Made by a program: the position numbers and the translations under genes. Below the pieces are notes generated by a model. The model made no database searches. It was not told the DNA's origin and saw only the letters and a program-made list of their open reading frames with translations. A DNA stretch of 43,311 nucleotides from a virus. Shown here one piece after another: positions 1 to 43,311 of the stretch (the stretch's first letter is position 1; every line of letters starts with the position of its first letter). The stretch covers positions 1-43,311 of IMG/VR virus record IMGVR_UViG_3300035086_000060; one strand, 5' to 3'.

Positions 1-1121
1 GTGACGACACCGAACGAAATAAAGCCAAATTCCAACCAAGTGCCATCATTCTGAATAGCAATAAGCTGCGTCGAGGTTGCCGCTCCCGTTGTCGAAAGCG
101 CAAAGCCAGAAAGAAAGAATTTTCCAGATGTATGTTCATAACATATTAGGCAATTATTCGTCGGGCTCCCACAATCTGCATTGCAGGTAAGCAAAAAGTT
201 TGTTGGAGTAACACCGTCCCCGTTAATTGTTATTGTCGCTGCATTGCCAGTGGTAACAAAGTCCTGAACCAACAATGGTTTGTTAAGATAGGTGCATGGC
301 AATGTCGTGCACCCGAATTGTATTGTTACCCCAGAGCGCACGTCCCAATTTTTGGAAATATCGGTCATCGCCTGATCGAATGTGCTGCAAGCCTGCGCTG
401 CAGTTGCCAGACAATCATTCGTGTCGACGCCTGTATTCTGATTTACATTTATTGTAATTGGCGAAGTGACTAGCCATCGACCTGGATTAACCGACGTCGA
501 CCATGCACCGCTGACAATCTGTACCTGCCAAGCCTGCAAGGGGTACATCTTCGCTCGCAAGTCAGCCGGAAACCCTGAGAGCTGCTGACCGCGGCTTGTA
601 TGCGCATTCTTATAGCTAATGACACAGGTTGTCGGAAAACCAGAGACAGACGGCAGCGTTAATACAAGGTTTGCTCCGGTGACATTCAGCGTTTTTCCGC
701 AATCCGTAATCAGCGCCGTGTCATTTGCCGTAACGGTTCGCACCACATTCGCCGTCACACCACCCGGAAGCTGTGCGGCCGGCAGAGTTCCTGTCGTGAT
801 ATTGCTCGCGTTCGTCGTGTCCGTCGTAGCTGATGGCGCGAACGCTACGCCGTTCGTCTTGGTGCAAATCACCAAGATATTCGTCGTCGCTTGGCAGTCA
901 CCGCCGAGGCTCGGCACATTGAGCCCGGACTCGATCATATCGAGCAGCATTTGCCGCGTGATCGTCGGCGTGATCGCGCCAGTATTGTTGTTGGCAAAAT
1001 TCGTGTTTGTCTCGGTCGTCAGCGCGGTCGGCGTCTTGGCCGATCCGGTTTGCGCATGTGCCGGCAGCGCGAGCGCACCAATAATGAGAATGGCGACCTT
1101 CACGCGGTAAAGAGTTTTCAT
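1..1121 (-). CDS. Secreted tail-fibre-like structural protein (3' end outside window)
   Basis: Starts at ATG 1121 with GGATGGAGA upstream as ribosome binding site and reads leftward off the window, so the C-terminus is missing. The first ~23 residues (MKTLYRVKVAILIIGALALP, then AHAQ) form a Sec signal peptide with an AxA cleavage site. The following ~350 residues are Thr/Asn/Gly-rich with scattered cysteines, typical of beta-structured fibre or adhesin proteins. The stretch NITTGTLPAAQLPGG recalls fibre proteins with repeated 'NLTGT' motifs. It shares signal peptide and style with the products of 15352-17547, 17550-18428 and 18454-19491. Function is inferred from composition and position next to structural genes; no catalytic motif is visible. 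Confidence 0.7.
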   Translation of the reverse strand, partial: MKTLYRVKVAILIIGALALPAHAQTGSAKTPTALTTETNTNFANNNTGAITPTITRQMLLDMIESGLNVPSLGGDCQATTNILVICTKTNGVAFAPSATTDTTNASNITTGTLPAAQLPGGVTANVVRTVTANDTALITDCGKTLNVTGANLVLTLPSVSGFPTTCVISYKNAHTSRGQQLSGFPADLRAKMYPLQAWQVQIVSGAWSTSVNPGRWLVTSPITINVNQNTGVDTNDCLATAAQACSTFDQAMTDISKNWDVRSGVTIQFGCTTLPCTYLNKPLLVQDFVTTGNAATITINGDGVTPTNFLLTCNADCGSPTNNCLICYEHTSGKFFLSGFALSTTGAATSTQLIAIQNDGTWLEFGFISFGVV

Positions 1122-1210
1122 ATGAATCTTCTCCATCCTTTTGGAAACCACATCAAACGATAGCCCTTATGATAAGTAAATTTGTAGCTCTCAATAAGCG
1201 ACGACAAAAC

Positions 1211-1239
1211 ACCATACTTTCTTAATCTGCAAAGTTCAA
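1211..1239 (-). promoter_or_regulatory. Candidate sigma70-type promoter for the left-end fibre gene
   Basis: On the minus strand TTGAAC (1239-1234) and TATGGT (1216-1211) are separated by 17 bp inside an AT-rich 150-bp gap between the adaptor gene and the fibre gene. It would give the last gene of the leftward block its own transcript. Match is 5/6 and 4/6 to consensus; no experimental support. Confidence 0.35.
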
Positions 1240-1272
1240 AATTGAAAAGCCATGTATCTTGCCGCACTATCA

Positions 1273-2220
1273 TCACGATCCGCTCACGTTGCCAAAATTC
1301 GTCTCAGGCAGATTCCATGGTCCGAGCAGCGTCAGCCGATTCGGCGGCGTGAGATCGAGGATAGCAGCGCCACCATCGCGGCTCACAGCTTTCGATACTT
1401 CGCGCTCGTACTCATCGAGCTCTTCGTTGTAGGCGAAGCCGAGCCGCTGAAACACGCGCCAGCGGGTGCCGAGCATCAATAGATCCTCGTCAAGAATACC
1501 GATGTCGGTATCAGCCGCCCAGAGACTCTGCGGCGTTCCGCTCGCAGACTGACACCACGCATTCGACACATATTCGAACACGAGTGCCGAATTGTTGTCG
1601 GTCGGCACCGGATCGATCGAGAACACGGTGTTTCCGCCGATCTGTCGAAAGCGAAAACGCCGTTGGATCGAGGCCCGACCGATCACGCTGGATTTGTAAA
1701 GCTGCCATTGCTGCGGCGACTGCGGCCCGCGCATCGACCAGAACCTTGAGCGGTCCCACATCGTGTTGTCGAGCGGCCGTTGAAAATCCGACGGCAGCGG
1801 ATAGTCCGATTTTCCGAACGTGAATGAGCCGGCGCCGAGCGTCGTCGCGGCGACATTGAGTGTGACCGAGCTAACCGTTGTCGAGGCCACGATCGCATTG
1901 TTCGGCACGCCGCTTCCGAATCCGTACCATGTCAGCGCCGCTATGCCGGCCGTGCTTGCCAGCCCCGAGATCACCGCAACGCCGCCGGGCCCGCTGTTCG
2001 CGATCGTGCCATTCTGCGCCGCGACCGCGGCCGTGACGAAATCGTATTCTTTGATGCTCGCGACCCATCCGCCTTCCGGGCGCTTGTAGAGCGACTTTCC
2101 CGCAAGCTGCGCCGCAGCGAGCGCCCGCACTGCCGTCTCGTCAGGATTGCCAATGATCGACGTCGGCACCGCGAGGCCGAGATCTTGAATTGCGAGCTGG
2201 CAGATAGTGAGAAGCGACAT
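1273..2220 (-). CDS. Putative head-to-tail adaptor protein
   Basis: 315 residues beginning MSLLTICQLAIQDLGLAVPT. This N-terminal pattern of short helices followed by a beta-rich domain with W-x-Y/F repeats is characteristic of the adaptor proteins that sit under the portal in SU10-like podoviruses and related phages. The C-terminal part (LWAADTDIGILDEDLLMLGTRWRVFQRLGFAYNEELDEYEREV) is helical with a conserved 'E..L..G..WR....G..Y' signature. It lies downstream of capsid and decoration genes, where adaptors commonly sit. Function is by family resemblance; gp4/gp11-type tail tubular proteins are the alternative. Confidence 0.6.
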   Translation of the reverse strand: MSLLTICQLAIQDLGLAVPTSIIGNPDETAVRALAAAQLAGKSLYKRPEGGWVASIKEYDFVTAAVAAQNGTIANSGPGGVAVISGLASTAGIAALTWYGFGSGVPNNAIVASTTVSSVTLNVAATTLGAGSFTFGKSDYPLPSDFQRPLDNTMWDRSRFWSMRGPQSPQQWQLYKSSVIGRASIQRRFRFRQIGGNTVFSIDPVPTDNNSALVFEYVSNAWCQSASGTPQSLWAADTDIGILDEDLLMLGTRWRVFQRLGFAYNEELDEYEREVSKAVSRDGGAAILDLTPPNRLTLLGPWNLPETNFGNVSGS

Positions 2221-2223
2221 CCG

Positions 2224-2415
2224 TCATTTCCCCCGCCGGCCGATCTCGGCCATCTTGAACGACGGCTTTGCAGCGGCCTTATGTCCCTTGCGCGCCGGCA
2301 ACTTTTTTCCTTTGGTCGCGGCATCCCATTCGGCAACCTTGGCCGGACCGCCGAGCGCCTTAGTTCCGGCAGGCGAGTGCGCCCATCCTTCTTGCGCTTG
2401 CGATTTGTAGGGCAT
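2224..2415 (-). CDS. Conserved small phage protein, function unknown
   Basis: 63 residues, strongly basic, starting MPYKSQAQEGWAHSP. The opening belongs to a widespread family of small phage proteins ('MPYKSEAQRR...') usually found among capsid genes. Start overlaps the stop of the upstream gene (ATG/TGA near 2415), implying translational coupling. No catalytic motif; nucleic-acid or capsid interaction is only a guess from charge. Confidence 0.65.
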   Translation of the reverse strand: MPYKSQAQEGWAHSPAGTKALGGPAKVAEWDAATKGKKLPARKGHKAAAKPSFKMAEIGRRGK

Positions 2416-2651
2416 TAGCGTTGCCTTTTGTCCTTCTCGCCAAGCCGCCGCTCGACTTCCTTTCCGATGCCAGGATATTTTGCGTGCACTTTGGCGCGAA
2501 CCTTGGCCTTTTCTTCCGATGATCCATGTTGCGACACACGCGCGAGCGCATTGCGCGCGTGGCTAGCATCCTCAATCGGATAACGGCCGCCCGGGAGCGC
2601 AAAATTCTTCGGCGCGATACGCTTGCGGCCCTGCGTCGTGAGCTTTGCCAT
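2415..2651 (-). CDS. Conserved small phage protein (DUF6582-like)
   Basis: 78 basic residues with the recognisable pattern FALPGGRYPIEDASHARNALARVSQHG, followed by a charged helix ending KAKVRAKVHAKYPGIGKEVE. Proteins with this 'YPI.D..HARNALARVSQ' motif occur in many tailed phages near head genes and have no established role. It sits tightly between two other small genes of the same transcript. Confidence 0.7.
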   Translation of the reverse strand: MAKLTTQGRKRIAPKNFALPGGRYPIEDASHARNALARVSQHGSSEEKAKVRAKVHAKYPGIGKEVERRLGEKDKRQR

Positions 2652-2652
2652 C

Positions 2653-2967
2653 TCATCCGACCTTCTCGATCACGTCCGGCACCGGCTCGGCAGGTGCGGC
2701 GGCCTCTGTGACCGCTGCCGCAACGGGATCGGCAATGACTTCGGCAACCGGCTCTGGCTCCTCGGTTGGCTCAGCGACTACTTCGGCCCGCATCTCCGAT
2801 TCCGTCTCCGGCTCGCCAGGCCGATGCAACTTGAGCCACTCCGCCGCCTCGTATGCCGGAACCGCGACGTCAACTTGACCAGTGCGTCCGCCCCCGTGAC
2901 CACCGGCCGCGACGCGCGCGCGAACGGCGCCGAGTTGCTCATTCCAATAGAGACCGTAAGGGTGCAT
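2653..2967 (-). CDS. Hypothetical acidic protein
   Basis: 104 residues. The N-terminal third is aromatic and glycine-rich (MHPYGLYWNEQLGAVRARV); the rest is a low-complexity Glu/Ala/Pro/Val tail. No family recognised. Position in the leftward head-gene operon is the main support, with GGAGG-like ribosome binding sequence just upstream of the start. Confidence 0.55.
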   Translation of the reverse strand: MHPYGLYWNEQLGAVRARVAAGGHGGGRTGQVDVAVPAYEAAEWLKLHRPGEPETESEMRAEVVAEPTEEPEPVAEVIADPVAAAVTEAAAPAEPVPDVIEKVG

Positions 2968-2977
2968 CGCAGCCTCC

Positions 2978-3247
2978 TCAGTTCACCCGATTGCCGCGCT
3001 GATCGACGATGACCGGCTTGACTTTGTTGGCTTCCGCCTTCTGCTGCGCGAGCTCGAGCCGCTTGACGCGATGATCGATCTGCGCAAGCGCGCCGATCAT
3101 GAGCTTCATGCCCTGATCGAACTGTTCGCAGAACTTCACCAGATTGGTGACGGTCGGATCCGCATCGGCGGGAGCCTGCTCGTTTTCCTGGGATGAAGCC
3201 GCCGGAAAAGCGACGACGTTATCCACAGGATTTTCCGGCTCGCTCAT
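2978..3247 (-). CDS. Hypothetical protein with C-terminal helix
   Basis: 89 residues: disordered Glu/Pro/Ala N-terminus followed by an amphipathic helix (KFCEQFDQGMKLMIGALAQIDHRVKRLELAQQKAE) with a leucine heptad pattern suggesting oligomerisation. Its start overlaps the stop of the upstream gene by four bases (ATGA), so the two are coupled. Function unknown. Confidence 0.6.
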   Translation of the reverse strand: MSEPENPVDNVVAFPAASSQENEQAPADADPTVTNLVKFCEQFDQGMKLMIGALAQIDHRVKRLELAQQKAEANKVKPVIVDQRGNRVN

Positions 3248-4029
3248 GAGCCGCCACCGACAAGGTCGCCCTGCAGCACGGGGCCAGGCGCGGCTGCCGG
3301 CAGCGGATTACGTGGCCGCCCCGAACGCCGCGGCGCCAGATTGGCGAGCGATGATTGCGCCGCCGCCGGCTGCGGTTGCGCTTGCCGCATCGCCTCCAGC
3401 GGATCGGTCATGCCGGGAATATGTGTCGCCAGCGGATGCGGCTGATTCTGCAGTCCGAGAAGCTGGCTTTGCAGCCGCTCGGTGATCTCACCGAGATTGG
3501 CGACCTGGGCTCGCAACGCGGCGAGCTCGGAATCCTTGCGCGCGTTCTCTGCCACAGTCTTTTCGACCAAGGCATTACGATCGGCGTCGTCGAGGTAGGC
3601 GCGCGCGAGATCGCGAAGCGCCATGCCGCCCATGCCGATGCGCTGCATCACGTTATCCGGCATGTCGCGTACCTGTTCAACCGTGAGGAAGCCGAGGCTC
3701 TTGAGCTCGAGCACCTGGGCCTTACGCAGCCGCGGCCACTCCTCGAGCGGCGTGCCATCGACCGACATTTCGATACCCTGCTTGAACTTCTCGTATTCCT
3801 GCGGCCACCGCTGCCGATCCTCGTCGCTCACGCGGCGCACCGGCCGAGTGTGCGTGTTGCCGGCCATGATGATCTCGACCCGCTCCTCGTCGCGAAAAAT
3901 CGCCCGGCCATTTTCCTGCGAAGCGACCGGATCCTCGACGCTCTCCATGTAGAATCGCGGATAGACCGTCGCGCCGCCGCTACCGGCCCCAAAGCCGTTG
4001 GTGCGCGTGAAAGCGCCGTTGGCAACCAT
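3244..4029 (-). CDS. Conserved phage head-region protein, function unknown
   Basis: 261 residues. The central part (RVEIIMAGNTHTRPV, SDEDRQRWPQEYEKFKQG, GTPLEEWPRL) is a conserved motif set found in phages that carry this type of major capsid protein. It is followed by an HhH-like stretch (LKSLGFLTVEQVRDMPDN), a coiled coil (roughly residues 160-200) and a Pro/Ala/Gln-rich disordered tail. The organisation would suit an internal or scaffold-associated head protein, but no function is established. Confidence 0.65.
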   Translation of the reverse strand: MVANGAFTRTNGFGAGSGGATVYPRFYMESVEDPVASQENGRAIFRDEERVEIIMAGNTHTRPVRRVSDEDRQRWPQEYEKFKQGIEMSVDGTPLEEWPRLRKAQVLELKSLGFLTVEQVRDMPDNVMQRIGMGGMALRDLARAYLDDADRNALVEKTVAENARKDSELAALRAQVANLGEITERLQSQLLGLQNQPHPLATHIPGMTDPLEAMRQAQPQPAAAQSSLANLAPRRSGRPRNPLPAAAPGPVLQGDLVGGGS

Positions 4030-4053
4030 GTGGATTCTCCTCGATTGAGCGCT

Positions 4054-4419
4054 TTACGCGCTGATATTGGCCGAGCCGGTGAGGCCGTGCCCTTGAAACG
4101 TGGCACTCTTGCCGACGGCGACCTGCACACCGACATTGATCGCGTTCGGCGCGATCGTATTGCCGACCGCCGGATAGACCGTCAGCGTGTTGAGGCCGCC
4201 ATTGACGACGACTTGGGTCGGGTTGGCGCTGAATGCGTCGAGTCGCACGCCGGAATTCGCGCCAACCGTGGTAACAACCGCAAAGCCGCAGCCCTTGAGC
4301 GCAGTCGCCGTGAGCTGCGTCGTGCCTGCGGCCGCGAGCGCCGAGTTGATGCTCGTTCCCAGCAAGCTCGCCGGCGTCGCCGCAACACCAGCCGCCATCA
4401 ATTCCGCTCGCGCCACCAT
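4054..4419 (-). CDS. Putative head decoration-like protein
   Basis: 121 residues, Ala/Thr/Val/Gly-rich and predicted all-beta after a short helical start (MVARAELMAAGVAATPASLL). Composition resembles small capsid decoration or fibre proteins, and it lies just downstream of a glycosylation-like cassette. GGAGAGACTGAC upstream of the start serves as ribosome binding site. Assignment is by composition and position only. Confidence 0.45.
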   Translation of the reverse strand: MVARAELMAAGVAATPASLLGTSINSALAAAGTTQLTATALKGCGFAVVTTVGANSGVRLDAFSANPTQVVVNGGLNTLTVYPAVGNTIAPNAINVGVQVAVGKSATFQGHGLTGSANISA

Positions 4420-4447
4420 GTCAGTCTCTCCTTGTCAGGCCGGGCCC

Positions 4448-5128
4448 TCAAGCCGCGGACGTTTCTCTCGCGGTCTGCGAGCCGATGCACCAGTGATCGG
4501 CCACCCATTGAGCGCCGCAATTGTGCGGCTTAGGCTGACCGTGAAAGCAGACGACGCGCGCGTGATCTGGATCACCCCCAGAACAGTGAGCCTTGTAAGA
4601 AACAAACGTGCCCGGAAACAAGTCCTGCAGGATATGCTTGCGCGGGATGCGATGGCCCCACTTACGATGTGCGACGATCTCGATATAGGCTTGATCTCCG
4701 CCGGATAGTTCCGGACAATCGTCGGCGACGAATTGATCCCAGATCTCATTCATGCGGCCGGCTTCCCACAACATGACGCCGGAGCCGAGACCGCGCGGAC
4801 GGTAGAAGTCGCGCAGGATCGCAAACTCGCCGCGAAATTGCGAAATCTGGAACAACGACCCTGTGATGATCGTGTCAAGATCGAGATAGAGCACCCGCAC
4901 CCCGTCCGGAAACGCGTCGCTCTTGAACAGGCAAAGCTTGTTCCACCAGCCGACCAGAGATTCCGGAAGCGGCCGCACGACGATATCCGGATCGAGGCCC
5001 GCATCATCATCCGTGAAACAATGAAACTCGAACGAGTCCAAAAGATGCCGCTGCACCATCGCGTGCAGAATGTTCACGTACTCCGGCCCGTACATCGTTC
5101 CCCATTTCACACAGGCGACGATCCGCAT
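4448..5128 (-). CDS. Glycosyltransferase, GT8-like fold (GT-A)
   Basis: 226 residues. The sequence opens RIVACVKWGTMYGPEYVNIL and has YLDLDT at residues 81-86, the DxD metal/nucleotide-sugar motif of GT-A glycosyltransferases. A later GGDQAYIE and a terminal CFHGQPKPH (acceptor-side histidine) match the layout of GT8-like and phage glycosyltransferases. Overlaps the upstream glycosyltransferase gene by 22 bp. Substrate unknown; a virion protein or host surface glycan is possible. Confidence 0.72.
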   Translation of the reverse strand: MRIVACVKWGTMYGPEYVNILHAMVQRHLLDSFEFHCFTDDDAGLDPDIVVRPLPESLVGWWNKLCLFKSDAFPDGVRVLYLDLDTIITGSLFQISQFRGEFAILRDFYRPRGLGSGVMLWEAGRMNEIWDQFVADDCPELSGGDQAYIEIVAHRKWGHRIPRKHILQDLFPGTFVSYKAHCSGGDPDHARVVCFHGQPKPHNCGAQWVADHWCIGSQTARETSAA

Positions 5129-5757
5129 GCGAATCCCTCTTTGCGCAATCGCGCCAGCATATCAGGCCATTCGGTCTCACGCCATGCCTCGAACGCGATC
5201 CTGCATTCTTCGATGTCCGGCCGCTCCTCATAGGTCTTGTCGAATGGCGTCTCGCCGGTCGTAAAGTGCAGATGTGGAACCCTCACTCCCATGCACGGCA
5301 CGCCGCAACCGAGCTCACGCACGATCAGTTCGTGGGCGTCATCGATATAGAAATGCTTGATCGTCGGGCAACAGAGCCAGCCGATCGCGCGCACCAGATC
5401 CCCGCCGAATACCGAGACGCCGAGCCGATGATGCAGTCCATCATCGCCCCAAGCTACTCTACGCCGCCCGGCGGCGCCGACGAGCGCTCGATCCCAATGC
5501 CCCCAGCCCTGTTGATCGTCGCAGATCAGGCCATACCACGGCTCATCCGGATAAGCCGCCAGCATGTTGTTGACCTTGGCCGACAGAAACGTCCGCGGCT
5601 GCACGTGAACGGTCCAACCGTGCGGGAGCGACACGCCGAGATAGAGGTCGACTTGATCGTCATCGATGCCGAGCACGCCCGGCGTCGTAATTGGATCCGA
5701 CCTTTCGAACACCCGAGCGATCAGATGCGGCCGCCCGCGACTCGGCAGGAACCACAT
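5107..5757 (-). CDS. Glycosyltransferase-like protein (GT2-type, phage)
   Basis: 216 residues beginning MWFLPSRGRPHLIARVFE, the typical opening of short phage GT-A proteins ('lPSRgRp..l'). GIDDDQVDLY and GLICDD supply acidic DxD-like pairs, and ...HRLGVSVFGGDLVRAIGW follows. C-terminal YIDDAHELIVRELG and an HLHFTTG motif are family-like. The start codon overlaps the preceding stop as TAATG. Predicted to act with the adjacent GT8-like protein and MptE-like protein on one glycan. Confidence 0.65.
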   Translation of the reverse strand: MWFLPSRGRPHLIARVFERSDPITTPGVLGIDDDQVDLYLGVSLPHGWTVHVQPRTFLSAKVNNMLAAYPDEPWYGLICDDQQGWGHWDRALVGAAGRRRVAWGDDGLHHRLGVSVFGGDLVRAIGWLCCPTIKHFYIDDAHELIVRELGCGVPCMGVRVPHLHFTTGETPFDKTYEERPDIEECRIAFEAWRETEWPDMLARLRKEGFACGSSPV

Positions 5758-5939
5758 TATTCATCCTCATTTTCATCATCTCGATCAAGCCGAGCCGTGA
5801 AGCCAATCGCATCCTTGAGACCGCCGAGCGGCCTCAGGCGTGGCAGATATGGCCCTTCACCCGGATTGCGCATAATCGAAAGAGAACGGCGCTGTTCATT
5901 GCGCCGCGGACGTCCGCTGGGATGGGTCGGGCGCGTCAC
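5757..5939 (-). CDS. Hypothetical 60-residue coupled protein
   Basis: GTG start at 5939 overlaps the stop of the MptE-like gene (GTGA), and the TAA stop overlaps the ATG of the next glycosyltransferase gene (TAATG). Double coupling argues that this small frame is translated. The product is basic at the start and acidic at the end (ARLDRDDENEDE); MRNPGEGPYLPRLRP offers an internal ATG. No family recognised. Confidence 0.5.
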   Translation of the reverse strand: MTRPTHPSGRPRRNEQRRSLSIMRNPGEGPYLPRLRPLGGLKDAIGFTARLDRDDENEDE

Positions 5940-6751
5940 TCCGTCACCGTCATAAGCTGCGCAATCGCAGGCAGCAACCCATCTCCATGCACATGAACCG
6001 ACATGCCCTCGGTCATCAGCCCGGCCGAAATCCACCGGAAATCGTCGGCCTGGCGGATCATCCATGCGGTCGACACGAATATCCGATTGCCGACGCCGCA
6101 CTCGCGTGGCCGGTCGACACCGTTCTCGTGTTGGTCGTAGGCGTGAGCGTCGCCATCACGATAGCTCGAATCGTAGCCGAATAGGTGCACCTCACGATAG
6201 CCGAGCACGTGTACGAGCCGCATCGCACGCAAGCCGACGGTTGTCGAGCCGCCAATAAATGTCGTCGCGCGCATTTCTCTTATGCCAGATAGCCCGCCCA
6301 TCGGCGGATGCCACGTCACGACGTCATGGCTGCGACCGGCTTCGAAAAGGGACTCGTCACACTGGCTCGCGAGATAGAGCACGATATCGGGATGCAGCCC
6401 ATGCACGAAGCGCACGTTGTGTGGCCGAGCATCGAGAATGATTACCGCATCGGGCTGGATACCATGCCGCTGCAGCCACAGTCCGGCGCCGTTGAGCGCA
6501 AATATCTGGTTTCCCGCGCGCGCGTTGTCGCGGATGACTTCGAGATCGTCCTCGGCCGACGGGCCGCCGCCGACCAGGATCGCCACGTGTTCGTGTGGCT
6601 CGCATGCTTGGACAAGCGGCGTGCCGCGCTCGATTGTCTTGCGGATATTCGCATACAACACCTCGTCCGCAACATTGCAGACAAGCGGAAGCGCATCCGC
6701 GATGGGAGAGGCGGGGAAATCCCCCGCCTCCTTGATGTTTGCCTCATCCAT
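5936..6751 (-). CDS. MptE-like / DUF115 domain protein, putative glycan-related transferase
   Basis: 271 residues. VAILVGGGPSAEDDL (residues 57-70) is the glycine-rich nucleotide-binding loop of the DUF115/MptE-like family. Family members in Maf proteins glycosylate flagellin, and archaeal MptE is a pterin diphosphokinase. Downstream blocks DAVIILDARPHNVRF, TFIGGSTTVGLRAM and EVHLFGYDSSY fit the family. With the two glycosyltransferases it forms a compact cassette placed between capsid/decoration genes, suggesting modification of virion protein or surface glycan. Confidence 0.7.
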   Translation of the reverse strand: MDEANIKEAGDFPASPIADALPLVCNVADEVLYANIRKTIERGTPLVQACEPHEHVAILVGGGPSAEDDLEVIRDNARAGNQIFALNGAGLWLQRHGIQPDAVIILDARPHNVRFVHGLHPDIVLYLASQCDESLFEAGRSHDVVTWHPPMGGLSGIREMRATTFIGGSTTVGLRAMRLVHVLGYREVHLFGYDSSYRDGDAHAYDQHENGVDRPRECGVGNRIFVSTAWMIRQADDFRWISAGLMTEGMSVHVHGDGLLPAIAQLMTVTE

Positions 6752-6765
6752 TGCTGCGTCCAGCC

Positions 6766-7275
6766 TCAGATGATCTGGCCTTGAGCGAACGGCCGATTGA
6801 TCAGCACGTTCACGGTCGACGTGCCGGCCGCGATGGTCGTCGCATTCACGGACCGCGCGTTGAGCACCTCTTTGCCGGTGCCGACCGTGGACATGACACG
6901 GCCGATGGTGGCAGAGAGGAAGATCGCAACGTTCGGGTTGACCGCAACGGCCGTCTTCTTGATCACGGCGACGCCCGAGATCTGGTACCAGCCGAAGTTT
7001 CCCGTCGTGGTGACGGCCGCCATCGCAACCGCAAGCGGCTGCGCGAGGTTCGCGGTGTTCGGCGTCTTGGTCGTCGTCTTGGCAATCGGGTTGTAGACGA
7101 CGAGAGAGCCTACTTCGGTGGCCGCCACGCCCGGCAGGTAGATGAACTCGCCACCTCCCTTGCCGGACGCACTGTCGACGCCGCGCACGATCGTACCGAA
7201 GGGCAGCGCGGTCGTAGTGTCGATGTTGGTGAAGCCCTTGAGCCCCAAGATCGACTCGATTGGATAGAACGCCAT
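6766..7275 (-). CDS. Putative capsid decoration protein
   Basis: 169 residues starting MAFYPIESILGLKGFTNIDT, beta-rich, Gly/Val/Thr/Ala-heavy. This is a common type of head protein encoded directly after the SU10-like major capsid protein. Separated from capsid exon 2 by 28 bp and preceded by GAAAGGAC as ribosome binding site. No enzyme motif. DUF2190-like decoration or minor capsid fibre are the likely roles. Confidence 0.6.
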   Translation of the reverse strand: MAFYPIESILGLKGFTNIDTTTALPFGTIVRGVDSASGKGGGEFIYLPGVAATEVGSLVVYNPIAKTTTKTPNTANLAQPLAVAMAAVTTTGNFGWYQISGVAVIKKTAVAVNPNVAIFLSATIGRVMSTVGTGKEVLNARSVNATTIAAGTSTVNVLINRPFAQGQII

Positions 7276-7303
7276 GTGTGTTGTCCTTTCTGGCGGTTGG
7301 GGC

Positions 7304-8127
7304 TCAGGCGATGATCACGCCCTGAAGGAAACGGTTCGAACAGGCAATGTTGCCGGCGAAAGCGATGAGCTTCACCATGGCATCCTGGTTGACCGAGAAC
7401 CGATCCGGGTCGAGCGGGACCATGTCGCGGTCCTTGTGGGGCCGCAAGAAGATATATTCGGTGTTCAACAGGTACATGTGGGACGCCGGCGCGCCGGAGC
7501 CCGACAGCCAAGAGCCGCCGGTGCCGAGAGCACCCACGTTGCCCGCCGTCGTTCCCTGGAAGCCGCCGTCGTAGACGACATCGGCGTCCATGAACTTGAG
7601 CGAGGCGAACCCCGCCATGCCATTGCGGTCATCGCTGATCCGCTGGATGGCCTGAAGCGATTCCCAGTAGTACCGGAAGTACACGTTGTCGGCGATGAAG
7701 AGGTCCGGGCGGTCCGACTGGCGAGCCTGCGCCAGCCATGCCCGGTTCATCATCGTCTGCATCGTCGCCGCACCCGGCGTCAACGAGTTGGTCGCGAAGC
7801 TGTTGACGGAATTCTGCCAAAAGCCCCAGGTGCCCGAATCGATTCCGCCGACGACGCCGGAGTTTCCGACATCGGCCACGATCAATTGCAGGCCGCCGAT
7901 CTGCTTGCCACCGTCCGCCGTCCCCGAGGAGTAGCAGTCGTTCGACAAGTTGTTCTGCATCGTGCGCTCGGCATTGCCGATACGCGATTCGAGCAGGTTG
8001 ATCATCTGCTCCTTGCCGGAGTTCTGCAGCATCTCCAGCCCGGATATCGAGACTGCCGCCGCCGCCTGGGCGATCGGGTATTGCGCCGTCGTGAACACGT
8101 CGGACGGCGTGATGTTGAGGATGTCGT
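7304..8127 (-). CDS. Major capsid protein, exon 2 (residues 70-343)
   Basis: Downstream exon of the capsid gene. It begins with AC of a split Tyr codon followed by DILNITPSDVFTTAQYPI, then the highly conserved AVSISGLEMLQNSGKEQMINLLESRI and the family's C-terminal NTEYIFLRPHKDRDM. Joined to exon 1 the total is 1032 nt, 343 residues, the normal length for this capsid family. On the unspliced DNA this frame opens upstream with an artefactual start inside the intron. The mature protein forms the icosahedral shell. Confidence 0.9.
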
Positions 8128-8997
8128 CAGTTCTGTTACCGCTCCGGCTCTTTATCCGGGGCTTCTGCACGTCGCCGCACAGCTCAGACTATCTCTTGCC
8201 TTTCGGCCAGGGCACTCGTGGGTCCATTACTGCTTTCGCGCGGGACCTAGTCGTTACACCTTCCGCAGCCCTCGACCTTGCGGCCTACATCTGCGGCTTG
8301 GCTCGGTATTGACTTCCCTGCCTCAACTGATACAGTGAAGTTGTTCACCGACTTAACCCCGTTTTTCCCTTTGGGCTACCATGCCAAATATCAAGTCAGG
8401 TCAAGAGTTTCCATGCATGATCTGCGGTCAGATGTTCTATCGCCGTCGATCCTACGTTCAACGCGGCATCCGCAAGACATGCGGGAAGCCTGAATGCAAG
8501 AGCGCCGCGATGAGTGGCGAGAACAATCCCTTCTGGGGGAAGGTTCACGACGAAGCTACCCGCATCAAAATCCGTACCGGTCGCCGCGCGAACCCGCCAA
8601 AGAAGAAAACGGGACCGCCGAAAGGTTGGCGTCAATCTCCCGAAGCTCGGGAGAAAATGGCCGCCGCGCTTCGAACGCGATGGGCAGAAAATCGTGACGC
8701 GATGATCGCTTGCTTACCACGTGGATTAGATCACCATTTCCGCAAAGAGCCGGAACAACGTCGCTACCGCAAGAACTTCACACCGCTGCAGCGATCGGAA
8801 TGGACGGGGACGAAATGCCTTTGGTGTCCTGCGACCGAAAGCTTAACGCTCGACCATATCATTCCGGTATTCGATGGTGGAGAGAATGAGCGAACGAATG
8901 CACAAACCCTTTGCCATCCATGCAACCTTTGGAAACTCCACTACGTTGACAAGCCTCGATATCTTGCCGGTTTAGGCAGCAAGGGGGGCCAGACTTA
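8128..8997 (-). ncRNA. Group I self-splicing intron in the major capsid gene
   Basis: Exon 1 ends GGGT (U at 8998) and the intron ends with G at 8128, the U/omega-G signature of group I introns; ligation gives TATTCCGGG+TACGACATC in frame. Core elements on the minus strand: P near 8323-8312 (GAGGCAGGGAAG), Q at 8310-8297 (AATACCGAGCCAAG), R at 8260-8248 (GGTGTAACGACTA), S around 8197-8187 (AAGAGATAGTC). P7 pairs GACTA (8252-8248) with TAGTC (8191-8187); P6 pairs CCGCAG (8296-8291) with CTGCGG (8268-8263); P8 is GCC-GAAA-GGC (8207-8198); a P9-like stem CTGTGCG-GCGA-CGTGCAG (8182-8165) has a GNRA loop. P1 is short: GGGU with GCCC just inside the intron. Confidence 0.93.
8309..8336 (+). promoter_or_regulatory. 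Candidate promoter for the antisense endonuclease gene
   Basis: TTGACT (8309-8314), 16-bp spacer, TACAGT (8331-8336) on the plus strand, about 45 bp upstream of the HNH start at 8381. The sequence overlaps the P/Q ribozyme core on the other strand. It would allow endonuclease expression independent of leftward capsid transcription. Consensus match is 5/6 and 4/6. Confidence 0.4.
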
Positions 8998-8998
8998 A
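8381..8998 (+). CDS. HNH homing endonuclease with NUMOD3, antisense within the capsid intron
   Basis: 205 residues. N-terminal zinc-type cysteines C12/C15 and C34/C39; a NUMOD3 DNA-binding motif at about 45-68 (SGENNPFWGKVHDEAT); a basic linker; and a C-terminal HNH nuclease at about 146-186 with C146-x2-C149, LDHI (157-160), the GGEN and N173 pair, and LCHPCN (177-182) followed by K185. Product would cut an intronless capsid gene and drive intron homing. The gene runs opposite to the capsid gene, and its TAA stop (8996-8998) lies on the exon 1/intron border, so its 3' end doubles as the intron's P1 region. No good ribosome binding site is visible before ATG 8381. Confidence 0.9.
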   Translation: MPNIKSGQEFPCMICGQMFYRRRSYVQRGIRKTCGKPECKSAAMSGENNPFWGKVHDEATRIKIRTGRRANPPKKKTGPPKGWRQSPEAREKMAAALRTRWAENRDAMIACLPRGLDHHFRKEPEQRRYRKNFTPLQRSEWTGTKCLWCPATESLTLDHIIPVFDGGENERTNAQTLCHPCNLWKLHYVDKPRYLAGLGSKGGQT

Positions 8999-9205
8999 CC
9001 CGGAATAGCGCTTGTACGTGCCGTTTTCCGAATACTCCATCTCTTGCGCGATGGCCTGGCCGCCGTCGAAAGACTTGATCTTGCCTTTCTCCTTGAGGCG
9101 GCGAAGCAACGCGTTGTTTTTCGTGACGTTGTCCGCGAGCTTTCGACTACGATTGTAAAGCGTAGTCGTGGTGATCTCGCTCCAGTTCGTATTTGGGATC
9201 GCCAT
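8998..9205 (-). CDS. Major capsid protein, exon 1 (residues 1-69 plus first base of codon 70)
   Basis: Starts at ATG 9205 after a GGAGATTCC ribosome binding site: MAIPNTNWSEITTTTLYNRS, then KLADNVTKNNALLRRLKEKG and ENGTYKRYSG. This is the canonical N-terminus of the SU10-like major capsid family. Without splicing the frame runs nine codons into the intron and stops at 8972. With splicing after T8998 it continues YDILNITP in exon 2. The gene follows the scaffold-like gene, the usual order. Confidence 0.92.
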
Positions 9206-9238
9206 GCGGGGAATCTCCTTTCATGGCGCGGTTGATGA

Positions 9239-10486
9239 TCAGAGGCGGGACGTGGCTTCCGCCGTGTTCGCCTCCAGCTCTTCGCGCAGCGTCCGAGCCG
9301 CGGGACGGGTGCCTTGCGGGGCCTGGCCTGAGCCTGGGGCGCCGTGGACGCTCGATCCTGCTTTCTTCGCTGCTGCCGCCTTGGCCCTGGCATCGGCCGC
9401 GGACTTGGCTTGCTGAGCCTTTTCTCGGGCTGCAAGCGCTGCGTCGCGGGTCGATGGGTTTGCCCAAACGGCCTTTTCATAGAGATCCTTCAACGACGGG
9501 ACGGGGCGCTTTGCCGCAATGGCCGCCGACGCGAGCTCGGTCATGTCTGCCTCGAGCTCGTCGAAATGCGGGTGCTGCAACTCGCCCTTGTCGTCTTGGG
9601 CACTCTTGAATTTCTCGATATCGGACATGACACGCGTCTCGGCCTCGCGAGCCGCGCGCTGGGTGGATTCCATGTCCTTTTGATCGCGCGCGTCGACGCG
9701 CTGGCGCAAATCGCGGAGGGTTTCGATCACCTCCGGCGGCAGGTTGACAGCCGGAGGCGCGGGCACCTCGGCGCCGGTAGCATCAGTGCGCGGCGCGGCG
9801 GCCGCGGGCGGCCGGTAGCCCATCGCCTGTGCGACCTTGGCCAGATCGACGTTGTAGCCCTTCATCAGACCGGCAACGACGTTGACGCCGTCGCCATCCA
9901 TCAGGCGCTTCTCGACGTTGGCCCAGCCTTCGACGAGCTTCTGCTCGGTCCAGCCGCCGGCCTTCATCTTGTCGCGGTAGGGCTCGAAAATCTTGTCGAC
10001 GGGCTCGTAGCGCTTGCGGAAGTCGGCGATGTCCTGGGTTTTGCGGGTGAATGCCGCTTCCATGTCCTTGTGACGGCGCAGCAGCAATTCTTTCGCCTCT
10101 GGCGCGAGCTTGGCGAATGTCTCTTTGTCCTTGGCGGACCATTTTCCGGTGAGCTCGCCGACGGCCTTTGTCTCGGCGGCGGTTTTCTCCGCGGTCTTTT
10201 CCTCGTCGGTTTTTTCCGGCTCGGCCGCGCCTTCTTCGGTCGCCGGCTTCTTGGCCGCGGTATCGGCCGCCTTCTCGGTGCCAGTATCCGCGGCGGCTTC
10301 ATCGCCTGCAGCATGCTCGCCCTCGGCCGCGCCGTTCGTCGGCTTGGCCGCCTTCGGCTCCGGCTTATCCCTGGCCGCCGCCTCCTCTTCCGAGGTGACA
10401 ATCGCGGCGGCGAGCGCCGAACGGATATCATCGGCTGGCTGGGATTCGGCTTGTGCGCCGCCAGTGCCGTTTACGGCTTCGTCCAT
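9239..10486 (-). CDS. Putative scaffolding protein
   Basis: 415 residues, highly charged. Residues 1-115 are an Ala/Glu/Lys/Asp-rich low-complexity region; the centre (about 115-230) has W-x-A-K/D-K-x-x-F helices (GKWSAKDKETFAKLAPEAKE, FRKRYEPVDKIFEPYRDKMK); the C-terminal half is long coiled-coil helix ending in an Ala/Lys tail. Such charged helical proteins immediately upstream of the major capsid gene are assembly scaffolds or head-morphogenesis proteins. No protease motif is seen. Confidence 0.7.
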   Translation of the reverse strand: MDEAVNGTGGAQAESQPADDIRSALAAAIVTSEEEAAARDKPEPKAAKPTNGAAEGEHAAGDEAAADTGTEKAADTAAKKPATEEGAAEPEKTDEEKTAEKTAAETKAVGELTGKWSAKDKETFAKLAPEAKELLLRRHKDMEAAFTRKTQDIADFRKRYEPVDKIFEPYRDKMKAGGWTEQKLVEGWANVEKRLMDGDGVNVVAGLMKGYNVDLAKVAQAMGYRPPAAAAPRTDATGAEVPAPPAVNLPPEVIETLRDLRQRVDARDQKDMESTQRAAREAETRVMSDIEKFKSAQDDKGELQHPHFDELEADMTELASAAIAAKRPVPSLKDLYEKAVWANPSTRDAALAAREKAQQAKSAADARAKAAAAKKAGSSVHGAPGSGQAPQGTRPAARTLREELEANTAEATSRL

Positions 10487-10505
10487 GAAGGCTCCTGATT
10501 TGCGC

Positions 10506-10826
10506 TCATTCGCCGAGCGCGCGTTTGATATCGCTCACACGGTCACGCTGGGCATCGCGCGCGGATGGCGCGTCGCTCGGCGCCGGACAGCGATCATTTC
10601 CGACTTCGACGTATCCGTTGCGGCGCAAGAACTCGCGGTGCTGGCGACGCCCGGTGATCACGGGGCGCTTGCCATCGCAGGCGACATCGGAGCCGGCCGC
10701 GCGATATGGCTCGATATCGGAGATCACGCCAAGCGGACGTTGGCGCGATTGCGACGGAGGCGCGTTGTCGAAATCTCGGATCTCGACGATGCAATCCATG
10801 TCGCGATCATAGCGGAAGCGGGTCAT
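10506..10826 (-). CDS. Conserved phage head-region protein, function unknown
   Basis: 106 residues from ATG 10826, chosen because CAGGAGG precedes it at good spacing and it overlaps the upstream stop (TAATG); longer upstream readings are not needed. Contains GVISDIEPYRAAGSDVACDG and SRQHREFLRRNGYVEVGND-like sequence (here GRRQHREFLRRNGYVEVG). This 'ISDI.PY......I.SR..HR..L...G..EVGN' pattern is common in phages next to scaffold and capsid genes and has no assigned role. Confidence 0.7.
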   Translation of the reverse strand: MTRFRYDRDMDCIVEIRDFDNAPPSQSRQRPLGVISDIEPYRAAGSDVACDGKRPVITGRRQHREFLRRNGYVEVGNDRCPAPSDAPSARDAQRDRVSDIKRALGE

Positions 10827-11149
10827 TAGGCGAATGCCTCCTGACTTCCATCGCAGATGTCCTCGAAAAGAGCAAACTCTTCGATCGTAAAAATTCTCTC
10901 CAGTTCGTCTATTGTTTCTTGCTTTGGCATCCATCCCGATATGGCTCGCGCGGCGCGCTCCGAGATTTCATGTGCAGATGCCAAATATGCTTGTTGGGCC
11001 GGCCAAAACTTTTGTGAACGATGATAGCATGTCGTCATAGCTATTTCGCGAATGTTCGATGGACTATCTTGAATGGATGCCTGACGCGCGTTGTACGAGA
11101 CAATCGCGCGATTGCATAATCGAATTAATATGCTGATCAAACGAATCAT
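10826..11149 (-). CDS. Hypothetical protein
   Basis: 107 residues from an ATG that overlaps the previous stop (ATGA); an internal ATG at 11038 would give a 70-residue product starting MTTCYHRSQKFWPAQQAYLA. The C-terminal part ISGWMPKQETIDELERIFTIEEFALFEDICDG is helical and acidic. The region is more AT-rich than its neighbours, which may mark a recent insertion. No family recognised. Confidence 0.5.
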   Translation of the reverse strand: MIRLISILIRLCNRAIVSYNARQASIQDSPSNIREIAMTTCYHRSQKFWPAQQAYLASAHEISERAARAISGWMPKQETIDELERIFTIEEFALFEDICDGSQEAFA

Positions 11150-11361
11150 TTATTATTTCCATCCGCCGGCCCGTTCATCGCCTGATCGAGCATATTGCCG
11201 AGATGCTTGCGCCGCGCCGCGCCGTTCACGCCATGCTGATTGAGATCGTCGAGCGGAATCGAGATCGTCCAACGCCGATCATCACGCGCCACCGTGTAGA
11301 TGCAGGTGCGCTTTGTTGTATCATATCCGGTCGAAACGATTTCCCGTTCCAGATTGATCAT
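11146..11361 (-). CDS. Hypothetical protein
   Basis: 71 residues starting MINLEREIVSTGYDTTKRTC. A beta-rich first half (CIYTVARDDRRWTISIPLDDL) is followed by a helix. Overlaps the methyltransferase gene upstream and the next gene downstream by four bases each, a typical coupled arrangement. Function unknown. Confidence 0.55.
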   Translation of the reverse strand: MINLEREIVSTGYDTTKRTCIYTVARDDRRWTISIPLDDLNQHGVNGAARRKHLGNMLDQAMNGPADGNNK

Positions 11362-12011
11362 GATGTGCTCTCGGGCTTGGGCGCGCCATCGTTGAACACG
11401 ACACCGATTCCCATGATCGAGTTTTCGGTGATGATCTCGGTGTGGTCAAGGGTGCCCTTGATCTCGTTCCACAGGCGCGGAACCTCGACGGCTTGGCCGG
11501 CGCGGTTGGCGAAGCCTTCCGGGGCGGCGATGTCATGCAGAGCGACGATGCGGCCCATGTTGCGGTAAAGGGCCCAATCGGCGCTCACACCTTCGTAGCT
11601 GTGGTCGCCATCGATCAGGACGGCGCCATAGGGATCGCCGGAGCGCTGGCGGACACGGCGGAAGACTTCTGGCGCCGTCGAAGGCCCGAACACGCAACGC
11701 ACGTCGCGGCCTTCCTTGCGCAGCCGGCACATACAGGCGAGCAGATCCTCGGCCGAGCGATCGTCGCCGAATGGGCCACCTGGGAAATCCAGCGCGACGC
11801 CATTCGAGCCACGCGGGAGCGCCATCATGATCCGTTCGAACGTCCCGCCGTAGCGTGCGCCGATCTCGAGATAGGAGCGCACGCCGCGCGCCTGCAGCAA
11901 TGCGATAAACGCCGCAAGCTCGTCCTGGTGTTGCAATGAGGCAGGATGCTCCGGCGTCGAGATGCCGAAGTCGGATTTGTGGCAGTAGAGCGCGGCCGCC
12001 TGATGCGTCAT
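11358..12011 (-). CDS. Class I SAM-dependent methyltransferase
   Basis: 217 residues. Motif I is RSYLEIGARYGGTFE (about residues 45-59), the SAM-binding loop; GVALDF follows at the end of strand 2; VLIDGDHSYEGVSADW (131-146) is the motif seen in Methyltransf_24 O-methyltransferases and cephalosporin-hydroxylase-like proteins. IVALHDIA is the next strand. It sits inside the head operon between portal and scaffold genes and may cooperate with the glycosylation-like cassette downstream, e.g. by modifying sugars; that link is inference. Confidence 0.72.
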   Translation of the reverse strand: MTHQAAALYCHKSDFGISTPEHPASLQHQDELAAFIALLQARGVRSYLEIGARYGGTFERIMMALPRGSNGVALDFPGGPFGDDRSAEDLLACMCRLRKEGRDVRCVFGPSTAPEVFRRVRQRSGDPYGAVLIDGDHSYEGVSADWALYRNMGRIVALHDIAAPEGFANRAGQAVEVPRLWNEIKGTLDHTEIITENSIMGIGVVFNDGAPKPESTS

Positions 12012-14476
12012 GTCAGCCTCGATGCGTCACGAGATTCTATATGAGTCAGGCGCGCGCCCGTAATAGCATCCTGTCGCGCGCCGCGCTCGGCTTCAAGCGC
12101 AAGTTTACGGGTTGCATCCTGCGATGTCGCCGCGATGTCGAGCGTTTTGATGCGTGCGTCGGTGGCGATTTTCTGCTCTTGGACGGCAAGTTTTTGCGTC
12201 TCGGTCTGGCTGCGGCTGTCGATCTCGTGCTTGCGCAAGGCGAGCGCGGCCGGGCTATCCGGTGAATCCTTCTGCGGCGGTTGCTGGCTCGGATGCGGCG
12301 GCAACGCCGCGATGGCATCGAACGCCTTCTCGATCGTCTCCTCGAGCCCGCGCGCGGTCGGAAAGGCGCGCACGCCGAACAGCGTGATTTGCTTGGCGAG
12401 CTCGGCCATCGCCGGATTGCCTTGGGCGATCGGAATAACCTGCTGCATGAGCGGGATGAACTCGCCCAGGAACTCGGTGCGAGCTTTCTTTTCCGCCTGC
12501 TCGTCCGGCGCGATCGTCGAGTCGGCCTCGATATCGATCTTGAAGCCATGCACGCCGTCTTCCTTGATCAGCGCGACCGCGGCGGAGAAGTCCTGTTGCT
12601 TTTGCGCGTTGGCTTGCTGGATCTGCTGGACCTTCTGCTGTGCATCCTTCCACTGCATCATTGCCTGCGCATAGGCTTGGATCTCAGGATCGGGCGGCGG
12701 CGCCGGGGCGGCCGGCGGCCCTTCCGGACCGGCTTGCCCCGGCGCCGCGCCACCGCCCATGCCAGGCATCGCCACCACGTTGCTTTGCCCTGGCGCGCCG
12801 GCGGGTGCCGGCGGTTGAGCAGCGGCGTGTTGCATCGCCAGAAGCTTCATGGTGACGGATGGTGAAGCCTGCGGCATCGGCGGGAGTTGTGGAACGGGTG
12901 CGAGCACCGGAAACCCGGTGATCATTGAGATTGTCTTTTCCGAAAAGTGCTCGGCGATCACGCCACCCATCAGGCGAAAGAGATCGCGCGCAAACCGAGC
13001 GACGTCCTTTTGCTGCGGCGAGATGCGGCGGGTGGCGAATACCGCCTTGAGCTCTTGGGCCCCGAGTGTTTCTTCCGGCTGAGTCATGCCGCGCATAATG
13101 TCGCCGATGCCGGTGAGCTCGTAGAGCACGGCCTTGACGCGGTCACGCGCATTATAGAGCTGAATCAGCGTCTCGGCGACTTGCTGGATCGGAAACCATT
13201 CGATGAAGCTCTTGAGGCCGCCCTTGTCGCTCCAGTTCTGATAGTCGTGTATCGGGATTAGCCGATTTTCGGTGCCTTCGGCGATCAATTGCTGCAGAAC
13301 GGCCTTCTCTTCACCCGGATAGATGCCGCTGACCTTAAGCGCGTTCGTGAGTTTATCGATACGCGCCGTGAGGCTGTCGAGCTCACGCGCTTGGTCCTGA
13401 TACTCAGCATAGTCCGGCACCGGGATACGGGTTTCGTTGGTCGTGGTCGCGAGCAGCGGATCCGGGTTCGGGAAGAAGTCCGGCAGCTCGAGCGGATCGT
13501 CTTGCGTGTCAAGGATCAGCCCGCTGGTGCCGGGCGCGATCCAGATGACCTGTTTTTTGACCTTATCCCAATATTCGTGGACGATCGCCTTTTTGTAGAG
13601 GTCGGGCGGCGGTTCGGCCTTGACGGCCTCCGAAAGGCCCTTGGGGATGTAATCGAGCTCGACCTTGTCGGCATTGGCTTTGCCGAACCGTTCCGTCAGC
13701 TCCTCGCGGGTGAGATAGGAACGATAGCGCAGCCACGGCACCTCGGCCCATTGGCGCGCTGGGCCCTCGCGATAGTCTTCCCAGAAAACATACTTGGCGA
13801 CCACCTCCTCATAATCGAGGTTGCGCAGCGGCTCGCCTTTTTTGTCCTCGTCAGCGTCGCCCTCATCACCTTCGTTGTCGACGACAGAGTCGGCACTTTC
13901 GCGCGCCTCGAATTCTTCGTCGTCGGGCTCGTCGTTGTCCTCGTCGGTCTTCGCCTGCACCTCTCCGTTTGGCTCGCCGCCTTCATCCGATGCGGCTTTC
14001 TCATCGCCTTCCGGCGCCTCGATCGGCTCGCCGAAATGCGGCACGTAGAGCACGCGCGCAACGCCGCGACCTGGCAAAAGCCTGTCCTCGACGCACGCCT
14101 TGACGACGCTATCAAAGTCGAACGCCGACGCCGAATAGGACAGGCAGCGCTCGAGTAATTGCGACGCATAGCGCGCGACAGGCGAGGGATCCTTGAACCG
14201 ACGATCGACGTCGGGCTTGGGCGTGCGCGCATAGAGCGTCGGCTTCAAGGTCTGGACGTTGGACCACAGGATATTGAAGCGATGCACGTTCGCGTCGGCT
14301 TCTGGCCGCTCGTCGCGATAGCGCTGGACGATCAGACGTGCGCGCTTGATCCAGGCGCGCTCGTCCTTCTCGGCAACGGCTTCCTGGCCCTGCCAATAGT
14401 CGAAGATCGCCTGATCTCCAGTGCCGAGATCTTCGCGTCCTTCGATCGTCTGGCCGGCTGTAGCGACGTCAACCAT
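12008..14476 (-). CDS. Portal protein
   Basis: 822 residues, a typical size for SU10/P22-group portals. N-terminal helices with RFNILWSNVQTLKPTLYARTPKPDV are the conserved portal start, and VFWEDYREGPARQWAEVPWLR and ELTGIGDIMRGMTQPEETLGAQE are strong family blocks in the clip/stem region. Residues 153-216 are an unusual run of Asp/Glu-rich low complexity. The C-terminus is helical (QKLAVQEQKIATDARIKTLD). Forms the dodecameric DNA channel at the unique vertex, contacting terminase during packaging. Confidence 0.92.
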   Translation of the reverse strand: MVDVATAGQTIEGREDLGTGDQAIFDYWQGQEAVAEKDERAWIKRARLIVQRYRDERPEADANVHRFNILWSNVQTLKPTLYARTPKPDVDRRFKDPSPVARYASQLLERCLSYSASAFDFDSVVKACVEDRLLPGRGVARVLYVPHFGEPIEAPEGDEKAASDEGGEPNGEVQAKTDEDNDEPDDEEFEARESADSVVDNEGDEGDADEDKKGEPLRNLDYEEVVAKYVFWEDYREGPARQWAEVPWLRYRSYLTREELTERFGKANADKVELDYIPKGLSEAVKAEPPPDLYKKAIVHEYWDKVKKQVIWIAPGTSGLILDTQDDPLELPDFFPNPDPLLATTTNETRIPVPDYAEYQDQARELDSLTARIDKLTNALKVSGIYPGEEKAVLQQLIAEGTENRLIPIHDYQNWSDKGGLKSFIEWFPIQQVAETLIQLYNARDRVKAVLYELTGIGDIMRGMTQPEETLGAQELKAVFATRRISPQQKDVARFARDLFRLMGGVIAEHFSEKTISMITGFPVLAPVPQLPPMPQASPSVTMKLLAMQHAAAQPPAPAGAPGQSNVVAMPGMGGGAAPGQAGPEGPPAAPAPPPDPEIQAYAQAMMQWKDAQQKVQQIQQANAQKQQDFSAAVALIKEDGVHGFKIDIEADSTIAPDEQAEKKARTEFLGEFIPLMQQVIPIAQGNPAMAELAKQITLFGVRAFPTARGLEETIEKAFDAIAALPPHPSQQPPQKDSPDSPAALALRKHEIDSRSQTETQKLAVQEQKIATDARIKTLDIAATSQDATRKLALEAERGARQDAITGARLTHIESRDASRLT

Positions 14477-14651
14477 TTCCGATCTCTACTTTTTCAATCC
14501 ACCAACGGCCGGTTGCCTCATCGTAGTCTGCTCGATAGGGCCCCGATCGCAAAATGTCTTTCAACCAACCTGGAAGCATTGAAAGCAAACGCTGGGCCTT
14601 TGCTGCCTCTGTTTTCAATTCCTCCGGAATCTCCCTTATTTGAACCGCCAT
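14469..14651 (-). CDS. Hypothetical small protein
   Basis: 60 residues (MAVQIREIPEELKTEAAKAQ...). Mostly one amphipathic helix followed by a short strand segment GRWWIEKVEIGNG. Coupled to both neighbours: its start overlaps the stop of the 14651-14926 gene and its end overlaps the portal start by eight bases. Function unknown. Confidence 0.55.
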   Translation of the reverse strand: MAVQIREIPEELKTEAAKAQRLLSMLPGWLKDILRSGPYRADYDEATGRWWIEKVEIGNG

Positions 14652-14926
14652 CAGTCACCCTTCACGATTGTCTGGCCTAGGAGCCGGAAATTCTCGAACC
14701 GGCATTCCGGATCGGTCGGCAGCGGAAACCCCCGCGCCTTCATGTGGTCGCGGTATTCTTGGACCGCCGCCGTGAACATGTCACCGGGAATCTCGAACGG
14801 CTGATCAAGCAAGCCACGCGGGCGACGTGTCAAGAATGTGGCGACCTTTTGCACATGCGGCAGCGTCGGTAGGCGCGGCGACGGGTTCGGCCGCCCAGGC
14901 GCACGGACTGCGCGCAGCGCCGGCAT
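14651..14926 (-). CDS. Hypothetical protein upstream of portal
   Basis: 91 residues: a Pro/Arg-rich beginning (MPALRAVRAPGRPNPSPRLP) and an acidic helical end (PGDMFTAAVQEYRDHMKARGFPLPTDPE). Overlaps the staple-like gene's stop by one base. No family recognised; position suggests a head-assembly accessory. Confidence 0.5.
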   Translation of the reverse strand: MPALRAVRAPGRPNPSPRLPTLPHVQKVATFLTRRPRGLLDQPFEIPGDMFTAAVQEYRDHMKARGFPLPTDPECRFENFRLLGQTIVKGD

Positions 14927-15321
14927 CAGTCGGCATCCTTACCGCCGCGAGGCCTGCCCTTCGCCGATTCGGATTTCTCATGCATCTTCATCAGCTCGCT
15001 TTTGAGCGACGAATGTTCCTCATCCGCACTCGATTCGTGCTCCATTCCGCCGTGCGTCATCCGGATGCGCGCCGTGCGGCGCTCGCCGTTCTCTCCCGAC
15101 GATTCGTCGGCGTGCTCGACATGGCCTTCGCCGTGGAACGTCACCCGATCTCCGTGGCGGAGCTCTCCGGCCTTCATGTTCTTGAGGTGATGGTGATCAA
15201 GGTGCAGCATCGGGCCCTCGTGATCCTCCGCATTGGCCGGGACGCCCATGCCGCTCGAGCCGAGCGAATCCTCTTCGGCGCGGCGATCGGCGGCGGTGCG
15301 TTTGAGCGGGTGCATTTTCAT
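14926..15321 (-). CDS. Capsid staple-like protein
   Basis: 131 residues, His/Glu/Ser-rich, starting MKMHPLKRTAADRRAEEDS. The block HLDHHHLKNMKAGELRHGDRV, then GHVEHADESS and RRTARIRMTHGGME, follows the pattern of capsid staple proteins: a conserved motif 'L.l...hL..l.....GD.v...g..kV.........r.v.LQi..m'. Preceded by CAGGATACTCCC and located two genes from the portal. The resemblance is partial, so the role is tentative. Confidence 0.5.
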   Translation of the reverse strand: MKMHPLKRTAADRRAEEDSLGSSGMGVPANAEDHEGPMLHLDHHHLKNMKAGELRHGDRVTFHGEGHVEHADESSGENGERRTARIRMTHGGMEHESSADEEHSSLKSELMKMHEKSESAKGRPRGGKDAD

Positions 15322-15351
15322 GGGAGTATCCTGTGATGTTCCGTCTATGGA

Positions 15352-17547
15352 TCAGGCTACAGCACTCAACGGCGAATTGTCGTTGGCCGACGTCTGAATC
15401 GTGAACGTCACGATCGGGCAAGCGTTGGCTGCTTCGCCGCTCACATCACGCGACGTGGATGGCCTGAAAGCACCCTGGATGCCGATATAGCTCGGAAATC
15501 CAGGCGTCGTAGTCGTGAGAGAGTCGACGCCGGCTGAGCCCGACCACGTATTTGTCGATCCTGTGTACGTGCGTGTTCCGGTCGTCTTGAGATCGACAAC
15601 AGGCGCCCATGTTGATCCCACTAGACTTCCGTTGAACACTTGCCCGTTGTCAAACGGACCCCCGATATGGAGACCGACAGCCGCGCCCGTATCGGCCTGC
15701 GAGACCGCAACGATGAGCGACGATAGCGCCCGCGTCATGAGCGGATCAGTCGTCGGCGTGCTATTCAGATCGATGACCGGAACGCCGGGGTGCGCGGCCT
15801 GCTGAGCCGCGATGCCGTTCGTGCAGGTATAGATGCGGTTCGAATATGTCGCTGGCCGCGCGTTTTGTGCTCCGACCTGAGACCAATCCAGAACGCTCGT
15901 CGATCCCGTGCAGCCGGAAAAGTTGATCGTCTTGGCGACCGCGGCGCGCACGCCGGTCACAGCCGCCGGCAGCGCCGCATATCCGCTTAACGTCGTCTGC
16001 ACGTAGGTGTTGGTGCCATCGCCCGTCACATCTGTCACGCTGAATGGTACGACATATCCAGAAGCGCTGTTGCTGAGAAACATATCCGCGCCCGGCACAG
16101 CCCAAGTGACGGGATTTTCGATCGCCAACGGAATTGTCATCAGGCCGCCAGTGGTTATCGTGACACCATTCGCGGCTGTGATCGCCGTGTCGATGATCCC
16201 GGCATAGTCGAATATTCCAGCCGCGCCAAGATTGCTGTTTGTGCAGTTAATCGCTGACGTGATCCCGTTCGAAGTCGCGCCCGGCTTGATGCCAGAGAGC
16301 GTCGAATTATTAATGTTGAACACCCCAGGCGAACCGATCACGGCTTGGGTCACGTTCACATTATTCAACGTGAGCGTATCGTTCCCGGATGCACTGAAAA
16401 ACTGAAATCCGTGGATCGTTCCACGATTGAATGTCGCCGCCTCCCATAGTTTGTCTACTTCCCAAAACGCGATATTCGGAGCGACGGTGTCGTTGAATGT
16501 CACGTTTTGATTTTGCGAAATGTTAGCACCGAATGCCGTAAATACCGGACCGTTATAGGTGATCGTTCGTCCATTGCTATTGAGCAGCGTGTTTCCAGGC
16601 CCATCCCACCCAATATAGGCACCCGAGCTATAGACCTGCGTGACATTCCAGCTCGCAGGCATGACCCACAAGGCCGCAGCGCCACTGCCTGGCCATGTTG
16701 ACTTGTAGCCAAACTTGAGCGGCGATTGAAACGTGATCTGTCCGGTCCCCACGTTGATATTGGTTATGAACACGAACTCATGGAAAAATTGGTTGATCGG
16801 AGCTCCGCCACCCTGAATGACGTCGCCAGCCATGAAATTCCATGTATTGACGGTGAACTTCGACGTATCCGCAGAAGTGACAAGCGTGACAGAGGTTGCT
16901 CCTGCGGCGACGGTTTGTGTCAGCGCGGTATGCGCTGCATCGATCGTCTGGCCATTGGTCCCGAGCGCAAATCCGTTTCCCTTGAAACTGATGACATGAC
17001 CCGCAGCACCCGGCGCTGCAATGTTTCCGTTAAGTGTGACCGTATGCGCGCCGCTGTTGATGGATTGCACCGTGAGAGTGCCGTCGAGTACGGCCTGATT
17101 GGTGTCGTCGATCACCAGCATTCCGGCCGTAACACCAGACGGTATGGCGCCAGAGAATGTCAGGACAGGCTGACCGGCGCTGCCCGAGACCGCGGTTAGA
17201 TTTAATGCATTCGTCATCGTCGCCCCGTTGGGCGTGAAGACAAGGTTTGTCACTCCATTGAAAAGAGAGCCAGCGCCAGCTCCGAAGAAATATCTATTCC
17301 CGGCGTTTTCAGTAAAACAGATTGTCTTTCCAGGATTCGCCGGCTGATAGGTGTTGATTGCGAAGTCGAGAAACGATCCCGTGCCTACGAACGCCGCGGT
17401 ATCGTCAACGAGGCCGGAGCCGACCGCACCGAAATCCGCATTGGCGTTTTTGGTGACGTCGCAAGTCTGTCCACTTCCATGCCAAAATGCATGTGCGATA
17501 ATGAACGTCGGAACACAAAAAACAGCAGCGTAAAATATCCTTCTCAT
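15352..17547 (-). CDS. Secreted pectate-lyase-fold tailspike-like protein
   Basis: 731 residues from ATG 17547, chosen because it directly follows the stop of the upstream gene and starts a signal peptide (MRRIFYAAVFCVPTFIIAHA). Soon after cleavage comes DFGAVGSGLVDDTAAF, the N-terminal hallmark of Pectate_lyase_3 right-handed beta-helix proteins including phage tailspikes. The rest is Thr/Asn/Gly/Val-rich beta-helix-like repeats (e.g. NNVNVTQAVIGSPGVFNINN). Likely binds or degrades a host surface polysaccharide. A Sec signal peptide on a virion protein is unusual; a secreted or periplasmic enzyme is the alternative. Confidence 0.75.
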   Translation of the reverse strand: MRRIFYAAVFCVPTFIIAHAFWHGSGQTCDVTKNANADFGAVGSGLVDDTAAFVGTGSFLDFAINTYQPANPGKTICFTENAGNRYFFGAGAGSLFNGVTNLVFTPNGATMTNALNLTAVSGSAGQPVLTFSGAIPSGVTAGMLVIDDTNQAVLDGTLTVQSINSGAHTVTLNGNIAAPGAAGHVISFKGNGFALGTNGQTIDAAHTALTQTVAAGATSVTLVTSADTSKFTVNTWNFMAGDVIQGGGAPINQFFHEFVFITNINVGTGQITFQSPLKFGYKSTWPGSGAAALWVMPASWNVTQVYSSGAYIGWDGPGNTLLNSNGRTITYNGPVFTAFGANISQNQNVTFNDTVAPNIAFWEVDKLWEAATFNRGTIHGFQFFSASGNDTLTLNNVNVTQAVIGSPGVFNINNSTLSGIKPGATSNGITSAINCTNSNLGAAGIFDYAGIIDTAITAANGVTITTGGLMTIPLAIENPVTWAVPGADMFLSNSASGYVVPFSVTDVTGDGTNTYVQTTLSGYAALPAAVTGVRAAVAKTINFSGCTGSTSVLDWSQVGAQNARPATYSNRIYTCTNGIAAQQAAHPGVPVIDLNSTPTTDPLMTRALSSLIVAVSQADTGAAVGLHIGGPFDNGQVFNGSLVGSTWAPVVDLKTTGTRTYTGSTNTWSGSAGVDSLTTTTPGFPSYIGIQGAFRPSTSRDVSGEAANACPIVTFTIQTSANDNSPLSAVA

Positions 17548-17549
17548 TT

Positions 17550-18428
17550 TCAGTTCTGCAAGAATGTGTCGATAGTGCTTCGATCGCCCGACGACACCGC
17601 ACCTTTCGTCACGACATAGCGGCGGATTGTACAATCGCACGGTAAACCACCAGAACCGGCACCATCACCGATAGAAATCTGACCCGTCGCCCCCAGAGTA
17701 AAGGAGGCTGCCTGAGGCGTTCCAGCGACGTTGTTCAAGTACGTAGAACAATTCACATTGTCACAAATCACCGCAAGCCGAGATGGCGTATTCAAGCTTA
17801 TGGCTGATGCTGGAATATTGGATCCGTTCTGCACCATCTCGAATGCCGGTGCTGTCAGACCAACAATCGCGGCGATTGAGGTTGCGTTGTTGAAGTCCGT
17901 AGTCTGTCCGTTCGCCGTGAACGAGGTGACGCGGCCGAAGTTGGGACTAAGCGACGTTATGATAGCTGAAATGAAAAAGCCCGGCTGGTTTGAACCAAAC
18001 GAAACAGCGGCGGAGGTCGTGGCAAGATATTGGCCGCTCAAATTAACAAAAGTTACCCCGGCCTTTCCACCAAAGGTCGCGGCGCCAAAAGTCGGTGAGA
18101 CCGGAGCGGATTCGCCCGCTACCGAGTTCAGTCCTTCAACATAGGCGTTGGCGCTTCCGTCGGTCCATGAGGTGACGGATGCCCCAGTCTTCACAATACC
18201 CTGGTCGGCATCCCAACAACCAACAATCGTCGTCGACACACCCGCAATTAGGGTTACACAGGCGGTTGCGGCGCCACCTCCTGGCGCCCCGCATCCGGCC
18301 CCCGTTAGAGCTATGGTGCTTCCGCATGCCCCGAACGCCGGACTGACCAGCGGCGCACGTGACGGCCACCCAGCGCCAATCAGCAGGACACATGCGACGA
18401 GGGATGCCAGCCAGAGCGCGCGTTTCAT
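17550..18428 (-). CDS. Secreted lectin-like (LamG/ConA fold) protein
   Basis: 292 residues with a clear signal peptide (MKRALWLASLVACVLLIGAG) and several cysteines. The core WDADQGIVKTGASVTSWTDGSAN ... GVTFVNLSGQYLATTS ... TLGATGQISIGDG ... RRYVVTKGAVSSGDRSTIDTFL follows concanavalin-A-like/LamG domains found in phage fibre and receptor-binding proteins ('W.D.sg', 'igD.....f.G.i.e..vy...ls...r..i..yl'). Three bases from the tailspike-like gene, so co-translated. Predicted carbohydrate binding; secretion is unusual for a virion component. Confidence 0.68.
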   Translation of the reverse strand: MKRALWLASLVACVLLIGAGWPSRAPLVSPAFGACGSTIALTGAGCGAPGGGAATACVTLIAGVSTTIVGCWDADQGIVKTGASVTSWTDGSANAYVEGLNSVAGESAPVSPTFGAATFGGKAGVTFVNLSGQYLATTSAAVSFGSNQPGFFISAIITSLSPNFGRVTSFTANGQTTDFNNATSIAAIVGLTAPAFEMVQNGSNIPASAISLNTPSRLAVICDNVNCSTYLNNVAGTPQAASFTLGATGQISIGDGAGSGGLPCDCTIRRYVVTKGAVSSGDRSTIDTFLQN

Positions 18429-18453
18429 TGTTCAATCAGGACTGGTTGGAGGA

Positions 18454-19491
18454 TCACGGAGCGATGACATAGGATATTTCTCCGGATAGGTCGCCTGATC
18501 CAGATTGAAACAGACAAAGGTCGTGCGCGACGGTGACAGTCGCACCGATTGTTCCGCCACCGTAGGCATTTCCGCCGTTCGCTGCTTCCGAAAGTCCGTG
18601 TGTTGCCGTCGTCGCACCAATGACGGCGTGCGCCGCAGTGTCGCATTCTGTTGACACCTTGGTGCCATCCGCGATCGACCACACCGTGGCGGCAGATGCC
18701 CGCAAATTGAGAAAGCAGACATAAAGGTTGTTCGAAGCTACGCCCGACACAAGCTTGAGCGTCGTGGTACCCGTCATGCTGATCGCCAAGGGCGTTTTCT
18801 TGTAACGCAAGCACGGATCGTCACTGACGTAGCCGATTGACTGCGTGGTGTTGGCGCAAGGGGTAGCACCGCAGCCAGGAATTGCCGCCGCCGTGTTGGT
18901 CGCAATCGTCGCGAGATTTCCGCCCGTCTCCAGCGCGAAGTTTCCAGCCGCCGCCGACCCACTCCCGCCCCATCCCGCTGCCAAACCTGCGCCGCCAGCA
19001 ATCACCACGAGGTTGCTTGCTGAGCCCGTTTGGTCGATGCAGGCGATGTGCGTGTTGCTGCCGACCGTGAGTTGCGTCGTGCCACCAGGCTGGATCACGA
19101 TCTTGCTCGCGGTCGCTGTGCCGGAGCCGACGGCGAGCACACAGGACACGGCAGCCGTTCCGGTATTCGTGACGAGAACGCTAGTGCCGGCCGGAAGCGC
19201 AACGTCGGCACTCGATGCGGTCGCGGTCAGCGTCGCGTAGACGCCGCCTGGGGCGAAGCCGGTGATCGAGGCGGAGACACTGGCATTGACGCATTCGTTG
19301 CCGTTGACGTCGACCGTAATCGCCCCTTCCTTGAGCGACGACACACTCGACGCCGTGTAGGCGAGCGGCAGCGTCCCGCACGTCGTCACCACGGTCGCAT
19401 ATGACATCGCTTGCGAATGCGCCGGCGTCGGTGCCGCAAGCAGCAGCGCAAGCCAGACCAGCCCCCACGGGAATTGCCAGAGCTTTTTCAT
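18454..19491 (-). CDS. Secreted tail-fibre-like protein
   Basis: 345 residues from ATG 19491, which overlaps the previous stop as ATGA and starts a signal peptide (MKKLWQFPWGLVWLALLLAA) ending AHSQA. The body is Ala/Thr/Val/Gly/Ser-rich beta structure with paired cysteines (TCGTLPL, SCVLAVG, HIACIDQ, DPCLRYKKTPL). Residues about 245-290 (KKTPLAISMTGTTTLKLVSG) resemble domains seen in other alphaproteobacterial phage proteins. No catalytic motif. It likely forms an adhesive or fibre component together with the two following secreted proteins. Confidence 0.62.
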   Translation of the reverse strand: MKKLWQFPWGLVWLALLLAAPTPAHSQAMSYATVVTTCGTLPLAYTASSVSSLKEGAITVDVNGNECVNASVSASITGFAPGGVYATLTATASSADVALPAGTSVLVTNTGTAAVSCVLAVGSGTATASKIVIQPGGTTQLTVGSNTHIACIDQTGSASNLVVIAGGAGLAAGWGGSGSAAAGNFALETGGNLATIATNTAAAIPGCGATPCANTTQSIGYVSDDPCLRYKKTPLAISMTGTTTLKLVSGVASNNLYVCFLNLRASAATVWSIADGTKVSTECDTAAHAVIGATTATHGLSEAANGGNAYGGGTIGATVTVAHDLCLFQSGSGDLSGEISYVIAP

Positions 19492-19706
19492 CGTGCCGCC
19501 CTTCCCTCGAAATACCGGCACCACATCGCCGGAAAGATTCGTCCCTCGACGATCTCGCATTCATGCGCCGCGTAGTGCTTGCAGATGCCGCAATGCTCGG
19601 CTTTGGTGCCGCGCGTGTAGCCAGCCTCGGCCTTAGTTTCTTTCTGGCCGGACTTGGCGACGATCGCCGAGGCGATGTCGCCTTTGCGCGCGGTCGCGGC
19701 GGTCAA
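19488..19706 (-). CDS. Small cysteine-rich protein, function unknown
   Basis: 72 residues. The start is taken as TTG 19706, which overlaps the preceding TGA (TTGA). The C-terminal half has CGICKHYAAHEC and later MWCRYFE: four cysteines with a histidine, as in small metal- or Fe-S-binding proteins ('C..C.hy.....C..V.G.i.p..wC.yf'). Similar small proteins occur in phages near terminase genes without known role. Confidence 0.6.
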   Translation of the reverse strand: MTAATARKGDIASAIVAKSGQKETKAEAGYTRGTKAEHCGICKHYAAHECEIVEGRIFPAMWCRYFEGRAAR

Positions 19707-19873
19707 GTTTGCTCGGCCTTCGGAATGATAACCTCGATGGACGGCTGCGGCTGCACCCATGCGAGAAGTGTTTTCGCTTCCGAGATAATCTTGTCGACGG
19801 TCATTCCGCTCGGTCCGTGCAACGCGATCGACTGCTCGATTGCCCAGCGCCTCAGCGCAACATCATCGCCCAT
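19703..19873 (-). CDS. Hypothetical small protein between terminase and fibre genes
   Basis: 56 residues from ATG 19873, preceded by GAGGATT and two bases after the large terminase stop; longer in-frame readings overlap terminase and are less likely. One helix with ALRRWAIEQSIAL and a second with TVDKIISEAKTLLAWV. No family recognised. Confidence 0.6.
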   Translation of the reverse strand: MGDDVALRRWAIEQSIALHGPSGMTVDKIISEAKTLLAWVQPQPSIEVIIPKAEQT

Positions 19874-19875
19874 GG

Positions 19876-21246
19876 TCAAATCCTCGCGTTCGCCGGTTGC
19901 TTGATTTGGCCCAGCCGCCATGCCTCTTCCATCGTCATCTCGGTCGCTCCGCGGATCTCGCCGGGCTCGTCGATCTTCATCGGCTCACGCCACGAGAGCG
20001 AAAGTCCGCGCCAGCCGTCGGCGCCATGCGATGCCCAGTTGTGCGCCGGCGTCTTGCGGAACGTGCGCGCGTCGGGATCCCACTCGGCCTTGTACTCGCG
20101 CAGGCACTCGAGGCCCTTAACCGTGCGCTTGGCGTCAAAACGTGCTTTCGGGATCGTGAGCCGGCCCGCGTTGATCCCGTCCATAAGCTTGGCTTGCGGC
20201 TGCAGCTTCGGCTTGAAGCCGAGCGCGATCATGCTTTCGATGCGAGTGCGCGCGCCAGGCGCGCCGACCTCGCGCACCTTGGCGTCGTGCGGCACCCAGT
20301 CGATGCCGAGATAGTTTCGCTCCTTGCACCATTCCCAATAGTGATCGAAGCCGCAGCCGCTCGATTCGTAGTAGTCGACCACGTTGACGACGCCGGGCCC
20401 AACCTGGAAACACCATAGCGCCATCGGATCGTCTACGCCGATATCCCACGCCTTGTGCACCGGTAGCGAGCGATCGACGTCGACTTGGCAGATCCGACCT
20501 TCGCGCTCCGCATCCGCCAGCACCCGACCCCAATAGGCGCCGAGCACCGCGGCCTCGAAACTGCAAAAGTATTCTTGCTCGATCAGCGCGTCGCCCTGCT
20601 CCTCGCCGAAGATCGCGTGATATTCCTTGCGCTGCGCATCGACGAGGTGCTTGGGAAAGCCGGTTTCCTCAACGGTGAGGATCTCCGCATGCCAGTCAGG
20701 CGATGTGCGCGCCATGTCGAGCATGGACTTGGCGTGGTTGCGGCCGCGCGAGCTCGTGATGAACAGCGCCCAGCCGCCATTCTCGGCGACGATCGGCGCG
20801 AGATAGGCCCATGCGGCTGGGTTGGATAGCGCCCATTCGGAGAACACGATGCCGGCCGGTGGCGAGCCCACAGTCGCGTCGTAGCGATCGGATCCGACCA
20901 CCTGCCATGTCGACCCGCATTTGAAGCGGATGAACATCTCGTCGTCATTGGTGTTGGCGCGCAGCGCCTCGGGGAAAGCCTCGTCGATGCGGCGGCGACC
21001 GGTGTGCGGATTGACGGCTGTCCAGATTGCTTTACGGCCTTGCGAGTATTCCGGCAGCATATGCCAGTATGTCGCGGGGCGCTGGTGAGCCGCGATAGCA
21101 GCCCAGTGAAGGCAGACCTCGTCCTTGCCGGCGCGACGGTGCCAGATCTCAATTGCTCGCTTACCGCCGTTTTCGAGGAAGCCCCACAGGCCCATCTGGT
21201 GTGGGCGTGGGCGCCAGTCGTTATGCGGCAGCCTGATCTTTTCCAT
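19876..21246 (-). CDS. terL: Terminase large subunit
   Basis: 456 residues. Walker A-like loop HRRAGKDE (36-43), Walker B GIVFSEWAL (132-140, catalytic Glu137), and a coupling-type motif LFITSSRGRN (161-170). The C-terminal nuclease domain shows AWDIGVDDPMALW (Asp268), VVDYYESSG (Asp291), VPHDAKVREVG (Asp321) and a late DGWRGLSLSW. It pumps DNA into the prohead through the portal and cuts concatemers. Starts inside the small-subunit gene (26-bp overlap). All catalytic residues look intact. Confidence 0.93.
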   Translation of the reverse strand: MEKIRLPHNDWRPRPHQMGLWGFLENGGKRAIEIWHRRAGKDEVCLHWAAIAAHQRPATYWHMLPEYSQGRKAIWTAVNPHTGRRRIDEAFPEALRANTNDDEMFIRFKCGSTWQVVGSDRYDATVGSPPAGIVFSEWALSNPAAWAYLAPIVAENGGWALFITSSRGRNHAKSMLDMARTSPDWHAEILTVEETGFPKHLVDAQRKEYHAIFGEEQGDALIEQEYFCSFEAAVLGAYWGRVLADAEREGRICQVDVDRSLPVHKAWDIGVDDPMALWCFQVGPGVVNVVDYYESSGCGFDHYWEWCKERNYLGIDWVPHDAKVREVGAPGARTRIESMIALGFKPKLQPQAKLMDGINAGRLTIPKARFDAKRTVKGLECLREYKAEWDPDARTFRKTPAHNWASHGADGWRGLSLSWREPMKIDEPGEIRGATEMTMEEAWRLGQIKQPANARI

Positions 21247-21841
21247 CGGTCAACGCGCTGAATCGGACGATCTCGACCAGCACCGCGTTGCCATCCAGAT
21301 CGGTCGGCGAGATTTTGGTCGGCTTGTCGAAGCCGTCGAGCTTGGCGAGCATGGCGCGCGCCTCGAGGCGCTTGGGCATCGTGACCTTGACGACGCCCTT
21401 GTCGCTGACCTCAATCGATTCGATGAGCGCTTTTTGCTCCTCGGTCAGAGTTGCCAACGAGCGGACGGTCAGCGAGCGGTATTGCCGCCGGCGCTTGCCG
21501 ACCTTCACGTATCCGGTGCGCTCCTCGAATAGCTCAGTGCGATCGGCTTCGGCGATGTGTTCGAGCGCGCGGCGATGTTGCAGGCGACGCCAAGCGAGCA
21601 GGGCATCGTCGAGCGGGGCAAATTTTTCCTGCAGGAAGATCAGGCGAGCTGCGACGTCGGGCTCGGCCAGCATGCGTTGCGCATTGCCGCGCGGGCGCTT
21701 GAAGCCGGCCGTCTCGAAAGCCGCGTAGAGGCTGGCGCCCACAATGAGCTCTTGGCAGAATCGTTCACGGTCGCGGTCGGGATGTGGCCGCGAAGGATCA
21801 AATTGTGGCAATTCCGCCACAAGGGCGTTTTCTGGACTCAT
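21221..21841 (-). CDS. terS: Terminase small subunit
   Basis: 206 residues. The N-terminal RERFCQELIVGASLYAAFETAGFKRPRGNAQRMLAEPDVAARL is the helix-turn-helix DNA-recognition domain of Terminase_2-type small subunits ('F...y..g.....A...AGy......a...l..p.v...I'). A central oligomerising helical region and a beta-rich end (VKVTMPKRLEARAMLAKLDGFDKP) follow. Overlaps terL. Weak ribosome binding site; a GGGATAATC sequence lies just before the start. Confidence 0.82.
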   Translation of the reverse strand: MSPENALVAELPQFDPSRPHPDRDRERFCQELIVGASLYAAFETAGFKRPRGNAQRMLAEPDVAARLIFLQEKFAPLDDALLAWRRLQHRRALEHIAEADRTELFEERTGYVKVGKRRRQYRSLTVRSLATLTEEQKALIESIEVSDKGVVKVTMPKRLEARAMLAKLDGFDKPTKISPTDLDGNAVLVEIVRFSALTDGKDQAAA

Positions 21842-21947
21842 CGGGACTCAGATTATCCCATTTCAGCCGTGTCGAAAAGGGGCACCGCAGCCAGGGACGG
21901 CCACGGCGCCCGTCAAGTCAAAAGAGGGGTAGTTCCAAGAGTAGGCT

Positions 21948-21971
21948 GGCGATCCGAGATCCGGAATCGCC
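21948..21971 (-). repeat. Inverted repeat downstream of terminator-like hairpin
   Basis: GGCGAT...ATCGCC arms with inner CCG/CGG pairs and a one-base bulge give about nine base pairs. It lies 16 bp downstream (leftward) of the main hairpin. It could be an RNA element or a protein site; no further clue. Confidence 0.4.
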
Positions 21972-21976
21972 CTCCT

Positions 21977-22017
21977 ATAAAACGGCAAGAGCCTCAGTGG
22001 GAGGGCACCGAGGCTCT
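21977..22017 (-). terminator. Leftward intrinsic terminator-like hairpin upstream of terminase
   Basis: In minus-strand RNA, AGAGCCUCGGUG and CACUGAGGCUCU pair over 12 bp (one G.U) around a CCCUCC loop, followed by UGCCGUUUUAU. The same stem has an A/C mismatch in plus-strand RNA, so it is built for leftward transcripts. It lies between the NusG-like gene and terS and could gate expression of the structural operon. Confidence 0.6.
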
Positions 22018-22154
22018 GCAGCGTTTACGCGGTACCGTATGGCAGCAGCCCAAGTTCCATAAGTCCGGATGGTCCGGGCTCTGGAATGATTCGCCGGCCA
22101 AGTTCCCATTCGTCGGGGGCCGACGGTCAGAGCGTTGTCACCCCTCGCGTTGGG

Positions 22155-22703
22155 CTATACCGCTCTGATCTGAGGCGCCTCGAGCTCAAGGCGAGTGAGA
22201 CGCCCGAATATTTCCACCGATGCGCTGACTCGGCCGTGCGTGTCAAGCCTGCATAAATCGTCGATCTCGCCGCGAAACCACGCGAAAGGCCCGCTGATCA
22301 CCTCGATTGCTTGTCCGAGCGTGAAAGAACCGGGGGGCTTTTCCACACCTTTGTGAAGTTTTCCCTCCTTCGCCATGACAATCTCGATCGCCCAGCCAGG
22401 CACGCGACCCGGGCGGCCGGCGTCGAGGAGGGCCGGACTGCCGTTGCCTTGGCAGCGGATCCCGCGCGTCATGCGGATGCCAGCCCAAGGGATGCCGGGA
22501 TCGGCCGGCGTGAACAGGTAGCCGGGAAACATCGGCGAGATCCCGTCGACCATGCGGCGGCCGCGCCTGAAACGGACGTTGATCGCGGGCAGGTAGATCG
22601 AAACGCCGATGTCGCGGAGACCGGATTCGGCACGGCGCTCCTCGCGCGGGTGGGTGAGCAGGACGTGCCAATGGGCGGGAGTTTTGCCGTTGGGCGCGAG
22701 CAT
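22155..22703 (-). CDS. NusG/RfaH-like transcription antitermination protein
   Basis: 182 residues. N-terminal NGN domain: HWHVLLTHPREERRAESGLRD (the W-Y/H-V-x-x-x-P-x-x-E start of NusG proteins), GVSIYLPAINVRFRRGRRMVDG, and PMFPGYLFTPAD, the signature 'lfPgYlF'. C-terminal KOW domain from about residue 127: FTLGQAIEVISGPFAWFRGEID. Family members ride RNA polymerase and suppress pausing or termination. Encoded directly upstream of the hairpin and late genes, it is well placed to be the phage late-gene antiterminator. Shorter than some NusG proteins but with both domains. Confidence 0.85.
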   Translation of the reverse strand: MLAPNGKTPAHWHVLLTHPREERRAESGLRDIGVSIYLPAINVRFRRGRRMVDGISPMFPGYLFTPADPGIPWAGIRMTRGIRCQGNGSPALLDAGRPGRVPGWAIEIVMAKEGKLHKGVEKPPGSFTLGQAIEVISGPFAWFRGEIDDLCRLDTHGRVSASVEIFGRLTRLELEAPQIRAV

Positions 22704-22718
22704 GCGGGCTCCTGGGAG

Positions 22719-23513
22719 TTAGCCGTTGGCGAATGCGGCGGCGTCGGCGTCGCTGAGACCGACAGGTTCCACATGACCGGGCGGGAATAGACTCGGAAAA
22801 TACCAACCTCGCTTGATGCGGCCGTTGACCGTAGCGCTCGTGACGAGGTTCCATCGGCGGCCGCATTCTCGCGTTTTGAAAGCCACCCAAGCTTTCCACG
22901 CTCGTGTTCCCTCAATTACGAAAATCTGCTTGGCCTTCTGATCGATGATCGCACCCATAGGCTCTATGGGTGGTGGCTGATACGCCCGAGGTTGTTCCGC
23001 AGGATCGAACGGCGGCGACTCTTCTTCCTTGGATGGTTTAGACTCGGATGGTTCTGCATTATATGCGCGGCCAACTATGGCCGACGGACCGTCGGCCAAA
23101 ACGGGTGTGTCAGCGGTAAAGTCACCGTCGGCCAATCTGGCATTGCCGTCGGACTCCGTTGCCGACGGCTCTACTACATCTTGTGTGTCACCATCATCGT
23201 CGTCTTCCGGAACTTTTTGGCCCCATTCCCATGCCTGAGACTCGCGACCGAACAGAATCCAGTAATCAGTCGACCGTTGTTTGCCGTCGTCGCCCTTTCG
23301 GAGTTGCTTGCGCAGATAGCCGTTGCGCACCAGAGCTCCGATGTAGCGGAATAGGCTTCTCGTCGGGATTGATGCCTCGCGTTCGATCGTCTCGAGCGCA
23401 AGCCAGCAATAGCCGTCCACGTGGTTGGCGTGATTGGCGATCGATACGAGAACGAGTTTCGGCTTCGGCGGGAGTCTCTGCTCCAACGCCCATGCCACGG
23501 CTTGAATGCTCAC
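22719..23513 (-). CDS. Winged helix-turn-helix protein, possible replication initiator-like
   Basis: 264 residues. The N-terminal 85 residues (MSIQAVAWALEQRLPPKPKL, then LVSIANHANHVDGYCWLALETIEREASIPTRSLFRYIGALVRNGYL) form the winged HTH of phage RepA/O-like proteins. An acidic low-complexity linker (EDDDDGDTQD, 100-180) and a C-terminal conserved domain (AWKAWVAFKTRECGRRWNLV, GWYFPSLFPPG) follow. Such proteins often start phage replication, but no DnaB/C partner is in the window. Confidence 0.65.
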   Translation of the reverse strand: MSIQAVAWALEQRLPPKPKLVLVSIANHANHVDGYCWLALETIEREASIPTRSLFRYIGALVRNGYLRKQLRKGDDGKQRSTDYWILFGRESQAWEWGQKVPEDDDDGDTQDVVEPSATESDGNARLADGDFTADTPVLADGPSAIVGRAYNAEPSESKPSKEEESPPFDPAEQPRAYQPPPIEPMGAIIDQKAKQIFVIEGTRAWKAWVAFKTRECGRRWNLVTSATVNGRIKRGWYFPSLFPPGHVEPVGLSDADAAAFANG

Positions 23514-23534
23514 GTTTTTCCCTCGTGGTGCGAA

Positions 23535-23945
23535 TCAGTCAGAAACGCTATCGGATTTATCGCCAAGCGACGCAGCGACCGGTGAAGCTAGGGCCGCCGT
23601 TACGAGCTCGTCAACGAGCCCGCGCGCAATCGCGCCTTCGATGATCAGACGGCCGAGTGTGGCGCGCTTGATCTGCTTGGCGCGGCCGCGGCGCGCGAGT
23701 TCCTTGTCATCGGCGTCGCGCAGGCGGACCGAGATGACGGCGCGGCAGGCACGGTCGGGCGGCGTATTCTCCGGCGGATCCTCGACAATCTCGATCGCCA
23801 ACGGCGCGAGGCTGATATCCCATGCCGCCGTGACGCGCTCGAGCACACTGAGAGGCCAGCCGATGGCGTTGGCGAGATCCTCGGGCGGTATCGTTCCGGC
23901 GTGACGGCGGATCATGCGGCGGGTGCTCGGGGGAATCTCGAACAT
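23535..23945 (-). CDS. Hypothetical DNA-binding-like protein
   Basis: 136 residues from ATG 23945, which overlaps the previous stop as TGATG. N-terminus MFEIPPSTRRMIRRHAGTIPPEDLANAIGWPLSVLERVTAAWDISL resembles a helix-turn-helix. The C-terminal ARRGRAKQIKRATLGRLIIEGAIARGLVDELVTAA is a basic helical segment. Neighbours are DNA-processing genes. No named family. Confidence 0.55.
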   Translation of the reverse strand: MFEIPPSTRRMIRRHAGTIPPEDLANAIGWPLSVLERVTAAWDISLAPLAIEIVEDPPENTPPDRACRAVISVRLRDADDKELARRGRAKQIKRATLGRLIIEGAIARGLVDELVTAALASPVAASLGDKSDSVSD

Positions 23946-24427
23946 CAGTCGCACCCGGGCCCGATCTCGCCGCTGTTGTGCGGAGCCGTGAAATCCTGCC
24001 ACCGGCGCCAGCCGGCCGGGCAATGAAAGCCCCAGTCGCGCACGCGCGGACCGGTAATGAACAACGAGAGGCTCGGCCCGGCTGTGAGCTCGACGCGGTG
24101 CGCAGACCGAGGGCCGCGGAACTTGAGATCGCCAGCCACGTATCTCTTCCGCTGATGGATGCCGCCTTGTGGAATTGTGTGCTCGGTGTATTCGCCCTGC
24201 AGCAGCAACGAGCAATTCATCCACGGATGATCATGCAAGGCGCGATCGTCGTCAGAGCGAATAAACCTATGCAGATATACATTGAAAAACCTGTTTCTCG
24301 GGATGACAAACCAGCGGCGCATGTAATCGTCGCCGGGTTTTCCGATGATAAAATCCGGCCGCCATTCGCGCTCCATCCGAAGCATGCGACCAGCGATCCA
24401 TTTGACGATACGATCTGGTGCTTTCAT
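23945..24427 (-). CDS. Cupin-like protein
   Basis: 160 residues. YLHRFIRSDDDRALHDHPWMNCSLLLQGEYTEH contains the HxH...E cupin metal set (H65, H67, E79), and HRVELTAGPSLSLFITGP is the second cupin strand pair. The pattern 'FIRSD.DRALHDHPW....LLL.G.Y.E' is widespread in phages with no proven function; a metal-dependent oxygenase or isomerase is possible. Coupled to the MT-A70 gene by a four-base overlap. Confidence 0.65.
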   Translation of the reverse strand: MKAPDRIVKWIAGRMLRMEREWRPDFIIGKPGDDYMRRWFVIPRNRFFNVYLHRFIRSDDDRALHDHPWMNCSLLLQGEYTEHTIPQGGIHQRKRYVAGDLKFRGPRSAHRVELTAGPSLSLFITGPRVRDWGFHCPAGWRRWQDFTAPHNSGEIGPGCD

Positions 24428-25482
24428 GCGGCCTCAGTGGACTTTTCGAGTATTTCGCCGGTTTCAGGGTCGACAACCTCATTACCCCAGGCATCCCATC
24501 CAGGCCGCGCCGCTCCGCGCCGATTAAGCTCGATCTTAGGTATTGTCGGATACCATGTTTCGATCAGTTTTAGCACCTCTTCCGGCTTGGCCGAGTGCTC
24601 GCCGCTGGGCGCGTCGATCACCGATTCGGGTTGAGTGCCCATGGCCGGAGCCGGGATCGCACCGCGCGTTCCGACTAGCAACAACTCGTGCACCGATCGG
24701 AACCAGTATCCGGTACCGATGCGCGACTTCCGCCAGATCGCTTGCGATTTATAGTCGAAGCCCCAAGCGCCCATGACTACGAGCGCGTGCGGCATCATCG
24801 GTCCGGTTGCCCACAGGAAAAGAACGCAGTCTCGGGCCGCGATTGAGGGCACGTCGCGCGCCGCGATCACCTCTGTGCATGAGGTGGGATAGTGGTTGTC
24901 GGGCGCGCGGTCCATGCCGGTCTCGCGCGACCACGGTTCGAAACGCCACTCCGGATCCGCAAGGATCACGCCGTATTTTCGCTTGGGCAGCGAGCATTGC
25001 ATCGCGCCGAGCACGCGCTCGTGATTCGCTCGGCGTTCCTGCTTGGTCGCGGTCGAAACGTCCTTGAGCACGTCGACTGCGCCTCGAGCGATGATGCGTT
25101 CGCGCTGGCGGCCCATCATGGCCTCAAATGCCTGCGCGGAAATTGATGCTTTCTTTTGAGCTCTACTTGAAAGATTCTTCTTTATTTTCAAGTCTGATAG
25201 CGTGATCGGAGGAGGGGAAACCGGTCCGTTGCCCGGACCGGTTTTCGGGCGCCCGCCGCGCGCGAGGCCATATGTCTCCTTTTGGGCCAGCAGCAAGAGA
25301 CCGAGTTCCCGTTCCGCTCGCTCTCTGATGTCGATCGCGTCGGCCTCCATCCCGGTGTTTCCGGCCTGTTCCGCGTAGAGGCGAGCGCGGGCCGCCCAAT
25401 CCAGAATGCTCTTGACCTCGTCAATGCCCTTTGCCTCCGCAAGAGCGGCGCGCGCGGCGTCGTAGCGGAGGAGGGAGGTCAT
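24424..25482 (-). CDS. MT-A70 family DNA N6-adenine methyltransferase
   Basis: 352 residues. The C-terminal catalytic domain carries VILADPEWRFEPWS (Asp176-Pro-Glu-Trp179), the MT-A70 DPPW motif with Glu in place of the second Pro. It continues HYPT, VLFLWATGPMMPHAL and GEHSAKPEEVLKLIETWYP, all typical. The N-terminal ~110 residues are helical (AARARLYAEQAGNTGMEADAIDIRERAERELG), a common fusion in phage and prophage members. Probably protects phage DNA or marks it for regulation. The DPEW variant is seen in related alphaproteobacterial phage enzymes to my knowledge. Confidence 0.85.
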   Translation of the reverse strand: MTSLLRYDAARAALAEAKGIDEVKSILDWAARARLYAEQAGNTGMEADAIDIRERAERELGLLLLAQKETYGLARGGRPKTGPGNGPVSPPPITLSDLKIKKNLSSRAQKKASISAQAFEAMMGRQRERIIARGAVDVLKDVSTATKQERRANHERVLGAMQCSLPKRKYGVILADPEWRFEPWSRETGMDRAPDNHYPTSCTEVIAARDVPSIAARDCVLFLWATGPMMPHALVVMGAWGFDYKSQAIWRKSRIGTGYWFRSVHELLLVGTRGAIPAPAMGTQPESVIDAPSGEHSAKPEEVLKLIETWYPTIPKIELNRRGAARPGWDAWGNEVVDPETGEILEKSTEAA

Positions 25483-25847
25483 CGATTCGCGATCTCAAGA
25501 AGGACATCAGCGTGGCACGGAGCGAGCGCGCTGCACCAGCATGCGAGATTTTTTCCGGCGATATGTTCGCGCACGAACGGCCAGATTGCCTCATCTTTGC
25601 CGATGCAGCCACGGAAGCGCCGCACGGCCGTCTCGGCGTCATCGCAGACAAATTCGGGGTGCTTAAAGTCCCAACCCCAGCGACGAATGATCTTTCGATC
25701 ACAAGGCTCGCCGATCCGGAAAGGATTGCCGAACAGCGTCGTCCTGTCGACTTTCACTGCCGCTAAGCCATTTACCGCCCGCGAATGAGCCTGGAGGTTG
25801 AAACCTTTGTGGCGGGAAAGTTGAAGGCGGATGGGTGCATGACTCAT
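25479..25847 (-). CDS. DUF4326 domain protein
   Basis: 122 residues from ATG 25847, chosen for its four-base overlap with the preceding small gene. IRLQLSRHKGFNLQAHS, then VDRTTLFGNPFRIG and LACWCSALAPCHADVLLEIAN are the two blocks of DUF4326 ('v.v...r.....yiGRps.fGNPf' and 'l.CwC.p..CHgdvl'). The CWC...CH cysteines and histidine may bind metal. Function unknown; frequently found with phage DNA-modification genes, as here. Confidence 0.8.
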   Translation of the reverse strand: MSHAPIRLQLSRHKGFNLQAHSRAVNGLAAVKVDRTTLFGNPFRIGEPCDRKIIRRWGWDFKHPEFVCDDAETAVRRFRGCIGKDEAIWPFVREHIAGKNLACWCSALAPCHADVLLEIANR

Positions 25848-26020
25848 TTCACGCGTTCCCCATTCTGCGTCACCAACTTCGGCCGCGAGCGTTCTGGCGC
25901 GCAGCCCATCCGCGTCGCAACGTGATAGGCGAAATTCTCGGCTGACACCTGCGATTTCCAATCCAAATCCATCGGATGCGGATGCGGCACCCAAGGAAGA
26001 TTTAGGACAGTCGCGGTCAT
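25844..26020 (-). CDS. Hypothetical 58-residue protein
   Basis: ATG 26020 to TGA 25844, overlapping the DUF4326 start as ATGA. Product MTATVLNLPWVPHPHPMDLD continues WKSQVSAENFAYHVATRMGC and ends in a basic tail. The coupling supports translation. No family recognised; it is probably the first gene after the 26021-26209 leader. Confidence 0.55.
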   Translation of the reverse strand: MTATVLNLPWVPHPHPMDLDWKSQVSAENFAYHVATRMGCAPERSRPKLVTQNGERVK

Positions 26021-26040
26021 CAGGGTTTTTCCGGTGACAG

Positions 26041-26157
26041 ATTATAGTTGGATAGGTGCAACCCGGCCCGCCAATGCTATTGCCGGGTCACTCCCATCTC
26101 ATGCAACAAGTAAAGGGGCTATGTTGTGAGTACGTGCAGACACCTTAGCACCTCCTT
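26041..26157 (-). promoter_or_regulatory. Leader-like region: short SD-preceded peptide, GC hairpin, TATAAT
   Basis: On the minus strand AAGGAGG (26157-26151) is followed at ideal spacing by GTG 26143 and a 14-codon frame (VSARTHNIAPLLVA) stopping at 26099. Next comes an ACCCGGC/GCCGGGT stem (26088-26061) and a TATAAT box (26046-26041) before the gene at 26020. This looks like a translated leader or a secondary promoter. No T-tract follows the stem, so classic attenuation is not shown. Confidence 0.35.
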
Positions 26158-26209
26158 GTTAGCAACCCCGGCGGCGGCACCGGGTCTGCTGCAGCCTTGC
26201 GGCTAAAAC

Positions 26210-26383
26210 CTAACCGAGAATGTACGCGGCCGCGGCGCCGATCAGCGCCCACAGCGTGAGCGAAACGATCGCCCATCCGGCCAACAAATAGCCGAACGGA
26301 AAGCCGCGTGAGCGAGGTTTCAGGGATTTGGGCGCGACACGCGGCGCCCGAGCTCGGCGCGTCGGAAAGGCGATGACGGTCAT
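26210..26383 (-). CDS. Small single-pass membrane protein
   Basis: 57 residues from ATG 26383, which overlaps the repressor's stop (ATGA). Basic N-terminus MTVIAFPTRRARAPRVAPKS precedes one membrane segment (YLLAGWAIVSLTLWALIGAAAAYIL) at the C-terminus, predicted N-in. Co-transcribed with the Cro-like gene, so it may act in lysogeny or superinfection control; function unknown. Confidence 0.6.
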   Translation of the reverse strand: MTVIAFPTRRARAPRVAPKSLKPRSRGFPFGYLLAGWAIVSLTLWALIGAAAAYILG

Positions 26384-26598
26384 TCTGCCGCCTCCTTCAA
26401 TTTTCGCATGTTCCACAGCGAACGCGTTGCCTTCTTACCTACTCGCTCGAGCGCCTCCGTCAGCGCCACGAAAGTGTCGGCGGGAAACCGGCCGGCGGCA
26501 CGCCAATTCGAGACCCGCGTGGGCTTGAACCCCAGGATTTTGGCCGTCGCGCTGGTTCCGCCGAGCGCATCGATAACCTCGTCGACCGTTTCCAACAT
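26380..26598 (-). CDS. Cro/CI-like helix-turn-helix repressor
   Basis: 72 residues. VDEVIDALGGTSATAKILGFKPTRVSNWRAAGRFPADTF is a Cro-like HTH ('lGG...vA..lg.....Vs.W...g.iP'), followed by ALTEALERVGKKATRSLW. Lies at the divergence point between the leftward and rightward blocks, beside three operator-like dyads; likely switches early transcription. No strong ribosome binding site before ATG 26598, so translation may be weak or leaderless. Confidence 0.78.
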   Translation of the reverse strand: MLETVDEVIDALGGTSATAKILGFKPTRVSNWRAAGRFPADTFVALTEALERVGKKATRSLWNMRKLKEAAE

Positions 26599-26609
26599 GT
26601 TCGAAATCT

Positions 26610-26626
26610 ATTCAACTTTTTTGAAT
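26610..26626. promoter_or_regulatory. Operator-like dyad O1
   Basis: ATTCAA-CTTTT-TTGAAT, a perfect 6-bp inverted repeat with 5-bp spacer, 12 bp upstream of the repressor start. It has the same spacing and similar arms to O2 and O3, so it may mediate autoregulation. Confidence 0.55.
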
Positions 26627-26670
26627 TGCGCAATAGCATGACGATTCAATCACCGATCACGAAAACGTGA

Positions 26671-26689
26671 ATTCCAACTTTCTTGGAAT
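26671..26689. promoter_or_regulatory. Operator-like dyad O2
   Basis: ATTCCAA-CTTTC-TTGGAAT, a perfect 7-bp inverted repeat with 5-bp spacer. The right arm contains a possible rightward -35 (TTGGAA, 26683-26688). A smaller TCACG-AAAA-CGTGA dyad adjoins at 26657-26670. Confidence 0.65.
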
Positions 26690-26697
26690 GGGAGCAC

Positions 26698-26716
26698 AGT
26701 CCAATTTAGTTGGACT
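26698..26716. promoter_or_regulatory. Operator-like dyad O3
   Basis: AGTCCAA-TTTAG-TTGGACT, perfect 7-bp arms with 5-bp spacer, 27 bp centre to centre from O2. TTTAGT at 26706-26711 is a possible -10. O2 and O3 share the core TCCAA-N5-TTGGA and would block the rightward early promoter when bound. Confidence 0.65.
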
Positions 26717-26733
26717 TGTTTCACATGAAACAA
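26716..26733. promoter_or_regulatory. parS-like palindrome
   Basis: TTGTTTCACATGAAACAA: the inner 16 bases match the bacterial parS consensus TGTTTCACGTGAAACA at 15 positions. It sits 20 bp before the first rightward gene. It may bind host ParB or be an operator of another regulator. Confidence 0.5.
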
Positions 26734-26753
26734 CAAGACGTGAGGGGGATACC

Positions 26754-26954
26754 ATGTCCGTCATAGCCTACCCGCCATTGCAGCCCTACGAGCGCACGCC
26801 GCTTGCTGCGCTGCAACAGGAACTCGGTCAATGGGAATGGCTGCTCGATGCCGCGAACGGGGAGCGCTGGGACGATCACCGCGGCATAATGGCCCATCGC
26901 GACCAGTGCGCGGCCGAACTCGCGCGACGGCAGAGCGCCGGGAGGGCAACATGA
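26754..26954 (+). CDS. First gene of rightward early block, hypothetical
   Basis: 66 residues from ATG 26754 with GAGGGGG upstream. MSVIAYPPLQPYERTPLAAL is followed by a helical region QQELGQWEWLLDAANGERWDDHRGIMAHRDQCAAEL. No family recognised. As the first gene under the O2/O3 operators it is a candidate early regulatory or anti-host protein. The next gene starts on its stop (ATGA). Confidence 0.65.
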   Translation: MSVIAYPPLQPYERTPLAALQQELGQWEWLLDAANGERWDDHRGIMAHRDQCAAELARRQSAGRAT

Positions 26955-27091
26955 CCGATCCGCTCCCGAACCCGTTTCTCACCTATCCGCCCAAGCCGAA
27001 GGTCGTGGCGCCGTCCAGGCCCGCCAAGCCCGCGACCAAGAAGGTGAAGCGATCCCGCCGGCCGCCGCGCAAGAGGAGACAATCCCGATGA
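26951..27091 (+). CDS. Small Pro/Lys/Arg-rich protein
   Basis: 46 residues. N-terminal MTDPLPNPFLTYPPKPKVVA and a very basic tail (KKVKRSRRPPRKRRQSR) suggest nucleic-acid binding. Overlaps both neighbours by four bases. No family recognised. Confidence 0.55.
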   Translation: MTDPLPNPFLTYPPKPKVVAPSRPAKPATKKVKRSRRPPRKRRQSR

Positions 27092-27393
27092 ATTTCGAGC
27101 CAATCGCCAAGCGTTCCGTCGTCGTTGACGGCCACAAGACGTCGATCAGCGTCGAGAAATGCTTTTGGGACGAGCTCAGGCGAATCGCCGCCGACCGCGA
27201 CCTCGCCATCGGCGAGTTTGTAGGCGAGATCGCCGACCACCATCCCGCGAACCTCTCTTCTGCCCTTCGGCAGGTCGTACTGGCTGACCTGCTGAGCGCG
27301 CGAGCATCATTGTCGCCCCCTGTGCTCGCGCCTGGCGCCCCTGCGGCTGCACTCACCCGGCCGCAGGGGTTGCCTTCCGATGGCGGAGAGTAA
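27088..27393 (+). CDS. Ribbon-helix-helix domain protein
   Basis: 101 residues. PIAKRSVVVDGHKTSISVEKCFWDELRRIAADRDLAIGEFVGEIAD is a complete RHH_4-type ribbon-helix-helix: a beta strand with K-T-S-I-S-V then two helices. Known members are DNA-binding regulators. The Ala/Pro-rich C-terminus (ARASLSPPVLAPGAPAAALT) looks disordered. Likely an early transcription regulator. Confidence 0.8.
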   Translation: MNFEPIAKRSVVVDGHKTSISVEKCFWDELRRIAADRDLAIGEFVGEIADHHPANLSSALRQVVLADLLSARASLSPPVLAPGAPAAALTRPQGLPSDGGE

Positions 27394-27396
27394 GGC

Positions 27397-27648
27397 ATGG
27401 CACCTCCGCGCAAGATTTTCACCGTCGAGCAGCGCCGTGCGGTCGGGCGCGCCAAACAGGCGAGATATGCCGAAAACTACAAGGGCATGTCCCACGGTCA
27501 CATCATGGCGATTCCGAAACCGACGCTCGAGATGATGACGGAGCGCGAGTTTGCGCTCGGCGCGCCGCGCACGCTTTCCCAAGAGCTCTGCGGCGACCCC
27601 CTGCGCGGTCGGTCGGCACTCGACAAAATGCGAGTCTGCGCGCCATGA
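27397..27648 (+). CDS. Conserved hypothetical phage/prophage protein
   Basis: 83 residues starting MAPPRKIFTVEQRRAVGRAK. The C-terminal PRTLSQELCGDPLRGRSALD is a recurring motif ('TL.QE..GDPpRGRSAL') of small proteins in rhizobial phages and prophages; the first half is basic. Function unknown. GGCATGGCACC places the start three bases after the previous stop. Confidence 0.6.
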   Translation: MAPPRKIFTVEQRRAVGRAKQARYAENYKGMSHGHIMAIPKPTLEMMTEREFALGAPRTLSQELCGDPLRGRSALDKMRVCAP

Positions 27649-27715
27649 TCATGGTCAACACGTCACTGCATCCATGACCTATTACAACGAGGCTTCAAAC
27701 CAAAGGAACCTATCA

Positions 27716-28111
27716 ATGCGCTGCTGGGCTTTATTTCCTCTGACGTATATCGTCTGCGCCATGCTGACGTTTGCGTGGATTTATGATGACGGCTGGAGCG
27801 ACGATCAATACCACCAAACGGATCGACAATTCAGCAGTTTCGCCGGCGCCGTGAGTTGGCCGATCTATTGGTCCGGAAAGGGCGCGCTATACGTCGTCCG
27901 GGCAGCCAAGACCGGGTCAAAATCCGCAAAGGCATGCATGGATGCAGATGGCAATTCATGGGCGCCGGAGGACGGCGTCTGCCGTTTCAAGCGCAAGGAG
28001 TCGAGTGTCCGACCCGAGATGGGAAATAACTTCACCGCCAGTTCCGCAATTGCTGGGATGGTGTGCCAAGTAAACACTGGCGGCGTCACGCTCTGCACCA
28101 CAAGACCTTAG
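27716..28111 (+). CDS. Membrane-anchored or secreted hypothetical protein
   Basis: 131 residues from ATG 27716, chosen because AAAGGA precedes it and it begins a hydrophobic segment (MRCWALFPLTYIVCAMLTFA). The rest has a second hydrophobic stretch (FAGAVSWPIYWSGKGALYVV) and four cysteines (ACMDADG, GVCRFKR, GMVCQV, TLCTTRP), suggesting an exported domain. An upstream ATG at 27674 is possible but lacks a ribosome site. Confidence 0.55.
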   Translation: MRCWALFPLTYIVCAMLTFAWIYDDGWSDDQYHQTDRQFSSFAGAVSWPIYWSGKGALYVVRAAKTGSKSAKACMDADGNSWAPEDGVCRFKRKESSVRPEMGNNFTASSAIAGMVCQVNTGGVTLCTTRP

Positions 28112-28143
28112 CGATCCAACCATACGGAAACGGAGAACACGCC

Positions 28144-28242
28144 ATGATGGAATTTCTCTATGCGGCGCTGATCGTCGTCGCCATCGGATCTGCCGGCATC
28201 TTCATCGGGTGGCGCGTCGTCAAGTTCATGACGGCGAACTGA
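28144..28242 (+). CDS. 32-residue membrane peptide
   Basis: ATG 28144 preceded by GGAG at good spacing. The product is almost entirely one hydrophobic helix (FLYAALIVVAIGSAGIFIGW) with basic C-terminal flank. Probably a real miniprotein, like the neighbouring tiny genes; function unknown. Confidence 0.5.
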   Translation: MMEFLYAALIVVAIGSAGIFIGWRVVKFMTAN

Positions 28243-28244
28243 CC

Positions 28245-28430
28245 ATGTGGCTGCTCGTATGGCTCTGCGCATCCTGCGGCGCGTTCCAGCCGCCTGGCGA
28301 CCTGATGCCGCCGACGCTCATGCCGACGCATGGCGCGTGTATGGCGCTGCTGCACAGCGAGTGGATCAAGGTCGATGCGCGCGTGCTGCATCTCGAGCCG
28401 GCGTGCGTGCCGCTTACGTGGGACATCTGA
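28245..28430 (+). CDS. Small exported Cys-containing hypothetical protein
   Basis: 61 residues beginning two bases after the previous stop: MWLLVWLCASCGAFQPPGDL, a short hydrophobic start with C8 and C11 that could be a signal or lipobox-like segment, then a soluble part with further cysteines (HGACMALL, EPACVPL). Function unknown. Confidence 0.45.
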   Translation: MWLLVWLCASCGAFQPPGDLMPPTLMPTHGACMALLHSEWIKVDARVLHLEPACVPLTWDI

Positions 28431-28447
28431 CGAGAGGAGATCACTGG

Positions 28448-28777
28448 ATGAGCACGCCGCCGCTTTTGCGTAAGATGAATGAGAGACAGGTTGGCGAACT
28501 CGTCATCTACAACCGGCGCATCATCGAGCCGCTCAGTCAATGTTGCGTTGCACATAGTTTCCCGAATAACGACAAAGCCGCCGCGGCGGCCGCGGCAATG
28601 AACGAAGTGGCGGATTGGTTTGGTATCATCAAGACGCGAGCGGAAGGCGGTCGGCCTAATTGCCAGGATGAACTTGAGCGCATTGCGATCGCCAATGGGG
28701 GAAAGCTAGGGGATGGCGCCGGACAAGAAACCTATGACCGCTGCACATCCGTAGTGCAGCGAAAAGAGCAACTATAG
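28448..28777 (+). CDS. Hypothetical helical protein
   Basis: 109 residues from ATG 28448 with GAGGAG upstream. Sequence MSTPPLLRKMNERQVGELVI, then a poly-Ala helix (DKAAAAAAAMNEVADWFGI) and an acidic end. Codon usage and the ribosome site support it; a longer upstream reading overlaps the preceding gene. No family recognised. Confidence 0.55.
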   Translation: MSTPPLLRKMNERQVGELVIYNRRIIEPLSQCCVAHSFPNNDKAAAAAAAMNEVADWFGIIKTRAEGGRPNCQDELERIAIANGGKLGDGAGQETYDRCTSVVQRKEQL

Positions 28778-28792
28778 GGAAACAGCAGACCC

Positions 28793-28963
28793 ATGAACGA
28801 CGCCGAACTATTGAAGGAAACCGCCGCGGCCCGCCGCGCCGCTCACGACGCCCCCAAGGGCGACAACGGATCGCGCGCCTGGGCGGATCGCTCAAACGAT
28901 TGGATGCGGCTCGCGGCTGAAGTCGATCGCCGCGGGCTTAAGCAGCCGGAGATTTCCCGATGA
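28793..28963 (+). CDS. Hypothetical 56-residue protein
   Basis: ATG 28793 to TGA 28963. MNDAELLKETAAARRAAHDA continues to WADRSNDWMRLAAEVDRRGLK: helical and charged, likely soluble. Overlaps the next gene by four bases (ATGA). No family recognised. Confidence 0.5.
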   Translation: MNDAELLKETAAARRAAHDAPKGDNGSRAWADRSNDWMRLAAEVDRRGLKQPEISR

Positions 28964-29139
28964 CAGATATGCAGACCAACAGAATGAGCGAAGCGCGCAT
29001 GTCGCGTATCTTTGGTTTCGGTTATGGCATTTTTGCCGGCGCCGGAATAACGCTTGCAGCGACGGGAGATCCTTTGGCCCTCATTGCCACCGGCGTAGCC
29101 GTCGTTTGCTGCGTCATCTCCAGCGTGAAATTTGATTAG
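28960..29139 (+). CDS. Small two-pass membrane protein
   Basis: 59 residues. Two hydrophobic segments (FGFGYGIFAGAGITLAAT and ALIATGVAVVCCVISSV) separated by GDP. Overlaps the previous stop. Reminiscent of small holin-like or inner-membrane phage proteins, but lies outside the lysis cassette; function unknown. Confidence 0.5.
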   Translation: MTDMQTNRMSEARMSRIFGFGYGIFAGAGITLAATGDPLALIATGVAVVCCVISSVKFD

Positions 29140-29168
29140 GGCGCGTCAGTGGATCAGGAGAAATCAGG

Positions 29169-29498
29169 ATGAGCAATTGGGGGAACTGTCCGCTCTGTCG
29201 CGAATACGATATTTTGAGCGGAAGTCGGTTTTTGATCCATCGCTGCAAGCCGGCGTGGGAATGCCGGATGGAAACAGATGATGCCGATGACTGGCGAACG
29301 GTCCATGCTGGTGATGACGAAACTGCCGCGGAGAAGTTTGCGGAAGAACGCGACCGCGACAGCGGGGATTACCCAATCCTCAATAGTGGAGGTGATGAAT
29401 ACTACATCTTTGTGCGCAAGCCCGGCGAGACTGAGGTGACAAAGTTTGCCGTCTCTGCGGAGAGTATTCCGCACTATTCTGCCGTAGTTACCGACTGA
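29169..29498 (+). CDS. Hypothetical zinc-ribbon-like protein
   Basis: 109 residues preceded by CAGGAGAAATCAGG. NCPLCREYD and a later HRCKPAWECR provide CPxC and further cysteines, a degenerate zinc-ribbon. The C-terminal part (YYIFVRKPGETEVTKFAVSAES) is beta-rich and resembles small phage proteins with 'V......W.v' repeats. No specific function. Confidence 0.55.
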   Translation: MSNWGNCPLCREYDILSGSRFLIHRCKPAWECRMETDDADDWRTVHAGDDETAAEKFAEERDRDSGDYPILNSGGDEYYIFVRKPGETEVTKFAVSAESIPHYSAVVTD

Positions 29499-29528
29499 TC
29501 CGCATATGGCCCGTCAACGGATAAATAA

Positions 29529-30140
29529 ATGCGCGTCCTGATCGCCTGCGAATTTTCTGGTGTGGTGCGTGAGGCTTTTCGTGCTCTCGGCCATGACGCT
29601 TGGTCATGCGATCTCTTACCCGCGGAAGATGGTAGCCCCTATCATCATCAGCTAGATGCGATCGACGTTATCCTGTGGACCACAGGAGGTGAATGGCGCA
29701 ACGAGCGCAGCGCATGGGATCTCATGATCGCGCATCCGCCATGCACCCATCTGGCGGTCAGCGGAGCCCGCTGGTTCAAAGAAAAACAGACCGAGCAGGC
29801 CGACGCGCTCGCATTCGTCCGCGCGCTCCTTGGCGCCCCTATTGAACGCATCGCTCTGGAAAACCCGATCAGCATCATCTCGTCGCGCATCCGAAAGCCA
29901 GACCAGATCGTGCAACCATGGATGTTTGGGCACGGAGAGACCAAGGCGACATGCTTGTGGCTCAAAGGACTGCCGTTGTTGAAACCTACCAATATTGTAG
30001 AAGGGAGGTCTCCGAGAATCCATTGGATGTCGCCGGGGCCGGAGCGCGGGAGAGAGCGAAGCCGCACCCTACCGGGCATCGCCGCAGCTATGGCGGCACA
30101 ATGGTCCAACGTGAACTCGTCAACAAACTCAGGAGAATGA
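29529..30140 (+). CDS. DNA cytosine methyltransferase-like protein
   Basis: 203 residues. MRVLIACEFSGVVREAFRALGHDAWSCDLLP is the SAM-binding start of phage C5-methyltransferase-like proteins. MIAHPPCTHLAVSGARWF holds the Pro-Cys motif (P71-C72) where C5-MTases have the catalytic PC. IALENPIS (108-115) matches the ENV/ENP motif. It is shorter than canonical Dcm-type enzymes and lacks an obvious target-recognition domain, so it may be a reduced or divergent enzyme. Probably part of anti-restriction modification. Confidence 0.7.
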   Translation: MRVLIACEFSGVVREAFRALGHDAWSCDLLPAEDGSPYHHQLDAIDVILWTTGGEWRNERSAWDLMIAHPPCTHLAVSGARWFKEKQTEQADALAFVRALLGAPIERIALENPISIISSRIRKPDQIVQPWMFGHGETKATCLWLKGLPLLKPTNIVEGRSPRIHWMSPGPERGRERSRTLPGIAAAMAAQWSNVNSSTNSGE

Positions 30141-30141
30141 G

Positions 30142-30345
30142 ATGACCAAGAAATCAGATACTCTTTTGGTGGCGGAAAATACAGCAGATGAATTCCGGCA
30201 GTCCGCCCGTGAAGTGGCTGCTGCATGGTGCAATTTGTCTAACAGAGCCCTCCTTGCGGGGATAGAAATCCGAGTCACGTTTTATACGGCGCCAGACGGG
30301 AGGCTTCAAACAATCGAGCCCCTACTCTCCAAAGTTATTCGGTAA
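30142..30345 (+). CDS. Hypothetical protein
   Basis: 67 residues starting one base after the methyltransferase stop, with AGGAGAATGAG upstream. MTKKSDTLLVAENTADEFRQ gives an alpha/beta small domain ending in FYTAPDGRLQTIEPLL. No family recognised. Confidence 0.5.
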   Translation: MTKKSDTLLVAENTADEFRQSAREVAAAWCNLSNRALLAGIEIRVTFYTAPDGRLQTIEPLLSKVIR

Positions 30346-30367
30346 ATTTTCGTCGGGAGATTGAGCG

Positions 30368-30526
30368 ATGCAACGAATAATCGATTCATCGGCATGGACG
30401 GGGCGCCAGCCGCGACCGAAAAGGTTCTTTGTGAACTTCACGGTCGACATAGCAGAGCCGCGAGGGCTGTGGTTTTGGGGTGATGATTTCAAATTCGTCA
30501 CGGCCCGCATAACCGGGTTTTGGTGA
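30368..30526 (+). CDS. Hypothetical 52-residue protein
   Basis: ATG 30368 is preceded by the recurring leader TCGGGAGATTGA (also before 32423 and, shorter, before 32665). Product MQRIIDSSAWTGRQPRPKRF then beta-rich FVNFTVDIAEPRGLWFWGDD. Function unknown. Confidence 0.5.
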   Translation: MQRIIDSSAWTGRQPRPKRFFVNFTVDIAEPRGLWFWGDDFKFVTARITGFW

Positions 30527-30549
30527 GCTTTCGTCACTGGATACGGATC

Positions 30550-31047
30550 ATGCCTAACCACTATCTCGAAAACGACGCAGTGATTTCGGAGTGCGGCAAA
30601 TATCGTTACCTACTGCGCCGCGCTTGGGATCACGCGAAGCCGCGCGCGCTGTTCATCATGCTCAATCCGTCGACCGCAGACGCGCGCGCGGATGACGCCA
30701 CGATCCGATCTTGCGTGCGTCTCGTGAGCGGTATCGGTTATGGAAGTATGGAGGTCGTCAATCTGTTCGCATGGCGCGCAACCGACCCAAAGGACTTGCC
30801 GACGCCCCCCTCCGCAGCCATTGGGCCGAACAACTCGCGCACCATAGAAGCGGCTGTCGTTCGATGCGATATGGCTATCTGCGCCTGGGGAGCCCATCCC
30901 TACGCCGCCAAGCACGCCCAGGGGGTTCTTGACATCATTCGGCTCAATCGCCCTGCTGCTTACTGCTTTGGCAAGACAAAGGCAGGGGCACCGAAGCATC
31001 CGCTTTACATCAAGAGCGGGACAGCGTTGGAAAGCTTCGGTCAGTGA
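30550..31047 (+). CDS. DUF1643 domain protein
   Basis: 165 residues from ATG 30550; an in-frame GTG at 30523 overlapping the previous stop is an alternative. ISECGKYRYLLRRAWD, then ALFIMLNPSTADARADDATIRSC and VVNLFAWRATDPKDL are the diagnostic DUF1643 blocks, followed by CAWGAHPYAAKHAQGVLD and FGKTKAGAPKHPLYI. DUF1643 has no confirmed activity; a nucleic-acid-related or glycosidase-like role is unproven. Confidence 0.82.
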   Translation: MPNHYLENDAVISECGKYRYLLRRAWDHAKPRALFIMLNPSTADARADDATIRSCVRLVSGIGYGSMEVVNLFAWRATDPKDLPTPPSAAIGPNNSRTIEAAVVRCDMAICAWGAHPYAAKHAQGVLDIIRLNRPAAYCFGKTKAGAPKHPLYIKSGTALESFGQ

Positions 31048-31068
31048 CTTCCTATGGTTGGATCAAAA

Positions 31069-31188
31069 ATGAAACGCCTTTCAATTCATTGTGCGATATG
31101 CGGCCAGGATTGCTATTTGAGAAGCCGGGGATGGTATTGCGAATCGTGTGATGCCTACACGGAGACCGATATTGAGGTTGATGAATAG
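31069..31188 (+). CDS. 39-residue zinc-ribbon protein
   Basis: ATG 31069 to TAG 31188. HCAICGQDC and WYCESCD give two CxxC pairs about 17 residues apart, a minimal zinc ribbon. Too short for standard gene finders. Function unknown. Confidence 0.5.
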   Translation: MKRLSIHCAICGQDCYLRSRGWYCESCDAYTETDIEVDE

Positions 31189-31189
31189 G

Positions 31190-31339
31190 ATGCCTACACA
31201 CAAAGAAACGTCCTGGTTCCGATACGGGCGACTTGAAGCCGCCTTTGGCGGATACCATCCCCCTGATGGGTTTGTCGCCAGACTTCTGTATCGAACGGGA
31301 TATATTTTCGGCCGATTGGCCAAACGATACGAGGAATAG
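31190..31339 (+). CDS. Hypothetical small basic protein
   Basis: 49 residues from ATG 31190, directly after the previous stop. MPTHKETSWFRYGRLEAAFG continues with ARLLYRTGYIFGRLAKRYEE: aromatic and basic, possibly membrane-peripheral. No family recognised. Confidence 0.45.
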   Translation: MPTHKETSWFRYGRLEAAFGGYHPPDGFVARLLYRTGYIFGRLAKRYEE

Positions 31340-31375
31340 TCCTGCCGACTGTAACAATTCGTGATTACGCGGGAC

Positions 31376-31403
31376 TTGCGTATGCGCAGAATATGCGTAT
31401 TGT
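31376..31403 (+). promoter_or_regulatory. Direct-repeat region, weak promoter candidate
   Basis: TGCGTAT occurs twice (31377-31383 and 31394-31400) 17 bp apart, with a reverse-like TGCGCA between. TTGCGT-16 bp-TATTGT is a poor promoter match. It precedes the two-gene HTH cassette at 31429 and may be its regulatory site. Confidence 0.3.
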
Positions 31404-31428
31404 AGGGACATCAGAACGGAGCAAGCAA

Positions 31429-31668
31429 ATGCGCAAGTCCTTTGAAGCCATCGCTTTCCGCATCGTGGATGCCGAGAACAATTTTGCCGAAACCCTCATG
31501 AACCTCGGCGGCGTGGACGAAACGACCGCTCGCAAGATCACCGCTCTGTATCTCAAAAAGAAACTTGCGAAGCTCGACGTTGGCAACGGTCGCATTCACG
31601 TCAAGCACGGTGCGTTTCTCGATGCACGCGCAATTGCGAACGCGGCAAAGATGGTCAATGCAGCATGA
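31429..31668 (+). CDS. Hypothetical protein of HTH cassette 1
   Basis: 79 residues from ATG 31429 (GGAG upstream). MRKSFEAIAFRIVDAENNFA is followed by VDETTARKITALYLKKKLAKLDV and a basic end with HVKHGAFLDARAIANAA. Coupled by ATGA to an HTH gene, so may be its partner. No toxin motif recognised. Confidence 0.55.
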   Translation: MRKSFEAIAFRIVDAENNFAETLMNLGGVDETTARKITALYLKKKLAKLDVGNGRIHVKHGAFLDARAIANAAKMVNAA

Positions 31669-31853
31669 CACCAAATCAATACCGGACAGCCCTAGATGAG
31701 CTAGGGTTGTCCCAGGGTGCCGCGGCCGCTCTCTTAGGGATATCGCTTCGCGCCTCACACGGATACGCCAATGGGGAGCCTATCCCCGAACCGGTCGCCA
31801 AACTGCTGCGCCTCATGGCGCGGCTTGAACTGAAACCGAAAGATGTTCGCTGA
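31665..31853 (+). CDS. XRE/Cro-like HTH protein, cassette 1
   Basis: 62 residues. YRTALDELGLSQGAAAALLGISLRASHGYANGEPIPEPVAKLLRLM is a compact helix-turn-helix ('Y...l..LgLsq..aA.llGis.r....wa.G...ip..va.lLrll'). Probably a DNA-binding autoregulator of the two-gene cassette, perhaps acting on the repeats at 31377-31400. Confidence 0.75.
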   Translation: MTPNQYRTALDELGLSQGAAAALLGISLRASHGYANGEPIPEPVAKLLRLMARLELKPKDVR

Positions 31854-31884
31854 CGACGTATCGGAAAATCAACAGGAGATGACA

Positions 31885-32082
31885 ATGGGACTTCGTGCTG
31901 AGAACATCCACCCACGATCATATTATCCAAACGGCCAAAAGAAAAACATCTGCAAGCCGCGCTCCAAAACCCGGCTCGTGCGAGCGGCCTCTGGCATCAT
32001 TGACCATCTGGCGAATCATCCGAACGACGCCGATGCGCGCCAACGGCTCGCCAATCTGGAACGCCGTATCTCCGGCCGGTAG
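31885..32082 (+). CDS. Hypothetical basic protein
   Basis: 65 residues from ATG 31885, chosen because AGGAG lies eight bases upstream. The C-terminal half (SGIIDHLANHPNDADARQRLANLERRISGR) is a helical pair resembling ribosomal S15-like short domains, but there is no proof of relation. Function unknown. Confidence 0.5.
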   Translation: MGLRAENIHPRSYYPNGQKKNICKPRSKTRLVRAASGIIDHLANHPNDADARQRLANLERRISGR

Positions 32083-32143
32083 GTCCAACTATACAGTAAC
32101 TATGGAAATGCCGACTGCGGTCGGATCACAACGGAGAGAGACT

Positions 32144-32314
32144 ATGAAGAAGATGACGTTTGTTTCCGCGATGCGCGACTACTTCGGCAGCCGCCCCGGT
32201 GGCGATACCACCCCGACCGCCTTCCTTCACGAGATGAAGGCCCTCACGTCCGAGGACAAGGCGTGGTTTCGCACTCAGCTCGCGACCGTCGGCTACGAGA
32301 TCGTGAACGCCTAG
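32144..32314 (+). CDS. Hypothetical 56-residue protein
   Basis: ATG 32144 preceded by GGAGAGAG. MKKMTFVSAMRDYFGSRPGG then FLHEMKALTSEDKAWFRTQLATVGYEI. The motif 'R.yFG......P...F..E...L...DK..F...L...GY' recurs in phage and plasmid small proteins; no role known. Confidence 0.6.
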   Translation: MKKMTFVSAMRDYFGSRPGGDTTPTAFLHEMKALTSEDKAWFRTQLATVGYEIVNA

Positions 32315-32422
32315 GCGCAGACCCGACGCGACACCTGCCGGGGGCCGTGGTGGTCCGTAGGAGTGGTGCGACAGCCGGAGAGACGGCATCTAATTCAGTG
32401 ACACGGTATCGGGAGATTGAAG

Positions 32423-32644
32423 ATGGCACGCGACGACTACAGAGATGCCTGGGGCGTTATCGACGATGAGGGGCTCAAGGTCCGGACCGTAAGCGACACG
32501 CGGCGCGCGGCAATCATCAATTGGCTCGTCACCGAGGCGGGAGTGCTGATCACCTCCTTTCATTCCGACGATCAGATCAACGCCATCTGGGACGCGAAAT
32601 GCGGCGACGCTTTGGTGCGGCCGGTTCGCATCTACGTGCAGTAA
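32423..32644 (+). CDS. Hypothetical protein
   Basis: 73 residues from ATG 32423, preceded by TCGGGAGATTGA. MARDDYRDAWGVIDDEGLKV then a conserved-looking core (TVSDTRRAAIINWLVTEAGV) and a final strand DALVRPVRIYVQ. Mixed alpha/beta. No family recognised. Confidence 0.55.
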   Translation: MARDDYRDAWGVIDDEGLKVRTVSDTRRAAIINWLVTEAGVLITSFHSDDQINAIWDAKCGDALVRPVRIYVQ

Positions 32645-32664
32645 CACGACATCGGGAGATTAGC

Positions 32665-32907
32665 ATGAGCGACATATATGCCGAAAACCACCATCGCGAC
32701 CCGATCAAAACTGGCCGGGATTTAGAAATCCTCTCAAAACTCTATCTCGAATTGGCCAATGTCGTTCCGGTCGATTGCGTTTCATCGCGAGAGAAAGCGA
32801 TGCAGAAGCACATTGACGCCTACGGCACCGCGCTCATGCTGATCGCGGAGGGTTGCGCCAACCCGCGGGTGGTGGCCTCTGACGCGATCGTCAAATGGGG
32901 AAACTGA
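32665..32907 (+). CDS. Hypothetical helical protein
   Basis: 80 residues from ATG 32665 with the same TCGGGAGATT leader as the gene before. MSDIYAENHHRDPIKTGRDL then long helices (EILSKLYLELANVVP, REKAMQKHIDAYGTALMLIAEGC). Function unknown. Confidence 0.5.
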   Translation: MSDIYAENHHRDPIKTGRDLEILSKLYLELANVVPVDCVSSREKAMQKHIDAYGTALMLIAEGCANPRVVASDAIVKWGN

Positions 32908-32946
32908 TGGGTTCAACGACGTGACATCGCAAAACATGAGGACAAT

Positions 32947-33258
32947 ATGGGTTACGTTTTTGCTTACTTGATGATCATTCCGCTGTGGCCGGTCTTCGCC
33001 ATGTGGCGCGGCTATGCGATAGCCACGCTGTGGGGATGGTTCGTCGTTCCCGGTTTCGGTGTCGCGCCGCTATCGATCTATACAGCGATCGGTGTTCTGC
33101 TCGTCGTCGGCGCGCTTAAGAGTGTCGACTATTCCCACGACGAGCGAGAAACCTCCGAAAAGTTTTTCTATTCAATCTCTCTCGGATTACTCGGGCCAGC
33201 ACTCATGCTCGGAACCGGATGGGTCTGGAAATGGCTCCAATGGGGTGTGATCACATGA
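32947..33258 (+). CDS. Integral membrane protein, three-pass
   Basis: 103 residues, preceded by TGAGGACAAT. Hydrophobic segments at about 3-25 (YVFAYLMIIPLWPVFAMW), 38-56 (FGVAPLSIYTAIGVLLVVGA) and 76-100 (ISLGLLGPALMLGTGWVW) with a charged loop between (YSHDERETSEKFF). Small phage inner-membrane protein, function unknown. Confidence 0.6.
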   Translation: MGYVFAYLMIIPLWPVFAMWRGYAIATLWGWFVVPGFGVAPLSIYTAIGVLLVVGALKSVDYSHDERETSEKFFYSISLGLLGPALMLGTGWVWKWLQWGVIT

Positions 33259-33548
33259 ACTTACAGCACACGCCGGGACCGTGGGAAGTTGAGTACGGCA
33301 AACAAGGATGGCCGCGCGGCATTAAGGCGCCGCATGATATGGACGTACCAGGAGGTGTCGGAAACGTCGTTCGTTGGAACGGGATTGGCTTTCCGTCGAG
33401 CCCAACGGCAAAAGCCAACGCGCGCCTGATCGCTGCCGCGCCAAAGATGATCGATGTCCTTCTCTGGCTCAATCATCAATCCGGTCTGACGATGGAAATG
33501 CAGCGCAGAATTTATGATGCGATCAAATCCGCAGGAGCCACAGAGTGA
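33255..33548 (+). CDS. Conserved phage protein ('HTPGPW...ANARLIAAAP' family)
   Basis: 97 residues starting on the previous stop (ATGA). MNLQHTPGPWEVEYGKQGWP and the later ANARLIAAAPKMIDVLLWL are the hallmark blocks of a very common small phage protein whose role is unknown. Residues between are beta-rich. Confidence 0.8.
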   Translation: MNLQHTPGPWEVEYGKQGWPRGIKAPHDMDVPGGVGNVVRWNGIGFPSSPTAKANARLIAAAPKMIDVLLWLNHQSGLTMEMQRRIYDAIKSAGATE

Positions 33549-33561
33549 ACATCATTGAACA

Positions 33562-33583
33562 CTGTCAATTTGTCACTTGACAG
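33562..33583. promoter_or_regulatory. Operator-like dyad overlapping the -35 box
   Basis: CTGTCAA-N8-TTGACAG, a perfect 7-bp inverted repeat whose right arm contains the -35 TTGACA at 33577-33582. An additional TGTCA lies in the spacer. A bound regulator would block the promoter. Confidence 0.6.
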
Positions 33584-33605
33584 AGATCCTAAGGCATGCT
33601 ATGAT
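33577..33605 (+). promoter_or_regulatory. Near-consensus sigma70 promoter for cassette 2
   Basis: TTGACA (33577-33582), 17-bp spacer, TATGAT (33600-33605): perfect -35 and 5/6 -10. Transcription would start around 33612 and read gene 33631 and the HTH gene behind it. Confidence 0.75.
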
Positions 33606-33630
33606 GCGCCTGTCAGATGGGAGATCAGAC

Positions 33631-33984
33631 ATGCCAAAGATCGGTGACGAGCGGTTTGTGGTTTCGATGATCGACGTGCGTAATGTCGAGGCCCTGGCAC
33701 GCAAGCAAGGCTGGCCCGGCGGCGTCGAAGGGCTGCGTGAGTTTTGCGAGCCCGAGGATGCGGCAAAGTGTACGGCACACAAGACCTTGGATGATGCGAC
33801 AGATATGGCGCGAAAGTTTCTCGCGTCTGGGCAGGCGTTCTATGGTTCCGTCCTGATTGATCGCGAGGTCTACGAGGAAGCTCACGATGATCGCGGCAAT
33901 CGCGTGCGGTGTCCTCCGAGCTGGGAAAGCCAGCAGCTTTACGAGGTCGCCATGGACGGTGAGCGGATCGAGGTCGACGCGTGA
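33631..33984 (+). CDS. Hypothetical protein of HTH cassette 2
   Basis: 117 residues from ATG 33631 (GGGAGAT upstream). MPKIGDERFVVSMIDVRNVE, then an acidic central region (LREFCEPEDAAKCTAHKTLD) and a beta-rich end (FYGSVLIDREVYEEAHDD, YEVAMDGERIEVDA). Directly under the sigma70 promoter; coupled by GTGA to the HTH gene. No toxin or anti-defence family recognised. Confidence 0.6.
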   Translation: MPKIGDERFVVSMIDVRNVEALARKQGWPGGVEGLREFCEPEDAAKCTAHKTLDDATDMARKFLASGQAFYGSVLIDREVYEEAHDDRGNRVRCPPSWESQQLYEVAMDGERIEVDA

Positions 33985-34199
33985 CCGAGGAACAGGTGCG
34001 CGCTGCCCTAGCGAAGGCCGTGGATGCGGCTGGTGGGCAGCGCGCCTTCGGGCGGGCACACAAGATTTCCGCCGCTTATGTGAGCCTCGTGCTCAGCGGC
34101 GATCGATTCGGCCATCTTCATCCCCCTAGCGAGCGCATCTGCGCCGCGCTCGGGATCGAGCGCGAGACCCTGATCAGATATCGGAGACTGGAAAAGTGA
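33981..34199 (+). CDS. HTH DNA-binding protein, cassette 2
   Basis: 72 residues from GTG 33981 (overlaps previous TGA). VRAALAKAVDAAGGQRAFGRAHKISAAYVSLVLSGDRF is a Cro/XRE helix-turn-helix ('GgqraFAr.hgIS.aYvs.VL.G.r'), continuing ERICAALGIERETLIRYRR. Likely represses the promoter via the CTGTCAA-N8-TTGACAG dyad. Confidence 0.8.
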   Translation: MTEEQVRAALAKAVDAAGGQRAFGRAHKISAAYVSLVLSGDRFGHLHPPSERICAALGIERETLIRYRRLEK

Positions 34200-34507
34200 C
34201 CAAGCGCAGACCGAACATCGCCCAATACGCCGTCAACTTCATCGGCCCCAGGCAGGAGTACGTGCCGCGCGGGCAGAACCCGGTGAAGCCAGCGCGGCGG
34301 GCAACACGAATCGCACCTCACATTGCCGCGATGAGTGAGACCGGCCGTAGCCCGCGCTCGGAGCGCCTTGGGCTTGCCGAGGATCGTGCACTCATTAAAG
34401 GCGACCCCGTTCACGCGGCATACGCCCTCATTGAGAAAGTTAACAGGGATCTTGACGATGGCGCAATCTCGCGCGGCCTGGACAAGGCGAGGGGAGACGG
34501 GAAATGA
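34196..34507 (+). CDS. Hypothetical basic protein
   Basis: 103 residues from GTG 34196, overlapping the HTH stop. Arg/Lys-rich first half (MTKRRPNIAQYAVNFIGPRQ, PVKPARRATRIAPHI) and an acidic helical end (DDGAISRGLDKARG). No family recognised. Confidence 0.5.
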   Translation: MTKRRPNIAQYAVNFIGPRQEYVPRGQNPVKPARRATRIAPHIAAMSETGRSPRSERLGLAEDRALIKGDPVHAAYALIEKVNRDLDDGAISRGLDKARGDGK

Positions 34508-34725
34508 CCACGCTCACGCTACGCATTCCACTGATCGTGACGGCTGACGGAAAATGGGCGGTCTGCCATTCGAGTTCGCACGCGGAGCCCGACTGGTCAT
34601 CTATCGATGAAATGTGCGACTACGACAACCCGACCAATTCTCCGCATCGATTCTGGATCGAGACAACGGTCGATGTTCCGCAGGCCGAGACAATAAAGGC
34701 GACGGTCGTCGCCGACGGCCAATAA
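34504..34725 (+). CDS. Hypothetical beta-rich protein
   Basis: 73 residues coupled to the previous gene (ATGA). MTTLTLRIPLIVTADGKWAV and FWIETTVDVPQAETIKATVVAD look like strands of a small beta domain; a CHSSS/MCDYD pair of cysteines is present. Similar small proteins with 'I.v.vdg.W.a.G' start are common in phages. Function unknown. Confidence 0.55.
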   Translation: MTTLTLRIPLIVTADGKWAVCHSSSHAEPDWSSIDEMCDYDNPTNSPHRFWIETTVDVPQAETIKATVVADGQ

Positions 34726-34741
34726 TCGCAGGTCCGCAAAC

Positions 34742-34996
34742 ATGGCACTCGACCCAAACCACAAAATCCTTTCCGGCGTCACCGGCCGCTTTCAGCTTGA
34801 GAGTGCGGATAGCATACAGGCGACGCTCCGAGTCACCATGTCGCTCAGCATGTGGAAGAACGTGCGTGAGGCTTTATCGGGAAAGCCAAGCGATTCCTAC
34901 GGATGCTGGCAACTCGACGCCATCATCCGGGACATGATCGACAGCGCGAGCACGCATGCTTACGCTCGGATCGAGCAAGAGCGCAAGGAAGACTGA
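34742..34996 (+). CDS. Hypothetical protein
   Basis: 84 residues. MALDPNHKILSGVTGRFQLE then VTMSLSMWKNVREALSGKP and SYGCWQLDAIIRDMIDSASTHAYARIEQE: alpha/beta, acidic C-terminus. Preceded by CAGGTCCGCAAAC. No family recognised. Confidence 0.5.
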   Translation: MALDPNHKILSGVTGRFQLESADSIQATLRVTMSLSMWKNVREALSGKPSDSYGCWQLDAIIRDMIDSASTHAYARIEQERKED

Positions 34997-35020
34997 TCCA
35001 CGGATGGCGAGTGTCAGGAC

Positions 35021-35221
35021 ATGAGACGCACAGATGAGGAAGTCATGGAGTTGCTTAAGGGTAACTCCTCGCTCAATCGAGCGCGACAACAATTCAGTAG
35101 CGGATGTGGCCGCATTGACCAAGCCGGGCATCAGCGCCAGCCACTTTGTCCAATCGAAATGCGTCGCATGGAGTTCGAAGCTGTCGAGAAGATTTTGGCG
35201 GCCTACTATCAAGGCCAGTGA
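35021..35221 (+). CDS. Hypothetical protein, doubtful frame
   Basis: 66 residues preceded by TCAGGACATG. MRRTDEEVMELLKGNSSLNR and the end MEFEAVEKILAAYYQG are helical. An overlapping frame from 35034 (98 residues) lacks a ribosome site and would read over the next gene, so this one is preferred. Confidence 0.4.
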   Translation: MRRTDEEVMELLKGNSSLNRARQQFSSGCGRIDQAGHQRQPLCPIEMRRMEFEAVEKILAAYYQGQ

Positions 35222-35235
35222 CATCGAGTTCACAG

Positions 35236-35394
35236 ATGAAAAACCAATTTCTATATCAAGGCACATGGGATGGAGCGCCGGATCAGCGATCGTGGGTAGC
35301 GTGCTGGTGGGATACGGGAACAAGAGTTAACGGCCAGATCGGAATATTTACAATGTGGTCATTGCATATTGGCCCGCTCTGGTTCTGGGAATAG
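35236..35394 (+). CDS. Hypothetical Trp-rich protein
   Basis: 52 residues from ATG 35236: MKNQFLYQGTWDGAPDQRSW then VACWWDTGTRVNGQIG and SLHIGPLWFWE. Eight tryptophans in 52 residues is unusual. Ribosome site weak (ACAG). Function unknown. Confidence 0.45.
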   Translation: MKNQFLYQGTWDGAPDQRSWVACWWDTGTRVNGQIGIFTMWSLHIGPLWFWE

Positions 35395-35419
35395 TTCAAC
35401 GTCATCACATAGGTGCGAC

Positions 35420-35674
35420 ATGCTCGATATCCAGGAAGATACCAAAGCGCAATTCCGAGTGGCCGAAGGCATCTATGGCACGTTCTACTACCACCTGCGC
35501 CGCCCGGATGATCACTTCGGGCTCTGCGGCGACCGCGTGATGCACACCAGCATTCCGGTCTCAGCGTGGGGAACGCGGACGCATATCAAAGAGCGATGGT
35601 GCTCGCGGTGTGCCACAGCCGCGCACGAGATCGAGTGCAACGATATCAAAACGGTGACCGATGAGACAACTTGA
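35420..35674 (+). CDS. Hypothetical metal-binding-like protein
   Basis: 84 residues from ATG 35420 (ATAGGTGCG upstream). FYYHLRRPDDHFGLCGDRVM, then THIKERWCSRCATAAHEIEC: a conserved pattern of Cys/His (C...H, CSRC, H, C) seen in small phage proteins resembling a zinc-binding site ('lCG..v......w...........WC..C'). No role known. Confidence 0.55.
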   Translation: MLDIQEDTKAQFRVAEGIYGTFYYHLRRPDDHFGLCGDRVMHTSIPVSAWGTRTHIKERWCSRCATAAHEIECNDIKTVTDETT

Positions 35675-35828
35675 CATCATGGCTATCGGAATTTGGTTTG
35701 TGGCTTTCTCAGGCGCAACCATCGCCTCATTCTATGGTGCCAAGATCAATATAGCTCACGCTATCATTGCCGCAAATCTTGCCGTTGGTTTTTGGTATTT
35801 GCTTTTAATGGGAGTCCAGAGACGATGA
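35661..35828 (+). CDS. Small two-pass membrane protein
   Basis: 55 residues overlapping the previous gene's 3' end by 14 bp. Hydrophobic segments IMAIGIWFVAFSGATIASF and HAIIAANLAVGFWYLLLMGV. Next gene starts on its stop (ATGA). Function unknown. Confidence 0.5.
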   Translation: MRQLDIMAIGIWFVAFSGATIASFYGAKINIAHAIIAANLAVGFWYLLLMGVQRR

Positions 35829-35986
35829 CTATGCTGACACCCGAAGATTATTCCTGGAAGCGCGGGTTCCCGCCTGACAAGGATACGACAAAATGGGAAG
35901 TAGCATTCACGGTCGGCGGCGCTGTGTGGTATCGACGCCGACAATCCACAGTCGGTGAGTGTCAGGACAAGCCCCATGCCGATTGA
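35825..35986 (+). CDS. Hypothetical 53-residue protein
   Basis: Starts on the previous stop. MTMLTPEDYSWKRGFPPDKD then KWEVAFTVGGAVWYRRRQST: compact beta-like with many aromatics. Overlaps the next gene by 11 bp. No family recognised. Confidence 0.45.
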   Translation: MTMLTPEDYSWKRGFPPDKDTTKWEVAFTVGGAVWYRRRQSTVGECQDKPHAD

Positions 35987-36194
35987 GAGATACTGCACGC
36001 TGAAAGACTGCCCAGGCGGCGACGGATGTGTGAGCACCTACAGACGCCCGGGCCAGACGTGCACCTACGAATATGTCGCCTCGCAATATGATTCGGCGCA
36101 CAACTGGAAAGGTGACGGTCCGCCGCCAGCTCATTGGATGGCACCTGACGGCGTGCTCGTCTATCGATGTCTTGCTGACTTCTACGATGACTGA
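35976..36194 (+). CDS. Hypothetical Cys-rich protein
   Basis: 72 residues from ATG 35976 (AGGA upstream). YCTLKDCPGGDGCVSTYRRP and QTCTYEYVAS, then VYRCLADFYDD: five or six cysteines in a small domain, possibly zinc-binding. No family recognised. Confidence 0.5.
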   Translation: MPIERYCTLKDCPGGDGCVSTYRRPGQTCTYEYVASQYDSAHNWKGDGPPPAHWMAPDGVLVYRCLADFYDD

Positions 36195-36221
36195 GCCAAC
36201 GATACCTAGACGGTGAACACG

Positions 36222-36533
36222 ATGGCATGGAATGAAGCGGGCAGGAAAGCTAGGAAGGAAAATCGCGAGGCGATGGACCGGAAATTTTCCCAACTGCTGG
36301 AGGAGAATGCGAGGCTACAACACGACCTCGCCCGCCACCAGGAGATCACGACAAGCCAGCAGGCGGAGATTGAGCGGCTGTGGACTGCGCTCGGCAACAT
36401 CGCTCTGCATATGACAGTGCGGGAGATGCTTGACGATGAAGACGGTGATATTGAGGGAGCCCTTGATTCCATCATCGGTATTGCGCGCCAGACGCTTCGA
36501 TCCACCGTTGAGCAGAAAGCAGATCATAAATGA
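36222..36533 (+). CDS. Coiled-coil protein, 'MAWNEAGRK' paralogue A
   Basis: 103 residues from ATG 36222. N-terminus MAWNEAGRKARKENREAMDR is closely similar to that of the gene at 37768. A long coiled coil follows (KFSQLLEENARLQHDLARHQ, EIERLWTALGNIAL), then an acidic helix. It ends EQKADHK, a tail type shared with several neighbours. The next gene starts on its stop. Function unknown. Confidence 0.6.
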   Translation: MAWNEAGRKARKENREAMDRKFSQLLEENARLQHDLARHQEITTSQQAEIERLWTALGNIALHMTVREMLDDEDGDIEGALDSIIGIARQTLRSTVEQKADHK

Positions 36534-36691
36534 CGAGATTTGTGCTGTGGTGCAGAGGTTGGGTTTTCTGGTGTCGAGCCATCTATATGGTAAGAAATAA
36601 AAAACATGGCGCTGGACCGGGACAGTGGCGATATGCATTCCTCGCGGCACGAGCAACCAGATATCTTATCTACGGGCAGCACTACAGATGA
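36530..36691 (+). CDS. Hypothetical small aromatic protein
   Basis: 53 residues, ATGA overlap on both sides (36530 and 36688). MTRFVLWCRGWVFWCRAIYM is hydrophobic and basic; the rest (GQWRYAFLAARATRYLIYGQ) is also aromatic. Could be membrane-associated. Coupling is the main support. Confidence 0.45.
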   Translation: MTRFVLWCRGWVFWCRAIYMVRNKKHGAGPGQWRYAFLAARATRYLIYGQHYR

Positions 36692-36933
36692 GCGGCACAA
36701 AACATCATAGAGATCACTTTCGCCTTGGGCCTGTTACAGACGGGTATAGCGGAAGGTTGGAGGGCAAAGACACCTCAGATCAGGAGCGAGTCTACCATTA
36801 CGCTCAACTCAGAACAGCAGTGAAACATCTCATGCCAGAAAATGCTCGCTTGAAAAAACAGATTGAGGCACTGAGAAAAGAAAATGCCATCTTACAAAAG
36901 CGCCTAGCCAGCCGATCTGCGGTTAAACCATGA
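36688..36933 (+). CDS. Hypothetical protein with C-terminal coiled coil
   Basis: 81 residues from ATG 36688 (on the previous stop). A polar start (MSGTKHHRDHFRLGPVTDGY) is followed by a leucine-heptad helix (HLMPENARLKKQIEALRKEN, AILQKRL). Next gene overlaps by ATGA. Function unknown. Confidence 0.5.
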   Translation: MSGTKHHRDHFRLGPVTDGYSGRLEGKDTSDQERVYHYAQLRTAVKHLMPENARLKKQIEALRKENAILQKRLASRSAVKP

Positions 36934-37175
36934 GCGAACCGCACCGCCTAATGATCAACGGGACGACATACTGCCTGGGAACGGCTGGATCGTTTATCCG
37001 TGTCTGCCCTGTATGCGGTCATGAGCGCTTTCGGTCCGAATCAAACAATCTCTTAGAGCATTGTTGGAAAGGACACGGCCCCCTTGAGGTTCTGACGACC
37101 GACAACTTAGAGAGATACAAAGCGCTTTGGTCGGAAGTCGATGCATCCGAGGATAAGCGAACAGCAGATCGATGA
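36930..37175 (+). CDS. Small zinc-finger-like protein
   Basis: 81 residues. FIRVCPVCGHERFRSESNNLLEHCWKGHG supplies CPxC and C...H ligands typical of a zinc ribbon. It ends EDKRTADR, a tail shared with neighbours. ATGA overlaps on both sides. Function unknown. Confidence 0.55.
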   Translation: MSEPHRLMINGTTYCLGTAGSFIRVCPVCGHERFRSESNNLLEHCWKGHGPLEVLTTDNLERYKALWSEVDASEDKRTADR

Positions 37176-37360
37176 TCCTCTTGCTCTCCATATCGTTGCT
37201 GACTCCTCCTGGCCCAGACATAGATGGCCGGATGGCGGACCTATTCACGCATACCGACGATGACAATTTAACTGAGGTCGATCGGTTGGATATGCTAAAA
37301 TTTGGGTGGCGGCCGGTATACGAGATCGCGGATGATCAAAACGAGCAGAAAGAAACGTAG
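37172..37360 (+). CDS. Hypothetical acidic protein
   Basis: 62 residues. Hydrophobic start (MILLLSISLLTPPGPDIDGR) followed by an acidic soluble part (HTDDDNLTEVDRLDMLKFGW). Starts on the previous stop; the next gene begins one base after its stop. No family recognised. Confidence 0.45.
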   Translation: MILLLSISLLTPPGPDIDGRMADLFTHTDDDNLTEVDRLDMLKFGWRPVYEIADDQNEQKET

Positions 37361-37597
37361 ATGACTGCAGTTCCCGAGGACAAGTTGGCACCGTGCCCAT
37401 TTTGCGGCGGCGCCCCGGCTTACGAGCGCGTGGGAACGCAGCGGCAATCGTGCATCATTTCCTGCACGGAATGCAGATGCAGTCTTGAGACAGGAGAGAC
37501 ATTCGATTGCGGCAAGCGATGGAATACGCGCGTTTCGATTGAACGGGCGCTCGCCGATCGCGAGTCTGCTGTTGGGCAAAAAGCAGATGACCGATAG
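37361..37597 (+). CDS. Lar-like restriction alleviation zinc-ribbon protein
   Basis: 78 residues. LAPCPFCGGAPAYERVGTQ, then IISCTECRCSLETGET and CGKRWNTRV match Lar-type proteins ('L.PCPFCGg..........v.C..C.......A...WN.R'). Family members in Rac prophage and phages reduce type I restriction and modulate methylation. With three methyltransferases in the window this suggests strong selection by restriction. It ends GQKADDR. Confidence 0.7.
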   Translation: MTAVPEDKLAPCPFCGGAPAYERVGTQRQSCIISCTECRCSLETGETFDCGKRWNTRVSIERALADRESAVGQKADDR

Positions 37598-37754
37598 CAC
37601 CGCTCCGCAAATCCCACGCGACGATACGGCCGCCGCTGAAAAATGCTGGCGGTGTCACGGGCGCGGAGTCTATCCTGCGGAGGCTTCGACGCTCTCGTAT
37701 CTCTGCGAAGTTTGCGGCGGCAGCGGACGACCGCCGAGATGCAGGCATAGATGA
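37587..37754 (+). CDS. Small DnaJ-type zinc-finger protein
   Basis: 55 residues from ATG 37587, overlapping the end of the Lar-like gene by 11 bp. EKCWRCHGRGVYPAEASTLS and YLCEVCGGSGRPP carry two CxxCxGxG-like motifs, as in the DnaJ cysteine-rich domain. Function unknown. Confidence 0.55.
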   Translation: MTDSTAPQIPRDDTAAAEKCWRCHGRGVYPAEASTLSYLCEVCGGSGRPPRCRHR

Positions 37755-37767
37755 ACGGTAGACCGAC

Positions 37768-37983
37768 ATGGCATGGAACGAAGCCGGCAGAAAGACCAGA
37801 AGAGAAAATCGCGAGGCGGAAGACGCGCGCGTGCTACGAATGGTCGAAGGTTATAACCTCTTGCGGGATGCTCTCGTCTGGTTCGAGTCCCACGAGGTGG
37901 AGAAGAAACTCGGACACCTCCCACAATGGGTCGATATGGCGAAAAAATTGATATCTAGCGATAAGAGGTCCGCAGACAAATGA
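37768..37983 (+). CDS. 'MAWNEAGRK' paralogue B
   Basis: 71 residues. MAWNEAGRKTRRENREAEDA matches the start of the product at 36222, then diverges to RVLRMVEGYNLLRDALVWFE and ...KKLISSDKRSADK. The upstream DNA is also similar (GGTAGACCGAC/GGTGAACACG before ATGGCATGGAA). Evidence of gene duplication or exchange within this block. Function unknown. Confidence 0.6.
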   Translation: MAWNEAGRKTRRENREAEDARVLRMVEGYNLLRDALVWFESHEVEKKLGHLPQWVDMAKKLISSDKRSADK

Positions 37984-38309
37984 TACAGTTCATCAAGATT
38001 TTTGTCGCCGGTTGGCTTATAGCCGCATTTGGTTTGTTGCTCTGGTCATTTGGCGATAGTGCTGTGCGAATTGTTCAGCACCGCATGGTGTACGGCTATT
38101 GGTTCCCATACTATCGCGAGATGACCCGGGAAGATATTCAGTGTACGCCGCCGGCTACTATCAACATTAAGCCGGGGGAATACACTCAACTTCCGATCGA
38201 AACGCTTGTCGATTGGTGTGGGTTTCGCGATGAGTACGAACATCCTATGGTCACAGTCACAGGCTCACCGTCCAATAATGCTGGAACCGCAAACTCGAAA
38301 GGAGAATAA
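37980..38309 (+). CDS. Membrane-anchored hypothetical protein
   Basis: 109 residues starting on the previous stop. One N-terminal membrane segment (IKIFVAGWLIAAFGLLLWSF) and a soluble domain with two cysteines (IQCTPPAT, DWCGFRDE), probably periplasmic. No family recognised. Confidence 0.55.
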   Translation: MIQFIKIFVAGWLIAAFGLLLWSFGDSAVRIVQHRMVYGYWFPYYREMTREDIQCTPPATINIKPGEYTQLPIETLVDWCGFRDEYEHPMVTVTGSPSNNAGTANSKGE

Positions 38310-38312
38310 CCT

Positions 38313-39158
38313 ATGCTCAACAAACTCGCACTGACTGACAAGCGCGTCGGCATCATCTGCTATTGGGCGCAGTTCGGCGGACTCGCTACTATATTCGTAG
38401 CCTTCGGGGTCATGTTGAATTCCAATTCGATCCTCCCGCGCCCGGCCTGGGCCGTCGGCCTGGGCCTCATCGCCTACGGGCTCGCGTACTGGATCAGCAC
38501 CGGCGTTGAGGAGCGAGTGACGAAGAATGCCGATTATGCCAACGGCTACGCCACCGCTCAGCGCGAGATAATCGGGAGGGGCTGGCGGCAAGAGCCGGCA
38601 CAGGAACAGATCGAATCGGTGCTCCCGGCCGAACTCGACGAGGATCTGGACGCAATGTCGGCGAATATCGAGGAGGGTTGGCGCTTCTTTCAAGCCGCGC
38701 TCGAGCACAACACCGCCATGCGCCGCACGGTCGCCGGTGTGAACCTCTACACCTCCCAGCTCAAGGCCGAGCTCGCCGAGGCCCAAGCTCGAGCAGCCAA
38801 GGCAGAGGGCGCCTTGGACGAGATCCGCGGCGGCCTGGAGCGCTACGCCTATGCGCCAGCCCGGAAGGCTGTGCCTGCCGAAACCGCACCTGCGGTGCCC
38901 GCAACGAGCCGGGAAGCCGGCCTGGCAATCGTGGCCCAGACGGTTGCGCCCGAGATCGACGTCGCTTCTCGCCCCGGCGCCGAGATCCTGATCTCGCCAG
39001 CCGATCGCGGCGACCCGCCGCCGCCCTTCATTGCCGAGGAGCCGCGGGCCTACGAGGTCGACCAACGCAAGACGGAGGATGCCCTCATGAGATTGGCTGG
39101 CTTAGCCGAACGCCGTTGGCCGATCGCCAAGCCGGCGCGCGCGGCAGGAGCAACGTAA
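38313..39158 (+). CDS. Two-pass membrane protein with coiled coil
   Basis: 281 residues. Membrane segments at about 13-34 (GIICYWAQFGGLATIFVAFG) and 45-62 (AWAVGLGLIAYGLAYWIS); a long charged helix/coiled coil (about 125-180, ANIEEGWRFFQAALEHNTAM to EAQARAAKAEGALDEI); then a Pro/Ala-rich tail. Preceded by AAAGGAGAATAACCT. Topology suggests a scaffold at the inner membrane; function unknown. Confidence 0.6.
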   Translation: MLNKLALTDKRVGIICYWAQFGGLATIFVAFGVMLNSNSILPRPAWAVGLGLIAYGLAYWISTGVEERVTKNADYANGYATAQREIIGRGWRQEPAQEQIESVLPAELDEDLDAMSANIEEGWRFFQAALEHNTAMRRTVAGVNLYTSQLKAELAEAQARAAKAEGALDEIRGGLERYAYAPARKAVPAETAPAVPATSREAGLAIVAQTVAPEIDVASRPGAEILISPADRGDPPPPFIAEEPRAYEVDQRKTEDALMRLAGLAERRWPIAKPARAAGAT

Positions 39159-39249
39159 TTCGGGCGGCGGGCAATCGCCCGGATCGGCCCCGCGCTGCGG
39201 TTTCTTCATCGTGCCGACGGCGCGGGGCTGTCGTATTTGGATATTGACA

Positions 39250-39741
39250 ATGGCCCTTCACGAGCAGTGCGTAGGCGCTACAGACGAGTGGTACACGCCG
39301 CCGCACGTCTTCAATGCGCTCGGTTGTTCGTTCGATTACGATGTGGCCAGCCCGGGCCGCAAGATCACGCCGTGGATTCCGGCGGTTGTCTACATCACCG
39401 CAGATAGCCTCTCTAAAACATGGGATGGTTTTGTGTGGATGAACCCGCCGTTCGGAGCGCGCAACGGCCTCGTGCCATGGCTCGCCAAGTTCTTCGATCA
39501 TGACAACGGGATAGCCCTCGTGCCAGATCGCACATCGGCGCCATGGTGGCAGCAGTTTGCGCCACGCGCTCGTCTGATCTTGTTCGTCGCGCCGAAGATC
39601 AAGTTCATCGGGTCGACGGGGAAGCCTGGCGCATCGCCGGCTCAAGGTACTTGTTTGATGGGTGTCGGGCCGAGATCCTCAGAGCCACTGTATCGAGCCG
39701 CCTCAAATGGACTTGGCGTACTGATGAAACCTGTCCAGTGA
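39250..39741 (+). CDS. Dam-type DNA N-6-adenine methyltransferase
   Basis: 163 residues from ATG 39250. EWYTPPHVFNALGCSFDYDV and VWMNPPFGARNGLVPWLAKF (NPPF at 65-68) are the signature of the phage Dam family (PF05869): SAM pocket followed by the DPPY-like NPPF catalytic motif. ALVPDRTSAPWWQQFAPRA and IKFIGSTGKPGASPAQGTCL follow as usual. Complete in length. Methylates adenine in phage DNA, likely for restriction protection. Confidence 0.85.
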   Translation: MALHEQCVGATDEWYTPPHVFNALGCSFDYDVASPGRKITPWIPAVVYITADSLSKTWDGFVWMNPPFGARNGLVPWLAKFFDHDNGIALVPDRTSAPWWQQFAPRARLILFVAPKIKFIGSTGKPGASPAQGTCLMGVGPRSSEPLYRAASNGLGVLMKPVQ

Positions 39742-39762
39742 CTTCCCCACAGCACCACAAAA

Positions 39763-39789
39763 AAAGGCCGCCTCGAGGGCGGCCTTTCT
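39763..39789. terminator. Bidirectional intrinsic terminator
   Basis: AAAGGCCGCC-TCGAG-GGCGGCCTTT: ten perfect base pairs around a 5-base loop. On the minus strand the stem is followed by TTTTTTT, on the plus strand by TTTCT. It sits between convergent blocks and should stop both. Confidence 0.9.
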
Positions 39790-39866
39790 AGTCGGTGACC
39801 AGCTAACAGTTGGGAGGAAGTGGGACGCCAGTCACGAAATGACCGTGCGCCGATTCTATCTGCTGG

Positions 39867-40307
39867 TCAACGAATACCGGGCTGTTTTTGGCTTTCTACA
39901 CCGCGCAATCTTTCCTCGAACCGCTGCATCATAGTCTCGGTCGCCTTGCTGCCAGCCTCGAGCACACCGGTTGTCGGTCGCGTCTGCTCGATCACCTTGA
40001 TCCGCTCCTCGCCGGCGGCAACGCGATCCTTGAGATCCTGGTATTGCTCGATCGTCGTAAACTCGTGACGACGCGCGTTGAATTGATCGTCGATTCGTTC
40101 AAATCTTCGGGCGACATCTCGGTCGCGTATCTCGCGATCATGCCTTGCGTCCGCGTCGCGCTTCTCGCTGGCTTCGGCGCGGTTATTGATCTTCTCGTTA
40201 AGTTGCGAGAGTTGGTATTGTGCAAGGCCGCCTGTGGCCGTAATGACACCAACGATCAGGGCACCAGCCAGAAAGATATTTGCTGGCGTGATGTGCTGCT
40301 CGGCCAC
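39867..40307 (-). CDS. Inner-membrane coiled-coil protein, spanin/lysis-region-like
   Basis: 146 residues: one membrane segment (IFLAGALIVGVITATGGLAQ) near the N-terminus, then a long highly charged coiled coil (LNEKINNRAEASEKRDADAR and onward). This is the layout of i-spanins, and it is the last gene of the lysis cassette, but no embedded outer-membrane partner was found. DUF2730-like phage proteins are the alternative. Confidence 0.55.
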   Translation of the reverse strand: MAEQHITPANIFLAGALIVGVITATGGLAQYQLSQLNEKINNRAEASEKRDADARHDREIRDRDVARRFERIDDQFNARRHEFTTIEQYQDLKDRVAAGEERIKVIEQTRPTTGVLEAGSKATETMMQRFEERLRGVESQKQPGIR

Positions 40308-40311
40308 GGCA

Positions 40312-40824
40312 TCACGGGAGGATGTCGAACTCGAACCGCGAGGTCTCGACCGGCGTCACCTTCTTGCTCCACCATCCCCATTCGCAGGTCGACACGGCTG
40401 AGATCCAGAACACCGCCTTGCCAGTCTGGCCAAAGCTCATCGAGCGCATGGTCTCGTTCGGGCCGACGATCCATCTCGACTTGGCCGGCACAGGCCCGAG
40501 TACGCCAGGATAGGCGATCGGGTGCACGGCGACGTCGATGCGGTGATGGCCGTCAACCTGTAGGAACTGCTCGCTCTTGGAGTTCGGGCATGCGCGCAGC
40601 CATGACGTCTTGGTGAGAGCAAGCTTGGGTTGGTCGTCGAGATGGATGGTCGTGGCCGGCGTGTCGCCGTCGAGCGTCAGGAAGAAGTTTGCCTTGGCGC
40701 CGAAGTCCAGGACCGGCGAGTCGTTTTCGATCACGAACAGCCAGACCGCGAAGCCGAGCAGCACAATCGCGGCCGGCGGCCAGATGCACAGGTGGCAGAT
40801 TTTACGAAAGCGCTCTTGCGTCAT
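40312..40824 (-). CDS. Membrane-anchored protein of lysis region, unknown
   Basis: 170 residues from ATG 40824, overlapping the previous stop (ATGA). Short cytosolic start (MTQERFRKICHLCIWPPAAI) runs into one membrane segment, then a beta-rich soluble domain with two cysteines (RACPNSKSE, VSTCEWGWW), likely periplasmic. No family recognised. Confidence 0.5.
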   Translation of the reverse strand: MTQERFRKICHLCIWPPAAIVLLGFAVWLFVIENDSPVLDFGAKANFFLTLDGDTPATTIHLDDQPKLALTKTSWLRACPNSKSEQFLQVDGHHRIDVAVHPIAYPGVLGPVPAKSRWIVGPNETMRSMSFGQTGKAVFWISAVSTCEWGWWSKKVTPVETSRFEFDILP

Positions 40825-41012
40825 TTTCCCATCCACAATTGCTTGAATAGTAACAGAAGGCCGATCCCGCTCGCGAGCGTGGCGACTACCCAACCGATGG
40901 CCTTGGTGAGAAATGTGCCCTTCTCCACGACATTAGCCGCCGCGTCCCAGCGCTTGGTATCCCTGAGAGTGACGTCGACAACCTCGTCGTCTTCCGATCG
41001 CTGGCCGTGCAT
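40821..41012 (-). CDS. Small single-pass membrane protein
   Basis: 63 residues: charged N-terminus (MHGQRSEDDEVVDVTLRDTK) and a C-terminal membrane helix (AIGWVVATLASGIGLLLLFK). Composition and position fit an antiholin or spanin accessory, but no motif decides. Confidence 0.55.
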   Translation of the reverse strand: MHGQRSEDDEVVDVTLRDTKRWDAAANVVEKGTFLTKAIGWVVATLASGIGLLLLFKQLWMGK

Positions 41013-41072
41013 CTATCGGTTCATCTTTGTAGCCTAGATCGCGCTGTCGCGCACCCATCTAATTTTACCTAG

Positions 41073-41090
41073 GTGTGACGCACTTCACAC
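41073..41090. repeat. Inverted repeat in the lysis cassette gap
   Basis: GTGTGA-CGCACT-TCACAC, perfect 6-bp arms, in the 77-bp gap after the holin-like gene. May be an operator or RNA stem for the three distal genes. Confidence 0.35.
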
Positions 41091-42022
41091 TATGGTTGGG
41101 TCGGCGTGACCGGAGCGACAGGTGCCACAGTAGGTACGGCAACTTCCATCGTCGATGTCACCTGCGGAACATTGGCGCACAGACTCGCCAAGCTCGGAAT
41201 CGGAATGCCGAAATTGATCGGAGCCGCCTTTTGAATGCTGTTCGCCAGATCGGTGAATATTTGGCTGCAGCTCGCATTGTGGCAGATATTGTTCGCAGCC
41301 ATTGCCGCCAAGCGAAATGCCTCAAGATCGGTCGCCGCATGCAGCGTGAGCGGAAGTGGATGTGCCTTAACGACGGCGCTGAATTGACCGAACGCAGTCC
41401 AACATGACTTTCCGATATTGTCTTGCAGCTCGGGGATCTGCACCGCGAGTGTTGCGGCGGCCGCCATGTCGCTGTTGATGAAGTCGGACAGGTCTTTGAA
41501 TGGCTTGGCAAGGATCGTGGCGAGTTTGTCGCTCGCCTGTCCACCTACGGCCCCGCCGCCCTGAGTGGCAGCATCGTCGCTGCCCTGGCCCTGCCCACCG
41601 ATGAGAGTCTTGATGTCCTTCACGGCATCGCCGGTCGGGCGCGGACGCGGCGTCTGCGCACCGGCCGGGCCGCCGAGCAGCAGCACCAGCGCGATCGGCA
41701 CGATCAGCCAGGCCAGCGCCTTGACGACGGCCGCCGCAGCCGGCTTCGATCCGTCCCGCGCCTGTTGTGCCTTGGCGTGCAAAAGCGCCTGCGCATCGGC
41801 AAGCGTTTGAGCAAGCTGCGCGCGACCGTATTTCTCGTACCATGACCAGGCGATGCCGCCGATCGTCATGCCGGCGCCGACAAGCTGCTCGGCCCCGCTG
41901 GAATTTGCGTAACCGTGCGCCACGATGATTCCGGCACCGACGGTCAGGATATGACGCAGCGCGGCCGCGGCGAACGGCTTGATGAAATCGAGAGTGGAAG
42001 GCGACGAGACGGGATCAGCCAT
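41090..42022 (-). CDS. Holin-like protein with C-terminal extension
   Basis: 310 residues. The N-terminal ~70 residues (ALRHILTVGAGIIVAHGYAN, AEQLVGAGMTIGGIAWSWYE) match the Pam3-gp28-type holin: two membrane helices (about 18-37 and 46-62). A third membrane segment at about 103-122 (ALAWLIVPIALVLLLGG) ends in GAQT, a possible signal-peptidase-like site. About 185 further residues with four cysteines (GKSCWTAFG, ICHNASCSQIF, LCANVPQV) follow. Ordinary holins of this family are about 100 residues, so this is a fusion; it may link pore formation to an exported domain. Confidence 0.65.
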   Translation of the reverse strand: MADPVSSPSTLDFIKPFAAAALRHILTVGAGIIVAHGYANSSGAEQLVGAGMTIGGIAWSWYEKYGRAQLAQTLADAQALLHAKAQQARDGSKPAAAAVVKALAWLIVPIALVLLLGGPAGAQTPRPRPTGDAVKDIKTLIGGQGQGSDDAATQGGGAVGGQASDKLATILAKPFKDLSDFINSDMAAAATLAVQIPELQDNIGKSCWTAFGQFSAVVKAHPLPLTLHAATDLEAFRLAAMAANNICHNASCSQIFTDLANSIQKAAPINFGIPIPSLASLCANVPQVTSTMEVAVPTVAPVAPVTPTQP

Positions 42023-42031
42023 AGTTTCTCC

Positions 42032-42235
42032 TCAAGGAAAGTTGAGCTCGCGCAGAAGGCGCGCGCCTACCATGAACGACACACCCAGAACGGCCATGCC
42101 TATGAAGAGGCGGCCGATGTCCGCAACGAGTCCGTCGAAGTGCCAGAGTTCGGCAGGCGCGAAGTTGTCGGCGAGGACGAACAGCGCGAGGATGCCCAGC
42201 GTGCCGACGATCACGAGGGTTTGCCCCGCTTTCAT
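42032..42235 (-). CDS. Small two-pass membrane protein, holin-like
   Basis: 67 residues: MKAGQTLVIVGTLGILALFV (helix 1), then LFIGMAVLGVSFMVGARLLR (helix 2). It overlaps the lipase gene's stop by four bases and precedes the holin fusion. Size and topology suit a second holin/antiholin. Confidence 0.5.
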   Translation of the reverse strand: MKAGQTLVIVGTLGILALFVLADNFAPAELWHFDGLVADIGRLFIGMAVLGVSFMVGARLLRELNFP

Positions 42236-42885
42236 GCCGGCACCAGCGTGTCAGGCGTGGCCGGTTGGTACAGCTCGACAAAATGGTGCAGATCGAACGG
42301 GTCGAACTTATTGCGCTTGGCCGGCGTCGCCGAGACGTCAATGAACGGCACCCGATGGCGATAGCCGGCGATGGCCGTCGACCACGTCACGTCGTCCTCA
42401 TCACCATCGACGACGTTGCGGTAGGCATAGAAGGGATATTTCGGGTCGGGCATGCTGGGCTTGAACGCCGCCGGCTGGCCCCATGTGATCACGAGGTGCG
42501 GGATGATGCCGATCGCGACCAACTCCTCGGCGACGATCTCGCCGCGGCCACCGCCGAGCGAATGGCCGATGATGATGACCTTGTCGACCGGCCGATAGAA
42601 AAGCCGGACGATGTCGACGCCTTCAGGCGTGCCGGTATAGAATCCGCGGTGCACGCATTTGAGCTCGGGATGGGCGGCAGGGCTCACGTCGGACACCAGC
42701 GCATCGAGGAGCCAGTCGCGTCCGACGTAGGATCCGCGAGGGACGACGAGAAGGTATTCGCCGACTCGGATGATGCCGAACACCATCATGGCGTCCGGAT
42801 TGCTCTTGTAGAGCCACGGCGTCTTATCGTTCGGATCGTACATCGCTGCGACGTAGGCGGCGAGATCGCGGTGCGTGAGGCTCAT
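42232..42885 (-). CDS. Class 3 lipase-like alpha/beta hydrolase
   Basis: 217 residues. VIIIGHSLGGGRGEIVAEEL holds the GHSLGG nucleophile elbow (Ser109). LVITWGQPAAF and YRNVVDGDEDDV (Asp about 160-165) and a C-terminal DLHHFVELY (His200/201) complete a Lipase_3-type triad. VHRGFYTG is the usual '.H.GF......' block. Encoded between lysozyme and holin-like genes, so it probably attacks envelope lipids during lysis. No signal peptide is visible, so export would depend on the holin. Confidence 0.75.
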   Translation of the reverse strand: MSLTHRDLAAYVAAMYDPNDKTPWLYKSNPDAMMVFGIIRVGEYLLVVPRGSYVGRDWLLDALVSDVSPAAHPELKCVHRGFYTGTPEGVDIVRLFYRPVDKVIIIGHSLGGGRGEIVAEELVAIGIIPHLVITWGQPAAFKPSMPDPKYPFYAYRNVVDGDEDDVTWSTAIAGYRHRVPFIDVSATPAKRNKFDPFDLHHFVELYQPATPDTLVPA

Positions 42886-43311
42886 GCGACGGCCGGCGCT
42901 GCGGTGAGCGCGGCGATCCGCGCGAGTAGCGCGGCGCAGCCGAGCTGATGGTCAATCGCATTCGGGTCGTAGTGACCGTCGGCGATGTACTTGCCGTGCG
43001 AATACTGATCGGTCGCGGCCCAGATGTAGGGCGACGGCACGCCCATGCGGAAGTAGCCGAGCCCGTTGTACTCCTCGAGCAGCGTCAGCCGGCCGCCGTC
43101 CGACCAATCGGTCCAGCGCGCGGCGAATGGCGGGCACACGACCAGCGCATCGGCGGCCGCCGCTTCCCAGCTCGAGAACGGGCCACGGCCGCGCGGCACG
43201 TGGATGGAGACTGCATTCCACGGGTCGCCCTGGGCCAGAGAAGCCCGCCAGCTCTGCGACGATTCCCGCTCGTGAATGACCGCGATCACATCCCACGGCA
43301 CATGGGTGGTC
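42882..43311 (-). CDS. Lysozyme-family endolysin (5' end outside window)
   Basis: The frame is open to the right edge (TTHVPWDVIAVIHERESS), so the N-terminus is missing; at least 143 residues remain. VPWDVIAVIHERE...GDPWN...VPRGRGPFSSWEAAA...LTLLEEYNG...YIWAATDQYSHGKYIADG is the pattern of lysozyme-family proteins in rhizobial phages; Glu in IHERE is the likely catalytic residue. Degrades peptidoglycan at lysis. Overlaps the lipase gene by four bases. Confidence 0.8.
   Translation of the reverse strand, partial: TTHVPWDVIAVIHERESSQSWRASLAQGDPWNAVSIHVPRGRGPFSSWEAAAADALVVCPPFAARWTDWSDGGRLTLLEEYNGLGYFRMGVPSPYIWAATDQYSHGKYIADGHYDPNAIDHQLGCAALLARIAALTAAPAVA

Follow-up and report, generated by a model that had tools for sequence, protein, structure and literature searches.

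In the virus contig analysed here, the 43,311-nt IMG/VR record IMGVR_UViG_3300035086_000060 (the window), the gene for the major capsid protein (MCP) lies in two minus-strand pieces, which raises the question of what separates them and how a complete capsid protein could be made. According to the initial annotation, removal of a minus-strand insert of 870 nt (8128-8997), read as a group I intron, rejoins the pieces in frame to give 343 residues. This was reproduced by comparison with intact homologues and by a spliced aligner, which used a profile of 70 uninterrupted MCPs and, as its sole rule, a T as last exon base and a G as last intron base; it placed the break in codon 70, phase 1, with a length of 870 nt, i.e. 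at 8128-8997. Exon 1 (8998-9205, minus strand, 208 nt) comprises codons 1-69 and the first base of codon 70 and ends in CCGGGU (3′ end ...TATTCCGGGT). The intron (8128-8997, minus strand) begins with U (8997) and ends with G (8128), and exon 2 (7304-8127, minus strand, 824 nt including the stop) starts with ACGACATCC and runs from the rest of codon 70 to the stop codon. The joined exons give a stop-free product of 343 aa containing ...KRYSGYDILNITP..., while the exon-1 frame, if continued into the insert, encounters a stop after 77 codons and further ones beyond it. In relatives with an empty site, ...TATTCCGGCT is followed directly by ACGACATCC....

The exons of the window match the MCP profile in spliced alignment as well as uninterrupted MCPs do, and the joined protein can be aligned over its entire length with uninterrupted IMG/VR MCPs, the best of which (L002) shares 91% identity over residues 1-343. 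It matches the major head protein family PHROG 9953 (E 1e-84) and is 43% identical to the major head protein of phage Mx8 and 53.5% identical, over 99% of its length, to the MCP of Bradyrhizobium phage ppBjS10J-1. By sequence similarity over its full length, the capsid protein of the window belongs to the Mx8-type MCPs (PHROG 9953); a search of the PDB with it returned no match. Just downstream of the capsid genes, the window encodes a protein with an MptE-like domain (5936-6751, minus strand; Pfam PF01973), which is unusual in a head operon.

Group I core and its covariation

Homologues, structure and covariation strongly support the reading of 8128-8997 as a group I intron of the IA2/Twort type in the MCP gene, with exact splice sites. 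A conserved group I core with Q, R and S is present, together with a U·G pair in P1 at the 5′ splice site and a terminal intron G. The three elements were found where the initial annotation had placed them, and the GAAA-capped P8 and the GNRA-capped P9-like stem that it names are present as well. On the minus strand, P1 is predicted to form between the exon end GGGU (8998-9001) and the internal guide sequence GCCC (8986-8989); in the intron that occupies the same site in L113, P1 is GGAU/GUCC, a compensatory exon-guide change relative to GGGU/GCCC of the window. A P2-like hairpin recognised in the sequence, CUUGC...GCAAG (8963-8983), lies inside the coding region of the antisense HNH gene described below. 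The catalytic core, comprising P3-P8 and the 3′ strand of P7, spans 8185-8364. P3 joins CGGGGUU (8355-8361) to UGCCCUG (8208-8214) with six of seven pairs in the window intron; across 22 introns the helix is 96.8% paired, with both-sided changes in 5/7 pairs. P4 joins UCGGU (8347-8351) to ACCGA (8303-8307), the latter within Q (8310-8297). The R element, which ends at 8248 and contributes the 5′ strand of P7 (AACGACUA, 8248-8255), pairs with UAGUCU (8186-8191) of the S element (AAGAGATAGTC, 8197-8187) in 100% of cases in the 22 introns.

A P7.1/P7.2 extension between P7 and the 3′ strand of P3 is a group IA feature, and its presence here (GGUCC...GGACC, 8221-8247; 97.2% paired, both-sided changes in 4/5 pairs) therefore places the intron in subgroup IA. 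P8 has the form GCC-GAAA-GGC (8207-8198), P9 (8165-8182) carries a GCGA loop of the GNRA type (8175-8172), and P9.1 (8141-8162) has the loop AUAAAGAG; these three helices and P4 were included in the covariation test. The core departs slightly from consensus in that the last P3 pair is U-U and P9.1 contains one mismatch. No clear P10 was seen by eye, the only candidate being GUC/GAC, with three pairs and an offset of two bases.

A covariance model (R1) built from 18 other introns, leaving out that of the window, gave a single match in the 43-kb window, at 8185-8364 on the minus strand (138.6 bits, E 1.4e-39), and since the model did not contain the intron itself, this excludes chance for the group I core. 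R1 also recognised two of three Twort introns (56.1 and 48.7 bits), the third reaching only 14.9 bits (E 0.02), and the LittleE intron (24.9 bits, E 2e-5); in the set of uninterrupted MCP loci that was scanned, within L002-L050, it had no match. The Rfam model RF00028, suggested in the initial annotation as a check, failed to detect the intron at its gathering cut-off of 50: there was no match in the window, nor in 8000-9100 at E<=10, and on the isolated core (8110-8400) the model aligned through the P3-P9 region with 23.5 bits (E 4e-4). As controls, the three Twort orf142 introns scored 63.6-100.9 bits and the LittleE intron, for which splicing is proven, 30.7 bits, again below 50, while two relatives of the window intron (L113, codon 70, 51.1 bits; L041, codon 67, 51.9 bits) passed the cut-off. 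Because the proven LittleE intron also falls below it, Rfam is insensitive to this intron branch, and the low score is a sensitivity problem; passing the cut-off does not define a group I intron biologically.

A DNA pattern from the intron core matched 29 IMG/VR contigs; BLASTn of the window intron against phages gave short core matches only, and a tRNA search found none. In a core alignment of 22 introns, the fold read from the window intron (P3-P9.1) was paired in 94.9% of cells, compared with 75.7% in shuffles, and both-sided changes occurred in 39 of its 56 pairs. Compensatory cells numbered 210 as against 57.6 in shuffles, none of 500 shuffles being as high, and pairing dropped to 32-38% when the structure was slid along the alignment. 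From the alignment alone, RNAalifold recovered P3, P4, P6, P6a, P7.1, P8, P9 and P9.1 and missed P7 and the variable P5 and P6b; P7 is absent from its drawing because it is the pseudoknot partner of P3.

The antisense HNH gene and a promoter-like site

The initial annotation had overlooked a gene on the opposite strand that takes up the intron's 5′ half, in the stretch separating P2 from P3. It encodes a predicted homing endonuclease of 205 aa with NUMOD3 and HNH regions (8381-8998, plus strand), identified by PHROG HNH families and by three domains above the Pfam cut-offs (PF07460, PF14279 and PF01844); in alignment with relatives, the catalytic and zinc-binding residues LDHIIP...N...CxxCN are intact. 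Its stop codon TAA takes one base from the end of the exon and two from the start of the intron, so that the gene runs, on the opposite strand, across P2, P1 and the 5′ splice site. Homologous antisense genes occupy the same place in the codon-70 introns of L154 and L200 (59-63% aa identity), and pN between these genes and that of the window (0.25-0.28) is well below pS (0.78-0.86), which identifies the open reading frame as a real protein gene under purifying selection. An IMG/VR locus search with the HNH protein found no full relative because its patterns were too exact; the relatives were found via the core DNA pattern and the MCP loci. Further antisense HNH introns lie at codons 62 (L182) and 67 (L041), and the codon-13 introns (L094, L095, L111) carry a different antisense HNH-like protein with a DHII...N motif seen by eye, for which a Pfam search with the L111 protein gave no match. 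The antisense reading frame extends into the exon by about 2 (L111), 14 (L094) and 26 (L154) codons. With an antisense homing-endonuclease gene as the main content of the insert, selfish mobility is the leading explanation for its presence.

Rather than depending on the late transcript, the HNH gene is probably transcribed from a promoter of its own. A promoter scan of 7900-9300 yielded one promoter-like site, on the plus strand: TTGACT-16-TACAGT with a TG (8309-8336), a candidate with a 9/12 match situated 45 nt upstream of the HNH start, at which no recognisable Shine-Dalgarno sequence was found. Shuffled sequence gives such a match 0.5 times on average, and the site alone therefore means little. 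The conserved Q/P5 sequence, read on the complementary strand, supplies its candidate -35, and its -10 lies within the P5 loop. At the same spacing (16-17), L200, L154 and L182 have the -10 sequences TATAAA, TATAGT and TATGAT, respectively, and L041 has none. At this spacing, the best -10 reaches a score of 4.4/6 in the five introns at codons 62-70 that carry an antisense HNH gene, compared with 2.6/6 in other introns (p = 0.0017, a post hoc value from five partly related introns); as the comparison was made after seeing the sequences, and on few related introns, we treat it as a lead only. TATAAT occurs 6 nt before the antisense HNH ATG in L111 and L095 (codon 13), a proximity that would give nearly leaderless messages, and further upstream in L094.

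We tentatively consider, as a possibility that is rather doubtful at present, that these introns form a distinct class in which an HNH gene antisense to and 5′ of the core is expressed early from a promoter inside the Q/P5 region and the enlarged P5 loop of the ribozyme. If this were true, the endonuclease would be expressed independently of late capsid transcription, with mutual interference between the sense and antisense transcripts. For an element that parasitises a late gene, a promoter-like sequence located within the ribozyme suggests a testable route to early expression.

Codon 70 alleles and other insertion positions

Codon 70, phase 1, is found in three states among relatives: empty; occupied by introns lacking an open reading frame, of 257 nt (L113) or 279 nt (L091, L096, L098 and L099); and occupied by introns with an antisense HNH gene, of 870 nt in the window, 853 nt in L154 and 843 nt in L200. 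Since the same site is seen empty, ORF-less and endonuclease-filled, the stages of a homing cycle become directly comparable. The initial annotation had proposed that capsid breaks at other positions in homologues would speak against the intron. Such breaks exist, beside those at the codon-70 position, and they leave the intron unrefuted because they themselves come with group I cores or motifs.

Spliced alignment of relatives gave about 18 insertion positions, at codons 13 (placed by pattern), 21, 27, 53, 58, 59, 60, 62, 64, 66, 67, 69, 70, 106, 126, 138, 143 and 319. R1 supports 13-14 of these; the weaker sites at codons 53, 59, 66 and 319 have U/G boundaries, accompanied at part of the sites by group I-like motifs, but no solid R1 match. 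Exact mapping with the spliced aligner superseded the first rough break positions in L033 and L041. Among the best 80 loci, from a family with at least 350 loci in IMG/VR, introns occur in 10 of the 73 viral loci in which the N-terminus is visible (14%, a rough rate given this sample); the survey query was the exon-2 protein, which favours neither the presence nor the absence of introns before codon 71. On the evidence of these sequences, the MCP family is an intron hotspot, with up to three predicted introns per gene. The codon-27 intron is also present in two near-identical contigs from bacterial genome assemblies (L118 and L119). L016 and L017, considered as interrupted MCPs, were rejected, as they show a frame change only, without an intron. 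Their frame shift (L016 517-618; L017 5001-5102), like that of L135 and L136, lies near codon 29-34 without an insertion and may be a sequencing error, a pseudogene or a frameshift.

Three families of endonuclease, GIY-YIG, HNH and LAGLIDADG, are encoded in the MCP introns. The GIY-YIG genes (codons 27 and 60) lie in sense orientation inside the P8 loop. Two capsid genes contain three putative self-splicing introns each, L096 at codons 27, 70 and 319 and L175 at codons 27, 59 and 106, some of which carry GIY-YIG or LAGLIDADG genes. An antisense LAGLIDADG-type gene in the codon-64 intron of L160 (motif by eye, no Pfam match) and a sense LAGLIDADG-type gene in the codon-59 intron of L175 (Pfam LAGLIDADG_3) indicate that orientation is not strictly tied to enzyme family.

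This range of positions and the three endonuclease families occur in one capsid gene family, mostly of uncultured phages. Phage group I introns are usually discussed for genes of nucleotide metabolism and DNA replication, and capsid cases are few (LittleE, Tuc2009). Should early expression of the antisense endonuclease hold true, the capsid gene, with its about 18 insertion positions, would be the main target of intron-mediated competition between these phages. Such capsid genes are easily mis-annotated as fragments, since several of the introns escape Rfam and an ORF finder reports the gene in pieces.

Proposed mechanism, alternatives and precedents

We consider it very likely (probability about 0.95) that the insert, in codon 70 of a tailed phage's major capsid gene, is a group IA2 intron that is mobile and splices itself and that carries an antisense HNH homing-endonuclease gene. 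In group I splicing, a guanosine attacks the 5′ splice site held in P1, and the exons are then ligated after the terminal G of the intron. For the window phage, we propose the following hypothetical sequence of events, in which (i) the intron RNA would fold within the late minus-strand transcript; (ii) the end of exon 1, GGGU, would pair with the guide GCCC to form P1; (iii) a guanosine bound in P7 would attack the 5′ splice site; and (iv) the released exon 1 would attack the junction behind the terminal G (8128), so that the exons are ligated and the 343-aa capsid protein can be made. In homing, HNH enzymes introduce a nick or a break into an allele that lacks the intron, and recombination then copies the intron into it. 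In co-infecting relatives whose capsid gene lacks the intron, the HNH product of the window may likewise cut or nick that gene near codon 70, whereupon its repair would copy the intron in. The proposal in the initial annotation that splicing gates virion production follows only in a weak sense, in that unspliced mRNA would yield a fragment of 77 residues.

Several other explanations have to be weighed against this reading. The intron might be degenerate and no longer splice, the capsid gene being dead or the phage relying on another capsid copy; the lost P3 pair (U-U) and the P9.1 mismatch would fit such decay. However, all elements of the catalytic core are intact and score 138.6 bits with a model of relatives, both exons are open and colinear with intact MCPs, which they equal in their profile match, and the HNH gene is still under selection. 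The P9.1 mismatch recurs in the codon-70 intron of L113, and overall we regard degeneration as very unlikely. That a free-standing HNH endonuclease gene entered the capsid gene alone, with incidental intron features, is suggested by the extent of the gene, which spans most of the insert on the other strand. Yet the core, the internal guide sequence and the 3′ end are present and covary, and ribozymes without an endonuclease gene occupy the same site (257 nt in L113, 279 nt in L091), which contradicts this explanation and makes it highly improbable.

An assembly chimera, in which the intron of another phage was joined into the contig, might be considered because the record is a virus contig. 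It is scarcely plausible, since the frame is broken and rejoined exactly at a site that holds introns in at least six other contigs, and P1 pairs with the phage's own exon. An intein, translational bypass or a frameshift product, in place of an RNA intron, would account for a split gene and for nothing further in the data; it is rejected because of the several in-frame stops in the insert, the first after 77 codons, and the insert contains no intein domain (Pfam) and does contain a group I core, so that this is the least probable of the explanations weighed here.

For the favoured reading, a mobile group IA2 intron with an antisense endonuclease gene, the closest precedent is mycobacteriophage LittleE (JF937101), whose capsid gene contains a group I intron with an endonuclease on the bottom strand and for which splicing was demonstrated by RT-PCR and protein N-terminal sequence (PMC3706429). 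There, splicing was presumed to be extremely efficient because the capsid protein is made in large amounts (PMC3706429). Both introns are of similar size (819 bp in LittleE), lie in the major capsid gene, encode a bottom-strand homing endonuclease and share the exon-end U and intron-end G. In contrast, the LittleE endonuclease is of the LAGLIDADG_3 family (Pfam) and lies 3′ of the core (L114: core 1387-1537, gene 1565-2098), whereas the HNH-NUMOD3 gene of the window is found on the 5′ side of the core, where it extends over P2, P1 and the 5′ splice site. The capsid proteins differ as well, that of LittleE being of the HK97-gp5 type with 478 residues (mature) and a protease, and that of the window an Mx8-type MCP of 343 residues.

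The orf142 introns of Staphylococcus phage Twort (AF132670) resemble that of the window in being IA2 introns with P7.1/P7.2, and several of them interrupt one structural gene, as in the MCP family, although the gene is a different one and the core sequences are only distantly alike. The I-PfoP3I intron of cyanophage Pf-WMP3 (PMC3428280) is likewise of type IA2, encodes an HNH endonuclease and interrupts an essential phage gene; unlike here, that gene encodes DNA polymerase and the open reading frame covers the P6a-P7 region, 3′ of the HNH position in the window. Antisense homing endonuclease genes are known from nuclear rDNA introns (Didymium I-DsqI; Dir.S956-2; PMC9548176), for which an own, possibly internal, promoter was proposed, with a potential internal promoter in one of them (PMC9548176). 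These differ in their eukaryotic rDNA location and His-Cys box enzymes, and I-DsqI belongs to a group IE intron with its gene in P9. In the open-access literature searched, neither HNH genes lying antisense across P1-P2 nor this capsid-gene hotspot were found to be described. While the capsid intron with an antisense endonuclease thus has its precedent in LittleE, the hotspot and the P5 promoter-like site are fresh leads.

R1 cores were also noticed at other places in phages. In Exiguobacterium phage vB_EauM-23 (L083), a core (1697-1851, 57.1 bits) lies between the genes for the terminase large subunit and the portal protein and adjoins an annotated 'NHN endonuclease', the intron itself being unannotated. 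In Erwinia phage VL73 (L084), a core (1869-2015, 78.1 bits) separates two annotated DNA polymerase fragments, and a small minus-strand 'hypothetical protein' is probably part of the intron. Elsewhere in the window, a protein encoded at 24424-25482 (minus strand) matches both the phage DNA methyltransferase family PHROG 359 and PHROG 21315, a family of unknown function.
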